NCBI RefSeq assembly: GCF_041346945.1
Contig: NZ_CP166850.1
Coordinates: 4,882,501-4,946,500 of the forward strand
Reading direction: 5' to 3'
DNA from: Amycolatopsis sp. cg9
GTDB lineage: Bacteria; Actinomycetota; Actinomycetes; Mycobacteriales; Pseudonocardiaceae
Length of the DNA: 64,000 nt
Below the pieces are notes generated by a model. That model did no database searches. It was given only the letters and a program-made list of their open reading frames with translations, and was not told the origin of the DNA. The position numbers were made by a program, and so were the translations under genes. Positions 1-64,000 of this stretch are shown here, piece after piece; position 1 is the first letter of the stretch; every line of letters starts with the position of its first letter.

Positions 1-2050
<2,050 letters not shown>

Positions 2051-2118
2051 AAGATGTTGCGCATCCACTCTACGGTTCTGAAGCACCACACGGAAGCGTG
2101 TGTGTTGTTTCGGAGTGT

Positions 2119-2236
2119 TTCGGTGGTTATAGCGTCAGGGAAACGCCCGGTCCCATTCCGAACCCGGAAGCTAAGCCTGACAGCGCCGATGGTACTGCAA
2201 CCGAAGGGTTGTGGGAGAGTAGGACACCGCCGAACT
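2119..2236 (+). rRNA. rrf: 5S ribosomal RNA
   Basis: A roughly 117-nt 5S gene about 70 bp after the 23S gene. It opens with TTCGGTGGTTATAGCG and closes with a complementary ACACCGCCGAA. Between them are the conserved loop CCCATTCCGAACCCGGAAG and GGGAGAGTAGGACACCGCC. It is co-transcribed with the 23S gene and is followed at once by a strong terminator. Ends are good to within 2 nt. Confidence 0.96.
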
Positions 2237-2247
2237 TAACGTGAAGG

Positions 2248-2298
2248 AAGGGCCTGGGCCCGGTTGAGACTGGTTGTCTCCCGGCCCAGGCCCTTTTT
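2248..2298 (+). terminator. rRNA operon terminator
   Basis: AAGGGCCTGGGCCCGG pairs with CCGGCCCAGGCCCTTT across a loop that holds an inner GAGAC/GTCTC stem, and a run of Ts follows. It lies about 12 nt after the 5S gene, so it ends the rRNA operon. Confidence 0.9.
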
Positions 2299-2627
2299 CA
2301 TGCCCGCCGAACCTCGCACCCGCAGCCGACGGCGGCACGAGCGCGAGTGGCTCCACCCGACGCGCCCGCGGGCCGGCCCGGTCGTCGCCCAGCAGTGGGA
2401 CGAAAGGTCCGTTAGCGCCTGTCGACCCCACGCGAGCGGCGCTTGGTCGCCCAGCCCGCTTAGCCGCGCTAAGGAGGGTTCGCGCTTCCGGCGGTCGGCG
2501 CGAGAGGTCCGTTCGTGGCGCTGACAGCCCGCGCGAAAGGCCCGTTCGGGTCCACAACTACTGCGCGCGAACGGGTTCACCCTGCGCGCCGGCGGCCGCC
2601 CGAGCCGACCTCACCCAGCACATGAAA
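2299..2627. other. Gene-free region with a triplicated 15-bp motif
   Basis: No convincing gene is seen between the rRNA terminator and the terminator of the next gene. The open frames here lack family features. The motif CGARAGGYCCGTTMG occurs three times in the same direction, at 2401-2415, 2501-2515 and 2534-2548. Its role is unknown. Confidence 0.5.
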
Positions 2628-2659
2628 AAGGGCCGGAGCTCCACGAGCCCCGGCCCTTC
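2628..2659 (-). terminator. Terminator of the L,D-transpeptidase gene
   Basis: AAGGGCCGGAGCT and its near complement flank a short loop. Read on the minus strand the stem is followed by TTTTT, so it is a good intrinsic terminator about 40 nt after the stop of the minus-strand gene. Confidence 0.85.
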
Positions 2660-2697
2660 ACGCCGATCGAACCGAATTCCGAACCGCTGCCCGGCTC

Positions 2698-3909
2698 CTA
2701 CTTCAACGCCGAGCCGGCCTGCCAGTCGGCCCACGACTTCGACCAGTCGCCGTACAGGTCCCACACCGGCAGCTGCGGGCCGCCCGAGTTGGTCACCTCC
2801 ACGACGTCGCCCAGGCCCATGTTCTGGAAGAACCACTGGGCGTTCGCGCCGTTCAGGTTGATGCACCCGTGCGACACGTTCGAACTGCCCTGCTGGCCCA
2901 CGCTGTTGGGGTTCTCGTGGACGAACTCGCCGTCGTTCGAAATCCGCTCCGACCACTTCTCGTTGGAGCGGTACGCCTTCGGGTCCGGCGGGCAGACGCC
3001 GTACGTGCAGGAGTCCATCGTGTAGTTCGCCTGCTTGTCCGAAATGACGTGCGCGCCCAAATGGGTGGGCGTCGCGTCCTTGCCCATCGAGATCGGCATC
3101 GACTTGACCATGGCGCCGTTGTGGAAGATCTGCATCTGCTCGGTGTTCCCGTCCGCCTTCGCGATCCAGGAATCGTGCACCTTGTACGTTTCCGTACGAT
3201 CCTCCGCGCCGAACACGCCGCCGCCGAAATCGACGCCGTAGATCTTCGCCGAGACCTTCAGGGTCGTGCCCGCCTTCCAGTACTCCTTCGGGCGGTAGTG
3301 GACGTTCGAGTCGTCGATCCAGTACCAGCTGCCCTCCTGCTTCGGCGTCGACTCGACCGTGAGGGCCTTCTCCACCGCCGCCTTGTTCTTGACGGCGATC
3401 TTGCCGAAGCTGAACACGATCGGCTGGCCGACGCCGACACCCGTGCTCGCCACCGCGGACGGGGCCGGGATCAGGTTGGCGTTCGCCTGCTTCTTCGGCG
3501 CGATCGTGCTGATCTGGTTGTCCTGCTCGATCGGCGTCCCGTTGGCGCCCTGGGCGTGCGCGACGATCTTGTACGTCGCGCCGTAGCCGAGCGGCTCGCT
3601 GGACGTCCAGCTCGAGCCGTCGTCGGCGAGCTTGCCGGCGACCGTCTTCCCCTTGGCGCTGTTGGTCACCGTGACGTCGAGCAGCTTCCCGTTGGCCGCC
3701 TTGACGACGATCGGCGTCGCCGGGTTCACCCCGGTGCCACCCGCGGGCTCGAACGTCACCGCGACCGGCGTCCCGGACGCCGAAGCGGAACCCGGCGCCG
3801 GTGTGCCGCCGGCGGGTGAACCGCCGTCGTCACCGGACGAACAGGCGGAAACCAGCAGTGCCCCGGCGAGGATTCCGGCCACCGAAAGTAAAATCTTCTT
3901 GGGGAGCAT
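2698..3909 (-). CDS. L,D-transpeptidase lipoprotein (Ig-like plus YkuD domains)
   Basis: A 403-residue cell-wall enzyme that would form 3-3 cross-links in peptidoglycan outside the membrane. The N-terminus has a Lys-Lys start, a hydrophobic stretch and the lipobox LLVSAC, so it should be a lipoprotein. A Gly/Pro/Ser-rich linker leads to Ig-like domains and then the YkuD domain with SHGCINL, where Cys349 is the expected nucleophile. This order matches the mycobacterial LdtMt2 (LppS) type. An in-frame ATG 12 codons upstream would put a charged leader before the signal, so the ATG at 3909 is preferred. A terminator lies downstream. Substrate and partner enzymes cannot be read from the sequence. 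Confidence 0.92.
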   Translation of the reverse strand: MLPKKILLSVAGILAGALLVSACSSGDDGGSPAGGTPAPGSASASGTPVAVTFEPAGGTGVNPATPIVVKAANGKLLDVTVTNSAKGKTVAGKLADDGSSWTSSEPLGYGATYKIVAHAQGANGTPIEQDNQISTIAPKKQANANLIPAPSAVASTGVGVGQPIVFSFGKIAVKNKAAVEKALTVESTPKQEGSWYWIDDSNVHYRPKEYWKAGTTLKVSAKIYGVDFGGGVFGAEDRTETYKVHDSWIAKADGNTEQMQIFHNGAMVKSMPISMGKDATPTHLGAHVISDKQANYTMDSCTYGVCPPDPKAYRSNEKWSERISNDGEFVHENPNSVGQQGSSNVSHGCINLNGANAQWFFQNMGLGDVVEVTNSGGPQLPVWDLYGDWSKSWADWQAGSALK

Positions 3910-4013
3910 ATTGTCTCTTTTTTGGGAATCGGGATCGGCGGGCATTCGTCATCAAAACTACGCGATAGCGATGACGTTCTTCCCGGCGGATCGGTGCATC
4001 GGCGTGACGCGGA

Positions 4014-4883
4014 TCACGTGACGACGAGCCCCGGGGCACCGTAAAGTCCCGGGCCGCGCACCGACAGCCCGTCGAGGTACTCGCGCGCCGCCGTGTACGC
4101 CTCCTCCGCCAGTTCTTCCGTGTGCCCGAAGTCGAGCGGGTTCACACGTACGGGGGCCGGCCCCGGCAGGTAGACCACGGGCACCTGCTGCGCGGCGACC
4201 GGTGCTTCCAGCACGGCCTGGTTCCGCATGCTGATCATCGCGGTGAACATGATCACCTCGGCGAACGTCCGCGGCGCGTCCGGCATCTTCCCCGGGAACG
4301 CGCAATCCAGCACCACCAACGACTTCGCCCCCATGGCCAGCGCCTGCCGCATCGGCACGTTCGCGACGAGCCCGCCGTCGTACAGGAGCCGTCCTTCGTG
4401 CGCCACCGGCGGGAAGATGCCCGGGATCGCGCAGCTCGCCAGCAGCGGCTCGAGCAGCCGGCCCGACCGGATCAGCAGCGGCTCGGCCGAGTCGACCTGC
4501 GTCGTCACGACGCCGAGCGGCAGCGCCAGGTCCTCGAACCGCGTTTCGGCGCCGAGGTGGTCGGCGATGATCCCGGCCAGGCCGGAATTGGGGAACAGGT
4601 GCGTTTTGCTCTGCGTCAGCGTCCGGACGCGGCTCAGCACGCCGCCGGGGAAGGCCTCCGCACGGGTCATGTGCGCCCAGATGCCGTGCAGGTCCTTCAA
4701 CGCGTCGCCGCCGGAGCGGGCCAGGACGGCGGCGTTCAGCGAACCGACCGACGTGCCCGTCACGAGGTCCGGCGACGCCCCGGCTTCGGTCAGCGCGCGC
4801 AGCATGCCGACCTGCATGGCGCCGAGGCTGCCGCCACCGCCGAGGACGAAGCCGATCGGCCGGGGAAGATCCGCGAGACTCAT
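4014..4883 (-). CDS. Patatin-like phospholipase
   Basis: A 289-residue cytoplasmic or membrane-associated lipid acyl hydrolase of the patatin/RssA group. The oxyanion loop GGGGSLG is at residues 15-21, the nucleophile elbow GTSVG has Ser45, and the catalytic Asp is in YDGG at residue 169, so the Ser-Asp dyad is complete. The gene is divergent from the LysR gene, with 69 bp between the starts. On the minus strand TACATT sits about 15 nt before the ATG and no clear Shine-Dalgarno is seen, which suggests a leaderless or nearly leaderless message. The longer open frame upstream is antisense to the LysR and peptidase genes and is not used. The lipid substrate is unknown. Confidence 0.9.
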   Translation of the reverse strand: MSLADLPRPIGFVLGGGGSLGAMQVGMLRALTEAGASPDLVTGTSVGSLNAAVLARSGGDALKDLHGIWAHMTRAEAFPGGVLSRVRTLTQSKTHLFPNSGLAGIIADHLGAETRFEDLALPLGVVTTQVDSAEPLLIRSGRLLEPLLASCAIPGIFPPVAHEGRLLYDGGLVANVPMRQALAMGAKSLVVLDCAFPGKMPDAPRTFAEVIMFTAMISMRNQAVLEAPVAAQQVPVVYLPGPAPVRVNPLDFGHTEELAEEAYTAAREYLDGLSVRGPGLYGAPGLVVT

Positions 4884-4952
4884 ACCGCCGAATGTAGTAA
4901 GCCCGACTTTCGCAGGTCGTGCCGCCCGTGAAACCGGCGTTAACCTGCTGGG

Positions 4953-5912
4953 GTGGCCGAGCTGGAGCTGCGCCATCTCAGAGCCGTCCGCGCCGTCGCG
5001 GACGGCGGGAGCGTGAGCCGCGCCGCCACCGTGCTCGGCGTCAGCCAGCCCGCGCTCACCGCGCAGCTCAAGCGGATCGAACGGATCCTCGGCGGCGACC
5101 TGTTCGTCCGCGGGCCCAGCGGCGTGCGCCCCACCGAGCTCGGCCGGTTCGTGCTCGCCCGCGCCGACGCGCTGCTCTCGGACATGCAGGCCCTCGTCGC
5201 GTCCGCGCGCCGCCACGGCGAAAGCGAGCCCGAGTCGCTGCGGATCGGGTACGTGCCGCTGCTGATCATCGGCCGGTTCATCGAGGAGCTGGGGGAGCTG
5301 GACCTCGACGTCCAGACGTACGCCGAACCGGCGTCGCTGACCCTGCTGAAGCTGCTCTCGACCGGCCGCGTCGACGTCGCCCTGCTGGAGCGGTTCGACG
5401 GCACCGAGGCGCACCACTTCGCCGGGCTGGCCGTGCGGACGCTCGCGACGGAGCCCATCTTCGTCGGGATCGCGCAGGGCCACCCGGCGATCCGCGGCGG
5501 CGTCGTCGACCTCGCGGACCTGGCCGGCTGCGACTGGATCCTGCCGCCACCGCACGAAAACTGCGTGCGGGTGCGGTTTTCGCAGGCGTGCGCGGCCGCC
5601 GGGTTCACGCCGCGGGTGCGGCACTTCACGTCCGAGGCGGGGACGGCGGGCACGCTGATCGCGCAGGGCGCGGTCTGCCTCGCGCAGGCGGCTTCGGCGC
5701 CGCCGCGCGGGCTGCTCGCGCTGCCGCTGGCGGGCGACCCGCTGTGGACGACGTTGTTGTTCGCGACGCGCGAGGACGACGCCCGGACGCCGACGACCGA
5801 CGAGGTGTTCCGGTGCGCGGAGGTCGCGCACCGGGCGTCGCTGCGCCGGAACCCGCACTTCGCGCGGTGGTGCGGCCGGAATCCGGGCGAACGGCTCGTC
5901 TTCGCCCGATAG
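4953..5912 (+). CDS. LysR-family transcriptional regulator
   Basis: A 319-residue regulator starting at GTG. Residues 1-60 hold the LysR winged helix-turn-helix, with GSVSRAATVLGVSQPALTAQ as the DNA-contact helices. Residues about 90-300 form the two-lobed effector domain. LysR proteins often control a divergent neighbour, so the patatin gene is the first target to suspect, but no clear T-N11-A operator was picked out. The effector is unknown. Confidence 0.93.
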   Translation: MAELELRHLRAVRAVADGGSVSRAATVLGVSQPALTAQLKRIERILGGDLFVRGPSGVRPTELGRFVLARADALLSDMQALVASARRHGESEPESLRIGYVPLLIIGRFIEELGELDLDVQTYAEPASLTLLKLLSTGRVDVALLERFDGTEAHHFAGLAVRTLATEPIFVGIAQGHPAIRGGVVDLADLAGCDWILPPPHENCVRVRFSQACAAAGFTPRVRHFTSEAGTAGTLIAQGAVCLAQAASAPPRGLLALPLAGDPLWTTLLFATREDDARTPTTDEVFRCAEVAHRASLRRNPHFARWCGRNPGERLVFAR

Positions 5913-6011
5913 GCGGCATAACGCCGGTGTTATCCCCGCTGGGATTACTGCCCGGCGCGGCAACGGGAGAAGCTCACGAAGTCCCCACCTGTTGCCGACA
6001 AGGAGCAACGA

Positions 6012-6575
6012 ATGCACTTCAGACGAGCAATGGCGCTCGGCGCGCTGTGCGTGGCCCTCACCGGCCTGCTCTCCCCGCCCGCGAGCGCGACCACCGAAGC
6101 GACGACGTTGTCCATCAGCCAGCTGGTGCAGGAGCAGAACCAGTGGTGCTGGGCCGCGAGCGGCCTGACCATCGCGCGGTTCCTGGGCTATGGCACGAGC
6201 ACCAGCCAGAACACCTTCTGCGACTACTCCCGCGGCTACCCGGCCGGATCGCAGTGCCCCAACCAGCCCGGCGAACTGACGTACGTGCAGCGCGGCTACC
6301 AGGCGCTCGGCCTGCGGCCCGGCACGGTGACCGGCGCGCTCAGCTTCGCGTCGGTGCAGAGCGAGATCACCGGCCGCCGCCCGATCGAGACCGGCATCTA
6401 CTGGACCGCGGGCGGTGGGCACGCCCAGGTCATCTACGGCTACGACGCCAGCGGGCTCGTGTACTACGGCGACCCGTGGCCGAGCAGCCAGCGCTACAGC
6501 GCGATGGCGCACTCGAGCTACGTCCGCAACGGGCAGTTCCAGTGGGCGCAGTCCCTCTACCGGATCGGGGCGTGA
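6012..6575 (+). CDS. Secreted papain-like cysteine peptidase (AvrRpt2/C39-like)
   Basis: A 187-residue exported protein with a strong ribosome binding site (AAGGAG, 7 nt before the ATG). It has a signal peptide ending near PASA at residue 26. The mature part has the papain-like set: QWCWAAS with Cys46, GGGHAQVIYGY with His137, and YGDPWP with Asp154. This pattern fits the papain-like AvrRpt2 family (Pfam PF12385). It lacks an ABC-transporter domain, so it is not a bacteriocin exporter. The stop codon overlaps the GTG of the next gene by 4 bp, so the two are probably translated together. The substrate is unknown; C70 enzymes include plant-pathogen effectors, but nothing here shows such a role. 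Confidence 0.8.
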   Translation: MHFRRAMALGALCVALTGLLSPPASATTEATTLSISQLVQEQNQWCWAASGLTIARFLGYGTSTSQNTFCDYSRGYPAGSQCPNQPGELTYVQRGYQALGLRPGTVTGALSFASVQSEITGRRPIETGIYWTAGGGHAQVIYGYDASGLVYYGDPWPSSQRYSAMAHSSYVRNGQFQWAQSLYRIGA

Positions 6576-7330
6576 CCGTGAACCTCTTCCGTGGACTCGT
6601 CACGCTCTTCGCGGGGACGGCACTGGTACTGGGCTTCGGCGGCACGGCTTCGGCTTCTTCGCCGTCGTCCGACGAGGTCGCCGCCGCGGTCAAGGCGGCG
6701 GACTCGCAGCTGTCGGCGTTCTTCGGTCAGCTCGACCGGCGGGCGGGTGTCGCGCGCGCCGACGTCGCGCAGGCGCCCGAAGTCGGCGGTGAGCCGCAGA
6801 GCGTCTACTCGCTCGATCCCGCGTTCGTCGCCGGGAAGCCGGACGCGAAGCCCGCGGCGTTCGCGTACTACGCGGTGAAGGCGCAGGCCTCGACCGGGCG
6901 GCAGGCCACCGTGTGGGTGACCCGCGACGCGGCCGGGTGGACCGCGACCAACTTCACGACCGGCACCGAGGAGCTGACCTACCCGGCGCAGGCGCACGGG
7001 GATCTGGTGTTCACCGAACCGCAGGTCAACGCGTGGTACCGGGTGCGGGACGGCCGTGTGCTCCCGCTGAACGACCCGGCCCGCCAGCGGGTCGGCGAAG
7101 GGGTCGCGGTGGCGGCGTACCAGCAGCTGGTGCACCGCTTGTACGGCGACAAGCTGCCCGGGTCGGCTTACCGCGACCAGGGCAAGCTCGGCGGCTACGA
7201 CCTCGCCGCTTCGCCGCCGCCGGCCCCCGCGCCGGGCACCGGTTCCTGGCCGTTCGCCGCCGGTGGGGCGCTGCTGGCGCTCGGCCTGATCGGCTGGGCC
7301 ACCGGCAAGGCGGCGCGCGCCCGCCGCTGA
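6572..7330 (+). CDS. Exported, C-terminally anchored protein of unknown function
   Basis: A 252-residue protein starting at GTG within GTGA, overlapping the peptidase stop. Residues 1-25 are a signal peptide (GTASASS). The middle part has no recognised family. A Pro/Ala-rich spacer is followed by one hydrophobic segment (about 227-245) and a basic tail KAARARR. That is the shape of a surface protein anchored at its C-terminus, but no clear LPXTG sortase motif is present. Tight coupling to the peptidase suggests it is a partner, anchor, substrate or inhibitor of that enzyme; this is inference. Confidence 0.7.
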   Translation: MTVNLFRGLVTLFAGTALVLGFGGTASASSPSSDEVAAAVKAADSQLSAFFGQLDRRAGVARADVAQAPEVGGEPQSVYSLDPAFVAGKPDAKPAAFAYYAVKAQASTGRQATVWVTRDAAGWTATNFTTGTEELTYPAQAHGDLVFTEPQVNAWYRVRDGRVLPLNDPARQRVGEGVAVAAYQQLVHRLYGDKLPGSAYRDQGKLGGYDLAASPPPAPAPGTGSWPFAAGGALLALGLIGWATGKAARARR

Positions 7331-7336
7331 CGCCGG

Positions 7337-7370
7337 GAGGGTGCGGCCCGGGCGACCGGACCGCACCCTC
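7337..7370 (+). terminator. Terminator after the peptidase pair
   Basis: GAGGGTGCGGCCCGG pairs with CCGGACCGCACCCTC across a 4-nt loop, 6 nt after the stop. No T-run follows, which is common in high-GC actinobacteria. Confidence 0.75.
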
Positions 7371-7407
7371 GTGGCTCCCGCCGGCTCCCGACCGGCGCGG
7401 GTCCCAA

Positions 7408-7417
7408 GCGCCCCAAT
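7408..7417. repeat. Left 10 bp of 85-bp repeat copy 1, cut by the IS
   Basis: GCGCCCCAAT is the left end of the 85-bp family. The other 75 bp resume at 8490 on the far side of the IS. Removing the IS and one AAT restores an element of exactly 85 bp. Confidence 0.85.
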
Positions 7418-7524
7418 GGGGTTGTTTCATCGTGGTTGTGGCTGGTTGGGGCGGTGTGGCTGGGTGGATGAGGTTGCGTGGCAACACCTGCCCGCGCGGA
7501 CCAGCGTGGTGGCCCGGACATAGG

Positions 7525-7576
7525 CGAAGCCCTCGGCAAGATCGAGATGTGAGTCAATCACCCGCCGAGGGCTTCG
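7525..7576 (+). promoter_or_regulatory. Hairpin around the transposase start codon
   Basis: CGAAGCCCTCGGC (7525-7537) and its exact complement (7564-7576) bracket the GTG at 7549. In a transcript that enters from outside the IS this would place the start region in a stable stem-loop. Several insertion sequences use such structures to block translation of read-through messages. That role here is inference. Confidence 0.5.
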
Positions 7577-8427
7577 GTTCTCTTTCCTACCAGGTCACCC
7601 TTCCCCTCTCACGACAGACCCTGCAGCTGACCGCCGAGCTGATCCGCACCCATCGCCGGCGGCGGCGCTCCCGCTGGCGCAAAGCCACCCCGGCCGGGCA
7701 GGCCCTGGTCGTGCTGGCGGTGCTGCGCCACGACCCCCGCCTGGCCCACATCGGCGCCGGCCACGGTGTCTCAGCGGCCACGGTGCGCCGGTGGGTGCTG
7801 GAAGTCATCGCCCTGCTCGCCGCCCGAGCCGCACGGCTGGACCGCGTGCTGCGCGGCCTGCTCACCCGAGGTGAAGCAGTGGTGCTGGTCGATGGCACCC
7901 TGATCCGCACCCGCCGCCGCACCGGGCGAGCGAACCGCGGCAACTACAGCGGCAAACACAAACACCACGGGCTGGTCGTGCTCGCGTTGACCGACGAGGC
8001 AGGCCGGTTGCTGTGGGTATCGGCGGTGCTGCCGGGCAAGACCGCCGATATCACCGCCGCCCGCCGGCTGGGGCTGCGGGAACGGCTGCACGCTCACGGT
8101 CTGACCCCGGCCGGAGATAAAGGGTTTCACGGCTGGCACAAAGACGTCCGCGGCACCCGCGACTGCGGTATCTGCGGCGGGGTGTGTGAGCAGATCGTGC
8201 TCACCCCTGACAAAGCCGAGGCGAATCGGCCGTTGACTCCGGGCCAGCAGCAGGCCAACGCGGCGTTCGCTGCGATGCGCTGCGCTGTTGAGGGCGGCTT
8301 CGCCGCCCTCAAAGCCTGGCGGGTGCTGGACAAACTCCGCCTGCATCCCCGCCACGCCACGACGTTGCTGCGGGCTCTGCTCGTGCTGACCCAGCACGAG
8401 CAGAGCGTCCGACACGCCCAGGCCTGA
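7549..8427 (+). CDS. IS5-family transposase (DDE_Tnp_4 type)
   Basis: A 292-residue transposase starting at GTG. Residues 50-85 form a helix-turn-helix (GVSAATVRRWV). The DDE triad is visible as Asp115 (VLVDGT), Asp190 (PAGDKGFHG) and Glu248 (CAVEGGFAALK). The segment GNYSGKHKHHG is typical of the DDE_Tnp_4 subgroup. The gene is a single intact frame, unlike relatives that need a programmed frameshift. Nothing is missing, so the element may still move. Confidence 0.92.
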   Translation: MSQSPAEGFGSLSYQVTLPLSRQTLQLTAELIRTHRRRRRSRWRKATPAGQALVVLAVLRHDPRLAHIGAGHGVSAATVRRWVLEVIALLAARAARLDRVLRGLLTRGEAVVLVDGTLIRTRRRTGRANRGNYSGKHKHHGLVVLALTDEAGRLLWVSAVLPGKTADITAARRLGLRERLHAHGLTPAGDKGFHGWHKDVRGTRDCGICGGVCEQIVLTPDKAEANRPLTPGQQQANAAFAAMRCAVEGGFAALKAWRVLDKLRLHPRHATTLLRALLVLTQHEQSVRHAQA

Positions 8428-8489
8428 ACCAATACCAGACTTGGTCAACCCGCCCTGACCAGCACAGACCACGATGAAAAAACCCCAAT

Positions 8490-8564
8490 GTGGCGTTCGG
8501 TGCGTCAGACGCACCCAATGTGGCGTTCGGTGCGCTGGATGCACCCAACGCCACATTGGGGCGC
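8490..8564 (-). repeat. 85-bp 3'-end repeat, copy 1 (remaining 75 bp)
   Basis: Continues the element begun at 7408. On the plus strand it reads arm, hairpin, arm, hairpin, inverted arm; the arm is AATGTGGCGTT and the outer end is GGGGCGC. It lies 5 nt after the stop of the minus-strand DedA gene. Read in the direction of that gene, it has the same order as the other copies. Confidence 0.88.
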
Positions 8565-8569
8565 TTTGG

Positions 8570-9223
8570 TCAGGGCACGCGCTCGGGTTCGCGGTTCGGG
8601 GGCGGCGCTGCCAGGGCCTTGCGCTTCTTCAGGCGGAGCAGGAAGAAGACCGCTGCCGCCGCGAGGATGCCCACCACGATCAGGCCGCCCGTGTTGAGGG
8701 CGCCCTCGATGCGTTTCGCCGCTTCGCCCAGTGCCGCGCCGATGCCGATGTGGATCAGGGACCAGCAGAAGGCGCCCGCCGCCGCGGCGGGGAGGAACTT
8801 GCGGAACTCCAGGCCCGAGGTGCCCGCCGCCGCCGGGGTCAGGGTTCGGACCACCGGCAGGAAGCGGGCGAAGAACACCGCCCACGCGCCGCGGCGTTCG
8901 AGGACGCCGGTGGCTTTGTCCCAGGCGTCGAGGCCGTACTTGCGGATCAGCTTCGTCTCGCGCAGGCGGGGTCCGAAGCGGCGGCCGATGAAGTAGCCGA
9001 GCGCGTCGCCCGCCGTCGCGCACACGGTCACCACCGCCCACAGGGCGAGGAAGCGCGGCACGGTGTTCGCCGTCGTCGCCGCGATCAGCAGGCCGGATTC
9101 GCCCGGGGCCAGGAAACCCAGCCCGATCGTGCATTCGGCGAACACCAGGCCGCCGGTGGCCGCGACGAGCCCCGGTTCCGGGAGTCCTTGCAACCAGCTG
9201 AGGAGGTCCGAAACCAGGGCCAT
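8570..9223 (-). CDS. DedA-family membrane protein
   Basis: A 217-residue polytopic membrane protein of the DedA (SNARE-associated/VTT) family. Visible family features are the FAECTIGLGFLAPGESGLLIA stretch near residues 28-48, the GDALGYFIGRRFG loop near 72-84, and the amphipathic FFARFLPVVRTLTPAAAG re-entrant segment near 116-133. The C-terminus is hydrophobic with a basic tail. DedA proteins act in membrane lipid (undecaprenyl or phospholipid) flipping and membrane homeostasis; which lipid is handled here is unknown. The gene stands alone, with the 85-bp repeat just after its stop. Confidence 0.92.
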   Translation of the reverse strand: MALVSDLLSWLQGLPEPGLVAATGGLVFAECTIGLGFLAPGESGLLIAATTANTVPRFLALWAVVTVCATAGDALGYFIGRRFGPRLRETKLIRKYGLDAWDKATGVLERRGAWAVFFARFLPVVRTLTPAAAGTSGLEFRKFLPAAAAGAFCWSLIHIGIGAALGEAAKRIEGALNTGGLIVVGILAAAAVFFLLRLKKRKALAAPPPNREPERVP

Positions 9224-9267
9224 GCCGCCACTTTACCGATCCTTTAAGGATGGTGGGGTGACGTGCG

Positions 9268-10269
9268 TCACCGGGCGAGCAGCGACGCCGCTTCCTGCGC
9301 GGCCGGGCCTTCGGCGGCCAGGTGGGCCAGGTTCTCGGGCAGTTCCTCGCCGCGGTGGGCCTTCGTCTGGGCGTACAGGCGTCCTGCGCGGTAGGACGAC
9401 CGCACCAGCGGACCGGCCATGACACCCGCGAAACCCATCGCTTCCGCCGCACGAGAGTGCTCGACGAACTCCTCCGGCTTCACCCACCGATCCACCGGGT
9501 GATGCCGCGGCGACGGACGCAGGTACTGCGTGATCGTCAAGATCTCACACCCCGCATCGACCAGGTCCCGCATCGCCGGAGCCACCTCATCCGGGGTCTC
9601 GCCCATACCCAGGATCAGGTTCGACTTCGTCACCAGACCCGCCTCGCGAGCGGCGGTGATGACCTCAAGGGACCGCGCGTACCGGAAACCAGGCCGGATC
9701 CGCTTGAAGATCCGCGGCACCGTTTCCACGTTGTGCGCCAACACCTCCGGCCGCGACCCGAACACCTCAGCCAACTGCGCCGGATCCGCGTTGAAGTCCG
9801 GAATCAACAGCTCCACACCGGTACCCGGGTTCAACTCGTGGATCTGCCGGACCGTCTCCGCATACAGCCACGCGCCACCATCGGGAAGGTCATCACGCGC
9901 GACACCGGTGACCGTCGAATACCGCAAGCCCATGGCCTGCACCGACTCCGCGACCTTGCGAGGCTCAGTCCGGTCGAGAGCGGCGGGCTTACCCGTGTCG
10001 ATCTGGCAGAAGTCACACCGGCGCGTGCACTGGTCACCACCGATGAGGAACGTGGCCTCCCGGTCCTCCCAGCACTCGTAAATGTTGGGACAACCCGCCT
10101 CTTCGCACACCGTGTGCAAGCCCTCACGGCGCACCAAGCCCTTGAGCTCGGTGAACTCCGGCCCCATCCGCACCCGCGTCTTGATCCACGGCGGCTTCTT
10201 CTCGATCGGCGTCTCACTGTTGCGAACCTCGAGACGCAGCAGCTTCCGGCCTTCAGGCGCAGCACTCAC
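9268..10269 (-). CDS. lipA: Lipoyl synthase
   Basis: A 333-residue radical-SAM enzyme that inserts two sulfurs into protein-bound octanoyl groups to make the lipoyl cofactor. Both cluster sites are complete: the auxiliary CX4CX5C at Cys55, Cys60 and Cys66, and the SAM CX3CX2C at Cys81, Cys85 and Cys88 (CTRRCDFC). The start is GTG. LipB, which supplies octanoyl groups, is about 3.3 kb to the right, with unrelated genes between them, and the lipoylated E2 is further right on the same strand. Confidence 0.97.
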
Positions 10270-10294
10270 GCCCTCAACCGTACGCCCGTCCGGG

Positions 10295-11242
10295 CTAAGC
10301 GGGGTCGGGGGTGACGCCGGTCAGCTTCGCCGTGACGTCCCACAACGCGGCCCCCAGCGACTCGCTCGACGCGGGTGTGAGGGGACGCACTTTCACCGGG
10401 TGGCCACGCAGGCCGCCGAGGCCGCCGGGGGCGATGTAGTCGCCGCCTTCGACGCCGTCCGCCGTGGCCGCGTACAGCTGCGGGAGCGCGCCCTGGCGGA
10501 CGTTCTGGGCGAACAGGGCCTCGCCGATGCGGTGGCCGCCCGCGATGACGCCGCGGACGACCGGATTCGTGTACGAGCGGGCCATGCCGCTGCCGAGGCC
10601 GGTCGCGGTGTAGCCGGGGTGGGCGGCGACGCTCAGGACGTCGTCGCCGGCCGCGCGCAGGCGGCGGTCGAGCTCCAGGGCGAACACCTGGTTCGCGAGC
10701 TTCGACTGCCCGTACGCGGTCGCCGGGTTGTAGCGGCGGTGCTCGCCGTTGGGGTCTTCGAGGTCGATGCGGGCGCCGGTCGCGGCGAGGCTCGACAGCG
10801 TGACGACGCGGGCGTGCGTCCCGCCGCGCAGGGCGGGCAGCAGCAGCCACGTCAGCGCCGCGTGGCCGAGGTAGTTGGTGCCGAACTGGAGCTCGAACCC
10901 GTCGGCGGTGCGGCCGCGGGCGGTCGCCATCACGCCGGCGTTGGCGACCAGGACGTCGACGGCGTCACCGGTCCGCTCGCGCACCGACGCGGCGGCCGCG
11001 CGCACCGACGCGAGCTCGCTCAGGTCCAATGGGATGAGCTCGGGTTCGGCGCCCGCGGCGGCCGCGCGGACTCGATCGAGTGCCTTCGCGCCGCGTTCGG
11101 GCGAACGGCAGGCGAGGAACACGCGGGCCCCCTTGCCCGCGAGCACCTCGGCGGTGCGGAGACCGAGCCCGGAGTTCGCCCCCGTGACCACGACGGTCCG
11201 GCCGGTCTGATCCGCGATGTCGTTCTCGGTCCACCTTGTCAT
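10295..11242 (-). CDS. Short-chain dehydrogenase/reductase
   Basis: A 315-residue NAD(P)-dependent oxidoreductase of the retinol-dehydrogenase/WW-oxidoreductase-like SDR group. The N-terminal cofactor motif is TGANSGLG, followed by NAG in VLVANAGVM, a Ser near TLSSLA, and YGQSK for the catalytic Tyr-Lys. A GTG at 11251 is an alternative start: GGAG lies 4 nt before it but 13 nt before the ATG. The inverted repeat TGTCATGCGTGACA (11237-11250) overlaps the start. The substrate cannot be inferred. Confidence 0.9.
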
Positions 11243-11250
11243 GCGTGACA
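11237..11250. promoter_or_regulatory. Operator-like inverted repeat at the SDR start
   Basis: TGTCATGCGTGACA reads as TGTCA, 4 nt, TGACA, a perfect 5-bp dyad over the SDR start codon. A repressor bound here would block transcription or initiation. The regulator genes just upstream are candidates. Confidence 0.3.
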
Positions 11251-11261
11251 CTTAACTCCGT

Positions 11262-11783
11262 TCACGCACTGGGCGCGAGCAGGCGCCGCAGGTGTCCCAT
11301 GACCGGGCGGCGCCGGACGGGCTCCTCGCGGCTCGTGTGCAGCAGCGCTTCCAGCGCGTGGCCCACCTTGACGATCTCTTCGGCCGGCTCGCGCGGGTCG
11401 GCCAGCCCGGCCGTGACGGCCAGCATCCGCAGCTCGCCCTCGTGCATCCGGCGCAGCGACGCGTACCGCTCGTACGCGCCGTCGAGGACGGCGCGCAGGT
11501 CGGCGTGCTCGTCGACGGCGGTGCGCCAGGCGCGGGTGACGGCGTCGACGTGGTCGGTGAGGCCGTCGGCGTCGTCCGGATCGGCGACCTCGGCGCGCAG
11601 GCGGCCGCCGAGCGTGCGCGTCCACTGGTACTGCAAGGCGGTGAGGACGTTCTCCTCGGTGCCGAAGTGCTCGTCGGCCCCCGGTACCTCCTCGAGCGGC
11701 AGCGGCGCACCCGGGTTCCGGGCGGCCAGGCGGACGGCGGCTTCGAGGATTTCCTGACGTCGGTAGAAGTCTGTCCAGCTCAT
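11262..11783 (-). CDS. TetR-like protein with degenerate DNA-binding part
   Basis: A 173-residue protein starting at ATG with GAAGGGGAG upstream. The first helix (FYRRQEILEAAVRLAARN) resembles the opening of TetR regulators. The usual helix-turn-helix core (TxxxIAxxAGVxxGTLYxYF) is replaced by a loop with Pro and acidic residues and FGTEENVLTALQYQW. The helical C-terminal domain looks like a TetR ligand domain. It may bind DNA weakly or not at all. It is divergent from a canonical TetR gene and is followed by the SDR on the same strand. Confidence 0.6.
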   Translation of the reverse strand: MSWTDFYRRQEILEAAVRLAARNPGAPLPLEEVPGADEHFGTEENVLTALQYQWTRTLGGRLRAEVADPDDADGLTDHVDAVTRAWRTAVDEHADLRAVLDGAYERYASLRRMHEGELRMLAVTAGLADPREPAEEIVKVGHALEALLHTSREEPVRRRPVMGHLRRLLAPSA

Positions 11784-11829
11784 CGTGTGGCTCCCCTTCC
11801 GTGGCCCGGGTCATACCGCGGGTCTGCGG

Positions 11830-11844
11830 CATACTCCCGGTACG
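11830..11844. promoter_or_regulatory. TetR operator-like palindrome, site 1
   Basis: CATACTCCCGGTACG fits CATAC-N5-GTATG with one mismatch. It lies between the divergent regulator genes, and its centre is 31 bp, about three helical turns, from that of site 2. Confidence 0.5.
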
Positions 11845-11860
11845 GACCTGACACGGTGAA

Positions 11861-11875
11861 CATACCATGAGTATG
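11861..11875. promoter_or_regulatory. TetR operator-like palindrome, site 2
   Basis: CATACCATGAGTATG is a perfect CATAC-N5-GTATG dyad. An in-frame ATG at 11867 lies inside it, which argues that translation of the TetR gene starts later, at 11915. Confidence 0.55.
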
Positions 11876-11914
11876 GAGAGATCCTCCGGGCGTAAAGTTG
11901 TGAAGGTGGCGACA

Positions 11915-12541
11915 ATGAGGTCCAGACGACTCGACTACTCCGAGTCGACGCGGTCGGCGCTGGTCGACAGCGCGGTCGAACTGTTCACCAAACGCGGCTA
12001 CGCGGGTACCTCGCTCGACGAGATCGCCAAACGCGCCCGGGTCACCAAGGGAGCCCTGTACCACCACTTCAGCGGCAAGCAGGCGCTCTTCGAAGCCGCG
12101 TTCGACCAGGTGGAGAGCCTCGTCTACGACCGGCTCGACAAGATCATGACCGGCGAGGGCTCGCCGTGGGAGCGGGCGCTCGGCGGGCTCAACGCGTTCA
12201 TCCGCAGCTGCCTCGACCCCGCCTACCAGCGGATCGCCATCCACGAGGCGCCGGTCGTGATGGGCTGGGAACGCTGGCGCGAGGCCGAGGAGCGGTGCAG
12301 CTTCGGGCTGGTCCGCTCGGGCCTGCAGTCGCTGATCGACGCGGGCGAGGTCGAGCCGGTGCCGGTGGAGGTCACCGCGCGGCTGCTGTTCGGCGCGCTG
12401 TCCAGCGCGGCGACCGAGATCGCCAGCTCGCCGGACCCGAAGCGGGTCGGCGCCGAGATCGAGGACGTGATCGTCCGCATGCTGGTCCGGTTGCGGCGGA
12501 CCGAGCAGGACGGCGCGGAGGTCTCTCCGTCGATAGGCTGA
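11915..12541 (+). CDS. TetR-family transcriptional regulator
   Basis: A 208-residue repressor-type regulator. The N-terminal helix-turn-helix is canonical: AVELFTKRGYAGTSLDEIA followed by ARVTKGALYHHFSGKQALFEA. The C-terminal part is a helical effector domain. The ATG at 11915 is chosen because GAAGG stands 8 nt before it and because the earlier ATG at 11867 sits inside an operator-like palindrome. Two CATAC-N5-GTATG sites upstream suggest autoregulation and control of the divergent gene. The F420-type enzyme gene begins 5 nt after the stop and is probably in the same operon. Confidence 0.88.
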   Translation: MRSRRLDYSESTRSALVDSAVELFTKRGYAGTSLDEIAKRARVTKGALYHHFSGKQALFEAAFDQVESLVYDRLDKIMTGEGSPWERALGGLNAFIRSCLDPAYQRIAIHEAPVVMGWERWREAEERCSFGLVRSGLQSLIDAGEVEPVPVEVTARLLFGALSSAATEIASSPDPKRVGAEIEDVIVRMLVRLRRTEQDGAEVSPSIG

Positions 12542-12545
12542 CGGC

Positions 12546-13481
12546 GTGGACTTGAGGATCTTCACCGAGCCCCAGCAGGGGGCCTCCTACGACGACCAGC
12601 TGCGCGCCGCCAAGGCCACCGAAGCGGCCGGCTACGACGCGTTCTTCCGCAGCGACCACTACCTGAGGATGGGTTCGGCCGACGGCCTGCCCGGCCCGAC
12701 CGACGCCTGGATCACCCTGGCCGGCCTGGCCCGCGAGACGAACCGGATCCGGCTCGGCACGCTCGTCACCGCGGCGACGTTCCGGCACCCCGGGCCGCTC
12801 GCCATCTCGGTCGCGCAGGTCGACCAGATGTCCGGCGGGCGCGTCGAGTTCGGGCTCGGCTCCGGCTGGTACGACGCCGAGCACGAGGCGTACGGCCTGA
12901 CGCTGCCGCCGCTGAAGGAGCGGTTCGACCGGTACGCCGAGCAGCTCGAGATCATCACCGGCCTGTGGAAGACCCCGGTGGGCTCGACGTACTCCTTCGC
13001 CGGTCAGTACTACACGCTGACGGACTCGCCCGCGCTGCCGAAGCCGGCGCAGCAGCCCGCCCCGCCGGTGATCATCGGCGGCGGTGGCAAGAAGCGCACG
13101 CCGGCGCTGGCCGCGCGGTTCGCCGACGAGTTCAACCTGCCCTTCGCCGACGCCGAAACCGCGGCCGCGCAGTTCGCCCGCGTCGAGGCGGCGGCCGCGG
13201 AGATCGGCCGCGACCCCAAGGAGATCCTGCGGTCGGTGGCGCTGGTGATCTGCGTCGGCCGGTCCGAGGAGGAGGTCGCGCGCCGGGCGTCGGTCCTCGG
13301 GCGGGACGTCACCGAGCTGCGCGCGAACGGCCTGGCCGGGACGCCCGCCGAGGTCGTCGACCGGATCGGGCAGTGGCGGGAGAAGACCGGGATCACCCGG
13401 CTCTACCTGCAGCTGCTGGACATGCGGGACCTGGACCAGATCGAGCTGATCGCCGCGGAAGTCGCACCCCAGCTGGACTAG
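12546..13481 (+). CDS. LLM-class F420-dependent oxidoreductase
   Basis: A 311-residue TIM-barrel enzyme of the bacterial luciferase-like superfamily, actinobacterial F420 type. Typical segments are the N-terminal beta strand LRIFTEP, FFRSDHYLRM near residue 38, the RIRLGTLVTAATFRHPG block near 70-86, GGRVEFGLGSGWYDAEHEAYG near 99-118, and VIIGGGGKKRTPALAARFADE near 176. It starts at GTG 5 nt after the TetR gene, so that regulator is the likely controller. The TAG stop overlaps the first base of an 85-bp repeat. The substrate is unknown. Confidence 0.9.
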   Translation: MDLRIFTEPQQGASYDDQLRAAKATEAAGYDAFFRSDHYLRMGSADGLPGPTDAWITLAGLARETNRIRLGTLVTAATFRHPGPLAISVAQVDQMSGGRVEFGLGSGWYDAEHEAYGLTLPPLKERFDRYAEQLEIITGLWKTPVGSTYSFAGQYYTLTDSPALPKPAQQPAPPVIIGGGGKKRTPALAARFADEFNLPFADAETAAAQFARVEAAAAEIGRDPKEILRSVALVICVGRSEEEVARRASVLGRDVTELRANGLAGTPAEVVDRIGQWREKTGITRLYLQLLDMRDLDQIELIAAEVAPQLD

Positions 13482-13565
13482 CGCCCCAATGTGGCGTTCG
13501 GTGCGTCTGACGCACCGAACGCCACATTGGGTGCGTCTGACGCACCCAATGCCACATTGGGGCGC
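13481..13565 (+). repeat. 85-bp 3'-end repeat, copy 2
   Basis: The first base is the last base of the preceding TAG. The order is arm (AATGTGGCGTT), hairpin (GGTGCGTC/GACGCACC), inverted arm, hairpin, inverted arm; the outer ends are GCGCCCC and GGGGCGC. It lies between convergent genes and ends 4 nt before the lipB stop. It can form a stem of more than 20 bp, so it probably ends transcripts. Confidence 0.92.
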
Positions 13566-13569
13566 TTGG

Positions 13570-14313
13570 TCAGTTCTGGAGGGCGAAGGTGACGCCGGGG
13601 GCCTGCGGGGCCTCGGGGCGGGGGAGCCAGCGGTCCTCGCTCACCGGCAGCTCGCCGTCGAGGGCCGCCAGGACGGCGTCGCGGGCCAGGGGGAGCACCG
13701 CCTCCACCGCGACGTCCCGCTGGAGCTCGTAGGACAGCGAAGTCACGCCCGCGTCGCGGATGCCGCACGGGACGATGCTGTCGAACGCCGCCAGGTCGGC
13801 GTTGCAGTTCAGTTCGAAGCCGTGCATCGTCACGCCGCGCTGGACGCGGATGCCGATGGCCGCGATCTTGCGCTCGATGCCGCGGTCGTCGGCCGGGATC
13901 CAGACGCCGCTGCGGCCCTCCACGCGCCCGCTGGTCACACCGAGCTGGTCGCACACGTGGATCAGCGCCTCTTCCAGCCGCCGGACGTAGTGGACGACGT
14001 CGATCGGGTCGGCGAGCTTCACGATCGGGTAGCCGACCAGCTGGCCAGGACCGTGCCAGGTGATCTTGCCGCCGCGGTCGACGTCGATCACCGGGGTGCC
14101 GTCCGTGGGGCGGTCGGCCGGTTCCGTGCGCTTGCCCGCGGTGTACACCGACGGGTGCTGCAGCAGGAACATCGTGTCCGGCGCGGTGCCGTCGGCGCGC
14201 TCGGTGAGCCGGCTTCGCTGGAGCTCCCAGGCTTCGGTGTAGTCGATCGTGCCGAGCTCCCGGACGTCGACGGGTTCGGTGCTGGCGCGGCAGGAGGTGC
14301 GGGAAGAACTCAC
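13570..14313 (-). CDS. lipB: Lipoyl(octanoyl) transferase
   Basis: A 247-residue enzyme that moves octanoyl groups from acyl carrier protein to lipoyl domains. Family features are [17 protein letters not shown] near residues 45-62, [11 protein letters not shown] at 87-97, the active-site Cys183 in VPCGI, and Lys149 in [10 protein letters not shown]. The GTG start overlaps the stop of the PAP2 gene by 4 bp (GTGA), so it is the last gene of a coupled three-gene unit. The synteny epimerase-lipB resembles Rv2216-Rv2217 of M. tuberculosis. LipA lies downstream on the same strand. Confidence 0.96.
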
Positions 14314-14933
14314 CCGTCGAGGCTACGCCCGTCACCCGGGGGAAGCAGCCGCAAGGCGCACGCTGAGAGCAGGCCGACACCGGTCACCGCCAGCACTGCG
14401 CCGATCGTGTCCGACACCCAGTGCACGCCCAGCAGCACGCGGCAGGCGGCGCAGGCCACGACCGCCGCCGCGGCGGCGAGCAAGACGCGCTTCACCAGCC
14501 GGGGCCACAGCCACGCGCACAGCAGCACCAGCACGAACCCGGTGCTCGCCACCGACGTCACGTGCCCGCTCGGGTAGCTCAGGTCCGGGTAGTCGCGTGG
14601 GCGTTCCCGCAGGAAGACCGGCTTGAACACCAGGCTGGTCAGCCGGCACAGCACCAGCACGACGGCGAGCCGCACGCACAACGCTGTGTGCTCGCGCCGC
14701 CGAAGCGCCAGCGCCAGCAGCGCCGTGCCGAGGACGAAGGGGAGCACCGGGCCGAGGACGTCGCTGCCGATCTGCGCCACCCGGCCGAGCGGTTGCGTGT
14801 AGACGCCGTGGAGGGCGTTCGCCACCTGGGCGTCGAGGGTCAGCGGGTGCCGGGCGACGCCGAGCCCGAGCACGACGAACGCCGCCACCAGCGCGACGCC
14901 GACGACGAGCCAGCGCTTGAGCGGGACCGTCAT
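14310..14933 (-). CDS. PAP2-family membrane phosphatase
   Basis: A 207-residue integral membrane protein with about six hydrophobic segments and the PAP2 acid-phosphatase signatures: [21 protein letters not shown] (motifs 1 and 2 region) and the SGHVTS stretch, then [16 protein letters not shown] (motif 3, with HWVSD). It would dephosphorylate a lipid such as undecaprenyl diphosphate or phosphatidate on the outer face of the membrane. Its ATG overlaps the epimerase stop and its stop overlaps the lipB start, each by 4 bp. A functional link to lipoate is not evident. Confidence 0.9.
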
Positions 14934-15802
14934 GCCGCGGCGAGCGCGCTGTCCAGGGTCGGGTGCCGGAACGCGTAGCCGGAGCGCTCCAGCGCGGCCG
15001 GGACGGCCCGCTGCCCGAACAGCGCCATCTCCTCGCCGGCCTGGCCGAGCACGGCCTTGAGCGCGATGCCGGGCACCCACCACGGCGCCGGGCGGTGCAG
15101 CGCGCGGCCGACCGCGCGGGTGAACTCGGCGTTGGTCACCGGCGCCGGGCCGGTCAGGTTCACCGGGCCCGCCAGGTCGTGCGTCAGGACGTGGACGATC
15201 GCGCCGACCTCGTCTTCGAGGGCGATCCACGGCATGTACTGGCGGCCGTCGCCGAGCCGTCCGCCCAGGCAGAGCTGGAAGAGCGGGCGCAGGGTGCCGT
15301 ACAGCCCGCCCTTCGCGGACAGGACGAGCCCGGTCCGGATGTGCACGACCCGCGCGGCGCCCGCCGGCGTCGTCGCGGCTTCCCAGGCTTCGCAGAGCTC
15401 GGCGAGGAACCCGTGCCCGCGCGGCGCTGATTCGTCCACAGTGGACTCGTGGGTGTGGCCGTAGTAGCCGACGGCGGAAGCGTTGACGAGCACGCCGACC
15501 CCGTGTTCGGCGACGGCTTCGGCGAGCACCTCGGTCGGTTCGACCCGGCTGTCGGTGAGCTGCTGCTTGCGCATCGCGCTCCAGCGGCCGGGGAACAGCG
15601 GCTTGCCGCCCAGGTTCACGACGGCGTCCACGCCTTCGAAGGCGCCGTCGGCGATGGTCCCGGACGGCGGGTCCCACCGGAATTCCCCGCCGCCGCGCGC
15701 TTCCCGCCGCACCAGGCGGCGGACTTCGTGCCCGTCGCCCAGCAGGCGCTCGCCCAGCGCCGACCCGATCAACCCGCTCGCTCCGGCGATGAGTATTCGC
15801 AT
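14930..15802 (-). CDS. NAD(P)-binding epimerase-like protein (TIGR01777 type)
   Basis: A 290-residue extended-SDR protein. It starts MRILIAGASGLIGSALG, the Rossmann cofactor site, and carries NLGGKPLFPGRW near residue 74, NASAVGYYG near 114, and a C-terminal DUF1731-like tail (LGQAGEEMALFGQRAVP). The ATG at 15802 is preferred because the cofactor motif begins at once. The homologue in M. tuberculosis (Rv2216) is also beside lipB. It heads the unit epimerase-PAP2-lipB, joined by ATGA and GTGA overlaps. The reaction is not known. Confidence 0.9.
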   Translation of the reverse strand: MRILIAGASGLIGSALGERLLGDGHEVRRLVRREARGGGEFRWDPPSGTIADGAFEGVDAVVNLGGKPLFPGRWSAMRKQQLTDSRVEPTEVLAEAVAEHGVGVLVNASAVGYYGHTHESTVDESAPRGHGFLAELCEAWEAATTPAGAARVVHIRTGLVLSAKGGLYGTLRPLFQLCLGGRLGDGRQYMPWIALEDEVGAIVHVLTHDLAGPVNLTGPAPVTNAEFTRAVGRALHRPAPWWVPGIALKAVLGQAGEEMALFGQRAVPAALERSGYAFRHPTLDSALAAA

Positions 15803-15849
15803 GCCTCGATCGTTGCGCATCCGCTGCGCGACCGCACTCCCGGACACGG

Positions 15850-15884
15850 CGAAGGCCGCCACGGAAAGTCCGTGGCGGCCTTCG
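15850..15884 (-). terminator. Terminator of the sucB gene
   Basis: CGAAGGCCGCCACGG and its exact complement flank a 5-nt loop, 12 nt after the sucB stop on the minus strand. No T-run is present. Confidence 0.85.
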
Positions 15885-15896
15885 CCAGCGGGTGAC

Positions 15897-17663
<1,767 letters not shown>

Positions 17664-17718
17664 CGTTCGCTGACTCCTCTTCCAAGTTCTGCGTGGTCTG
17701 GATTCTGCTGGTGGGACG

Positions 17719-19092
17719 TCAGCTGTGCACGTGCAGCGGCTTCCCCGCGAGGGCGAGGAACGCTTCACCGAGGGCCTCGGTCTGGGTCGGGTGGGCGTGG
17801 ATGAGGGGTGCGACGTCCTCCGGGAAGGCCTCCCAGCTGTAGATCAGCTGCGCTTCGCCGATCAGCTCGCCGACGCGGTCGCCCACCATGTGCACGCCGA
17901 CGACCGGGCCGTCCGGCGCCTTGACGAGCTTGACGCCGCCGGAGGTCTTGAGGATCTGGCTCTTGCCGTTGCCGCCGAGGTCGTAGGTGAACGTCGTGAC
18001 GTCGGCGCCGTACTTGTCCTTGGCCTGGGACTCGGTCAGCCCGACCGACGCGACCTCCGGGTGGGAGTAGGTGACCCGCGGGATGCCGCTCTCGTCGATC
18101 ACGCGCGGGCTCTGCCCGGCGATCTCCTCGGCGACGAAGATGCCCTGCTGGAAGCCGCGGTGCGCGAGCTGCAGGCCGGGGACGATGTCGCCGACGGCGT
18201 AGACGTTCGGCAGGTTGGTGCGCAGCCGCTCGTCGGTGATGACGAAGCCGCGCTCGATCTTGACGCCGGCCTCCTCGTAGCCGTGGCCGGCCGAGTTCGG
18301 CCCGCGGCCGACGGCGACCAGCAGCAGGTCGGCCTCGATGGTCTCGCCGGACTCCAGCGAAACGGCCACGCCGTTGTCGTCCTGCTTCGCGCCGGTGAAC
18401 CGCACGCCCGTCTTGAAGGCGATCTTGCGGCGGCGGAACGCGCGCTCGAGCTGCTTGGACGCGAACTCGTCCTCGTTCGGGACCAGCCGCGGCAGGGCCT
18501 CGACGATGGTGACGTCGACGCCGAAGGAAGCCCAGACGCTGGCGAACTCGACGCCGATGACGCCGCCGCCCAGGACGACGACCTTCTTGGGGACGTAGTC
18601 GAGGGACAGGGCCTGCTCGCTGGCGATGATGCGGCCGCCGAGCTCCAGGCCGGGCAGCGTGCGCGAGTACGAGCCGGTGGCGAGGATGACGTTCTTGCCG
18701 GTGTGGCGGGTGCCGTCCACCTCGACGGTCGTGCCGCCGACGAACGTGCCGCTGCCCTCGACGAGGTTCACCTTGTGCGCCTTGGCCAGGCCCTGCAGGC
18801 CCTTGTACAGGCGGGCGACGATGCCGTCCTTGTACTTGTTGACCCCGGCGATGTCGATGCCCTCGAAGGCGGCCTTGACGCCGACCGCCTCGGCTTCGCG
18901 GGTCTCGTCGGCGACCTCGGCGGCGTGCAGCAGGGCCTTGGTCGGGATGCAGCCCCGGTGGAGGCACGTCCCGCCCAGCTTGTCCTTCTCGATCAACGTG
19001 ACGGAAAGGCCCAGCTCGGCCGCGCGGAACGCCGCGGCGTAGCCGCCCGATCCGCCTCCCAGGATCACGAGGTCGGCGGAGGTGTCGGTCAC
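17719..19092 (-). CDS. lpdA: Dihydrolipoyl dehydrogenase (E3)
   Basis: A 457-residue FAD disulfide oxidoreductase that re-oxidises dihydrolipoyl groups with NAD. It has the FAD site [18 protein letters not shown] at 11-28, the redox pair [11 protein letters not shown] with Cys43 and Cys48, the NAD site [20 protein letters not shown] near 170-190, YAVGDI for FAD, and [10 protein letters not shown] near 432-441 with the catalytic His-Glu pair. The GTG start has GAGGAG 8 nt upstream. The gene is 55 bp upstream of sucB on the same strand and probably shares its transcript. Confidence 0.96.
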
Positions 19093-19283
19093 TTGTATAA
19101 CTCCTCGGCAAGCAGTGGGGTGGTGCTCTGTCGTCGCCCGTGCGCGGTATAACCGCGCGCGCGACACCCGCCATCTTGTCACTACGCCGGACGGGGCTGC
19201 GACCTAGCCGGGTGTGCGACGCCGACCACACGCGGACATCGGGATAATGAGTGGTGTAGGTCTCGGGAGGAGAGGTGGTCGTA

Positions 19284-19619
19284 GTGGGGCTCTTCGACTC
19301 GCTGCGCAGGCGGGCCAAGGGTGGGCAACGGGCCGGCACGCTGCGGAAAGCCAGCTCCGAAGACACCCGGCACCTGGAGGAGTGGGTGGCCTCGAGGCAG
19401 GGGGTGGAGGCCTACGTGGAGCCTCGGACCAATGTCACGGAGACCACTGTGGTGTTGATCGCCCACGACGGTGAGTGGACCCGCCGCCGCATCGGCAGCC
19501 TGGAGGCCGCGCAGCAGTTCGGCCACCGCCGGTCCATCCCGGTCTACGAGGTCGCGCGCGTCGGCTACCCGAAGCGGATGCGGGAGTACACCGAGCGCAA
19601 GAAGCGCGGGCAGGCTTAG
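19284..19619 (+). CDS. Small basic protein of unknown function
   Basis: A 111-residue protein, rich in Arg and Lys, with no family recognised. It begins VGLFDSLRRRAKG, an amphipathic start. The middle part VTETTVVLIAHDGEWTRRRIGSLEAAQQFGHRRSIPVYEVARVGYPKRMREY looks like a compact alpha/beta fold. The GTG at 19284 is chosen because GGAGAGG stands 8 nt before it; a GTG 9 nt earlier overlaps that site. It is divergent from lpdA. Its TAG overlaps the end of the acetyltransferase pseudogene by 4 bp. Confidence 0.75.
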   Translation: MGLFDSLRRRAKGGQRAGTLRKASSEDTRHLEEWVASRQGVEAYVEPRTNVTETTVVLIAHDGEWTRRRIGSLEAAQQFGHRRSIPVYEVARVGYPKRMREYTERKKRGQA

Positions 19620-20067
19620 AGCTCGATCCGGCCGACGACCTCGCCGTTGAAGGTCTGGCCGGTCGGGCGGAAGCCCAGCTTGAGGTAGAGTCCTCCGGGC
19701 CGCCCTCGGCCGGGATCCACAGCACGGTGGCGGCCTGCTGCCCGCGTCGCCGGGCTTCCTCGAGGACGGTTTCGACGGCGAACCGGCCGTAGCCGCGCCC
19801 CTGGACGCCGGCGCCGACGTTGAGCCGCCAGATCCCGCAGCGGAAGAAGTCGAGCTCGGCGTTCGGGTCGAAGCCGCCCATCACGAACGCGACCGGCTCG
19901 CCGTCGTCGAGGATCAGCCGCGGCCACGCGACCTCGGGCTGGGTGTAGGCCTCGGCCAGCGAAACGGCGACGGGCGCGACGAAGTCCTTCTGGTGCGGCT
20001 CGACGGCCAGCTGGCACGCGGCGGCGACGTTCCCGGGGGTGATCGGCTCCGCGGTGAGGGTGGTCAC
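19616..20067 (-). pseudogene. GNAT acetyltransferase, frameshifted
   Basis: The first about 125 codons read as an N-acetyltransferase (FVMGGFDPNAELDFFRCGIWRLNVGAGVQGRGYGRFAVETVLEEARRRG, with the acetyl-CoA loop QGRGYG). The end of the domain, GLYLKLGFRPTGQTFNGEVVGRIEL, is in another frame. The shift falls at CCCGGAGGACTC near 19695, where one missing G would rejoin the two parts. It is either a recent mutation or a sequencing error; both halves look otherwise intact. The start is GTG at 20067, with TTG at 20076 as an alternative. Confidence 0.8.
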
Positions 20068-20077
20068 CGGGTCCAAC

Positions 20078-21136
20078 CTAGCTGGCTTGGGCGAGCAGGG
20101 TGGCGTGCTTGACCAGGGCCGCGCGGAAGGACGGGTGGACGGTGGTGCCGAGGACCGGGTCGACCTCGACGACGTGCCCGGCCGAGAGCAGCAGCACCGC
20201 CGGTTCCGCCAGGACCACGACGCCGTTCTCGGCGCGCAGGTCGGCCGTGCCGAGCAGGCGGGGGAAGACCACGTCGGCGGGGAGGCCGTCGCAGGTGCGG
20301 AGGAAGTCGCGGTGGTCGGGTGGGAGTTCGACGCCGAGGCGGAGCTCTGCCGAGCGGATGGCGGCTTCCGATGCCGGGGGCGGGAGGGTGGACCGGCCGC
20401 GCAGGAGCGGGGCTGCCGCCGTCGCGCCGCCGGGCCGGGGTGGGCGGCCTGCGGATGCGCCGTCGCGCTGGAGTGGGGCTGTCGCGCCGCCGCGCAGGCG
20501 CAGGATCTCCGCGATCAGCTCCGGCCAGCTGCCGAGCTCCGGCGGGTAACGCTCGTGCAGGGCCGCGACCAGCGCACCCGCGCACGACGGGGCCCAGTCG
20601 CGCAACCCGAGCGGGTCCGCGCCCGCCACCAGCGCCGGGGCCAACGCCCGTGTCGCCGCGAGGGCCGCGACGTCGGGGTGCGGCCCGGCGAGGGAGGCCC
20701 AGAGCGCGAGATCGCCCTCGGCCACTGCCGTGCGGACGCGGTCCGGGCGGGCCGGCGCCACCTGCTTGACCACCTCCGCGATCGGGCCCGGCGGCAGCAC
20801 ACCCGCCAGGTCGGAGACCGCGCGGCGCAGCGAAACCGCGTGCGCGCGCTCTTCGGCGTCGAGGTCCAGCGGCGGCAGCCCCTCCGCCCACGCCGGACGC
20901 GCGCCGCGGGCCTCGAAGAGCATCGCCCACGCTCGGGCGCGCACCGGGTCCGGCGCCAGCGCGCTCACCGGCCGTTCCGTGCGGGCCAGCCACTGCTCCA
21001 CCACCCGGTCGGCCTCGTCGAGCGCGCCGGTCACCGCGAGCAGCAGCGCGGCGTACCCGACCTGGTCGTCGACCGCCGCGTCGGGCGCGGTCAGGACGTC
21101 GCGGACCGCCGTCTCGAGGTAGTCGCCGGCGTCCAC
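20078..21136 (-). CDS. SUKH-domain (SMI1/KNR4) protein
   Basis: A 352-residue cytoplasmic protein. The first about 220 residues are Ala-rich helical repeats with no named family. A low-complexity Gly/Pro/Arg segment (about 220-255) leads to a C-terminal SMI1/KNR4 fold: ASEAAIRSAELRLGVELPPDHRDFLRTCDGLP, then the beta strands around ENGVVVLAEPAVLLLSAGHVVEVD. SUKH domains are common immunity proteins against contact-dependent toxins, but no toxin gene is next to it here. A regulatory or housekeeping role is equally possible. Confidence 0.75.
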   Translation of the reverse strand: MDAGDYLETAVRDVLTAPDAAVDDQVGYAALLLAVTGALDEADRVVEQWLARTERPVSALAPDPVRARAWAMLFEARGARPAWAEGLPPLDLDAEERAHAVSLRRAVSDLAGVLPPGPIAEVVKQVAPARPDRVRTAVAEGDLALWASLAGPHPDVAALAATRALAPALVAGADPLGLRDWAPSCAGALVAALHERYPPELGSWPELIAEILRLRGGATAPLQRDGASAGRPPRPGGATAAAPLLRGRSTLPPPASEAAIRSAELRLGVELPPDHRDFLRTCDGLPADVVFPRLLGTADLRAENGVVVLAEPAVLLLSAGHVVEVDPVLGTTVHPSFRAALVKHATLLAQAS

Positions 21137-21145
21137 GCCCCGACC

Positions 21146-22117
21146 CTAGCCGAGCGCCTGCTTCGCCCCCGGGTGCAGCGGGACCGGGTCGGTCTGCGGG
21201 GCCAGCTGCTTGGTGATCTCCTTCGCCGCCGGGTGCACCTTCGCCAGCTCCGCCTGCTTGTCGAAGATCAGCTTCGTGATCGCGCACGCGTTGCCCGCCG
21301 GGAAGTCTTCGCGCACCAGCAGCAGGTTCGGCACCACGACCGTCGGCACGTCGGACGGCTGCGCGTAGGTCTTCGCGGGGATCACGGCCTGGTCGTAGAC
21401 CGGGTTGACCTCCTTCAGCTTCGGCAGCAGCGGCGTGACGTCGAGGAACTTCACCTTGTCCTTCAACGCCGTCGTGATGTCGGTGATCTGCGCGGTCGGC
21501 AGCCCGCCGGACCAGACGAGCCCGTCGAGGGTGCCCGCCTTCATCCCGTCCGCCGTCTTGGCCAGGTCGAGCCGCTGCGCCTGGACGTCGGTGTCCTTCA
21601 GGCCCGCCGCCTGCAGCAGGCGGTTCGCGATCACCTCGGTGCCCGACTTCGGCGAGCCCGTCGAGATCCGCTTGCCCTTCAGGTCCGCGACCGAGGTGAT
21701 GCCGGCGTCCGCGCGCACCAGGACCTGCGTCGAGTTCGGGTAGATCCGCGCCAGCGCCTGGACCTTCTGCGGCTTGCCGTCGAAGGACCCCCTGCCGTTC
21801 ACCGCGTCCGCCGCGGTGTCGGCCAGGGAGAAGGCGACGTCGTAGTTGCCGGCGACGAGCTGCTGGATGTTCTGCACCGACGCGCCGGTCTCCGCGGCCG
21901 TCGCCCGCAGCTTGGTGTTGCCGCTGATCAGCTGAGCCAGCCCACCGCCCAGCACGTAGTAGACGCCGCCGCTGTTGCCGGTGGCGATGGTGATCCGGCC
22001 TTCGCCGGCTTCGCAGGACTGCGGACCGCCGGGTGCGGCCGAGTCCGTCTGCTGCTTCCCGCCGCAGCCGGTGACGGCCAAGGCGAGCACCGCGGCGGTG
22101 ACGAGTGCGCGTTTCAT
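21146..22117 (-). CDS. TAXI-type TRAP transporter solute-binding lipoprotein
   Basis: A 323-residue extracellular receptor. The lipobox is LAVTGC with Cys18. The mature part shows the TAXI family blocks: ITIATGNSGGVYYVLGGGLAQLI, RATAAETGASVQNIQQLVAGNYDVAFSLADTAADA, and GKRISTGSPKSGTEVIANRLLQAAGL. It delivers a ligand, typically a carboxylate such as glutamate or a dicarboxylate, to the fused permease. Its ATG overlaps the permease stop by 4 bp, so the two are coupled. The ligand is not predictable. Confidence 0.93.
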   Translation of the reverse strand: MKRALVTAAVLALAVTGCGGKQQTDSAAPGGPQSCEAGEGRITIATGNSGGVYYVLGGGLAQLISGNTKLRATAAETGASVQNIQQLVAGNYDVAFSLADTAADAVNGRGSFDGKPQKVQALARIYPNSTQVLVRADAGITSVADLKGKRISTGSPKSGTEVIANRLLQAAGLKDTDVQAQRLDLAKTADGMKAGTLDGLVWSGGLPTAQITDITTALKDKVKFLDVTPLLPKLKEVNPVYDQAVIPAKTYAQPSDVPTVVVPNLLLVREDFPAGNACAITKLIFDKQAELAKVHPAAKEITKQLAPQTDPVPLHPGAKQALG

Positions 22118-24078
22118 GCTGTCCTCCTCTTGATCACGGCGTGGGCGAGCAGCGCGGCGGCACCGCACGCGGCACCGATCGCGATCGGCACCGGCTCCAG
22201 GTAGAGCAGGCACAGCGCGGCGGGCACGAACAGCAGCCGCACCGGCAGGCTGACCGGCCCGAACAGCCAGCCCCCGGTCACCACCGCCAGCGCGGCGACG
22301 GCCAGCGCGGAGACCGCCGCCACCCAGCCGACGGTCAGCGCGTCGGACTCCAGCAGCAGCGCGGCGCCGTTGTCGGTGAGCACGAAGGCGATCGGCACGA
22401 GGAACGCCGGGAGCGTGTACTTCCAGCACTGCCACATGGTGCCCAGCACCGAGCCGCCGGTGATCGCCGCCGAAGCGACGGCGGCGAGCGCGGTCGGCGG
22501 CGTGACCTCGGACAGCACGGCGTAGTAGAAGATGAACATCGCGCGCTCGGCGTCGGCGACGCCCAGCGTCTCCAGTGCCGGGCCGATCACGACCCAGGCG
22601 ATGATGAAACTGGCGGTGACCGGTACCGCGAGGCCGAGTACGCCGACGGCGACCGCCGAGAGCAGCACGGTCAGGACGAGGATCACCGTGCCGTTGTCGC
22701 TGAGCACGCCGGCCAGTTCCACCAGCGCGTCCGCGAGTTCGAGGCCGAGCCCGGTCTTGGTGATGGTCGAGGTGATCACCCCGGCCGCCGCGCACACCGC
22801 GATCACCGGCAGCGCCCCGCGCACCCCGGCCGAAAGCGCGTCGACCATGTCCTTCGCCCACCCGCGGACGTCGCGGCGGCGGGCGATCAGCGCGAAGAGC
22901 GCGGCGACGCCGGTGGCGTAGACGACCGCGGCGAACGGCGGGATGTCGAGGGCGAGGAACACGACGATGATCGCCAGCGAGAGGAAGTGGTAACCGCCGC
23001 GCAGCAACAGCTTCCAGGGATCGCCGTGGGGGACGTCGACCGCTTCGGCCTTGAAGCGCCGGGCGTCGGCCTCCATCGCGAACACGATGCCGAGGTAGTA
23101 CAGCAGCGTCGGCACGGTCGCCCAGATCAGCACCTTCAGGTACGACGTCTGCAGGTACTCGGCGATGATGAACGCGGCGGCGCCCAGCGTCGGCGGCGAG
23201 AGGATGGCCCCGATCCCGGACGCGGCGAGCAGGCCGCCCGCGTTTTCCTTGGGGTAGCGGGCTTTCTTGAGGATCGGCCAGGTGATCGAGCCGAGGCTGA
23301 CGGCGGTGGCGGTGCCCGAACCCGAGACCGTGCCGAGCAGGAATCCCGACAGGACGGTGGTCCGGCCCGGCGCCGTCCGCGACTTCCGGAACGCGGCGAA
23401 CGAGATGTCCACGAAGAACTGCCCGGCGCCCGAAGCGTTGAGGACGGCGCCGTACAGGGTGAACAGGACGATGTAGCTGCCCGCGACGTCGAGCGGGGTG
23501 CCGTAGAAGCCGCTGGCGTCGTTGTAGAGCGCGTTGACGATCTGGCTGAAGTCGATGCCCGCGTGCGCGATGCCCCAGTTCTGCGGGAGGAAGCCGCCGT
23601 AGTAGGCGTAGGCGAGGAAGAGCAGGCAGACGATCGGCAGCACCAGGCCGGTGGTGCGGCGGGTGGCTTCGAGGATCAGGACCAGCAGCAGCGCGCCGGC
23701 GACGATGTCCAGCGGGGACAGGATGCCCTGGCGGTCGAGGAAGGCGTCGTACCCGGTCAGCACCGGGTAGAGGCCGACGACCAGTGCGACGGCGGCGAGC
23801 GTCCAGTCGGTCCAGCCGGGGGCGTCCCCCGCGCGGGCTCGCGGGCGGTAGCAGAGGAAGACCAGCGGGAGCGTCGTGCCGAGGAAGAGCACCAGGTAGA
23901 ACTGGTTGCCCTTGGCGAAGGGGAAGAAGACCTGCTTGAGCACCAGCACGGCGACGGCCAGCGCGACGAAGTAGACGACCCGGTCCGGAACCCGGGGGAG
24001 CTGCCGCGCGGGCCGTTCTTCGTCGTGCTCGGCGGCGATCGCGGCGGGAGTGTCCTCTTCGACCGGCCCGGTGGTCAC
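22114..24078 (-). CDS. TRAP transporter fused permease (DctQM type)
   Basis: A 654-residue membrane protein in which the small (DctQ) and large (DctM) subunits are fused, as is usual with TAXI receptors. The N-terminal about 50 residues are cytosolic and acidic. The membrane part has about 16-18 hydrophobic segments, with the DctM blocks GTVSGSGTATAVSLGSITWPILKKARYPKENAGGLLAASGIGAILSPPTLGAAAFIIAEYLQ and SEVTPPTALAA. It uses ion gradients to import solute. It starts at GTG and is followed by its receptor gene. An 85-bp repeat (copy 3) lies 60 bp upstream. Confidence 0.93.
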   Translation of the reverse strand: MTTGPVEEDTPAAIAAEHDEERPARQLPRVPDRVVYFVALAVAVLVLKQVFFPFAKGNQFYLVLFLGTTLPLVFLCYRPRARAGDAPGWTDWTLAAVALVVGLYPVLTGYDAFLDRQGILSPLDIVAGALLLVLILEATRRTTGLVLPIVCLLFLAYAYYGGFLPQNWGIAHAGIDFSQIVNALYNDASGFYGTPLDVAGSYIVLFTLYGAVLNASGAGQFFVDISFAAFRKSRTAPGRTTVLSGFLLGTVSGSGTATAVSLGSITWPILKKARYPKENAGGLLAASGIGAILSPPTLGAAAFIIAEYLQTSYLKVLIWATVPTLLYYLGIVFAMEADARRFKAEAVDVPHGDPWKLLLRGGYHFLSLAIIVVFLALDIPPFAAVVYATGVAALFALIARRRDVRGWAKDMVDALSAGVRGALPVIAVCAAAGVITSTITKTGLGLELADALVELAGVLSDNGTVILVLTVLLSAVAVGVLGLAVPVTASFIIAWVVIGPALETLGVADAERAMFIFYYAVLSEVTPPTALAAVASAAITGGSVLGTMWQCWKYTLPAFLVPIAFVLTDNGAALLLESDALTVGWVAAVSALAVAALAVVTGGWLFGPVSLPVRLLFVPAALCLLYLEPVPIAIGAACGAAALLAHAVIKRRTA

Positions 24079-24138
24079 CCAGCCACGGTACGGTGTCGCG
24101 GATCACACCGAAACCGGCAAAGGGATCACCCACCCCAA

Positions 24139-24223
24139 GCGCCCCAATGTGGCGTTGGTTGCGTCAGACGCACCCAATGTGGCGTTCGGTGCGTCTGACG
24201 CACCGAACGCCACATTGGGGCGC
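24139..24223 (-). repeat. 85-bp 3'-end repeat, copy 3
   Basis: On the plus strand the order is arm, hairpin, arm, hairpin, inverted arm, the reverse of copies 2 and 4. It starts 7 nt after the stop of the minus-strand pepA gene, so read with that gene it has the same order as they do. Two substitutions (GGTTGCG for CGGTGCG) distinguish it. Confidence 0.92.
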
Positions 24224-24230
24224 TTGAGAC

Positions 24231-25730
24231 TCAGCCGTTGGCGGCGATGTCCGCCAGGACCGCGGCGATCGTGCGGACCGGGACGCCCGTGCCGCCCTTG
24301 CCGGTGTAGCCCCAGGGCGAACCGGTGTTGAACGACGGGCCGGCGATGTCGATGTGGACCCAGTCGAGGCCGTCGGCGACGAACTCGCGCAGGAAGATCC
24401 CGGCGGCGAGCATGCCGCCCCAGCGGTGGCCGGTCACGTTGGCCAGGTCGGCCAGCCGCGAGTCGAGGTCGGCGCGCAGTTCCTCCGGCAGCGGCATGGC
24501 CCAGCCGTTCTCGCCGGTGGCCTGCATGATCGTGGCGACGCGGTCGCGGAAGTCGTCCGAGCCCATCACGCCGGCGGTGCGGTTGCCGAGCGCGACGACC
24601 TGGGCGCCGGTCAGCGTCGAGGTCTCGATCAGGTAGTCCGGGTTCTCCTCGGCCGCGCGCACCATGGCGTCGACGAGCACGAGCCGGCCCTCGGCGTCGG
24701 TGTTGAGGACCTCGACGGTCTTGCCGCCGTACATCGTCAGGACGTCGCCCGGGCGGTAGGAGGTGCCCGAGGGCAGGTTCTCCGCCAGCGGGATGTGCGC
24801 GACGACCTCGAGCGGGTACTTCAGCTTCGCCGCCAGCACGACGGCCGCGAGCACGCCGGCCGCGCCGGACATGTCGGAGGTCATGTGGTCCATGTTCGCG
24901 GCGGGCTTGAGCGAGATGCCGCCCGAGTCGAACGTGATGCCCTTGCCGACCAGCGCGACCTTCTTGGCGGCCTTGGCGGGCTTGTAGCCGATGCGCACCA
25001 GGCGCGGCTGGCGGGACGAACCGCCGCCGACGCCGAGGATGCCGCCGAAGCCCTTGCGCTTCAGGGCTTTCTCGTCGAGGACCTCGAACTCGAGGCCGTT
25101 GTCCTCGGCCAGCTTCTTCGCGCGGTCGGCGAAGGAGGCCGGGTAGAGGTCGTTCGGCGGGGTGTTGATCAGGTCGCGGGCGGTGAGGACGGCTTCGGCG
25201 ATGGAGGTCGCGGCCTTGAGCGTCGCCTTGTGCTCGCGGGCGGTGCCGTCGGCCGGGCTCGCGAAGTCGACCTTCGCGACCGGGGCGTCACCCTTCTCGG
25301 AGCGGTAGGCGGTGAAGACGTAGGAGCCCATGACCGTGCCCTCGACGGCGGCCTGCAGGTCGAGCTCGGACAGCGTCACGAGCGCGCGGTCGGTGCCGGC
25401 CAGCGCGCGGCCGGCGGCCCCCGCGGCGCGGCGGACCTGCTCGGGGGTGACGCCGTCGCCCGGCTTGCCGAGGCCGACGGCGAGCACGACGGCGGCCGGG
25501 AGCTTGCCCAGCGTCGGGACCTTGACGACCTCTTCGGCCTTGCCGCTCGCGCCGAGGGTGGCCAGCAGGTCGGCGAGGCGCCCGTCGAAGGCGGCGTCGA
25601 CGGCGGCGGCGCCGTCGGCGAGGACCGGGCCGTCCTCGCCAGCCAGGGTGCCGATGACGACCACGTCGGCGCGCGTCTTGGCCAGTGCCTCCCCGGTGTT
25701 GTCGGACAGGGCGAGCTTAGGCACGGTCAC
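24231..25730 (-). CDS. pepA: Leucyl aminopeptidase
   Basis: A 499-residue M17 metallo-aminopeptidase, cytoplasmic, expected to be a hexamer with two metal ions. The metal and catalytic motifs are present: [31 protein letters not shown] near residues 262-291 and the signature [14 protein letters not shown] near 343-356. The N-terminal third is the macro-like domain. The start is GTG. It corresponds to pepB (Rv2213) in M. tuberculosis, in the same relative position between the E2 gene and ilvE. It ends 7 nt before an 85-bp repeat. Confidence 0.95.
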
Positions 25731-25840
25731 TTCTGGCTCCTCGCGCGTTCTCGGTGGTACCGGGCACCGGCCCGGCCGGGATCGTGAGCCATGCTAATGA
25801 CGACGGAAGCCGGGGTGAACAGAGGGAGAGGGAGGACCGC

Positions 25841-26686
25841 GTGCGGCTGGGTGGCGGGCTGCTGGTGCTACTGGCGGCGGGGGCGGCGGGCGCGGGCTGG
25901 TGGCTGCTCGCCGGGCTGGTGCTCGCGGCGGTCGCCGCCGGGGCGTCGGCGCGGGTGCCGGAACCGGGGGACGCCCTGGTCGACCGGGTCGTCGTGGTCC
26001 TCGCGCGGCTCGCCGAAACGACGGTCTACGCGATCGCGTTCGGGGCCTACGTCTTCCCGGCGCACCGCGAACTCGCCGCGGCGGCCTTCGCGGTCGTGGT
26101 CGCCGGGGCGGGGTTCGCCGGGCTGAAGGTCCCGACGATCGTCGTACGGATCGCGGGCGGGCTGCTGCTCGCCGCCGGGCTGGTGCTCGTCGTGGTGTGC
26201 GTGGCCGTCACGCCGGTGGGGACGGCCGACGCCCTCCGGCCGCCGGACTTCGCGGGTGTCCTCGTCGCCGCCGTGCTCGCGCTGCCGTTCCTGCGGCCGG
26301 GCGGCCGGGAGCACGCGGGCCTGCGGGTGCTGCTGCTCGGTGCGGTCGCGGTCCTGGCCGCGTTCGCCGCGCTCTACCAGCTCGGCGCCGTCCGGCTCGG
26401 GTTGTCGCCGACCTCGCTGCGCGACCTGCTCTCCGCCGCCGACGCGGACGCGCTGCAGCCGCTGCTGACCGCCGTCGCCGTGGCCGCCACGGTCGTCCCG
26501 GCGCTCGCCGCGGGCGGGCAGGTCCGGACGCGGGCCGGGGCGCCTGGGCTCGCCGGCCTGGCCGTCGCCGCGGTGGCCGCGTACTTCCTGCCGGTGCTGC
26601 CGGTGCTCGTCGCCGCGGGGCTGGCGACCGTGTTCGAGCTGCTACTGGGTGTACGCGCGCGCCGGTACAGTGGAGCGCGTGACTGA
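25841..26686 (+). CDS. Polytopic membrane protein of unknown function
   Basis: A 281-residue very hydrophobic protein with about eight predicted membrane segments, starting LGGGLLVLLAAGAAGAGWWLLAGLVLAAVAAG. No conserved polar motif that would name a transporter family is seen. The GTG at 25841 has GAGGGAGGA 5-10 nt upstream; this excludes a charged, non-conserved upstream extension. It overlaps the start of the DUF402 gene by 8 bp and is divergent from pepA. Confidence 0.75.
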   Translation: MRLGGGLLVLLAAGAAGAGWWLLAGLVLAAVAAGASARVPEPGDALVDRVVVVLARLAETTVYAIAFGAYVFPAHRELAAAAFAVVVAGAGFAGLKVPTIVVRIAGGLLLAAGLVLVVVCVAVTPVGTADALRPPDFAGVLVAAVLALPFLRPGGREHAGLRVLLLGAVAVLAAFAALYQLGAVRLGLSPTSLRDLLSAADADALQPLLTAVAVAATVVPALAAGGQVRTRAGAPGLAGLAVAAVAAYFLPVLPVLVAAGLATVFELLLGVRARRYSGARD

Positions 26687-27353
26687 TCGACGGTGGCGGC
26701 CGGGGCAGACGGTGGTCGAACGGTTCCACCGCCCGGACGGCTCGATCGGCCAGGTCCACCCGCTGCGCGTGCTGGCGGACGACGGCCGCGTGCTGCTCGC
26801 CTGGCTGCCGGCGGGCACGCCGATCGTCGGCAGCCGGCTCGTGGACGGGCGCTCGATGGCCGAAGCGCCCCTGGACCAGCGGTTCCGCATCCCGCGCGTG
26901 CCGGTGCCGGACTTCTGGCACCGCACGTCCACGCTGCGCCGCATCGCCGACGACGAATGGTCGTCGGTCTGGTGGTTCTTCGACGCCCAGGGCCGCTTCA
27001 CGAACTGGTACGTCAACCTCGAGGTCCCGCTCGGCCGGAACCCGCAGGGGGTGGACCGCATCGACGGCGTGCTCGACGTCGTCGTCGACCGGGACGGCAC
27101 CTGGCGCTGGGACGACGAGGACGAGGCCGAGGTCGCGATCGACGCCGGGCGGCTGACGCGGGAACAGCTCGACCGGCTGCGCGACGAGGGCGAGCGGATC
27201 GGCGCGCTGGCCGAACGCGGCGCCTACCCGTTCGACGGCACGGACACCGACTTCCGCCCGGACCCGGCGTGGCCGGCGCCCGAGCTGCCCCCGGGACTGC
27301 TGGCCGGGCTCAGCCCGCGGTCAGGAGAAGGATCAGCGCCAGCACGGCGTTGA
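26679..27353 (+). CDS. DUF402 domain protein
   Basis: A 224-residue soluble protein. The core (about 75-185) has the DUF402 pattern of hydrophobic strands and acidic residues: SSVWWFFDAQGRFTNWYVNLEVPLGRNPQGVDRIDGVLDVVVDRDGTWRWDDEDE. Known DUF402 members include nucleoside di/triphosphatases and the FAU-1/RNase-E-associated proteins, using Asp/Glu-bound metal. The function here is unproven. It starts at GTG inside the end of the membrane protein gene. Its last 44 bp overlap the convergent small membrane protein gene. Confidence 0.85.
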   Translation: MTDRRWRPGQTVVERFHRPDGSIGQVHPLRVLADDGRVLLAWLPAGTPIVGSRLVDGRSMAEAPLDQRFRIPRVPVPDFWHRTSTLRRIADDEWSSVWWFFDAQGRFTNWYVNLEVPLGRNPQGVDRIDGVLDVVVDRDGTWRWDDEDEAEVAIDAGRLTREQLDRLRDEGERIGALAERGAYPFDGTDTDFRPDPAWPAPELPPGLLAGLSPRSGEGSAPARR

Positions 27354-27612
27354 CGACCGCGAGGATCACGACCGACTTCGTCGGGATCACCTTCGGGAAC
27401 ACGGTCTTGCCGTGGATGCTCCGCCACCACACGATGGCGAACACCCCGCCGACCAGGCCGAGGAAGCCGCCGAAGCCGCTGTTGAGCACCGCCCAGCCGA
27501 CCATGCCGAGCAGGCCGACACCGAAGGTCAGCAGCACCGCGGTGACGAACGTCTTGACGTCGGCCCCGCCGGTCTTGGGCCGGGGCACCGGCTCCGTGGA
27601 GTGGTAGGTCAC
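27310..27612 (-). CDS. Small membrane protein (three hydrophobic segments)
   Basis: A 100-residue protein starting at GTG. Hydrophobic segments at about 22-43, 46-64 and 80-97 leave short polar loops; the loop WRSIHGKTVFPKVIPTK is basic. No family was recognised. It converges on, and overlaps, the DUF402 gene. The clear membrane pattern supports this frame over the antisense one. Confidence 0.7.
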   Translation of the reverse strand: MTYHSTEPVPRPKTGGADVKTFVTAVLLTFGVGLLGMVGWAVLNSGFGGFLGLVGGVFAIVWWRSIHGKTVFPKVIPTKSVVILAVVNAVLALILLLTAG

Positions 27613-27704
27613 AGCGCCATACTAGAGCGAGGGCCGTCCGGGCCGGCGCGGCGCGCGCGAGGGACCCGGAACACATGGACTTCCGACTAACGTGCTTCCG
27701 ACCA

Positions 27705-27721
27705 AGCGGTATCGTCTAGCC
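27705..27721 (+). promoter_or_regulatory. Probable leaderless promoter of ilvE
   Basis: TATCGT about 7 nt before the ATG at 27722, with no Shine-Dalgarno between them, fits an actinobacterial -10 element and a leaderless message. Position is approximate and the -35 is not clear. Confidence 0.35.
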
Positions 27722-28825
<1,104 letters not shown>

Positions 28826-28831
28826 GTGCCG

Positions 28832-28876
28832 TCGAGGCCACCTCATGGGCGACTGACGCCCGTGAGGTGGCCTCGA
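28832..28876. terminator. Bidirectional palindrome between ilvE and cobT
   Basis: TCGAGGCCACCTCATGGGCG and its complement (one mismatch) flank a 5-nt spacer. It lies 6 nt after ilvE and 6 nt after the convergent cobT, so it can end both transcripts. The GAGGCCACCTC core resembles the palindrome at 49045-49080. Confidence 0.75.
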
Positions 28877-28882
28877 GGGCTT

Positions 28883-29959
28883 TCAGGAGGCGGGGGCCGC
28901 GATGAGGGGGCCGGAGACGCCGGCCTGGTCGTGCGTAGCCGTTTCGGCCAGGACGCGGGCGGCCATCATCAGCAGCGGCAACGCCGTGACCGCGCCGGTG
29001 CCTTCGCCGAGGCGGACGTCGAGTTCGAGCAGGGGCCCGAGGTCGAGGTGCTCCAGGGCCAGGCCGTGCGCCGGCTCGGCCGTCCGCTGCCCGGCCACCC
29101 ACCAGCGGCGCGCGCCCGGGGCGAGGTCTTCGGCGACGAGCGCCGCCGCGCACGCCACCAGGCCGTCGAGGACCACCGGGGTGCGCCGGACCGCGGCCTG
29201 GGCCAGGAAGCCCGCCATGGCGGCGATGTCCGCGCCCGCCGTCGTGCGCAGCAGGTCCACGGGGTTGGCCAGGACCGCGCGGGCGCGGCGCAGCGCGTCG
29301 CGGACCGCCGTCGCCTTGCGCATCCACGCGTTGTCGTCGATGCCCGAGCCGCGGCCGACGACGGCGACCGGCTCGGTGCCGGTCAGCGCCGCCACCAGGA
29401 CCGACGCCGGTGTGCTGTTGCCGATCCCGAGGTCGCCCGGGATGAGCAGGTCCGCGCCGCCGTCGACCTCGGCGTCGGCGATCGCGATGCCGGCCCGGAC
29501 CGCGGCCTTCACCTCGTCCTCGGTCAGCGCGTCTTCGACGTCGATGGAGCCGGAGCCGCGGCGGACCTTGAACTCGCCGATCGACCGGGTCGCCGGCGCC
29601 TCGGTGTCCACGGCCAGGTCGACCACCCGGACGCTCGCGCCCGCGGCGGCGGCCAGCACGTTGATCGCGGCGCCGCCGGTCAGCATCGTGCCGAGCAGCT
29701 GCGCGGTGACCTCGGCGGGATAGGCCGAGACGCCCTTCGCGGCGATGCCGTGGTCGCCGGCGAACACGATCACGCGCGGCCGGGTGAACGGCCGCGGCGG
29801 CGACTGGCCCTGGCACGCGGCGATCCACACGCCCAGCTCTTCCAGCCTGCCCAGCGACCCGGCCGGCTTGACCAGCTTGTCGTGCAGGGCGATCGCGTCG
29901 GACCGGGCGTGGTCGTCGGGCGGGGTGATCTCGGGGAACTCGATGTTTTCCGGCTCCAC
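28883..29959 (-). CDS. cobT: Nicotinate-nucleotide-dimethylbenzimidazole phosphoribosyltransferase
   Basis: A 358-residue enzyme that makes alpha-ribazole phosphate for the lower loop of cobalamin. Recognisable blocks are [19 protein letters not shown] near 26, [23 protein letters not shown] near 68, [12 protein letters not shown] near 176, [14 protein letters not shown] near 201 and the catalytic LGEGTGA near 326. The start is GTG, giving [10 protein letters not shown]. The cobS gene, which sits beside cobT in M. tuberculosis, is not next to it here. Confidence 0.95.
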
Positions 29960-30034
29960 ACCAGGCCCTTTCTCGGTCCGCGGCAACGCTGTGGCCAACC
30001 TACCGGTGAGCCGGCACCGGTAGTCTCGCGGCTC

Positions 30035-30721
30035 GTGGAGACGACGGCGGCCGCGGTGGTGCTGGCCAGCGGCGCGGGTACCCGCGTCGGCGCGAAGCTG
30101 AACAAGGTCTACCTGCCGCTCGGCGGGCGCCGGGTGGTGGCCTGGTCGCTGGACGCGTTCGCGCGCGTGCCCGGCATCGGCGTGCTGGTGCTGGTCATCC
30201 GGCCGCAGGACCGGGAACTGGCGGACGAGGTCCTCGCGGATTTCGACGGCGACGTCGAAATCGTGCACGGCGGGGACACGCGCCAGGCGTCCGAGCTCAA
30301 CGCGCTGCGCCACCTCGCCCCGAGAATCGCAGGCGGCCGGGTCGACGCCGTGCTGCTGCACGACGCGGCCCGGCCGCTGGTCCACCCACAGCTGGTCGAT
30401 GCGGTGCTGACCCGGACACGCGAGGACGGGGGGGCTGTGCCGGGCCTTGCCGCGGACGACATCGTCGGGGTGGATGCCGGGCACCTGGTCGCCCAGGTGC
30501 CCGGCGCGATCCGCGTCCAGACGCCTCAAGGCTTCCGGGCCGGACCGCTGCTCGAGGCCTACGAACAGGCCGAGCGCGAAGGCTTCTCGGGTACGGACAC
30601 TTCCTCGTGCATGGAGCGGTTCTCCTCCCTGCCGATCCGGTGGGTCCCGGGTGCTCCCGAGAACCTCAAGATCACGTATCCCCACGACCTGGTGGTCGCG
30701 GAGCGGTTGCTCGCCCGCTAA
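30035..30721 (+). CDS. IspD/TarI-like cytidylyltransferase
   Basis: A 228-residue nucleotidyltransferase. It shows [22 protein letters not shown] (nucleotide loop), [12 protein letters not shown] near 110, [14 protein letters not shown] near 163 and [21 protein letters not shown] near 187. The first motif has Asn where IspD usually has Pro (GxxxPKxYLPL). IspF is not adjacent. It may be the sole IspD of the isoprenoid pathway, a second copy, or a TarI-like enzyme that makes CDP-alditols. The start is GTG; cobT is divergent. The stop overlaps the convergent hypothetical gene by 4 bp. Confidence 0.82.
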
Positions 30722-31161
30722 GCGCAGGCGGGCGGGCCGCCGTCTTCCCCTTCCGTGGTGCTCGTCGGCCGGATGGTGACGTCCTGCCGCAGTTCCGCCG
30801 GGACGCCGCAGTCCGGCTGCGGGCGCAGCGCCTGCAACGGCGCGCCCGGGGTGCCGGGTTCCGCGAGGGTGAGCACCGCGCGCAGCGTCCACACCGGGGT
30901 GGCGTGGTACTGCCAGGTGACGACCCGCGGGCTGAACACGTCCGTGCCCGGGAAGGTCGGGACGCGGTAGGCGCTGGCCCGGTGCTCGTCGCGGAGGATG
31001 ATGACGTCCGCGCAGGTCGGCCACCGGTGCACCGCCGCGTAGACCTCCGGGGCCTCGCGGCCGCCGAACAGGTGCAGCACCCATTTGCGGCGCCGGAGCT
31101 CCTCGAGGAGTTCCTCGAGGCCCTGGCCGCTGGATCCGGTGTGAGGTGTGGGCGGGGACAC
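30718..31161 (-). CDS. Conserved hypothetical protein
   Basis: A 147-residue soluble protein starting at GTG. It has a helical N-terminus ([20 protein letters not shown]) and an alpha/beta core ([49 protein letters not shown]). No catalytic motif is seen. It is convergent with the IspD-like gene and divergent from the HutC regulator, so it may be controlled by the operator-like sites between them. Confidence 0.65.
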
Positions 31162-31178
31162 ACTTTCGAGGGTAACTT

Positions 31179-31192
31179 GCGTACTAGAGCGC
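31179..31192. promoter_or_regulatory. CTAG-centred operator-like site 1
   Basis: GCGTACTAGAGCGC fits the 14-bp pattern GYGTRCTAGWRCRC. It is the nearest of the three sites to the start of the hypothetical gene at 31161. Confidence 0.5.
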
Positions 31193-31202
31193 AGTCCAGC
31201 TC

Positions 31203-31216
31203 GTGTACTAGTACAC
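31203..31216. promoter_or_regulatory. CTAG-centred operator-like site 2 (perfect palindrome)
   Basis: GTGTACTAGTACAC is a perfect 14-bp palindrome. GntR/HutC regulators bind short dyads of this kind. The start of the HutC gene is 83 bp downstream. Confidence 0.6.
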
Positions 31217-31255
31217 CTGGGTGGTTCTGATCAGGGCTTTGTCTCCGACACCCTG

Positions 31256-31269
31256 GCGTGCTAGAACAC
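31256..31269. promoter_or_regulatory. CTAG-centred operator-like site 3
   Basis: GCGTGCTAGAACAC fits the same pattern and lies 30 bp before the HutC start codon, where binding would block transcription. Confidence 0.5.
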
Positions 31270-31298
31270 TTGTGCGTTAGTCCCCGTGAGGAGCTGCC

Positions 31299-32048
31299 GT
31301 GCCCACCCTCGACCGTCCAGAGCCGCCGTACCTGCAGATCGCGGGCCGGATCCGTGACGACATCCTGTCCGGCCGGCTGCAGGAGGGCGACACCGTGCCG
31401 TCCGCCCGCGAGATCGCGCGCACGTGGGCCGTCGCCATGGCGACGGCCACCAAGGTGCTGGCCACCCTGCGTTCCCAGGGCCTGGTGCGGCCCGTGCGCG
31501 GCGTCGGCACGGTCGTCGACCGCGGCGGCCTGCACCGCACGGCCCGCGACCGCTCGGCCGCCTCGTCGCGCACCGGGCGGATCTACCCGCCCGGCCACTA
31601 CGCGGTGATCCGCTCGGCCGGGCTCGAACCGGCGTCCGAGCGCGCCGCCGCCGTGCTGGGCCTCGAGGAGGGTGCCCCGGCGGTCCGGCGGCAGCGCACC
31701 ACGTACGGGCCGGACTCGCGGCCGCTGTCGACGTCGACGTCGTGGTTCGACGGCGCGCTGTCGGCCAAGGCGCCGGCCCTGCTGGTCGCGGAGCGGATCG
31801 TCGAGGGCACCTCGGCCCACGCGGCCGCCCGGCTGGGCACGAAGATCGTGACGACGCAGGAACGGCACGCGGCGGGCCGCGCGAGCGGCGAGGAGGCACG
31901 CGAGCTCGGGCTGCCCGAAGGGGCGCCGGTGCTGCTCGGCCGGAGCACCTTCCTGGCGGCCGACGGGACGGTCGTCGAGTACGGTGAGTCCGCCGCCTTG
32001 CCCGACCACTGGGTTTTCTACGAGTACACGACTGAGGACGGCGAATGA
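31299..32048 (+). CDS. GntR-family regulator, HutC type
   Basis: A 249-residue regulator starting at GTG with GTGAGGAG upstream. Residues 8-75 are the GntR winged helix (PPYLQIAGRIRDDILSGRLQEGDTVPSAREIARTWAVAMATATKVLATLRSQGLV). Residues about 95-245 form the UTRA/HutC effector domain. The stop overlaps the purC ATG by 4 bp (ATGA), so the regulator and a purine-synthesis gene are translated together. Three CTAG-centred dyads upstream suggest autoregulation. The effector is not known; a purine-related ligand is an inference from the purC link. Confidence 0.92.
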   Translation: MPTLDRPEPPYLQIAGRIRDDILSGRLQEGDTVPSAREIARTWAVAMATATKVLATLRSQGLVRPVRGVGTVVDRGGLHRTARDRSAASSRTGRIYPPGHYAVIRSAGLEPASERAAAVLGLEEGAPAVRRQRTTYGPDSRPLSTSTSWFDGALSAKAPALLVAERIVEGTSAHAAARLGTKIVTTQERHAAGRASGEEARELGLPEGAPVLLGRSTFLAADGTVVEYGESAALPDHWVFYEYTTEDGE

Positions 32049-32887
32049 AGAAGATCCACGCGGGCAAGGTCCGCGACCTGTACGAGCTCGACGGCGGGGA
32101 CATCCTGCTGGTCGCGTCCGACCGGGTCTCGGTCTACGACGTGGCGCTGCCGACGCTGATCCCGGACAAGGGCGCGCTGCTCAACCAGCTGTCCGCGTGG
32201 TGGTTCGACAAGATGGCCGCGGTCGTGCCGAACCACGTCGTGTCCACCACCGACGTGCCGGCGGAGTTCGCCGGGCGCGCGATGCGGTGCAAGCCGCTGA
32301 AGATGGTCAAGGTCGAGTGCATCGCCCGCGGCTACCTCGCCGGCCTGGGCCTGCGGGAGTACCAGCGTGACGGCAAGATCTCCGGCGTCGCGCTGCCGCC
32401 GGGCCTGCGCGAGGGCGACAAGCTGCCGGAGCCGATCTTCACGCCGACGACCAAGGAGTCCGACACCGGGCACGACGAGTTCATGACCTTCGACGAGGTC
32501 CTGAACGACATCGGCGAGGACACCGCGAAGCGGCTTCGCGAGCTGACGCTGGAGATCTACACGAAGGGCGCGGAGCACGCCGCGAAGCAGGGCGTCATCA
32601 TCGCGGACACGAAGCTTGAGTTCGGGTTCGACGCCGACGGCACGCTGACCCTCGGCGACGAGGTGCTGACGTCGGACTCGTCGCGCTTCTGGCCCGCCGA
32701 CGACTGGGAGCCGGGCCGGCCGCAGCACGCGTTCGACAAGCAGTTCGTCCGCGACTGGTCCCGCGGCACGGGCTGGGACCAGACCCCGCCCGGGCCGGAG
32801 ATCCCGGCGGACATCGTCGAGCAGACGCGGCAGCGCTACACCGAGGTCTACGAGCGGATCACGGGGAAGACCTGGGTCCGTGGGTGA
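32045..32887 (+). CDS. purC: Phosphoribosylaminoimidazole-succinocarboxamide synthase
   Basis: A 280-residue ATP-dependent ligase of the purine pathway that joins aspartate to CAIR. It has GKVRDLYELDGGDILLVASDRVSVYD at 5-30, VECIARGYLAGLGLREYQ near 93, the signature block KLEFGFDADGTLTLGDEVLTSDSSRFWPADDWEPG near 197-231, and a C-terminal helix. It is translationally coupled to the HutC regulator upstream. The following small gene overlaps its end by 8 bp. Confidence 0.97.
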   Translation: MKKIHAGKVRDLYELDGGDILLVASDRVSVYDVALPTLIPDKGALLNQLSAWWFDKMAAVVPNHVVSTTDVPAEFAGRAMRCKPLKMVKVECIARGYLAGLGLREYQRDGKISGVALPPGLREGDKLPEPIFTPTTKESDTGHDEFMTFDEVLNDIGEDTAKRLRELTLEIYTKGAEHAAKQGVIIADTKLEFGFDADGTLTLGDEVLTSDSSRFWPADDWEPGRPQHAFDKQFVRDWSRGTGWDQTPPGPEIPADIVEQTRQRYTEVYERITGKTWVRG

Positions 32888-33092
32888 GTTCGACCCCTAC
32901 CAGCTGATCGACGACGTCGAGACGCTGCTGACCGAGCGGGGGCTGGCGCCCTCGCGCGTGCCCGGCCGCGGCGGCGACCGGCTGGCGGGGGCCAGCCGCC
33001 TCCTGCGCGGGTTCGGCCTGGAGCCCCGGATGGCCCCCGAGGACGCGTTCGACCTCGGGGTGCCGTTCCAGGGCCGGATCAACCAGGACTAG
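32880..33092 (+). CDS. Small acidic protein coupled to purC
   Basis: A 70-residue protein starting at GTG inside the last codons of purC. It begins GEFDPYQLIDDVETLLTERGLAPSR and ends DAFDLGVPFQGRINQD. No family was recognised. Codon use is like that of its neighbours. It overlaps the end of the convergent aldo/keto reductase by 4 bp. The frame is plausible because of the tight packing, but it is short. Confidence 0.55.
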   Translation: MGEFDPYQLIDDVETLLTERGLAPSRVPGRGGDRLAGASRLLRGFGLEPRMAPEDAFDLGVPFQGRINQD

Positions 33093-34078
33093 GGGCTCTT
33101 CGTCAGGTTCGCGTCGCGCTCGACGACGTCACCGAGGACGTCGTCGATGGCGGCCAGCAGGTCGGCGTCGAGCTTCTGGCCGGCGGCCTTGACGTTCTCG
33201 TGCACCTGCTCCGGCCGCGAGGCCCCGATGATCGCCGAGGCGACGTTCGGGTTCTGCAGCACCCACGCGACGGCCAGCTGCGCGAGCGTCAGACCGGCCT
33301 GCTTCGCGAGCGGCTCCAGCTCGGCGACGCGCTTGAGGACGTTCTCGTCGAGGAAGCGGGCGACCATGTTGGCGCCGCCCTTTTCGTCGGTCGCGCGCGA
33401 GCCGGCAGGGTAGTCCTGGCCGGGCTTGTACTTGCCGGTCAGGACGCCCTGCGCGATCGGCGACCAGACGATCTGGCTCAGGCCCTCGCGCTCGGAAGCG
33501 GGGATGACCTGGTCTTCGATGACGCGCCAGAGCATGTTGTACTGCGGCTGGTTGGAGACGAAGGGGATCTTCAGCTCGCGGGCGAGGGCGGCGCCGCGGC
33601 TGATCTGCTCGGCGGTCCACTCGGAGACGCCGACGTAGAGCACCTTGCCCTGACGGACGAGGTCGGCGAAGGCGAGCATGGTCTCTTCGAGCGGGACGGT
33701 CCGGTCGAACCGGTGCGCCTGGTAGAGGTCGACGTAGTCGGTGCCGAGCCGGGCCAGGGACGCGTTCGCCGATTCGAGGATGTGCTTGCGGGACAGGCCC
33801 TTGTCGTTGGGGCCCTTGGGGCCGGTGGGCCAGAAGACCTTGGTGAAGATCTCCAAGCTCTCCCGCCGCTGGCCCTTCAGGCCGCGGCCCAGTACCGATT
33901 CGGCGGCGGTGTTGGCGTAGACGTCGGCGGTGTCGAAGGTGGTGATGCCGGCGTCGAGTGCGGCCTTGATGCAGGCGTGGGCCTGGTCCTCCTCGACCTG
34001 GGAACCGTGGGTGAGCCAGTTCCCGTACGAGATCTCACTGACGTTGAGGCCGCTGCGGCCGAGACGACGAAACTCCAT
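33089..34078 (-). CDS. Aldo/keto reductase (AKR, Kv-beta-like)
   Basis: A 329-residue NADPH-dependent TIM-barrel reductase. The catalytic residues are visible: DTADVYA (Asp and Tyr) near residues 49-55, a Lys in FTKVFW near 78, and His in YQAHRFD near 118. The C-terminal cofactor segment is SAIIGASRPEQVHENVKA. It is most like the potassium-channel beta subunit/YghZ branch. The physiological substrate is unknown. It stands alone on the minus strand. Confidence 0.93.
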   Translation of the reverse strand: MEFRRLGRSGLNVSEISYGNWLTHGSQVEEDQAHACIKAALDAGITTFDTADVYANTAAESVLGRGLKGQRRESLEIFTKVFWPTGPKGPNDKGLSRKHILESANASLARLGTDYVDLYQAHRFDRTVPLEETMLAFADLVRQGKVLYVGVSEWTAEQISRGAALARELKIPFVSNQPQYNMLWRVIEDQVIPASEREGLSQIVWSPIAQGVLTGKYKPGQDYPAGSRATDEKGGANMVARFLDENVLKRVAELEPLAKQAGLTLAQLAVAWVLQNPNVASAIIGASRPEQVHENVKAAGQKLDADLLAAIDDVLGDVVERDANLTKSP

Positions 34079-34157
34079 GGTGCGAGCTTAGGCGGAAATC
34101 GTTTGCTTTGCTAACGACCCTGGAGTGACTCCAGCCTCCCCCCGGCCGGCTCCGGAG

Positions 34158-34210
34158 GTCGCGAATGACTCATTCGGGACCACCGATGTCCCGAATGAGT
34201 CATTCGCGAC
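34158..34210. repeat. Perfect 23-bp inverted repeat, 3' of the DUF3043 gene
   Basis: The left arm 34158-34180 contains GAATGACTCATTCGGGAC and the right arm 34188-34210 is its exact complement; the spacer is 7 nt. The arms themselves hold a small ATGACTCAT dyad. It lies 28 nt after the stop of the minus-strand DUF3043 gene and 79 nt before the AKR start. It can serve as a terminator, but the length and exactness go beyond what a terminator needs. Confidence 0.85.
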
Positions 34211-34238
34211 GCTTGGTCGCGGGCTTCTCGCATCCAGC

Positions 34239-34886
34239 TCAGTTGGGGATCGGGTCCCCGGGCTTCAGCCGCGGCTTCGGCACCCGCAGCCGGCGGATCT
34301 GGGACGCCCGGACGAACGCGTACCAGCCGATCGAGCGGCCGTTCACCGTCTCCTTCGGGAACCTCTCCCGCACCAGCTTCGCGATCTTCCGCCCGTTGAC
34401 GAAGCCCTCGATCGCCATCACCAGCAGCATCGCCGTGCACAGCAGCGTGATGTACGACTGGACCTGGGGCAGCGGCACCAGCAGCGCGAGGAACACCACG
34501 ATCGCCAGCGGCATGAACAGGCCCAGCAGGTTGCGCCGGGTGTCGACCAGGTCGCGGACGTACGCCTTCACCGGGCCGCGATCGCGGGGGAGGAGGTACT
34601 TGTCGTCACCCGCCATCATGCGGTCGCGGCGCAGCTTGGCGGCCGCGCGGCGGTCTTCCTTCGTCTGCGGGTTCGACTTGCGCAGTTCCTTGTTGCGCTT
34701 CATCGCCTCGCGCATGGTGGTGGGCGGCGGCGCCACCGGGCCGCGCTTCTTCGCCTCCGCGTCTCGGCGCTTCGGCGTAGCCTTGCCCTTACCGGGCGTG
34801 AACGCCTTGCCCGCGACGTCGACGGCTTCCGTCGTCTCCGGCTCTTCGGCGGCGGTGTCTGTGGTGCTTCGGCGCAGGAACCTCAC
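34239..34886 (-). CDS. DUF3043 membrane protein
   Basis: A 215-residue actinobacterial protein. The first about 110 residues are cytosolic, charged and rich in Lys/Arg (KGKATPKRRDAEAKKRGPVAPPP). Two membrane segments follow (about 125-142 and 146-165), then a basic C-terminal domain (GRKIAKLVRERFPKETVNGRSIGWYAFVRASQIRRLRVPKPRLKPGD). It is divergent from the HesB/IscA gene, as related genes are in other actinobacteria. The function is unknown. Confidence 0.85.
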   Translation of the reverse strand: MRFLRRSTTDTAAEEPETTEAVDVAGKAFTPGKGKATPKRRDAEAKKRGPVAPPPTTMREAMKRNKELRKSNPQTKEDRRAAAKLRRDRMMAGDDKYLLPRDRGPVKAYVRDLVDTRRNLLGLFMPLAIVVFLALLVPLPQVQSYITLLCTAMLLVMAIEGFVNGRKIAKLVRERFPKETVNGRSIGWYAFVRASQIRRLRVPKPRLKPGDPIPN

Positions 34887-35032
34887 CTCACCAGGGTATT
34901 GCAGGCGTCACGCCGCCGTTCACCAGGTCGATCGATGTGCGACCATGGTGGGGGAACAGAACGGACGCCCCGGGTGTTGAAGACGTCAGCACGAGGAGTA
35001 TCCGCAGTGAGTTCGAACTTAGAGGGAGTGCC

Positions 35033-35410
35033 ATGACGACCGCTGAGCACGCCGGCGCGACGCAGGCCGAGACCGCCGAAGAGACCCACGGCGTCACGCT
35101 GACCGACGCCGCGGCTTCCAAGGCGAAGGCCCTGCTCGAGCAGGAGGGCCGCGACGACATGCACCTGCGCATCGCCGTCCAGCCCGGTGGCTGCGCGGGC
35201 CTGCGCTACCAGCTGTTCTTCGACGAGCGCACGCTCGACGGCGACCTGTTCCGCGACTTCGACGGCCTCAAGGTCGCCGTGGACCGGATGAGCGCGCCGT
35301 ACGTCTCGGAAGCCGTCATCGACTTCGTGGACACGATCGAGAAGCAGGGCTTCACGATCGACAACCCGAACGCCACCGGCTCCTGCGCCTGCGGCGACTC
35401 GTTCCACTGA
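35033..35410 (+). CDS. erpA: HesB/IscA-type iron-sulfur cluster insertion protein
   Basis: A 125-residue A-type carrier that passes Fe-S clusters to target enzymes. The three cluster cysteines are Cys54 (QPGGCAG), Cys118 and Cys120 (SCACGD). The ATG has AGAGGGAG 5 nt upstream. It matches Rv2204c in position. Plausible clients in this window are LipA and the Rieske protein; that is inference. A terminator follows. Confidence 0.93.
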   Translation: MTTAEHAGATQAETAEETHGVTLTDAAASKAKALLEQEGRDDMHLRIAVQPGGCAGLRYQLFFDERTLDGDLFRDFDGLKVAVDRMSAPYVSEAVIDFVDTIEKQGFTIDNPNATGSCACGDSFH

Positions 35411-35433
35411 GCCGCGGCGACGCCGGCAGACGA

Positions 35434-35470
35434 GAAAGGCCCCGTCCCCCGAGAGGGAGGCGGGGCCTTC
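35434..35470. terminator. Bidirectional terminator between erpA and the small ORF
   Basis: GAAAGGCCCCG pairs with CGGGGCCTTC across a partly paired loop. It follows erpA by 24 nt and the minus-strand small gene by 20 nt. Confidence 0.8.
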
Positions 35471-35489
35471 TCCGTCTTTGCGGACTACG

Positions 35490-35660
35490 TCAGACGTAGG
35501 CGTCGAGATCGGCAACCTGGGCGTGGCACGCCTCGTCGACCTGCCACGGCTTGGCCGCGACGCGGGGCTGCGGCAGGCTCTCGGCCTGCAGGTTCTCCGG
35601 GATGAGCGCGCAGTCGGCGATCAGCTCGGACAGGGTCTCGGGTTCGGTGACGGCGTTCAC
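35490..35660 (-). CDS. Small protein, 56 residues, unknown function
   Basis: A GTG-started frame on the minus strand that encodes MNAVTEPETLSELIADCALI and continues to a helical end VDEACHAQVADLDAYV. It is acidic, has two Cys, and contains a Pro-rich middle (LPQPRVAAKPW). Codon third positions are strongly G/C. It sits between erpA and adoK and ends at a shared terminator. No family is recognised. Confidence 0.6.
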   Translation of the reverse strand: MNAVTEPETLSELIADCALIPENLQAESLPQPRVAAKPWQVDEACHAQVADLDAYV

Positions 35661-35745
35661 GATTCGTAACGCTATTGATCGCGATTCGACTGGAGAAGGA
35701 GTACCAGCCGGTAGTGTCGGTTGGGCGCGCGCGAACTACCCGGAT

Positions 35746-36801
<1,056 letters not shown>

Positions 36802-36814
36802 GCCCCGGAACGAG

Positions 36815-36847
36815 GAAGGCCCCGCACCGAACCGGTGCGGGGCCTTC
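36815..36847. terminator. Bidirectional terminator between adoK and asnB
   Basis: GAAGGCCCCGCACCG and its near-complement flank a short loop. It is 13 nt from each of the two convergent stops. Confidence 0.88.
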
Positions 36848-36860
36848 TCCGTCGGAAACC

Positions 36861-38795
36861 TCAGAGCTTGACCGGGTACACCGGCTCGGGGACCTCGGGC
36901 TTGATGCGGTGCTCGACGAAGATGCCGTGCCACAGCATGAACACGATCAGCGCCCACAGCTGGCGGCTGCGGTCCAGCTGGCCCGCCTTGTGCTCCTCCA
37001 GCAGCGCCAGGATCGCCTTCTTGTCCAGCAGCTCCTCGGTCCGGGAGTCGCTGATGATCCCCTTGGCCCAGTCGTACATCTCGTTGCGCAGCCACAGCCG
37101 GATCGGAACCGGGAAGCCGAGCTTGCGGCGGTTGAGCACGTGCGCCGGGATGATCTTGGCCAGGGCCTGGCGCAGCGCGTACTTCGTCGTGCCGTGGGCC
37201 AGCTTCTGGTCCAGCGGGATCGACGCCGCGACCTTGAACACCTCGGCGTCGAGGAACGGCACCCGCAGTTCCAGCGAGTTCGCCATGGTGACCTTGTCGG
37301 CCTTGACCAGGATGTCGCCGCGCAGCCAGGTGTAGAGGTCGACGTGCTGCATGCGGGCCACCGGGTCCCAGCCGCGCGAGACGTCGTACCAGGGCGCGGT
37401 GACGTCCTTGAAGCCGACGCCCTCCTGATACGTGCGAAGGACGTTGCGCAGCTGGTCGTCGCGGAAGTTGCGGGCGTTGCCGTAGTAGCGGTCCTCCAGC
37501 GGCAGCGCGCCGCGGCGCAGCAGGTCCTTGCCGCGGGTGCCCTCGGGGATCTTCGTCGACACCTTGCCGATGAGCTTCCGCATGCCGCCCGGGATCTTCT
37601 CGAACGGCGCCAGCGAGATCGGCTCGTTGTAGATCGTGTAGCCGCCGAACAGCTCGTCCGCGCCCTCGCCGGAGAGCACCGCCTTGACGTGCTTGCGGGC
37701 CTCGCGGGCGATGAACCAGAGCGGGACCAGCGCGGGGTCGGCCACCGGGTCGTCGAGGTACCAGACGATGAGCGGCAGCACCTCCATCATCTCGTCCGCC
37801 GACACCGTCCGGACCACGTGCTTGACGCCGATCGCGGCGGCCGACTCGGCGGCGACGTCGACCTCGGAGTAGCCCTCGCGCTCGAACCCGGTGGTGAACG
37901 CGATCAGGTTCGGGTTGTGCTCCTTGGCCAGCGTGGCGGTGGCCGTGGAGTCGATGCCGCCCGACAGGAACGCGCCGACCGTGACGTCCGGGTCGGAGAT
38001 CATGTGCTTGCCGACCGAGTCGCGCATCACATCGGCGATGCGCTGGTGCAGCTCCTCGGCTTCGGCCTGCGTGTGCACCGGCTTGGCGCTGAACTGCGGG
38101 TGGAAGTAGCGGGTGAACTTCACCTCACCGCCCGGGACCACCTCGAACGACGTGCCGGACTCGACGCGGCGGATCGCGGTGTGCAGCGACTCGGGTTCGG
38201 GCACGTACTGCAGGACCAGGTAGTGCTGCAGGGCCTTCCGGTCCAGCTCCTGGGCGACGCCGAGGACGTCCGACAGCTCCAGCAGGCTCTTCTTCTCGCT
38301 GGAGAACGCCACCCCGCCGGGGCCGGCCGAGTAGAACAGCGGCTTGATGCCGAACGGGTCGCGGGCGCCGAAGACGCGCTTCTCCTGGGAGTCCCAGATC
38401 ATGAAGGCGAACATGCCGCGCAGGCGCTTGACCCAGTCGGCGCCCAGGTAGTGGAAGCCGGCGACGATGGCCTCGCCGTCGCCCTCGGTCTCGAACTTCG
38501 CGCCGTACTGCGCGGCGAGCTCTTCGCGCAGCTCACGGTAGTTGTAGATCTCGCCGTTGAAGTTCATCGTGTACCGGCCGGGCGCCTCCGGCGGGCCCCA
38601 CACCAGCGGCTGGTGCGCGTGCTCGACGTCGATGAACGCGAGCCGGTTGAAGCCGTAGACGACCTCGGCGTCGGCCCACGTGTCCTGCTCGTCGGGGCCG
38701 CGGTGGCGCTGGCAGCGCATGGCCGCGCCGACGGCGTCACGCGCGTTCGCCGCGCCGGTCTCGGTCGCGCAGATCAGTCCAAGCAGGCCGCACAC
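36861..38795 (-). CDS. asnB: Asparagine synthase (glutamine-hydrolysing)
   Basis: A 644-residue enzyme that makes asparagine, or amidates a related acid, using glutamine. Cys2 is the glutaminase nucleophile (MCGLLGL), followed by RHRGPDEQ near 31 and the AMNFNGEIYNYRELR block near 76. The synthetase domain has the ATP motif AFLSGGIDSTATATLA near 266 and VLSGEGADELFGGY near 376. The GTG start replaces ATG. It matches Rv2201 and is divergent from ctaC. A role in cell-wall amidation is known for some actinobacterial AsnB relatives but cannot be told here. Confidence 0.96.
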   Translation of the reverse strand: MCGLLGLICATETGAANARDAVGAAMRCQRHRGPDEQDTWADAEVVYGFNRLAFIDVEHAHQPLVWGPPEAPGRYTMNFNGEIYNYRELREELAAQYGAKFETEGDGEAIVAGFHYLGADWVKRLRGMFAFMIWDSQEKRVFGARDPFGIKPLFYSAGPGGVAFSSEKKSLLELSDVLGVAQELDRKALQHYLVLQYVPEPESLHTAIRRVESGTSFEVVPGGEVKFTRYFHPQFSAKPVHTQAEAEELHQRIADVMRDSVGKHMISDPDVTVGAFLSGGIDSTATATLAKEHNPNLIAFTTGFEREGYSEVDVAAESAAAIGVKHVVRTVSADEMMEVLPLIVWYLDDPVADPALVPLWFIAREARKHVKAVLSGEGADELFGGYTIYNEPISLAPFEKIPGGMRKLIGKVSTKIPEGTRGKDLLRRGALPLEDRYYGNARNFRDDQLRNVLRTYQEGVGFKDVTAPWYDVSRGWDPVARMQHVDLYTWLRGDILVKADKVTMANSLELRVPFLDAEVFKVAASIPLDQKLAHGTTKYALRQALAKIIPAHVLNRRKLGFPVPIRLWLRNEMYDWAKGIISDSRTEELLDKKAILALLEEHKAGQLDRSRQLWALIVFMLWHGIFVEHRIKPEVPEPVYPVKL

Positions 38796-38961
38796 GGGTA
38801 CTCACACACCTTCAGGGGTATTCGCGGGGCTGGGAAGCGCCCAGTATGCCGGGCCGGTCGTGGCGAGTACCACGCGCGTCGGGGGTTACCCCTTGGTCAG
38901 CGGAGTCGGCCAACTCGGCTAGGCTCCGCCTGTCACGAAGATCTGTCGTAGGAGGCTCTGG

Positions 38962-39921
38962 GTGAAAGGGCGAGGCGCAGTGGGACAACCCGAGCGCACC
39001 CTGGGTAAGCGGACCGTGCGCGTCGCCGCGTTGGCGGTGCTGGTCGCGCTGACCGCGACGGGTTGCTCCGGCGACGAGATCCTGCGGTTCGGCTGGCCGG
39101 TCGGCGTCACCGAGCAGGCGAACCAGATGCGGAACCTCTGGACCTGGACCGTGGTCGCGGCGCTGGTCGTCGGTGTCATCGTGTGGGCCCTGATCTTCTG
39201 GACCGCGACGTTCCACCGCAAGAAGAAGACGGTCGACGGCGAGCCGGAGGAGCTGCCCCGGCAGTTCCAGTACAACATCCCGCTCGAGCTGTTCACGGTC
39301 GTCGTCCCGACGATCATGGTCTGCGTCCTGTTCTTCTTCACCGCGACGACGGAGTCGAAGGTCCTGGACAAGATCCCGAACCCGGACGTCAAGGTCCAGG
39401 TCGTGGCCTTCCAGTGGAACTGGGAGTTCAAGTACGAGGACGAGTCGGCGAAGAAGGCCGACGGCCAGCAGGTCAGCACGGTCGGCTCCTCCGGCGAGAT
39501 CCCGCTCCTGGTGCTCCCGGTCGGCAAGACCATCCAGTACGACCTCGTCTCCACCGACGTCATCCACTCCTTCTGGGTCCCGGAGTTCCACTTCAAGCGG
39601 GACGTCATGCCGAACCCGGAGAAGAACAACCAGGACAGCTCCTTCCAGAACAAGATCGACCGCGAAGGCTCCTTCGTCGGCCGGTGCGCGGAGCTGTGCG
39701 GCACGTACCACTCGGTGATGAACTTCGAGGTCCGGGCGCTGTCGGCCGACAAGTACGACCAGTACATCGGGCTGCGCAAGCAGACGAACCCGGCGACCGG
39801 TCAGAACTTCACCGCGGCCGAGGCGCTGGCGAAGATGAACTGCGGCGAGCTGTGCACCCCGCACGCGGTCACGACCCAGCCGTTCAACACCGACCGCACG
39901 GCCCGCACCGCGTCCAACTGA
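38962..39921 (+). CDS. ctaC: Cytochrome c oxidase subunit II
   Basis: A 319-residue CuA-bearing subunit of the aa3 oxidase. A lipobox-like TATGC with Cys35 suggests lipid attachment after export. Two membrane helices follow (about 55-78 and 105-128). The CuA site is complete: His in VIHSFWVPEFHF, and Cys, Cys, His and Met in GRCAELCGTYHSVM. A C-terminal extension (about 270-319) contains MNCGELCTPH, another CX3C pair. The GTG start has TAGGAGG upstream. It is followed by ctaF. Confidence 0.95.
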   Translation: MKGRGAVGQPERTLGKRTVRVAALAVLVALTATGCSGDEILRFGWPVGVTEQANQMRNLWTWTVVAALVVGVIVWALIFWTATFHRKKKTVDGEPEELPRQFQYNIPLELFTVVVPTIMVCVLFFFTATTESKVLDKIPNPDVKVQVVAFQWNWEFKYEDESAKKADGQQVSTVGSSGEIPLLVLPVGKTIQYDLVSTDVIHSFWVPEFHFKRDVMPNPEKNNQDSSFQNKIDREGSFVGRCAELCGTYHSVMNFEVRALSADKYDQYIGLRKQTNPATGQNFTAAEALAKMNCGELCTPHAVTTQPFNTDRTARTASN

Positions 39922-39950
39922 CGCGGCCAGAACAGGAGTAGGGAAGTCCC

Positions 39951-40370
39951 ATGAAGGCCGAAGCCCGGATCTTCTTCATCGTGGCGATCTTCGCCGTGTT
40001 CATGGCGGTCGTGTACTGGGTGTGGACCGCGGCGGCCGCGACCCACGGCCCGGAGCCGGTCGGCATCGTCTCGCTGTTCCTGACCGGCGGCCTGGCGTTC
40101 CTCGCGGGCAGCTACATGCAGTTCGTCGCCCGGCGCATCGAGCCGCGGCCGGAAGACCGCGAAGACGCCGAGATCAGCGACGGCGCCGGCGAGCTGGGCT
40201 TCTTCAGCCCGGGCAGCTACTGGCCGGTCGGCATGGCGGCGACGGCGGCCCTCGCGGCGCTGGCGCTGGCGTTCTTCCACATCTGGCTGCTGGTGATCGC
40301 GCTCGTCGCACTGCTCATCACCATCGGCGGGCTGGTGTTCGAGTACCACACCGGTCCCTCGCACGACTGA
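39951..40370 (+). CDS. ctaF: Cytochrome c oxidase subunit IV (actinobacterial)
   Basis: A 139-residue protein with four membrane segments, MKAEARIFFIVAIFAVFMAVVYWVWTAAAA at the start, found in the actinobacterial aa3 oxidase (CtaF, Rv2199c). A charged loop (EPRPEDREDAEISDGAGELGFFSPGSYWP) lies between helices 2 and 3. The gene is 29 bp after ctaC and is followed by a terminator. Confidence 0.93.
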   Translation: MKAEARIFFIVAIFAVFMAVVYWVWTAAAATHGPEPVGIVSLFLTGGLAFLAGSYMQFVARRIEPRPEDREDAEISDGAGELGFFSPGSYWPVGMAATAALAALALAFFHIWLLVIALVALLITIGGLVFEYHTGPSHD

Positions 40371-40381
40371 GTTCTCCCGAA

Positions 40382-40418
40382 GCCGGCCGTCACGCACCTC
40401 GCGTGGCGGCCGGTTTCG
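40382..40418 (+). terminator. Terminator after ctaCF
   Basis: GCCGGCCGTCACGC pairs with GCGTGGCGGCCGGT and is followed by TTTCGTTT, 11 nt after the ctaF stop. Confidence 0.85.
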
Positions 40419-40420
40419 TT

Positions 40421-41380
40421 TCAGCCCCGGAAAGCCGTCCGGTACGACGACGGGCTCGTCCCGCGGAGCCGGGTGAACTGGTGCCGCAGCGCGGCCGCCG
40501 ACGCGTAGCCGCAGGCGGTCGCGATGTCCTCCACCGACAGCCCGCCTTCTTCCAGCAGGGCCTGGGCGCGGTCGAGGCGCCGCTCGGTCAGCCACCGGTG
40601 CGGCGTCGTGCCCGTGGCGGCCGAAAAGCGGCGCAGGAACGTCCGTTCGCCGAGCCCGCTGCGACGGGCCAGCTCCGCCACCGTGAACGGCTGGTCCAGG
40701 CGCCGCTCGACCCACTCCAGGGCCTCCGCGACCACGGCGTCGTCGGCCGCCGCCGTGGCCGGGACCGGGGCCTGGACGAACTGGGCCTGCCCGCCCGCGC
40801 GGTGCGGGGCCGCGACCATCCGGCGCGCCAGCGTCGTGGCCGCCGCGACGCCGCGCAGCCGGCGGACGAGGTGCAGGCACAGGTCGACGGCCGCGACCGT
40901 GCCCGCGCTGGTCAGGACGCCGCCGTCGTCGGCGTACAGCGCCTGCGGGTCGACGTCGGCCGCCGGGAAGCGCGTGCGGAACTCCGCCTCGTACACCCAG
41001 TGGACCGTGCAGCGGCGGCCGTCCAGCAGGCCCGCGTAGCCGAGCGTGAACACGCCCGCGCAGAACCCCGCGACCCACGCCCCGCGCCCGGCGGCGTCCC
41101 GCAGGACGTCCAGGACCGGCTCGGGCGGCGGTGCCGTCCGGGGTGCGCAGGTCGGGACGATGAGCAGGTCCGCCGTCGCCGCGTAGCCGAGGTCGCGCAG
41201 GCCGGACAGCCCGAACCCGGACCAGCTGGCGACCGCGTCGCCACCCGGCGAGCAGACGCCGAAGTCCCAGCCCTCGATGCCGTCGGCGCTGCGGTCGGTG
41301 CCGAACACCTCGCACGCGACGCCCAGCTCGAACGGCGAAACGCGGTCGGCGAGCACCACCGCGACCCGGTTGACGTCCAT
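40421..41380 (-). CDS. GlxA-family AraC-type regulator
   Basis: A 319-residue regulator with an N-terminal DJ-1/PfpI-like domain (VVLADRVSPFELGVACEVFG, then GFCAGVFTLGYAGLLDGRRCTVHW with the elbow Cys near 110) and a C-terminal AraC domain with two helix-turn-helix units (FTVAELARRSGLGERTFLRRFSAATGTTPHRWL and LSVEDIATACGYASAAALRHQFTRLRGTSPSSYR). It is divergent from the EamA transporter gene, 83 bp apart, which is the likely target. Confidence 0.92.
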   Translation of the reverse strand: MDVNRVAVVLADRVSPFELGVACEVFGTDRSADGIEGWDFGVCSPGGDAVASWSGFGLSGLRDLGYAATADLLIVPTCAPRTAPPPEPVLDVLRDAAGRGAWVAGFCAGVFTLGYAGLLDGRRCTVHWVYEAEFRTRFPAADVDPQALYADDGGVLTSAGTVAAVDLCLHLVRRLRGVAAATTLARRMVAAPHRAGGQAQFVQAPVPATAAADDAVVAEALEWVERRLDQPFTVAELARRSGLGERTFLRRFSAATGTTPHRWLTERRLDRAQALLEEGGLSVEDIATACGYASAAALRHQFTRLRGTSPSSYRTAFRG

Positions 41381-41463
41381 GGCGGCCAGTCTGTCACAAG
41401 TTTTGCGGCCGTTGTCATCTCTGACACTGGTTGAGCGTCGCCGACGGGACGAACCTGGACGGC

Positions 41464-42393
41464 ATGACGAACTCGGAAACCCGCCCGCTCCTTCAGTGGT
41501 CCGCGGCGATGGCCATGTCCGGCACGATCGGTGCCGTCGTCCTCGAGAGCGGCGCGGCCGCCCCCGCCGTCGCGTTCGCACGCTGCTTCGTCGGCGGCGC
41601 GCTGCTGGTGCTGTGGTGCCTCTCCCGCGGCTGGCTGCAGGCCTGGCGGCCGTCCCGCCGGGACCTCGGCCTGGCCGTGCTGGGCGGGCTGTTCCTGGTC
41701 GGCAACTGGGTGCTGCTGTTCGCTTCCTACGCGCTGTCGTCGATCTCGGTCAGCACCGTCGTCTACCACACGCAGCCGCTGATCCTGGTCGGCCTGGCGG
41801 CCGCGTTCCTCGGCGAGAAGGTCGCGAAGAGCCACCTGGCCCGGGCCGCCATCGCGTTCGGCGGAGTGGCGTTGATCTCGCTCTCCGCCCACGGCGAGGA
41901 CGGCAAACCCGTGCAGCTGGCCGGGATCGGCCTCGCCCTCGGCGCGGCCGTGCTCTACGCGGGAGCGTCCTTCGTCGCGAAGCAGCTGAAGCACATCCGC
42001 CCGCACCTCCTGGCGGCCGTGCAGACGACGGTGGGCGCGCTCGTGCTGGCGCCCCTGCTGCTCGTCGCGCCGCTGCCCACGACGACTTCGGGGCTGCTGT
42101 GGCTGGTCCTGCTCGGGACCGTCCACACGGCACTGATGTACGTGCTGATGTACGCGAGCATCGGCAAGCTGCCGACCACGACGGTGGCGCTGCTGTCCTA
42201 CCTGTACCCGGTGGTCGCGGTGCTGGTGGACATCGCGTTCTACGGTCACCGCCCGAGCTGGCCGGAGGCGGTGGGCATGCTCGCGGTCCTGGCGGCCGCA
42301 CTGGCTCCCCAGCGCGGCCGGCGGTCTGAGGTGCCGGGCGGGAACGGCCGGGGGAAAGCGGGTGCGGTGCCCGAACCCGCCGCCCGCAAGTGA
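41464..42393 (+). CDS. EamA-family (DMT) transporter
   Basis: A 309-residue membrane protein with ten predicted helices in two EamA repeats. The first half has ARCFVGGALLVLWC and NWVLLFASYALSSISVSTVVYHTQPLILVGLAAAFLGEKV. The second half has SFVAKQLKHIRPHLLAAVQTTVGALVLAPLLL and YVLMYASIGKLPTTTVALLSYLYPVVAVLVDIAFYG. It probably exports an amino acid or a small metabolite. The last 24 residues after APQRGR are unusual, because the 3' end of this gene is repeated 300 bp downstream and the present tail is new sequence. Confidence 0.9.
   Translation: MTNSETRPLLQWSAAMAMSGTIGAVVLESGAAAPAVAFARCFVGGALLVLWCLSRGWLQAWRPSRRDLGLAVLGGLFLVGNWVLLFASYALSSISVSTVVYHTQPLILVGLAAAFLGEKVAKSHLARAAIAFGGVALISLSAHGEDGKPVQLAGIGLALGAAVLYAGASFVAKQLKHIRPHLLAAVQTTVGALVLAPLLLVAPLPTTTSGLLWLVLLGTVHTALMYVLMYASIGKLPTTTVALLSYLYPVVAVLVDIAFYGHRPSWPEAVGMLAVLAAALAPQRGRRSEVPGGNGRGKAGAVPEPAARK
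42250..42320 (+). repeat. 71-bp direct repeat, copy A (inside the EamA gene)
   Basis: Identical to 42550-42620 and exactly 300 bp apart. It encodes the last helix of the transporter. Confidence 0.93.
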
Positions 42394-42676
42394 GCGGGCG
42401 GACAGCCCGGCCGGTGGCACCCCGGAGGACGCCGACCCGAGCGGTCAGCCGGTCTCGCGGATTCGCCGCGGACCGTCACCGGGGGCACCGGTTCGCCGCG
42501 CTGAGGGAGGCTCGCCGGTCCGCGTACCAGCAGCTGGGCGAGCGAGCCACGCCCGAGCTGGCCGGAGGCGGTGGGCATGCTCGCGGTCCTGGCGGCCGCA
42601 CTGGCTCCCCAGCGCGGCCGCAAGCCCGGTGCCGCCGCGACCGCCCCGGCTTACCGGAGCGGCCGCCGTGCGCGGG

Positions 42677-42684
<8 letters not shown>
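42394..42684 (+). pseudogene. Inserted block and original 3' end of the EamA gene
   Basis: After the stop at 42393 there are about 156 bp with no recognisable gene. Then 42550-42620 repeats the end of EamA and continues in its frame as [20 protein letters not shown] to a TGA at 42682-42684, which overlaps the trpD stop by 3 bp. This second copy looks like the original gene end. A block of 300 bp appears to have been inserted or duplicated in frame. A misassembly is possible. Confidence 0.6.
42550..42620 (+). repeat. 71-bp direct repeat, copy B
   Basis: Identical to 42250-42320. The flanking sequence differs on both sides. Confidence 0.93.
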
Positions 42685-43711
<1,027 letters not shown>

Positions 43712-43716
43712 CGGGC

Positions 43717-44118
43717 TCAGCCGTTCACGACGGGGACCCGTCGCAGCACGTCGGCGACGGTCTCCGCGGCGGTCAGCGGGTCCAGCGGGTGCACCAGCAC
43801 GGCGTCCGCCTGCGACCAGGTCGCCAGCCACCGGTCGTCCTTGCGCCGCACCGAAACCACGATCGGCGGGCAGTTCGCGATCTCGGCCTTGAGCTGGCGG
43901 CAGAGGCCGATGCCGCCGGTCGGCTGCGCCTCGCCGTCGAGGATGGCCAGGTCGACGTTGCCCGCGTCCACCTCGGACAGCACGTCGGCGATGCCGGCCG
44001 CCTCGACGTAGTCCACGCGCGCCAGGTCCGCCGCCGGACGGCGCCCGACCGCGTTCACGATCGCCTCGCGCACCTCCGCCTTGTGGCTGAACACCAGGAC
44101 CCGCATCGACTCGCCCAT
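43717..44118 (-). CDS. Stand-alone receiver-like protein, atypical
   Basis: A 133-residue CheY-like fold with no output domain. The phosphorylation-site position is Asp61 ([13 protein letters not shown]). The usual acidic pair after strand 1 is replaced by Ser-His (LVFSHKAEV), and the usual Lys-Pro after strand 5 reads His-Pro (VLVHPLDP). So it probably does not take phosphate in the standard way. It lies 5 nt upstream of trpD and within the respiratory gene region. A signalling or scaffold role is inference. Confidence 0.8.
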
Positions 44119-44176
44119 TGCGCACGCCTCCGTCTCGTCAAAGCCTTCCCGGCGATCGTATCGGCCGAGACCGACA

Positions 44177-44590
44177 TCACGCGGTCGGCTCCGGCTGGAG
44201 CGCGTCCCAGCCCAGCGCGTCGCCGCCCAAGCGTTGCGCGAGGCCCGCCATCCGGGACCGTTCCTGGGCGCAGTGGAGCGCGTCGAGCACCTGGACGCGC
44301 ACCGCGAGCACCCGCACCAGCTCGCCTTCGGGAGACTGTTCCCGCAGGTCGTAGCCGTCCTGGGCGAGGATCGACGCCGCTTCGGCGACCCGGCCCGGCG
44401 GCAGCAGCAGGTGGTGCCGCAGGACGGCCGGTGCCGTGCTGACCCAACCGGGTGAACCCGCGAGCACGGCGGAGTCCGCGACGACCGGGTCGAAGGCCGC
44501 CACGACGATCTCCAGGCCGGGGTCGTCGGGCCCGAGAACAGGCGTTTCGCGCTTCTTGACCAGGTTGAGCAGGCGGTTCACCAAACCCAT
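44177..44590 (-). CDS. Conserved hypothetical protein near ctaE
   Basis: A 137-residue soluble protein with ATG start and GTGAGAG upstream. It begins MGLVNRLLNLVKKRETP (amphipathic helix) and has an alpha/beta middle with EIVVAAFDPVVADSAVLAG, LLLPPGRVAEAASILAQDGYDLRE and VRVQVLDALHCAQERSRMAGLAQRLGG. No motif names a function. It is divergent from ctaE, with 95 bp between the starts. Confidence 0.7.
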   Translation of the reverse strand: MGLVNRLLNLVKKRETPVLGPDDPGLEIVVAAFDPVVADSAVLAGSPGWVSTAPAVLRHHLLLPPGRVAEAASILAQDGYDLREQSPEGELVRVLAVRVQVLDALHCAQERSRMAGLAQRLGGDALGWDALQPEPTA

Positions 44591-44685
44591 GAGTAGCTCT
44601 CACCTTCCCGGGCATCCCGTGTGATCGGTAACGCAGACGGCTCGCCGTGGACCCACCCGGCGGAGCGGTGGTGCGAGAGGACATA

Positions 44686-45312
44686 ATGCGACGCGTGACA
44701 ACGGCAGCTCCCACCATCAGTCAGCGGGTCCACTCGCTGAACCGGCCGAACATGGTCAGTGTCGGCACCATCGTGTGGCTGTCCAGCGAGCTGATGTTCT
44801 TCGCCGGACTGTTCGCGATGTTCTTCACCGTCAAGGCGCAGAACCCGGTCGGGGAGACCTGGCCGCCGCGCCTGCACGGCGAGGAGTTCCACCTCAACGT
44901 GGCGTACGCGATCCCGTTCACGGTGATCCTCGTGCTGTCCTCGCTGACCTGCCAGTTCGGGGTGTTCGCCGCCGAGCGCGGCGACGTCTACGGGCTGCGC
45001 CGCTGGTACATCATCACGTTGATCATGGGCGCGATCTTCGTCGGCGGCCAGGCCAACGAGTACCACAACCTGGTGGAAGAGGGGATGACGATCCCGTCCG
45101 GCCCGTTCGGCACGGTCTTCTACCTCGCCACCGGGTTCCACGGCCTGCACGTCATCGGCGGGCTCATCGCCTTCGTGTACCTGCTCATCCGCACGAAGCT
45201 GAGCAAGTTCACGCCCGCCCAGGCCACGTCGGCGATCGTCGTGTCCTACTACTGGCACTTCGTCGACATCGTGTGGGTCGGCCTGTTCGGTGTGATCTAC
45301 CTCCTCCCGTGA
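44686..45312 (+). CDS. ctaE: Cytochrome c oxidase subunit III
   Basis: A 208-residue subunit with five membrane helices. Family features are [22 protein letters not shown] near 27, [13 protein letters not shown] near 125, [13 protein letters not shown] near 150 and [19 protein letters not shown] at the end. The ATG at 44686 has GAGAGG 6 nt upstream; earlier in-frame starts add a non-conserved leader. It is the first gene of the ctaE-qcrCAB operon (Rv2193-Rv2196). Confidence 0.95.
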
Positions 45313-45379
45313 GGGGCTTCACGCCCAGCCGCCACCACCATCACCATCGGCCTGAACTGACAGCAAGGGTTGCCGCAAG

Positions 45380-46198
45380 ATGACCACCAGCACCAAATCG
45401 TCGGAGCGCCGCTACCGCGCGCGGTCGAAGCTGCGGAGGCGGTTCGCCGGCCTGCTCGCGCTCGGTATCGCGCTGGTGGGCGCCGGCGCCCTGTACGCCG
45501 TGTTCGCCCCGGAGCCGCAGACCGCGCAGGCCCAGGGCACGCCGGCGCAGCTGCGCCTCGGCGAGCAGGTCTACAACAACACCTGCATCGCGTGCCACGG
45601 CGCGAACCTCGAGGGCGTGCAGGACCGCGGGCCGAGCCTGATCGGCATCGGCGACGCCGCGGTGTACTTCCAGACTTCTTCGGGCCGCATGCCCGCCGCG
45701 CGCCAGGAGGCGCAGGTCGAGCGGAAGCCGCCGAAGCTGACCGAGGCCGAGATCGACGCGGTCGGCGCCTACATCCAGGCGCACGGCGGCGGCGTCCAGC
45801 GCCCGGCCGAGAAGGGCGAGGCCCTGCGCGGCTCCGACCCGGCCCGCGGTGGCGAGCTGTTCCGCCTCAACTGCGCTTCGTGCCACAACTTCACCGGCCG
45901 CGGCGGCGCGCTGTCGGCGGGCAAGTACGCGCCGAACCTGGATCCGGCCAGCGAAGAGCAGATCTACACGGCCATGCTCACCGGCCCCCAGAACATGCCG
46001 AAGTTCTCCGACCGGCAGCTGTCGCCGGAGGAGAAGAAGGACATCGTCGCCTACGTGAAGTCGGTGTCCGACGGCAACAATGACCCGGGTGGTAACGGCC
46101 TCGGCGGGGTCGGCCCCGCTTCGGAGGGCGTCATCGCCTTTATCGTCGGGATCGCCGCGCTGATCGGCGTGACGTTGTGGATTGGATCGAAGGCATGA
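45380..46198 (+). CDS. qcrC: Di-heme cytochrome c subunit of the bcc complex
   Basis: A 272-residue membrane-anchored cytochrome with two heme c sites: CIACH (Cys69, Cys72, His73) and CASCH (Cys165, Cys168, His169). An N-terminal hydrophobic segment at 23-43 and a C-terminal helix at about 248-268 fix it in the membrane. In actinobacteria this di-heme protein replaces soluble cytochrome c and hands electrons to CuA of CtaC. The stop overlaps the qcrA start by 4 bp. Confidence 0.96.
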
Positions 46199-47349
46199 GT
46201 GCCGAGGGGCCTAAGCCGCCGACGGAGGCGGAGCTGGCTGAGATGGACCGGGACCAGCTGGTCAAGCTGGGCGGGCAGCTCGACGGCGTCGAGATCGTCG
46301 AGTACCCGACCCCGTGGCCGGTGGAGGGCACCCGGGCGGAGAAGCGCGCCGAGCGCCTGGTGGCGTTCTGGTTCGCCCTGTCCGCACTGGCCGGGCTGGG
46401 CTTCGTCGTCTCGCTGATCTGGTGGCCGTGGAAGTACGAGGCGCCGGACAACGAGAGCGGCCACTTCTGGTACAGCCTCTACACCCCGATGCTCGGCATC
46501 ACGCTCGGCCTGGCCATCCTCGGCCTCGGCATCGGCGTGATCCTGTACACGAAGAAGTTCGTGCCCGCCGAGGTCGCGGTGCAGGAGCGCCACGACGGCG
46601 AGGGCAAGGGGTCGGCCGAGGTCGACCGCCAGACGTTCCTCGCGCACCTGGCCGACGCCGGCAACCGCAGCACCATCGCCCGCCGGTCGCTGATCAAGCG
46701 CTCGGCCATCGCCGGGGCCGGCACGCTCGGCCTCGCGGCCGCCGCGCTGCCGCTCGCGTCCTTCATCAAGAACCCGTGGAAGGACAGCGAGACCCGCGAG
46801 TCGCTGTGGCACACCGGCTGGCAGCCGAACTTCCCCGGTGAGAAGGTCTACCTGCGCCGCAACACCGGCAAGCCGCTGGAGGAGGGCGAAGAGGTCAGCC
46901 TGGTCAAGGCCGAGGACCTCGACGCCGGCGCGATGGAAACCGTCTTCCCGTACCGCGAGTCCGAGAAGGACAAACCGGAACTGCTGGCCGCCGCGCTGAC
47001 CCGGGTCGACAACCCGGTCATGCTGATCCGCCTGCGCCCGACCGACGCCGCCAAGGTGGTCAAGCGGTCCGGCCAGGAGGACTTCAACTTCGGCGACTAC
47101 TACGCGTACACGAAGATCTGCAGCCACGTCGGCTGCCCGACCTCCCTGTACGAGCAGCGGACCAACCGCATCCTGTGCCCCTGCCACCAGTCGCAGTTCG
47201 ACGCGCTGCACTACGCCAAGCCGATTTTCGGCCCGGCGACGCGTCCGCTGGCCCAGCTACCGATCACGGTGGACGAAGAGGGATACTTGATCGCGCGAGG
47301 CGACTTCATCGAGGCCATCGGTCCGGCCTTTTGGGAGCGTAAGTCATGA
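46195..47349 (+). CDS. qcrA: Rieske iron-sulfur subunit of the bcc complex
   Basis: A 384-residue actinobacterial Rieske protein with three membrane helices (about 58-78, 98-118 and 166-186; the last follows a twin-Arg stretch [12 protein letters not shown]) and a C-terminal 2Fe-2S domain. Cluster ligands are Cys309 and His311 (CSHVGC) and Cys328 and His331 (CPCH); Cys314 and Cys330 form the disulfide. The ATG overlaps the qcrC stop and its stop overlaps the qcrB start (ATGA each). Confidence 0.96.
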
Positions 47350-49031
47350 GTTCACTCACCACGCCGACCAAGGGGTCGAGTGCCGTGGAGCGGCACGTGG
47401 GGGAGGCCGCGGACAACGCGGACCAGCGGTACCACGCGGCCAAGGGGCTGCGGCACCAGATGAACAAGGTGTTCCCGACGCACTGGTCGTTCCTGCTCGG
47501 GGAGATCGCGCTCTACAGCTTCATCATCCTGCTGCTGACCGGGGTGTACCTGACGCTGTTCTTCGACCCCTCGATGCAGGAGGTCGTGTACCAGGGCAGT
47601 TTCAAGAACATGCAGGGCCTGGAGATGTCGCAGGCGTTCCGCACGACGCTGGACATTTCCTTCGACGTGCGCGGCGGGCTGTTCATGCGGCAGCTGCACC
47701 ACTGGGCGGCGCTGATCTTCGTGGCGTCGATGGCCGTGCACATGCTGCGGATCTTCTTCACGGGTGCGTTCCGGCGCCCGCGTGAGGCGAACTGGGTGAT
47801 CGGCGGGCTGCTGCTGATCCTGGGCTGCTTCGAGGGCTTCTTCGGGTATTCGCTGCCGGACGACCTGCTGTCGGGTACCGGTATCCGGGCGACGCTGTCG
47901 GGGATCGTGCTGTCGGTGCCGGTGATGGGCACCTGGATCCACTGGGCGCTCTTCGGTGGGGAGTTCCCGGGCGATCAGATCATCCCGCGGTTGTACACGC
48001 TGCACATCCTGCTGCTGCCGGGGATCATGCTGGCGTTGGTGGGGGCGCACCTGGCGTTGGTGTGGTACCAGAAGCACACCCAGTTCCCGGGGGTGCGCCG
48101 CAAGGAGACCAACGTCGTCGGGGTGCGGATCATGCCGTACTTCGCGTTGAAGGGCGGGGCGTTCTTCACGCTGGTCGTGGGTGTGCTGGCGTTGATGTCG
48201 GGGTTGTTCCAGATCAACCCGGTGTGGAACTTCGGCCCCTACAACCCGGCGCAGGTGTCGGCGGGCTCGCAGCCCGACTGGTACATGGCCTGGGCGGACG
48301 GCATGCTCCGGATCTGGCCGGCGTGGGAGGTCTACCTCGGGAACTACACGATCCCGGCGGTGTTCTTCCCCGGCGCGATCGGCATGCCGATCCTGTTCGG
48401 CCTGTTCCTGGGCTACCCGTTCATCGAGCGGAAGCTGTCCAAGGACACCGCGCACCACAACCTGCTCCAGCGGCCCCGGGACGTCCCGGTCCGCACGGCG
48501 CTGGGCGCGATGGCGCTGGGCTTCTTCATGGTGATCGAGCTGTCGGGCTTCAACGACATCATCGCCGACCAGTTCGACATCTCCCTGAACGCGACGACGT
48601 GGGCGGGCCGCATCGGTGTCCTGATCGTGCCGCCGATCGCCTACTACCTCACCTACCGGCTCTGCCTGGGCCTGCAGCGGGCCGACCGCGAGGTGCTGGA
48701 GCACGGCGTCGAGACCGGCATCATCAAGCGGCTGCCGCACGGTGAGTTCATCGAGATCCACCAGCCGCTCGCCGGCGTCGACAGCCACGGCCACGCGATC
48801 CCGCTCGAATACCAGGGCGCGTCCGTGCCGAAGAAGATGAACAAGCTCGGCTCGGCCGGGCACGCCGTCCCGGGCACGTTCTGGTCGCCGGACCCGGCCG
48901 AGGAGACCGCCGCCCTGCAGCGGGCCCACGGCAACGGGCACGGCAACGGCCACTCCGCGGACGAAAACGGCCGGCCCGGTGAGTTCGACTCCGCCGAAGC
49001 GGCTTCGGCCGCGAAGCAGTCGGACCACTAG
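47346..49031 (+). CDS. qcrB: Cytochrome b subunit of the bcc complex
   Basis: A 561-residue membrane protein with eight core helices and four heme-ligand histidines, two in [23 protein letters not shown] near 117-140 and two in helix D ([24 protein letters not shown] near 217-240). The quinol-site segment is [27 protein letters not shown] soluble C-terminal extension (about 445-561, ending in a Gly/His/Asn-rich stretch) is an actinobacterial trait. It closes the ctaE-qcrCAB operon. Confidence 0.96.
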
Positions 49032-49044
49032 CCGCAAGTCAGCT

Positions 49045-49080
49045 CGAAGGCCACCTCCGGTTCGCCGGAGGTGGCCTTCG
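49045..49080 (+). terminator. Terminator after qcrB
   Basis: CGAAGGCCACCTCCGG and its exact complement around TTCG, 13 nt after the qcrB stop. The sequence shares a GGCCACCTC core with the palindrome at 28832. Confidence 0.88.
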
Positions 49081-49107
49081 GTGTTTCCGGGCTGGCACGA
49101 TGCGCGC

Positions 49108-49461
49108 ATGGAACGTGTGCTCGGCATCGGTGGTTACTTCTTCCGCGCGGCGGACCCGGCCGTCCTGGGGGCCTGGTACCGGGACTTCCTGGGCCTCGAC
49201 GCCGACGAGCACGGGCTCTGGCAGCAGGCGCCGGGTGCGACCGTCTTCGCGCCGTTCGAGGCCGGGACCGACTACTTCGGGTCGCCCTCGCAGCAGGCCA
49301 TGCTCAACTTCCGGGTCCGCGACCTGGACGCGATGCTGGCGCAGCTGCGCGCCAAGGGCGCCGACGTGGCCGAGGAGGTCCAGGACATGGCGGGCGTCGG
49401 CCGCTTCGGCTGGGTCACCGACCCCGAGGGGAACCGCGTCGAGCTCTGGCAGCCGGCCTAG
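49108..49461 (+). CDS. VOC (glyoxalase/bleomycin-resistance-like) protein
   Basis: A 117-residue single-module vicinal-oxygen-chelate protein. It has YFFRAADPAVLGAWYRDFLGLD near 10-31 and the C-terminal GRFGWVTDPEGNRVELWQP with the usual Glu metal ligand. It could be a dioxygenase-like enzyme, a lyase or a binding protein. The TAG stop is the left half of the CTAG target duplicated by the IS that follows. Confidence 0.85.
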   Translation: MERVLGIGGYFFRAADPAVLGAWYRDFLGLDADEHGLWQQAPGATVFAPFEAGTDYFGSPSQQAMLNFRVRDLDAMLAQLRAKGADVAEEVQDMAGVGRFGWVTDPEGNRVELWQPA

Positions 49462-50294
49462 GAGCTGTCCTGTAAGTCATCGGAGCCAGAGCACGATGGC
49501 GGCGATGGTGAGCTCGGCCTGGTAGTAGGCGGCGCGTTTGGCGTAGCGGGTGGCCAGGTCGCGGAACTGCTTGAGCCGGTTGAAGCACCGTTCGACCACA
49601 TTGCGCTGCTTGTAGAGCTCGGCATCGAACGCGGGTGGCCGCCCGCCGCGGGAGCCTTTGGCCGCGCGGTGGGCGATCTGGTCATCCCGCTCCGGGCTGA
49701 CGAACGTGATCTGCCGGTCCCGCATCGCCTGACGGGTCGAGGGATGCGAGTACGCCTTGTCCGCGATCACCGTCTCCGGCTGGCAGCGTGGCCGGCCTGG
49801 CCCGGGGCGGGCGACGCTGATGCCGTCCAGCAGCGGCAGCAGCTGCGGGTTATCTCCGGCTTGGCCGGGGGTGAGCAGGATCCGTACCGGCAGGTCCCGC
49901 CCGTCGACGGCCAGGTGGATCTTGGTGCTCAGTCCGCCGCGGGACCGGCCGAGTCCTTCCCCGTCGAGGGCGAGGACTTCGACGGCGTCGTCTTTGACGA
50001 TCACCCGGTCGAGGATCCGATCCCAGGTGCCGTCTTCGGTCCACAGCCGCAGCCGTTCATGGGCGGTTTTCCAGGGGCCGTAGCGTTCGGGCAGGTCACG
50101 CCATGGGGCGCCGGTGCGGAGTTTCCACAGGATCGCGTTGATGACTTGGCGGTGATCACGCCACCGCCGTCCGCCGCCTTGCCGCGGCGGCAGCAACGGT
50201 TCGATCACCGCCCATGCCTTGTCCGTCAACTCACCGCGACCAACCACCGGGCACAACTACCAGAGGTCCAGCTCAACCGCTTACAGAACACGCC
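49462..50294 (-). mobile_element. IS5-family insertion sequence, 833 bp, probably decayed
   Basis: Flanked by CTAG on both sides (49458-49461 and 50295-50298), a 4-bp duplication of the YTAR type. Terminal repeats are GAGCTGTCCTGTAAG at the left and GGCGTGTTCTGTAAG as the complement of the right end (11 of 15 match). The element carries one transposase frame with an internal deletion. Confidence 0.82.
49477..50256 (-). CDS. IS5-family transposase lacking its first catalytic segment
   Basis: A 259-residue frame. It has the N-terminal DUF4096-like domain (LTDKAWAVIEPLLPP, WRDHRQVINAILWKLRTGAPWRDLPERYGPWKTAHERL) and the C-terminal DDE part (VIADKAYSHP with the second Asp, and NVVERCFNRLKQFRDLATRY with the Glu). 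Relatives have about 35 residues with the first Asp (VSVDST plus AHQHAAG) before GLGRSRGGLSTK. Here that stretch is reduced to VEVLALDGE. The deletion is in frame, so the protein may be made but is probably inactive. Confidence 0.82.
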   Translation of the reverse strand: MCPVVGRGELTDKAWAVIEPLLPPRQGGGRRWRDHRQVINAILWKLRTGAPWRDLPERYGPWKTAHERLRLWTEDGTWDRILDRVIVKDDAVEVLALDGEGLGRSRGGLSTKIHLAVDGRDLPVRILLTPGQAGDNPQLLPLLDGISVARPGPGRPRCQPETVIADKAYSHPSTRQAMRDRQITFVSPERDDQIAHRAAKGSRGGRPPAFDAELYKQRNVVERCFNRLKQFRDLATRYAKRAAYYQAELTIAAIVLWLR

Positions 50295-50480
50295 CTAGTC
50301 CGGCCCGCGGAGCCGTTCGACGGCCTTCCGGGCCCGCGAGACGCGGGTTTCCGGCTTCTTGGCCTCGGCGACCCACCGGACGTACTCGCGCCGGTGCGAC
50401 GGCGGCAGGGCTTCGAACGCCGCCGCCGCGTCCGGGGCCGCGGCGAGCGCGGCGGCCAGCTCCCCGGGGACCTCGGTCAA
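50295..50480 (-). CDS. Short YdeI/OmpD-associated-type domain protein
   Basis: A 61-residue protein that matches only the C-terminal helical module of YdeI-like proteins: LAAALAAAPDAAAAFEALPPSHRREYVRWVAEAKKPETRVSRARKAVERL. A TTG start overlaps the Lrp-domain stop as TTGA, so it would be made by coupled translation. Its TAG stop is the right-hand CTAG of the IS target site. It may be a true small protein or the end of a lost longer gene. Confidence 0.6.
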   Translation of the reverse strand: MTEVPGELAAALAAAPDAAAAFEALPPSHRREYVRWVAEAKKPETRVSRARKAVERLRGPD

Positions 50481-50758
50481 TCCTCGACGCCGATCGAGAA
50501 GGCCGACTCGGTGTCGGCGCGGGAGTACGACCGGAACGCGATGTGCGTGACGGTGTCCAGCACGCCCGGCACCTTCCCGATCCGGCCGGGGATGAGGTCG
50601 GCCAGCTCCTCGTGCGCGGACACCTGCACGGTGGCGATGAGGTCGACGTCCCCGGCGCACGAGTAGACCTCGCCGACACCCTCGATGTCGGCGATCGCCT
50701 GCGCCGCGTCCGGGATCGCGTCCGCCTCAACCTGGATCAACACGATCGCGGTGATCAC
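50477..50758 (-). CDS. Stand-alone Lrp/AsnC ligand-binding domain protein
   Basis: A 93-residue RAM/AsnC effector domain (VITAIVLIQVEADAIPDAAQAIADIEGVGEVYSCAGDVDLIATVQVSAHEELADLI) with no helix-turn-helix. Such proteins bind amino acids and form large rings, and can join full Lrp regulators. The GTG at 50758 is used because earlier in-frame codons are low-complexity Arg/Pro. It is translationally coupled to the short YdeI-like gene. Confidence 0.88.
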   Translation of the reverse strand: MITAIVLIQVEADAIPDAAQAIADIEGVGEVYSCAGDVDLIATVQVSAHEELADLIPGRIGKVPGVLDTVTHIAFRSYSRADTESAFSIGVED

Positions 50759-51118
50759 CTGGGTCCTCCAAGACTCGTCTGCGGGTGTCGTCCGCGATCC
50801 TAGTGAGCTGCCTCGCCGCGGCGCCGTGTGTGCCAGCGGGGGACGCCCGCGCGGGCGGGGGAGGCCGCGCCGATGGGCGTTGCGCCCGCCTGGTCGCTCG
50901 ATGCGCGGGCGAGCGGCGGGCCGAGGGGACCGGACCGCGTCAACGGCCATGGGACCGTCAGGGCTCGCGTGAACGGCTCGCCCGTGGCCGGGGCCGCCGG
51001 GTCCGGGCATCCCCGCTGGTGCTCGATGCGCGGGCGGGTGGCGGGCCGGACCGCGTCGGCGGGCTTCGAGCCGTCAGGGCTCGCCTGCGATCCGGTGCCA
51101 GGGGAACCGCGGGCGTCC
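50759..51118. other. Gene-free region with an imperfect direct repeat
   Basis: No gene is supported between the Lrp-domain gene and the DnaQ/GIY-YIG gene. Two related segments, 50890-50971 and 51016-51086, share GCTCGATGCGCGGGCG, GGCGGGCCG, GGACCGCGTC and CCGTCAGGGCTCGC in the same order. The first copy has small extra pieces. It is very G/C-rich with no clear promoter. Confidence 0.5.
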
Positions 51119-52822
51119 TCAGCCCACGTGCTCCAGGGAATGCGCCCCCGCCACCAGGTCCAGCCACCCCCGCCAGCCCGCCACCGCCGCCGGTTCCGCC
51201 CACGGCCTCGTCGTCCTCACCAGCCGGACCCCCGGGCGGGCCAGCCAGCGCAGCAGCACGCCGACCTCCTCCGGGGCCGCTCCGTGCAGGGGGCCTGGCT
51301 CCGGCAGGACCGTCTCCGCCGACGCCACCAGCGCCTCCACCACCGGCATCGGCGGCACCCCGCGCCGGGCCACGCCCGCCGAGGCCAGGCGGCCGTAGCG
51401 GATCACCGCCAGCTCCCAGCCGCCCGCGCCGTCCGGGCCCGCCGCGATCAGCTCGCCGATCGAGGCCAGTGCTCCCTGGCGGTGGGCCCGGCCCAGCGCG
51501 CGGATCAGGGCCGCCAGCTCGTCGCGGTGGCGGGCCGCCTGCTCGTAGTGCTCGCCGGCCGCCAGGCGCTCCACGTGCTCCGCCGCCGTGTGGAGGGGGC
51601 GGCCGTCCAGGCCCGCGATCAGGCCCGACACCGACTCGACCAGGGGCTCGTACGCCTCGACGCTCTGGCGTCCCGCGCACGGCGCGCCACAGCGGCCCAG
51701 CTCCGCCAGGACGCACGGGGTGCCGTTCGGCGAGCGGGGCGAGATCCGCTGCGTGCACGTCCGCAGGCCGGACGCGCCGGCCAGGGTGTCCGCCGTCGCG
51801 CGGGCGTCCGCCTGGTTGCGGAACGGGCCCAGCACCCCCGGGCGCGGCAGGCGGACCACCGACAGCCGCGGGAAGGCCTCCTCGGTCAGCCCGATCCACC
51901 AGCCCTGGTGGCGGTTCTTCGACCGGCGGTTGTACGCGGGCCGGTGGGCCGCGATCAGCCGCAGCTCCCGCACCTCCGCCTCCAGCGCGTGCGCGCACAC
52001 GACGTGGTCGACGCGCTCCGCCAGCGCGACCATCTCCCGGATCCGGCTGCGGTTCTCCGAACCCGTGAAGTACGTCCGCACCCGCCGCCGCAGGTCCTTC
52101 GCCGTGCCGACGTAGAGGACCTCGTCCTTCGGGCCCTTGAACAGGTAGACGCCCGGCGCGGCCGGCAGGTCCGCCGCCAGGTGCCGCTTCGCCCGCTGGG
52201 CGACCGTCACCTCCGGGAGGTACCCCATCAGCTCCTCGAGCGAATGGACGCCCAGGTTCCCGACGCGCTCCAGCAGGCCGTGCAGCACGTCGACCGTGGC
52301 GCGCGCGTCGTCGAGGGCGCGGTGCGTCGGCCGCGTCCGCGCGCCGAACAGCAGCGCCAGCGCCGTCAGGTTGTAGCGCCCGACCTCGTCGCGCGGCACG
52401 ACGCGCCGGGCCAGCCGCGCCGTGCACACCACCGTCAGCTTCGGCCAGACGTAGCCGTGCGCCTCGCAGGCGGCGCGCATGTGCGAGGTGTCGAACCCCG
52501 AGTTGTGCGCCACCAGCACCGACCCGCCGATGAACTCCAGGAACGCCGGCAGTACCTCCTCGACCGGCGGCGCGTCGTACACCATCAGCTGGGTGATGCC
52601 CGTCAGCGAGACGATCTGGGGCGGGATGGTCTTGCCGGGGTTCACCAGGGTCGCGAACTCGCCGAGCACTTCGCCCGCGCGCACCTTCACCGCGCCGATT
52701 TCGGTGATTTCGGACGCGCCCGGTCCGGCTCCCGTGGTTTCCAGGTCGAAGACCACGAAAGTCGTTTCCCGCAACGGGGTTCCCAGCTCGTCGAACGCGA
52801 GTTGTTCCTGGATCGAACGCAT
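51119..52822 (-). CDS. DnaQ-like exonuclease fused to a UvrC-type GIY-YIG domain
   Basis: A 567-residue DNA-repair-type protein (Rv2191 relative, Cho-like). The N-terminal about 190 residues form a DEDDh exonuclease: FVVFDLETTG (Asp and Glu), SVLVAHNSGFD, and HRALDDARATVDVL with the last His/Asp. A GIY-YIG nuclease follows near 215-300 (PGVYLFKGPKDEVLYVGTAKDLRRRVRTYF). A Cys-rich UvrC-like segment (CVLAELGRCGAPCAGRQS) is near 390. The ATG at 52822 is used. It is divergent from the NYN gene. The in vivo role, probably an alternative to UvrC incision, is inference. Confidence 0.92.
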   Translation of the reverse strand: MRSIQEQLAFDELGTPLRETTFVVFDLETTGAGPGASEITEIGAVKVRAGEVLGEFATLVNPGKTIPPQIVSLTGITQLMVYDAPPVEEVLPAFLEFIGGSVLVAHNSGFDTSHMRAACEAHGYVWPKLTVVCTARLARRVVPRDEVGRYNLTALALLFGARTRPTHRALDDARATVDVLHGLLERVGNLGVHSLEELMGYLPEVTVAQRAKRHLAADLPAAPGVYLFKGPKDEVLYVGTAKDLRRRVRTYFTGSENRSRIREMVALAERVDHVVCAHALEAEVRELRLIAAHRPAYNRRSKNRHQGWWIGLTEEAFPRLSVVRLPRPGVLGPFRNQADARATADTLAGASGLRTCTQRISPRSPNGTPCVLAELGRCGAPCAGRQSVEAYEPLVESVSGLIAGLDGRPLHTAAEHVERLAAGEHYEQAARHRDELAALIRALGRAHRQGALASIGELIAAGPDGAGGWELAVIRYGRLASAGVARRGVPPMPVVEALVASAETVLPEPGPLHGAAPEEVGVLLRWLARPGVRLVRTTRPWAEPAAVAGWRGWLDLVAGAHSLEHVG

Positions 52823-52919
52823 GGGCGGGACTGTAGGGGCGACCACCGACAGTTTCCGGGCGCCGCCGGTCCGTGTCCCGCGCGGCGCGGGATGCGGGGG
52901 CGGGGCCTACCCTGGACCA

Positions 52920-54308
52920 ATGCACCCGCAGCCGCTCGTGCCGGAGCCGCCGGAGGACCCCGCCGGTCCCTCGGGTGTCGCGTCGCGCCCGGAGCCGGCT
53001 GAAGAGCCCGCCGACCGGCCCGAACCCGCCACCTGGCCGGCGCTGCCGGAGCCGGTCCGGGACCGGATCGCCGAGCTCGCCGCGGCGGCCGTCGCCAAGC
53101 TCCCGGGCACCGACGTGCCGCGCCAGCTGCGGCCGGTCGCCAAGTTCGCCCCCGCCAAGCGTGCCAAGCTCGGCGGGGCCGCCCTGCTGGCTTCCCTGGG
53201 CGAGTCCTCGCAGTTCCGCACCGCCGTCATCGAGTGGTTGCGTGAACACCGCACCGACGCGCTGGACCCGAACGCCGCCGACTCCGTCGCCGCGGCGGCC
53301 GCCGCCGTCCTGCTCGGGGAGTCCGGGGCCGCCGGGCGCGTGCGGCTGGTCGCCAAGAACGCCGAGGAGAACGCCCTCCGCGCCGAACGCGACGCCGCGC
53401 TGGCCCGCAACCAGCGGCTCGAGGCCGAACTCCTCCAGGTCCGCGCGGAACTGGCCGAGGCGCAACGGGCCGCGGAAAGCGCCCGCGGCGAGCGCGAAGG
53501 CGAAGTCGAGAAGCTCCTCAAACGGCTTCGCGAACAAGGCGTCCAGCTGCGCCAGGCCCGTGACGCGGTCGAAGCGGCGTCCGCCGAGGCCGAACGCGGG
53601 TCCGCCGCCCGCGCCGACGAGATCGCCGCGCTGACCGCGCAGCTCGACCGCGAACGCCAGCGCGTCGCGGCCGAACGCGCCCGCGCCGACCGCGCCGCCG
53701 CCGACGCCGAGATCGCCCGCCAGTCCGCCCGGGAAGCCCGGCAGGCCGACGAGGTGCGCCTCGCGCTGCTGATCGACACGATCGACGGCGCCGTCACCGG
53801 CCTCCGCCGCGAACTCGCCCTCGGCGCCCGCGGCGCCCGCCCCGCGGACATGGTGCGCGGCACCCGGTCCGGCACCGGGCAGGGCGGCAAGATCGCGGAC
53901 GTGTCCACCCTGGACCGTTACCTCGCGCTGCCCAACGTGCACCTGATCGTCGACGGCTACAACGTCACCAAGACCGGTTACCCCGAACTCGCCCTCGCCG
54001 ACCAGCGCGACCGGCTGATCCACCAGCTCCAGGCACTGGCCGCCCGCACCTCCGCCGAGGTCACGGTGGTCTTCGACGGCGCCGGCGTGCTCTCGGTCCC
54101 CGCGGCGGTGCCGCGCGGGGTGCGGGTGCTGTTCTCCGACCGCGGGGTGCTGGCCGACGACGTGATCCGCAACCTCGTCGCGGCCGAACCCGCGGGCCGG
54201 CCGATGGTGGTGGCGACGTCCGACCGCGCGGTGGCGGACTCGGTCCGCGGCGGCGGCGCCCACCCGACGCCGTCTTCGGTGCTGGTCAGCCGCCTTTCGC
54301 GGGTCTGA
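52920..54308 (+). CDS. NYN-domain RNA-binding/nuclease-like protein with a long coiled coil
   Basis: A 462-residue protein. Residues 1-40 are Pro/Glu-rich. A helical domain follows (about 45-130). A long coiled coil with repeated Ala/Glu/Arg heptads runs from about 140 to 295. The C-terminal NYN (YacP/PIN-like) domain begins at NVHLIVDGYNVTKTGYP near 343 and contains TVVFDGAGV and VLFSDRGVLADDVIRNLV, with the acidic residues expected of a nuclease. Related proteins in Firmicutes cut mRNA on ribosomes. The substrate here is not known. Confidence 0.88.
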   Translation: MHPQPLVPEPPEDPAGPSGVASRPEPAEEPADRPEPATWPALPEPVRDRIAELAAAAVAKLPGTDVPRQLRPVAKFAPAKRAKLGGAALLASLGESSQFRTAVIEWLREHRTDALDPNAADSVAAAAAAVLLGESGAAGRVRLVAKNAEENALRAERDAALARNQRLEAELLQVRAELAEAQRAAESARGEREGEVEKLLKRLREQGVQLRQARDAVEAASAEAERGSAARADEIAALTAQLDRERQRVAAERARADRAAADAEIARQSAREARQADEVRLALLIDTIDGAVTGLRRELALGARGARPADMVRGTRSGTGQGGKIADVSTLDRYLALPNVHLIVDGYNVTKTGYPELALADQRDRLIHQLQALAARTSAEVTVVFDGAGVLSVPAAVPRGVRVLFSDRGVLADDVIRNLVAAEPAGRPMVVATSDRAVADSVRGGGAHPTPSSVLVSRLSRV

Positions 54309-54340
54309 TCGCCCGAAATTGTCGGTGGTGCCCCTTACCG

Positions 54341-54371
54341 TCCTCCTCAGTCGGTGACGACGTGAGGAGGA
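54341..54371 (+). promoter_or_regulatory. Hairpin that masks the ribosome binding site of the small CxxC gene
   Basis: TCCTCCTCA (54341-54349) is the exact complement of TGAGGAGGA (54363-54371), which contains the Shine-Dalgarno GAGGAGG. Loop length is 13 nt. When folded, the start at 54376 would be closed to ribosomes. Confidence 0.55.
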
Positions 54372-54375
54372 CCAC

Positions 54376-54633
54376 GTGAACGACACCCCCGACCGGTCCG
54401 AAGTGGACGTCTCGCACATTTCCGTCGAGGACATCGAAAGCCTCGTGGTGGACTGCGATCGGTGCGTGGTGCGCGGCATCTCCTGCCACGACTGCGTGGT
54501 GAGCGTGCTGCTCGGCGCGCCGCCCGCCGTCGTCTGGGACGCCGACGAGCGCCGCGCCGTCGACGCACTCGCCGAAGCGGGGATGGTGCCGCGGCTGCGC
54601 TTGGTGGAGGGAGTGGCCTTGCGCACGGCCTGA
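54376..54633 (+). CDS. Small protein with paired CxxC motifs
   Basis: An 85-residue protein starting at GTG. CDRC-x6-CHDC places Cys27, Cys30, Cys37 and Cys40 as a probable zinc (or redox) knuckle. A helical end follows (ADERRAVDALAEAGMVPRLRLVEG). The Shine-Dalgarno is very strong but lies in a perfect hairpin. It sits between the NYN gene and the leader of the NlpC/P60 gene. No function is assigned. Confidence 0.75.
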   Translation: MNDTPDRSEVDVSHISVEDIESLVVDCDRCVVRGISCHDCVVSVLLGAPPAVVWDADERRAVDALAEAGMVPRLRLVEGVALRTA

Positions 54634-55057
54634 CACGCCCGTTTCGTGTCGGCGCGCCGAATGGTCGATCGGATCAGGTGAACGGTCGGTGACCGAATCG
54701 GCTTCGGGAATATCCCCAGCGTGTAACGCCCATCACATGTTTTCTCCACAGCTGGTCCGATGGTGTTTCGGGGCGCTACGGAGAGTTTTTGGCCGACGGG
54801 TGGTGGACGTGGTGGCGGTCTTTTCGTAACCTGTCCGAGATCTCGTGGCCCCCGGCCGTCGATGAGGCGGCGACGCGAGATCGCCGCCGGGCGCAGCTTT
54901 GTCGGGAAGCTGGGATCCGGAACCACCACCGCTTTGCTTCACCTGTTGCGGACGAAGCATCCCCGAAGCGGTGGGGACGAGCGGCGAAGAGGACTCCCCG
55001 GCCTCTTCGTGCCCCGGTCCCCGACGGCGGCCGAGACCAAAGGAGACCCGCGCGACC
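54634..55057 (+). promoter_or_regulatory. Long structured leader of the NlpC/P60 gene
   Basis: About 420 bp without a gene. The first 120 bp are less G/C-rich and hold probable promoter sequence, including GTGTAACGCCCATCACA near 54721. From 54866 four perfect stems follow in a row: GGCGGCGA/TCGCCGCC (54866-54888), CAGCTT/AAGCTG (54894-54912), a two-part stem CCACCGCTT/AAGCGGTGG with inner GCTTC/GAAGC (54926-54974), and CGAAGAGG/CCTCTTCG (54985-55009). AAAGGAG lies about 13 nt before the GTG. The layout suggests a cis-acting RNA; it does not fit a class I recognise. Confidence 0.5.
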
Positions 55058-56110
55058 GTGCAGTCGCATCCAGTCAGGCGCGTGGTGTCAGGTGCCCTCG
55101 CCGCGGCTTCGGTGATCACCCTCGTCACCGTGGCCCAGCCGACGGCCATCGCCGCCCCCGTCCCCGTCCTCCAGGCCCCGCCCACCGGTTCGGACGCCCT
55201 CGCCCAGTACCGCGACCTCGCGGCGCAGGCCGAAAAGCTCAACGAAGACCTGCTCAAGGCCCAGGACGACCTGAAGGCCAAGCAGGGTGAGCTCGACAAG
55301 GCCACCGGCGACGTCAACGCGGCGAAGGACCAGGCCGCCCAGGCGTCCGAGAACCAGAAGAAGTACCAGACCGAGGTCGACAAGTTCGCCGGCGCGTCGT
55401 TCACCAGCGGTGTCCAGCTGAACAAGCTGTCCGCGCTGCTGGCCGGCACGTCCACGCAGGACTTCCTCGACCGTTCCTCGGCGCTCGAGGTGATCGCGAC
55501 CGAAAAGAACGGCGCGATGGGCAACCTCACCGGCGCCGTGCAGCAGGCCAACGACGCCACCGCCAAGGCCACCGACGCCGCGAAGCGCGCGACGGACGCC
55601 CGTGACGCGGCGGCGAAGCTGACCCAGGACATCCAGGCCAAGCAGAAGACGCTCAACGACCAGATCGAGCAGCTCAAGGCCGCCAACAAGAACCTCAGCG
55701 CGGCCGACAAGGCGCTGCAGGGCGACCAGGGCGGCTCGGCGCCGAACGTCAAGGCGCCCACCGCGGCCGCCCAGACCGCGGTCAACGCGGCGCTGAGCAA
55801 GCTCGGCAGCCCGTACGGCTGGGGCGACACCGGCCCCAGCTCGTTCGACTGCTCCGGCCTGATGCTGTGGGCCTACGGCAAGGCCGGGGTCAAGCTGCCC
55901 CGGTCGAGCCGCGAGCAGTCCACGTTCGGCGCCGCGGTGCCGCGCGACCAGCTCCAGCCGGGCGACCTCGTGTTCTACTACTCGCCCGTTTCGCACGTCG
56001 GCATGTACATCGGCGACGGCAAGATGGTCCACGCGCCCGACACCGGCGACGTCGTGAAGATTTCGCCGCTGCAGAGCCAGTACGCGGGGGCACGCCGCCC
56101 GACGTCCTGA
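55058..56110 (+). CDS. NlpC/P60 peptidoglycan hydrolase
   Basis: A 350-residue exported D,L-endopeptidase of the Rv2190c/RipA type. A signal peptide (VRRVVSGALAAASVITLVTVAQPTAIAA) ends near residue 32. Residues about 50-225 form a coiled coil (LAAQAEKLNEDLLKAQDDLKAKQGELDKATGDVN, and two more blocks). The catalytic domain has FDCSGLMLW with Cys265, SHVGMYIG with His313 and VHAP with His325. The GTG at 55058 is chosen because the signal peptide begins there. An unusually long structured leader precedes it. Confidence 0.93.
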   Translation: MQSHPVRRVVSGALAAASVITLVTVAQPTAIAAPVPVLQAPPTGSDALAQYRDLAAQAEKLNEDLLKAQDDLKAKQGELDKATGDVNAAKDQAAQASENQKKYQTEVDKFAGASFTSGVQLNKLSALLAGTSTQDFLDRSSALEVIATEKNGAMGNLTGAVQQANDATAKATDAAKRATDARDAAAKLTQDIQAKQKTLNDQIEQLKAANKNLSAADKALQGDQGGSAPNVKAPTAAAQTAVNAALSKLGSPYGWGDTGPSSFDCSGLMLWAYGKAGVKLPRSSREQSTFGAAVPRDQLQPGDLVFYYSPVSHVGMYIGDGKMVHAPDTGDVVKISPLQSQYAGARRPTS

Positions 56111-56128
56111 CCCGAGCAGCACTCCGCG

Positions 56129-56160
56129 AAGGGCGGTACCGCACACGCGGTGCCGCCCTT
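56129..56160 (+). terminator. Terminator after the NlpC/P60 gene
   Basis: AAGGGCGGTACCGC pairs with GCGGTGCCGCCCTT around ACAC, 18 nt after the stop, followed by TTTC. Confidence 0.87.
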
Positions 56161-56193
56161 TCGCCGTACACGGCGGCCGCTAGCCTCTGGGAC

Positions 56194-57351
56194 GTGCTCA
56201 AGACCCTGCTCGTGACCAACGACTTCCCGCCCCGGCCCGGGGGGATCCAGAACTACCTGAACTCCCTCGCCACCCGGCTGCCGGCGGACGACCTGGTCGT
56301 CTACGCGCCTTCGTGGGAGTCGCGGACGGGGTCGCACGAGGAGTTCGACGCGGCGGCGCCGTTCGAGGTCGTGCGGCACCCGACGTCGCTGATGCTGCCG
56401 ACGCCGGACGTGCTCCGCCGCGCGAAGCAGATCATGCGGGCGCGGGACTGCGAAGCCGTCTGGTTCGGCGCCGCGGCGCCGCTGGCGCTGCTCGGGCACT
56501 CCCTGCGCCAGGCCGGTGCGCGGCGCGTCGTGGCGTCGACGCACGGCCACGAAGTCGGCTGGTCCATGCTCCCGGCGTCGCGGCAGGCGCTGCGGCGCAT
56601 CGGCGACACCGTGGACGTCGTCACCTACGTCAGCCGCTACACGCGCGGCCGGTTCGCCGCCGCGTTCGGCCCGATGGCCGGGCTGGAGCTGCTGCCGTCC
56701 GGCGTGGACACCGGACTGTACAAACCGGACCCCGCGGGCCGCGCGGAAATCCGCGCCCGGCACGGCCTTTCCGACCGGCCGACCGTCGTCTGCGTGTCGC
56801 GGCTGGTCCCGCGCAAGGGCCAGGACCAGCTGATCCGCGCGTTGCCGCTGATCCGCGAACGCGTTCCGGACGCGGCGCTGCTCATCGTCGGCGGCGGGCC
56901 CTACCGCAAGAAGCTCAGCGAGCTGGTCACCGGGCTCGGCCTGGAGCGCGACGTCGTGCTCACCGGCTCGGTGCCGTGGGCCGAGCTGCCCGCCCACTAC
57001 GCGGCCGGCGACGTCTTCGCGATGCCCGCCCGCACCCGCGGCAAGGGGCTCGACGTCGAAGGGCTCGGCATCGTCTACCTGGAGGCGTCGGCGACCGGGC
57101 TGCCGGTCGTGGCCGGCAACTCCGGCGGGGCCCCGGAAACGGTGCTCGACGAGGTCACCGGGCACGTCGTCGAAGGCCGCGACACCGGCCAGCTGGCCGA
57201 AACCCTCGCCAGCCTCCTGGCCGACCCCGTGCGGGCGCGCCGGATGGGGCAGGCGGGCCGCGCCTGGGTCACCGAGAACTGGCGGTGGGACACCCTGGCC
57301 GGGCGGCTGTCCGGCCTGCTCGACGGCGATCCGGTGGCCGTCGTCCGCTGA
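56194..57351 (+). CDS. pimB: Phosphatidylinositol mannosyltransferase PimB-type
   Basis: A 385-residue GT-B glycosyltransferase of family GT4 that adds the second mannose to phosphatidylinositol mannosides at the inner face of the membrane. It begins LKTLLVTNDFPPRPGGIQNYLNSLA (acceptor loop). The C-terminal donor domain has VCVSRLVPRKGQDQLIRALPLI near 206, LLIVGGGPYRKKL near 238, and the EX7E motif in EGLGIVYLEASATGLPVVAGNSGG near 291. It matches Rv2188c, near the NlpC/P60 gene as in mycobacteria. The start is GTG. Confidence 0.93.
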   Translation: MLKTLLVTNDFPPRPGGIQNYLNSLATRLPADDLVVYAPSWESRTGSHEEFDAAAPFEVVRHPTSLMLPTPDVLRRAKQIMRARDCEAVWFGAAAPLALLGHSLRQAGARRVVASTHGHEVGWSMLPASRQALRRIGDTVDVVTYVSRYTRGRFAAAFGPMAGLELLPSGVDTGLYKPDPAGRAEIRARHGLSDRPTVVCVSRLVPRKGQDQLIRALPLIRERVPDAALLIVGGGPYRKKLSELVTGLGLERDVVLTGSVPWAELPAHYAAGDVFAMPARTRGKGLDVEGLGIVYLEASATGLPVVAGNSGGAPETVLDEVTGHVVEGRDTGQLAETLASLLADPVRARRMGQAGRAWVTENWRWDTLAGRLSGLLDGDPVAVVR

Positions 57352-57354
57352 GGC

Positions 57355-57978
57355 TCACGGCGTGTAGAGCGCCGGGTGCCGCGGATCGTCGACGCGCACG
57401 ACGACGTCGGCGAACGAGCTGGGGTCCACTTCCTCTTCGTAGCGCTCGTAAGCCGGGACCGCCCACCCTTCCGGCACGCGGCGGCGCAGCGCGGCGGGGG
57501 AGAGCCACAGGTGCACGGCCAGGTCGAAGGTCAGGCCGGCGCCGAGCAGCAGCTCGCCGTCGAGGAGCACGACGCCGCCTTCGGGGACGGGCACCCGTTC
57601 GGCGCGGGTCGCGCGGTCGCGGCCGGCGTCCCACAGCGAAGGCAGGACTTCGCCGGAACCGCCGTCGCCCAGCGGGTCGAGCACCTCGCGGCGGAGGGCG
57701 CCGAGGTCGAGCCAGTCGGTGTAGCGGGCGTCGGGGTTCGTGCGGCCGTGCTCGTAGCGCAGCGACGCCGGGCGCAGGAAGTCTTTCGCGGACACGCGCA
57801 GGGCCGCGCGGCCGCGCAGGCGCAGCGGGTCGACCAGCGCGTCCGCGAGTTCTGTGGTTTCCGTCGCACCCGCCGCGCCGTCGACGGCGACCGCGAACCG
57901 TGGACGCCCGGTGAGCGCGTCGATGCGTTCGGTCAGCTCTTCGGCCAGCACGGCCGGGGAAATGGGGCGGTAGCGCAC
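57355..57978 (-). CDS. Uridine kinase-like protein with altered P-loop
   Basis: A 207-residue P-loop-type fold resembling uridine kinases: RFAVAVDGAAGATETTELADALVDPLRLRGRAALRVSAKDFLRPASLRYEHGRTNPDARYTDWLDLGALRREVLDPL. The Walker A position reads DGAAGATETT, so the invariant Gly-Lys-Ser/Thr is missing. It may not hydrolyse ATP, or may use another residue. VVLLDGELLL is the usual strand before the lid. The start is GTG. It is convergent with pimB. Confidence 0.75.
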   Translation of the reverse strand: MRYRPISPAVLAEELTERIDALTGRPRFAVAVDGAAGATETTELADALVDPLRLRGRAALRVSAKDFLRPASLRYEHGRTNPDARYTDWLDLGALRREVLDPLGDGGSGEVLPSLWDAGRDRATRAERVPVPEGGVVLLDGELLLGAGLTFDLAVHLWLSPAALRRRVPEGWAVPAYERYEEEVDPSSFADVVVRVDDPRHPALYTP

Positions 57979-58043
57979 GAGTACCGATCCTCCCAGCCGG
58001 GCCTCCGGCCGGTTTTGTCGTACCCCGGTGGGAAGATGCGGGC

Positions 58044-58457
58044 ATGACTTCCTCAGTGGGGAAAACGGCCGATGTCGGGTGGAACATCGGCGTTTCGCGG
58101 ACCCTGCCGTACCCGGCGGAGACGGTCTGGGACTTCCTGGTGAGCCGCGACGGCGTCGCGATCTGGCTGGGTCCCGGGGTCGAGCTGCCGCGGGAACCGG
58201 GCGTGGAGTACGAGACGGCGAACGGCACGGTCGGCGAGATCCGCAGCTACGTCGAGCACGACCGCGTGCGGCTCACGTGGCGGCCGAGCGACTGGGACCA
58301 CGATTCGACCGTCCAGGTGCGGCTGAGCGGCGCGGGCGCCAAGACCACGCTGCGGTTCCACCAGGAATGGCTCGCGAGCGCCGGAGAACGCGAGGAACAA
58401 CGGGCATACTGGCAGGACGTGACCGAGCGCGTGGTGACGGCACTCGCCGAGCGCTGA
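58044..58457 (+). CDS. SRPBCC-family (AHSA1-like) protein
   Basis: A 137-residue START/Bet v1-like fold. It begins with VSRTLPYPAETVWDFLVS and has VELPREPGVEYETANGTVGEIRSYVEHDRVRLTWRPSDWDHDSTVQVRLSG and FHQEWLASAGEREEQRAYWQDVTERVV. AHSA1-like proteins bind hydrophobic ligands or assist chaperones. It is 23 bp upstream of the P450 gene and may share its transcript. Confidence 0.85.
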   Translation: MTSSVGKTADVGWNIGVSRTLPYPAETVWDFLVSRDGVAIWLGPGVELPREPGVEYETANGTVGEIRSYVEHDRVRLTWRPSDWDHDSTVQVRLSGAGAKTTLRFHQEWLASAGEREEQRAYWQDVTERVVTALAER

Positions 58458-58480
58458 AGCGGACTGCACGGGGGAGCGGA

Positions 58481-59683
58481 ATGACGACTTTCGAGGTGGC
58501 CGAGGACTTCGCGCAGGACGCGCACCTGTTCGCGGAGCTGCTGCGCGCGGGCGGGCCGGTGCGCCGCGCCCGGATGCCGCGCGGCCTGGACTGCTACATC
58601 GTGACCGACTTCGCGCAGGCGCGGGCGCTGCTGGCGGATCCGCGGCTGCACAAGAACAGCGCGCGGGCCCGTGAGCTGTTCGAGGCGAAGCTGCCGTCCG
58701 GCGAGCCGGCGCAGGGCGGGCTGGGGAACGACCTGAGCTTCCACATGCTCAACTCCGACCCGCCGGACCACACGCGGCTGCGGAAGCTGGTGAACAAGGC
58801 CTTCACGGGGCGGACCATCGCCCGGTTGCGGCCGCGCGTGGAGGAGATCACCGCGGAGCTGCTCGACGCGCTGGCCGGGCAGGAGCGGGCCGACCTGCTG
58901 CCGGCGTTCGCCGCGCCGCTGCCGATCACGGTGATCTGCGAGCTGCTCGGCGTACGCGCGGCGGACCGCACCGACTTTTCCGCGTGGTCGAAGACGTTGC
59001 TGAGTTCCGCGGAACCGGAGGCGATGCAGAACGCGGCGCAGAGCATGTACGCCTACCTCACGGACCTGATCGCGCAGAAGCGCGCCGAGCCGGCCGAAGA
59101 CCTGTTGTCGGACCTGGTGCACGCGACCGACGACGGGGACTCGCTGTCCGAGCCCGAGCTCGTCTCGATGGCGTTCCTGCTGCTGGTCGCCGGGCACGAG
59201 ACCACCGTCAACCTGATCGCCAACGGTGTCCTGGCGCTGCTGCGGGAGCCGGCGCAGCTGGCCCGGCTGCGCGCGGAGCCCGAGCTGCTGCCGAACGCGG
59301 TCGAGGAGTTCCTCCGCTTCGACGGCCCGATCCACCTGGCCACCATCCGGTTCACGGCCGAGCCGGTCGACGTGGGGGGCGTGACGATCCCGGAAGGCGA
59401 GTTCGTGCTGGTGTCGCTGCTCGGCGCGAACCGGGACGCCGAGCGCTACCCGGAGCCGGACCGGCTGGACATCACCCGCGCGGCGGGCGGGCACCTGGCC
59501 TTCGGGCACGGCATCCACTACTGCGTCGGCGCACCGCTGGCTCGGCTGGAGGCGGAGATCGCGCTGGGCGGGCTGATCGCGCGGTTCCCGGAGCTGGCTT
59601 TGGACGCGAAGCCGGATGAGCTGGTGTACCGGCCGAGCTCGCTGGTGCACGGGCTGGAGGCGTTGCCGGTCCGCTTGCGGTGA
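58481..59683 (+). CDS. Cytochrome P450
   Basis: A 400-residue soluble bacterial P450, most like the CYP105/107 clans. The I-helix oxygen motif is AGHETT near 237, the K-helix ExxR is replaced in part by VEEFLRFD, and the heme loop FGHGIHYCVGAPLARLE has Cys348 as the axial ligand. The ATG has GGGGAGCGGA upstream. No ferredoxin gene is adjacent. The substrate is unknown; nothing around it indicates a biosynthetic cluster. Confidence 0.94.
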   Translation: MTTFEVAEDFAQDAHLFAELLRAGGPVRRARMPRGLDCYIVTDFAQARALLADPRLHKNSARARELFEAKLPSGEPAQGGLGNDLSFHMLNSDPPDHTRLRKLVNKAFTGRTIARLRPRVEEITAELLDALAGQERADLLPAFAAPLPITVICELLGVRAADRTDFSAWSKTLLSSAEPEAMQNAAQSMYAYLTDLIAQKRAEPAEDLLSDLVHATDDGDSLSEPELVSMAFLLLVAGHETTVNLIANGVLALLREPAQLARLRAEPELLPNAVEEFLRFDGPIHLATIRFTAEPVDVGGVTIPEGEFVLVSLLGANRDAERYPEPDRLDITRAAGGHLAFGHGIHYCVGAPLARLEAEIALGGLIARFPELALDAKPDELVYRPSSLVHGLEALPVRLR

Positions 59684-59700
59684 GGTCGTAGGGTCGGCTG

Positions 59701-60978
59701 ATGGAGACCGACCTGCTCGCCTTGGACGCCCAGCACGTGTGGCACCCCTACGCGCCGATGCCGGCGGAGGTGCCTTCGCTGCTGGTGACCGAGGCGAGCG
59801 GCGTCCGGCTGAAGCTGGCCGACGGCCGCGAGCTCGTCGACGGGATGTCGTCGTGGTGGTCGGCCATCCACGGCTACCGGCACCCGGTGCTCGACGCCGC
59901 GCTCACCGCGCAGGCCGGGCGGATGAGCCACGTCATGTTCGGCGGCCTGACGCACGAACCGGCGATCACCCTGGCGAAGACCCTGGTCGAGGTGACCCCG
60001 GACGGGCTGGAGCACGTCTTCCTGTGCGACTCCGGGTCGGTGTCGGTCGAGGTCGCCGCGAAGATGTGCCTGCAGTACCAGCGTTCGCGCGGGCTGCCGG
60101 AGAAGCACCGGCTGCTCACCTGGCGCGGCGGCTACCACGGCGACACGTTCACGCCGATGAGCGTGTGCGACCCCGACGGCGGCATGCACTCGCTGTGGCG
60201 CGGGGTGCTGCCCGAGCAGGTCTTCGTGCCCGCGCCGCCGTCCGGGTTCGGCACGCCGCCGGATCAGTCCTATGTGGACATCCTGGACGCGGCGATTTCC
60301 GCGCAGGCGGGCGAACTCGCGGCGGTGATCGTCGAACCGGTCGTGCAGGGCGCGGGCGGCATGCGCTTCCACCACCCCGCCTACCTGCGCGTGCTGCGGG
60401 AACTGACCGAAGCGCACGACGTGCTGCTGATCTTCGACGAGATCGCGACCGGCTTCGGCCGCACCGGCGCGCTGTTCGCGGCGGAGCACGCGGGCGTGAC
60501 GCCGGACGTCCTGTGCGTCGGCAAGGCACTGACCGGCGGCTACCTGAGCATGGCGGCGACCCTGTGCACCCCGGAGGTGGCGGTGGGCATTTCCCGCGGC
60601 GCGCTCCCGGTCCTCGCGCACGGTCCGACGTTCATGGGCAACCCGCTGGCATCGGCGGTCGCGAACGCCTCGCTCGGCCTGCTCGCCGACGGCACCTGGC
60701 GCCAGGACGTGACCCGCCTGGAGAAAGGCCTCCTGGCCGGCCTCGCCCCGGCCCGCGACCTCGCCTCGGTGACCGACGTCCGGGTGCTCGGCGGCATCGG
60801 CGTGCTCCAGCTGGACCACCCGGTCGACATGGCGGTGGCGACGGAGGTGGTGACCGAGCACGGCGCTTGGCTGCGGCCGTTCCGCGACCTCGTCTACGCG
60901 ATGCCACCGTACGTTTCGACGGACGCCGACCTCGCGGTGATCACCCGCGCGATGCTCGCGGTCGCCGAAAAGGCCTGA
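59701..60978 (+). CDS. bioA: Adenosylmethionine-8-amino-7-oxononanoate aminotransferase
   Basis: A 425-residue class-III PLP aminotransferase of biotin synthesis (KAPA to DAPA). It has HVWHPYAPM near 14, [16 protein letters not shown] near 50, [18 protein letters not shown] near 109, [12 protein letters not shown] near 243 and the PLP lysine in [17 protein letters not shown] near 272. The other bio genes are not in the window. The last 38 bp, including the stop, recur 142 bp downstream. Confidence 0.94.
60941..60978 (+). repeat. 38-bp direct repeat, copy A (end of bioA)
   Basis: Identical to 61083-61120. Covers the last 12 codons of bioA and the TGA. Confidence 0.93.
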
Positions 60979-61082
60979 GGGGGCGGGGTGCGTCGCCGGC
61001 GGGCCTCGCGGCGCCGGTGGTGGCTGCCGCGGCTTGAGGGTGTTCCGGGTGGGTGCCGACCGCGGGCGACTCCCGGTCCTGC

Positions 61083-61120
61083 TCACCCGCGCGATGCTCG
61101 CGGTCGCCGAAAAGGCCTGA
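61083..61120 (+). repeat. 38-bp direct repeat, copy B (downstream)
   Basis: Identical to the bioA end at 60941-60978. The 104 bp between the copies contain no gene. Both boundaries are sharp. Confidence 0.93.
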
Positions 61121-61287
61121 TTTCAGCACATCGGGTGTGACCACGCCCACAGTGAGACCCGAAGGTCCCTCATCGTCGCGCTGTGTCGTCAAGCACGATC
61201 GACACCACGCGAACGGTGGGGGCGTTCCGTGTGAAAAGTCGCCGCCGGTGGGGCCATCCCGTACCGGAGCAAACGCGAGAAATGCTT

Positions 61288-61303
61288 GCATAGCGGACTT
61301 TTC
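61288..61303 (+). promoter_or_regulatory. Shared motif upstream of the first SulP gene
   Basis: GCATAGCGGACTTTTC lies 41 bp before the start codon. The same motif, with A for T at one position, lies 42 bp before the start of the second SulP gene. Probably a promoter or operator common to both. Confidence 0.55.
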
Positions 61304-61328
61304 GCCGGGTTTCGGCGATCCTGCCCCC

Positions 61329-63560
61329 ATGATCGAGATCGTTCGTGGCGAACACGACACCGGCCCGCCGAAGCACCCCCACCTCCGGGAGAACCTCAAG
61401 CACGACCTCCTCGCGTCGATAGTCGTCTTCCTCGTCGCCGTCCCCCTGTCCCTCGGCGTGGCCTTCGCCGCCGGGGCGCCGCTGCTCTCCGGCCTCATCT
61501 CCGCCGTCGTCGGCGGGCTGGTCGCGAGCCTCTTCGGCGGGTCGCCGCTGCAGGTCAGCGGGCCCTCCGCCGCGCTCACCGTGGTGCTGGCCGACACGAT
61601 CGCCACCCACGGCTGGCCGGTCACCTGCGCGATCACCGTCGCCGCCGGCCTCCTTCAAATCCTCTTCGGGCTGACCCGGCTCGCCCGGGCCGCGCTCGCC
61701 GTTTCGCCCGCCATCGTGCACGGGCTGCTCGCCGGCATCGGGGTCACGCTCGTGCTGGGGCAGCTGCACGTCGTGCTCGGCGGCTCGGCGCAGGGCTCCG
61801 CGCTCGCCAACGTCGTCGCGCTGCCGCGGCAGATCGCCGCGCACCACGACCAGGCCGTGCTGATCGGGGTCGTCACCCTCGCCGTGCTGGTCGCCTGGCC
61901 GCGGCTGCCGAAGGCCGTCCGCCGGGTGCCCGCGCCGCTGGCCGCCGTCGCGCTGGCCACCGGGCTGTCCGTCGCGACCGGCATGTCGCTGCCGCGCGTC
62001 GACCTGCCGGCCGGGCTGCCCGCGCTGCACGTCGTGCCGCGGCTGCCGGACGGCGGCTGGGGCGGGTTCGCGCTCGCCGCGCTCACCATCGCGCTCATCG
62101 CCGGCCTGGAAAGCCTGCTGTCCGCCGTCTCGGTCGACAAGCTCCGCGGCGGCCCGCGCACCGACCTCGACCGCGAGCTCATCGGCCAGGGCGCGGCCAA
62201 CGTCGCCGCCGGCGCGCTCGGCGGGTTCCCGGTCACCGGCGTCATCGTGCGCAGCATGACCAACTACGAGGCGGGCGCGCGCACGCGGCTGTCGGCGATC
62301 CTGCACTGCGCCTGGATCCTCGCCGCCTGCCTGCTGTTCACCGGCGTGCTGCGGCTGATCCCGCTGGCCGCGCTCGCCGCCCTGCTGGTCTACGTCGGCA
62401 CGAAGCTCGTGAACGTCAACGGGCTCAAGGAAGTCCGCCGCCACGGCGACCTGCCGGTCTACGTCGTCACGCTCGCCGGCGCGGTCGCCGTCAACCTGCT
62501 GACCGGCGTCGCGGCGGGGATCCTGCTCGCGCTCGCGATGATGCTCCGGCGGATGATCTTCTCCGGGATCCACGTCGAGACCGACGGCGAGCGCCACCGC
62601 GTCGTCATCGAAGGCGCGCTGACGTTCCTGTCCGTGCCGCGGCTGACCCGCGTCCTCGCCGCGGTGCCGCCGCACGCCGAGGTCACCCTCGAACTGCTCG
62701 TCGACTACCTCGACCACGCCGCGTTCGACTGCCTGCGCGGCTGGCAGCAGGCGCACGCCGGGCCGGTGACGGTCGACGAGATCGGGCACCCGTGGTTCGA
62801 ACGCGGCAGCTCGGGCGCGCCGACCGTGCGCCGCAGCGTCGCCGCGCGGGTCGTGCCGCGGTGGCTCGCGCCGTGGTCGCAGTGGCAGGCCGAGCACGTC
62901 GTGCTGCCCGCCCAGCGCACGGCGAGCTCGCTGCTCTGCCGCGGCGCTTCGGAGTTCCAGCGCCGCACCGCGCCACTGCTGCGCGACACCTGGAGCGGGC
63001 TGGCGCACGGCCAGCAGCCGCACACGCTGTTCATCACCTGCGGCGACGCGCGGATCGTGCCCAACCTGATCACCACCAGCGGGCCGGGCGACCTGTTCAC
63101 GGTCCGGAACATCGGCAACCTGGTGCCGCCGCCGGACGGCGACGACTCGTCGGTCGGCGCGGCGATCGAGTACGCGGTCGGTGTCCTGGGCGTGGCGGAG
63201 ATCGTGGTGTGCGGGCACTCGGGCTGCGGCGCGATGAAGGCGCTGCTCGGCCAGGCCCCGGACGGGCTCGAACAGCTCGGCAGCTGGCTCCGCCACGGCG
63301 AAGCGACGCTCCGGCGCCGCGCCCGCGAAGCGCCGCTGCTGCTCGGCGGCGACCGCCCGCCCGCCGAGGCCGACCAGCTCGCGCTGCAGAACGTGGTGCA
63401 GCAGCTGGAGATCTTGCGCGCCTACCCGGTGGTGGCGGCCGCTCTCGAGCGGGGCGCGCTCCGGCTCACCGGCATGTACTTCGACGTCGGCGCCGCGCAG
63501 GTGTCCCTTTTGGACGACGCGGCCCGAGGCTTCGTCCCGGCGGGCGCGCTGGAGCACTGA
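61329..63560 (+). CDS. SulP transporter fused to a beta-carbonic anhydrase
   Basis: A 743-residue fusion. Residues 20-410 are the SulP (SLC26) permease with the family blocks [28 protein letters not shown] and GPSAALTVVLADTIA. Residues about 420-500 are a STAS-like region. After a linker, residues about 545-743 form a beta-carbonic anhydrase with zinc ligands Cys571, His630 and Cys633 and the Asp573-Arg575 pair (TCGDARI; CGHSGCG). The pairing points to bicarbonate uptake and conversion at the inner membrane face, though sulfate is possible. It ends 5 nt before an 85-bp repeat. Confidence 0.94.
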   Translation: MIEIVRGEHDTGPPKHPHLRENLKHDLLASIVVFLVAVPLSLGVAFAAGAPLLSGLISAVVGGLVASLFGGSPLQVSGPSAALTVVLADTIATHGWPVTCAITVAAGLLQILFGLTRLARAALAVSPAIVHGLLAGIGVTLVLGQLHVVLGGSAQGSALANVVALPRQIAAHHDQAVLIGVVTLAVLVAWPRLPKAVRRVPAPLAAVALATGLSVATGMSLPRVDLPAGLPALHVVPRLPDGGWGGFALAALTIALIAGLESLLSAVSVDKLRGGPRTDLDRELIGQGAANVAAGALGGFPVTGVIVRSMTNYEAGARTRLSAILHCAWILAACLLFTGVLRLIPLAALAALLVYVGTKLVNVNGLKEVRRHGDLPVYVVTLAGAVAVNLLTGVAAGILLALAMMLRRMIFSGIHVETDGERHRVVIEGALTFLSVPRLTRVLAAVPPHAEVTLELLVDYLDHAAFDCLRGWQQAHAGPVTVDEIGHPWFERGSSGAPTVRRSVAARVVPRWLAPWSQWQAEHVVLPAQRTASSLLCRGASEFQRRTAPLLRDTWSGLAHGQQPHTLFITCGDARIVPNLITTSGPGDLFTVRNIGNLVPPPDGDDSSVGAAIEYAVGVLGVAEIVVCGHSGCGAMKALLGQAPDGLEQLGSWLRHGEATLRRRAREAPLLLGGDRPPAEADQLALQNVVQQLEILRAYPVVAAALERGALRLTGMYFDVGAAQVSLLDDAARGFVPAGALEH

Positions 63561-63565
63561 CCGAA

Positions 63566-63650
63566 GCGCCCCAATGTGGCGTTCGGTGCGTCAGACGCAC
63601 CGAACGCCACATTGGGTGCGTCCAGCGCACCCAACGCCACATTGGGGCGC
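63566..63650 (+). repeat. 85-bp 3'-end repeat, copy 4
   Basis: Order as in copy 2: arm, hairpin, inverted arm, hairpin, inverted arm. It starts 5 nt after the stop of the SulP-carbonic anhydrase gene and points the same way as that gene. Confidence 0.92.
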
Positions 63651-63792
63651 TCGGGCCGCGTGTGAAACCCTTGTGTAGTACGGAATTCAACTGTCACGCG
63701 ACAGGCGGACGCTTGTGAACGGCTTGTTAACGACTTGTCCGGTTTGTGACATTCGAGCTAATTACGGCGAATTATTCACCCGATCGAGTGGC

Positions 63793-63808
63793 GCATAGCG
63801 GACATTTC
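63793..63808 (+). promoter_or_regulatory. Shared motif upstream of the second SulP gene
   Basis: GCATAGCGGACATTTC, 42 bp before the ATG at 63835, matches 61288-61303 at 15 of 16 positions and almost the same distance. The region around it (63660-63790) is the most A/T-rich in this part of the window. Confidence 0.55.
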
Positions 63809-63834
63809 ACTCGTTTTCCGGTTGCATGGTGATC

Positions 63835-64000
63835 ATGAGACCCCTCGCCGTGCTCCGCCACGACCTGCCGGCCTCACTGGTCGTCTTCCTCGTCGCAGTA
63901 CCCCTGTCCCTGGGCATCGCCCTCGCTTCGGGCGCACCCGTCGCCGCCGGGCTCGTCGCCGCCGTCGTCGGTGGCGTCGTCGCCGGCGCGCTCGGCGGCT
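63835..64000 (+). CDS. Second SulP-family transporter (start only)
   Basis: The first about 55 residues of another SulP protein: [21 protein letters not shown] followed by [20 protein letters not shown]. It aligns with residues 24-70 of the upstream SulP-carbonic anhydrase, so the two are tandem paralogues. The ATG at 63835 is preferred over 63826 because the shared upstream motif then lies at the same distance in both genes. The gene leaves the window, so a carbonic anhydrase domain cannot be judged. Confidence 0.88.

Follow-up and report, generated by a model that had tools for sequence, protein, structure and literature searches.

Palindromic elements in the 64-kb window

The window (the whole 64-kb stretch of DNA that was analysed) contains four copies of a palindromic element of 85 bp, all of which were found where the original prediction had placed them. 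Copy 1 is divided into a left fragment (7408..7417, minus strand) and a right fragment (8490..8564, minus strand) by an IS element (7418..8489, plus strand; ends ambiguous by a few bases) carrying an ORF for a DDE_Tnp_4 transposase (7711-8427, plus), and its right fragment lies 5 nt from the stop codon of a gene for a VTT-domain (DedA-type) protein (8570-9223, minus). Copy 2 (13481..13565, plus) fills the gap between the genes for a luciferase-like monooxygenase (12546-13481, plus) and an LplA/B-type ligase (13570-14313, minus). Copy 3 (24139..24223, minus) is located 7 nt from the stop codon of an M17 peptidase (pepA-type) gene (24231-25730, minus), and copy 4 (63566..63650, plus) begins 5 nt past the stop codon of a sulfate permease-carbonic anhydrase gene (61329-63560, plus). 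The arm sequence AATGTGGCGTT has 12 matches in the window with at most one mismatch, compared with a mean of 0.34 in 100 shuffles.

The proposed placement was 0-7 nt behind stop codons; the measured distances to the nearest stop are 5, -1, 7, and 5 nt for copies 1-4, the value of -1 arising in copy 2, where the last base of the TAG codon is the first base of the element. The description of copy 2 as following an F420-type enzyme gene is correct for the stop at 13481 (plus) but incomplete, since a second, convergent stop lies at 13570 (minus) and the copy thus follows two genes of opposite direction. Copy 1, when the IS is set aside, is likewise located between convergent genes. An Rfam scan of the window at gathering thresholds yielded rRNA only. 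A neighbouring E2-type protein shares 97% identity with that of A. eburnea, and its nearest named relatives are Amycolatopsis species (records of the source genome itself may have been omitted).

In copy 2, the outer arms A1 (13481..13498, plus; GCGCCCC plus the arm) and A3 (13548..13565, minus; containing GGGGCGC) could pair as an 18-bp outer stem, and the middle arm (13518..13528, minus), the direction of which is the fork-biased bit described below, forms the loop of the predicted long RNA hairpin. This hairpin is the predicted RNA minimum (-70.8 kcal/mol; -51.2 with the last arm unpaired) and would be a nested quasi-palindrome, in which 18 outer pairs and two stem segments of 8 bp enclose the middle arm as the loop. 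With DNA parameters, a branched fold in which the first two arms are paired reaches -48.2 and the long hairpin -43.4. The competing folds that had been proposed do exist, RNA parameters favouring the long hairpin and DNA parameters the branched fold. A GC-rich stem-loop is thus predicted behind the stop codon (the -70.8 kcal/mol fold), and a U-tract after the stem is absent, the consensus at this position being T, then T/C, and then G-rich; two other convergent gaps of the same genome do carry TTTTT. The flank consensus is CRA...TYG, without GTAG, and CGTC lies inside the stem rather than in an unpaired tag. Selection for an extended stem in the flanks was considered and rejected, as within-copy pairing was no better than pairing with shuffled partners.

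Size and anatomy of the family

The home genome (G000; 10.6 Mb, two contigs) contains 122 matches to the middle arm with at most one mismatch, a few of which lie within multi-unit copies, and none to the reversed control pattern. The genome-wide count that had been called for is roughly 115-120 copies, of which a sample of 100, taken from truncated position-ordered listings, was read. The supposedly exact length of 85 bp is the dominant size (87 of the 100 copies, including three that an IS splits or in which a few end bases are replaced) but is not invariant: three copies measure 115 bp and two 145 bp, in steps of 30-bp units, and eight have two recognizable arms. The arm spacing within a copy is also 30 bp, and a run of six middle arms, 30 bp apart, was found in another species. 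In an alignment of 75 intergenic copies, the arms are nearly invariant, the 18-bp ends that constitute the terminal inverted repeats are largely conserved, and clear conservation stops ~2 bases beyond the 85 bp.

The asymmetry of the element was borne out, and two asymmetries coexist in the same copies. One is the direction of the middle arm together with its two inner spacer halves; the inner halves CCG...GGG stay one unit with the middle arm in 87/87 (G000) and 64/64 copies (G030, a genome of another species), regardless of the outer halves. The other, referred to here as the outer frame, is which of the outer spacer halves starts with C, exactly one of them doing so in 82/87 and 61/64 copies, respectively. 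These loop and frame counts are for 85-bp copies only. The two small hairpins described as joining the arms are not all perfect: in nearly every case, an outer half of a spacer reads CGG or GGT/GGG. The long stem retains its 19/67 mismatch in 82/87 and 61/64 copies. Among the small loops, GTCCCAC accounts for 42/128 in G030 and 0/174 in G000, GCTGGAC for 6/128 and 68/174, and GTCAGAC, frequent in both, for 52/128 and 58/174. Some 85-mers are identical at several sites (e.g. loci L021, L023, and L024). Separately, a tandem array of partial elements with a period of ~84 bp and different filler sequence is present at positions 1750-2200 of locus L206 (G030). A similar insert of ~60 bp was also seen by eye inside the element in two species (L101, near dedA, and L106, at the gap corresponding to that of copy 2) and is possibly a second-level insertion into the hairpin.

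Distribution and traces of mobility

A longer arm pattern was detected in 77 of 390 genomes of the taxonomic family, namely 60 of the 80 genomes of the home genus and 17 genomes from eight further genera; 18 to 131 matches occur in five of the latter genomes. The number of end matches per genus genome ranges from 0 to 534, and arm variants differ among species. No Y1_Tnp (RAYT-type) transposase was detected at E 0.001 in any of the 80 genus genomes, while the control was positive in 5 of 14 known genomes; a RAYT-driven REP was set aside for want of such matches. A search for target-site duplications (75 copies, 128 comparisons) revealed no convincing one (best z 3.3; identity 33% versus 24% in shuffled sequences), and a MITE with target duplication was set aside on this basis. 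The IS with the DDE_Tnp_4 transposase occurs in the fetched sequence as three near-identical full copies (99.8%), inserted at the same point of the arm (window 7418-8489; L047 2582-3660; L074 2482-3558).

Gene context and the 3'-end slot

Gene positions were obtained, independently of any annotation, with our own gene caller, which was based on codon usage and trained on the sequence that had been fetched. In the home genome, 87 of the 100 copies are intergenic, i.e. outside predicted genes, and these are distributed to 46 convergent, 36 tandem, and 5 divergent gaps, whereas neighbouring element-free gaps of these loci comprise 37 convergent, 179 tandem, and 60 divergent ones (n = 276; P = 7e-14 for context). 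The contexts in G030 are similar (43 convergent, 34 tandem, and 5 divergent; n = 82) but include more wide gaps. The expected position close behind stop codons was recovered in both genomes: the nearest stop is at most 15 nt away in 55/87 and 49/82 intergenic copies, respectively. In tandem pairs of G000 (n = 35), the copies sit a median of 15 nt behind the upstream stop, and the downstream start is a median of 91 nt away. Convergent pairs of G000 with readable direction (n = 41) have a median of 24 nt left besides the element, and 26 of these 41 leave at most 27 nt.

Orthologous sites, the comparison of which had been suggested, were compared at three places (copy 2, pepA, and dedA), and other species hold other hairpins there. 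For the monooxygenase/lipoyl ligase-type gap of copy 2, both genes with 1-150 nt between them were present in the window and in 20 of 32 loci. Elsewhere this gap contains either the family in another form (L106, L109, and L128) or quite different hairpins; 20 of the 21 short gaps (our own included) fold with z < -3, and the family is present, by eye, in 4 of the 21. At the 3' sides of pepA and dedA, a like hairpin exchange was seen by eye, unscored. Another palindrome, GTGAAGGCCNCCTT, is a recurring alternative. Its end matches number as many as 590 in one genome, equivalent to ~300 copies on the assumption of two ends per copy, and at many listed places of genomes G007 and G008 the starts of these matches are 33 bp apart. 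This palindrome has at least one match in 71 of the 80 genus genomes (one or two may be chance) and at least 40 in 30 of them. A trade-off between the family and the GTGAAGGCC family was not apparent, there being no correlation over the 80 genomes (rho 0.11, P = 0.32).

The family occupies a 3'-end hairpin slot, chiefly between convergent genes and usually with no room for another terminator. The presence of other hairpins at the same slot in other species fits a 3'-end (terminator-like) role, and the probable function of the element is that of a 3'-end structure or of a terminator working in both directions. As far as can be judged from sequence, these comparisons suggest that gene-end hairpins have been exchanged between species at one slot and that the element may be an interchangeable 3'-end hairpin.

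The remaining 13 of the 100 copies lie in predicted genes of G000. Twelve of them share a reading phase and encode PNVAFGASDAPNATLG-like peptides, and nine of the twelve are located just behind a GTNAH-type motif, which is typical of ketosynthase ends, adding ~29 residues (the phase was read in G000 only). The thirteenth, at L077, overlaps a gene end in another phase. Copies in giant genes were noted at L035-L040, L007, L012, and L026 (384-463 kb of G000) and at L259-L261 (G030). The L012 gene, which was the one tested from the 384-463 kb cluster, contains KS, AT, and DH domains; the other tested genes that hold copies are NRPS-like (L002), caspase-domain (L076), and PKS-like (L094) genes.

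Direction of the middle arm relative to the replication fork

Orientation with respect to fork movement is biased for the middle arm, whereas the outer frame shows no such bias. In G000, the direction switches near 2.5 and 7.9 Mb, and dnaA was then located at 2.58 Mb. When forks were assigned by taking dnaA as the origin and its antipode as the terminus, 65 of 92 middle arms were fork-aligned (P = 9e-5, a post hoc value because the pattern in this genome was first noticed by eye). The test direction was fixed beforehand for five other genomes, which gave 63/97 (G025), 59/85 (G030), 12/19 (G010), 14/20 (G031), and 35/55 (G071). The last three are not significant singly (P = 0.36, 0.12, and 0.06, respectively) and together amount to 61/94. 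Pooled, the five later genomes yield 183/276 fork-aligned middle arms (one-sided P = 3e-8) and all six 248/368, with more than half aligned in each; all these P-values are optimistic, as the genomes share ancestry. Unreadable middle arms (8/100 in G000 and 7/87 in G030) were left out of the orientation counts. The G025 count is based on 100 of 105 matches merged to 97, and that of G071 on the clusters left after 10 of 65 with mixed direction were dropped. Of the 85 clusters of G030, 80 were fetched for reading and gave 87 arrays.

The original prediction attributed the direction to the gene that the element follows. Agreement with this gene was found at 37 of 65 tandem sites of G000 and G030 (P = 0.32), i.e. 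23/35 (P = 0.09) and 14/30, respectively, so the regularity among the copies in the window was a small-sample effect. Since lengths vary and no gene-orientation bias was found, the gene-directional idea fails by the rule set for it in the original prediction. At convergent sites, where gene direction cannot act, 56 of 82 middle arms in the two genomes are fork-aligned (P = 0.001), and where tandem genes are oriented opposite to fork movement, 21 of 30 middle arms still agree with the fork (P = 0.04). By class, 24/41 convergent (P = 0.35, not biased alone) and 30/35 tandem copies are fork-aligned in G000, and 32/41 convergent and 19/30 tandem copies (P = 0.20, not biased alone) in G030. Among the genes in the fetched G000 loci, 281 of 488 (58%) are fork-aligned.

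The outer-frame bit is random with respect to the fork (40:42 in G000 and 28:33 in G030; 68/143), and its state does not depend on that of the middle bit (Fisher P = 1.0 and 0.18, respectively). Insertion of a fixed element in a preferred direction is therefore disfavoured as the cause of the middle bit. The five longer arrays found in the 100 copies of G000 are all fork-aligned. A rise of alignment toward the terminus was not consistent in the three genomes in which it was sought.

Sites shared between two species

Between G000 and G030, 28 pairs of shared sites were identified, of which 25 were used (three were omitted for other lengths); pairs inside polyketide synthase genes were excluded as paralogue matches. 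The middle arm differs at 13 of the 25 sites. At the 22 sites with a readable frame, both bits differ in nine, the middle arm alone in three, the frame alone in four, and neither in six. Fork alignment in one species does not predict that in the other at these sites (both 10, G000 only 6, G030 only 8, and neither 1; Fisher P = 0.35). At site 3061183, the 22-nt left flank is identical in both species and the interior is inverted. Many other flanks beside the element do not align between the two genomes, so some of the 'shared' sites may be repeat insertions. These comparisons indicate that the interior has been turned or replaced over time at fixed slots, the loop frequencies differing between the species and the middle arm pointing the other way about half the time, and they are compatible both with turning in place and with re-insertion. 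Since the middle and frame bits are independent, inversion of the whole interior as the sole process was rejected; the constancy of the inner halves likewise contradicts a model in which the outer arm is simply copied by fold-back.

Possible origins of the fork bias

In the reading that we favour, with a probability of about one half, the elements are a REP-like palindromic repeat family of Amycolatopsis in which the interior of the slot is turned or replaced, probably by strand-biased template switching. The likeliest cause would be that the polymerase switches template at the hairpin during replication and thereby inverts the spacer of the inverted repeat; switching would be commoner on the leading strand, as in E. 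coli, and this would tie the turning of the loop to the fork. According to the accessible parts of the relevant papers, template switching between the arms of inverted repeats homogenises arms and inverts spacers (PMC8604942, PMC8794818) and is more frequent on the leading strand in E. coli (PMC6357072, PMC8794818). Spacer inversion by itself is symmetric and thus yields no biased balance alone; a biased steady state would need one orientation to turn or be lost faster. Among the results that count against this reading, the 19/67 stem mismatch is kept, whereas switching should tend to erase mismatches, and DNA parameters rank the long hairpin below the branched fold. If flipping alone sets the two-state balance, the 248/368 aligned copies correspond to a flip-rate ratio of ~2 to 1. 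We put forward only tentatively the idea that the ~100 hairpin loops per such genome flip spontaneously, with a steady-state direction set by replication, and would thus naturally register both replichore direction and the strand bias of template switching.

A different process could leave the same bias if either orientation arises and the anti-fork one is quicker to lose either the entire palindrome or one 30-bp unit, hairpins forming more readily on one template strand. The 30-bp direct repeats inside each copy, the existence of two-arm, 115-bp, and 145-bp forms, and the fork alignment of all five longer G000 arrays agree with such orientation-dependent stability, and Trinh and Sinden reportedly observed strand-dependent palindrome deletion in E. 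coli. It leaves the 13 differences at the 25 shared sites unexplained unless copies also flip or re-insert, however, and an anti-fork long array is present in G071 at 2.754 Mb. We take this rival seriously but rate it clearly below template switching. Appreciably less probable is a mobile element that enters single-stranded DNA at the fork with an orientation bias, as IS200/IS605 elements do, by means of some as yet unrecognized type of transposase: identical 85-mers at several sites, the range of 0 to 534 end matches per genus genome, and species-specific arm variants would suit such an element, whereas the randomness and independence of the outer frame, the lack of a Y1_Tnp match in all 80 genus genomes, and the lack of a convincing target duplication argue against it. 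The middle arm might also be a selected polar site, e.g. for a DNA translocase or a fork-related protein, like KOPS or Chi. Alignment of more than half of the copies in each of six genomes would accord with this, but only about two thirds are aligned, no consistent rise toward the terminus was seen, and alignment in one species does not predict that in the other; this explanation is quite improbable.

Two further explanations concern the placement of the copies. The element could be a neutral parasite tolerated where it is least harmful, i.e. in promoter-free 3' gaps and flexible protein linkers. It is rare in divergent gaps (5/87 versus 60/276 control gaps), and the 12 in-phase copies in large genes, nine of them just after the GTNAH-type ketosynthase motif, could be viewed in the same way. 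We nevertheless consider neutrality less likely than not, because the tightness of the convergent gaps (at most 27 nt left for another terminator at 26/41 sites) and the other hairpins filling the copy-2 slot elsewhere suggest that the element replaces, rather than joins, a terminator. The 3'-end module of the original prediction, directed by the followed gene, is refuted for direction, and we give it hardly any weight in that respect, while its 3'-end placement stands (55/87 and 49/82 intergenic copies within 15 nt of a stop). The gene-directed idea holds for all four copies of the window once copies 1 and 2 are each assigned to a single gene, but agreement at only 37 of 65 tandem sites and differing directions beside the same genes at shared sites contradict it.

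Comparison with known repeat systems

Rickettsia palindromic elements can lie in frame inside proteins, whereas the present family is mainly intergenic and its in-frame copies are mostly in a polyketide synthase cluster. Among the listed results of a literature search, which covered few subscription papers, no publication on this family or on a fork-biased loop stood out. The family resembles the REP/BIME systems of enterobacteria and pseudomonads, which, in the accessible parts of the descriptions (PMC1525189, PMC12306157), likewise comprise many palindromic copies located behind stop codons and between convergent genes, form multi-unit arrays, and are specific IS targets. IS elements that target REPs are known (PMC1525189, as far as its accessible text goes), and the IS described above interrupts three copies at one arm point. 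The family differs from REP/BIME in having no Y1 transposase match in the 80 genus genomes, a larger unit with a loop arm, a fork-biased loop, and a flank consensus without GTAG. CGTC-tagged REPs (PMC3733652, consulted in part) are also palindromic and apparently without a dedicated transposase, and CGTC/GACG occurs at the small loops of the present element, but within the stem and not as an unpaired tag. CGTC repeats are reported from five phyla, and Amycolatopsis or Actinobacteria do not appear in the main text of that paper (PMC3733652).

The family is thus REP-like and unusual both in being without a detectable RAYT and in having a fork-biased loop, which suggests that palindromic repeats of this kind may be maintained in the absence of a REP transposase. 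The firmest result of this analysis is that on orientation; the terminator role and the template-switching cause are inferred. Published inversions of inverted-repeat spacers by template switching involve the same change, a turned loop between like arms, and, in the accessible parts of the papers, are single events mostly in loops of a few bases (PMC8604942, PMC8794818); here, more than 100 copies have a fork-biased loop arm of 11 bp, and turning in place is a candidate process only. In the same portions of the literature, template switching at hairpins has so far been studied with reporters and single genomic events, whereas a large family with a readable direction bit, present in several species and on both replichores, would allow genome-based estimates of its strand bias, rate, and genetic control.
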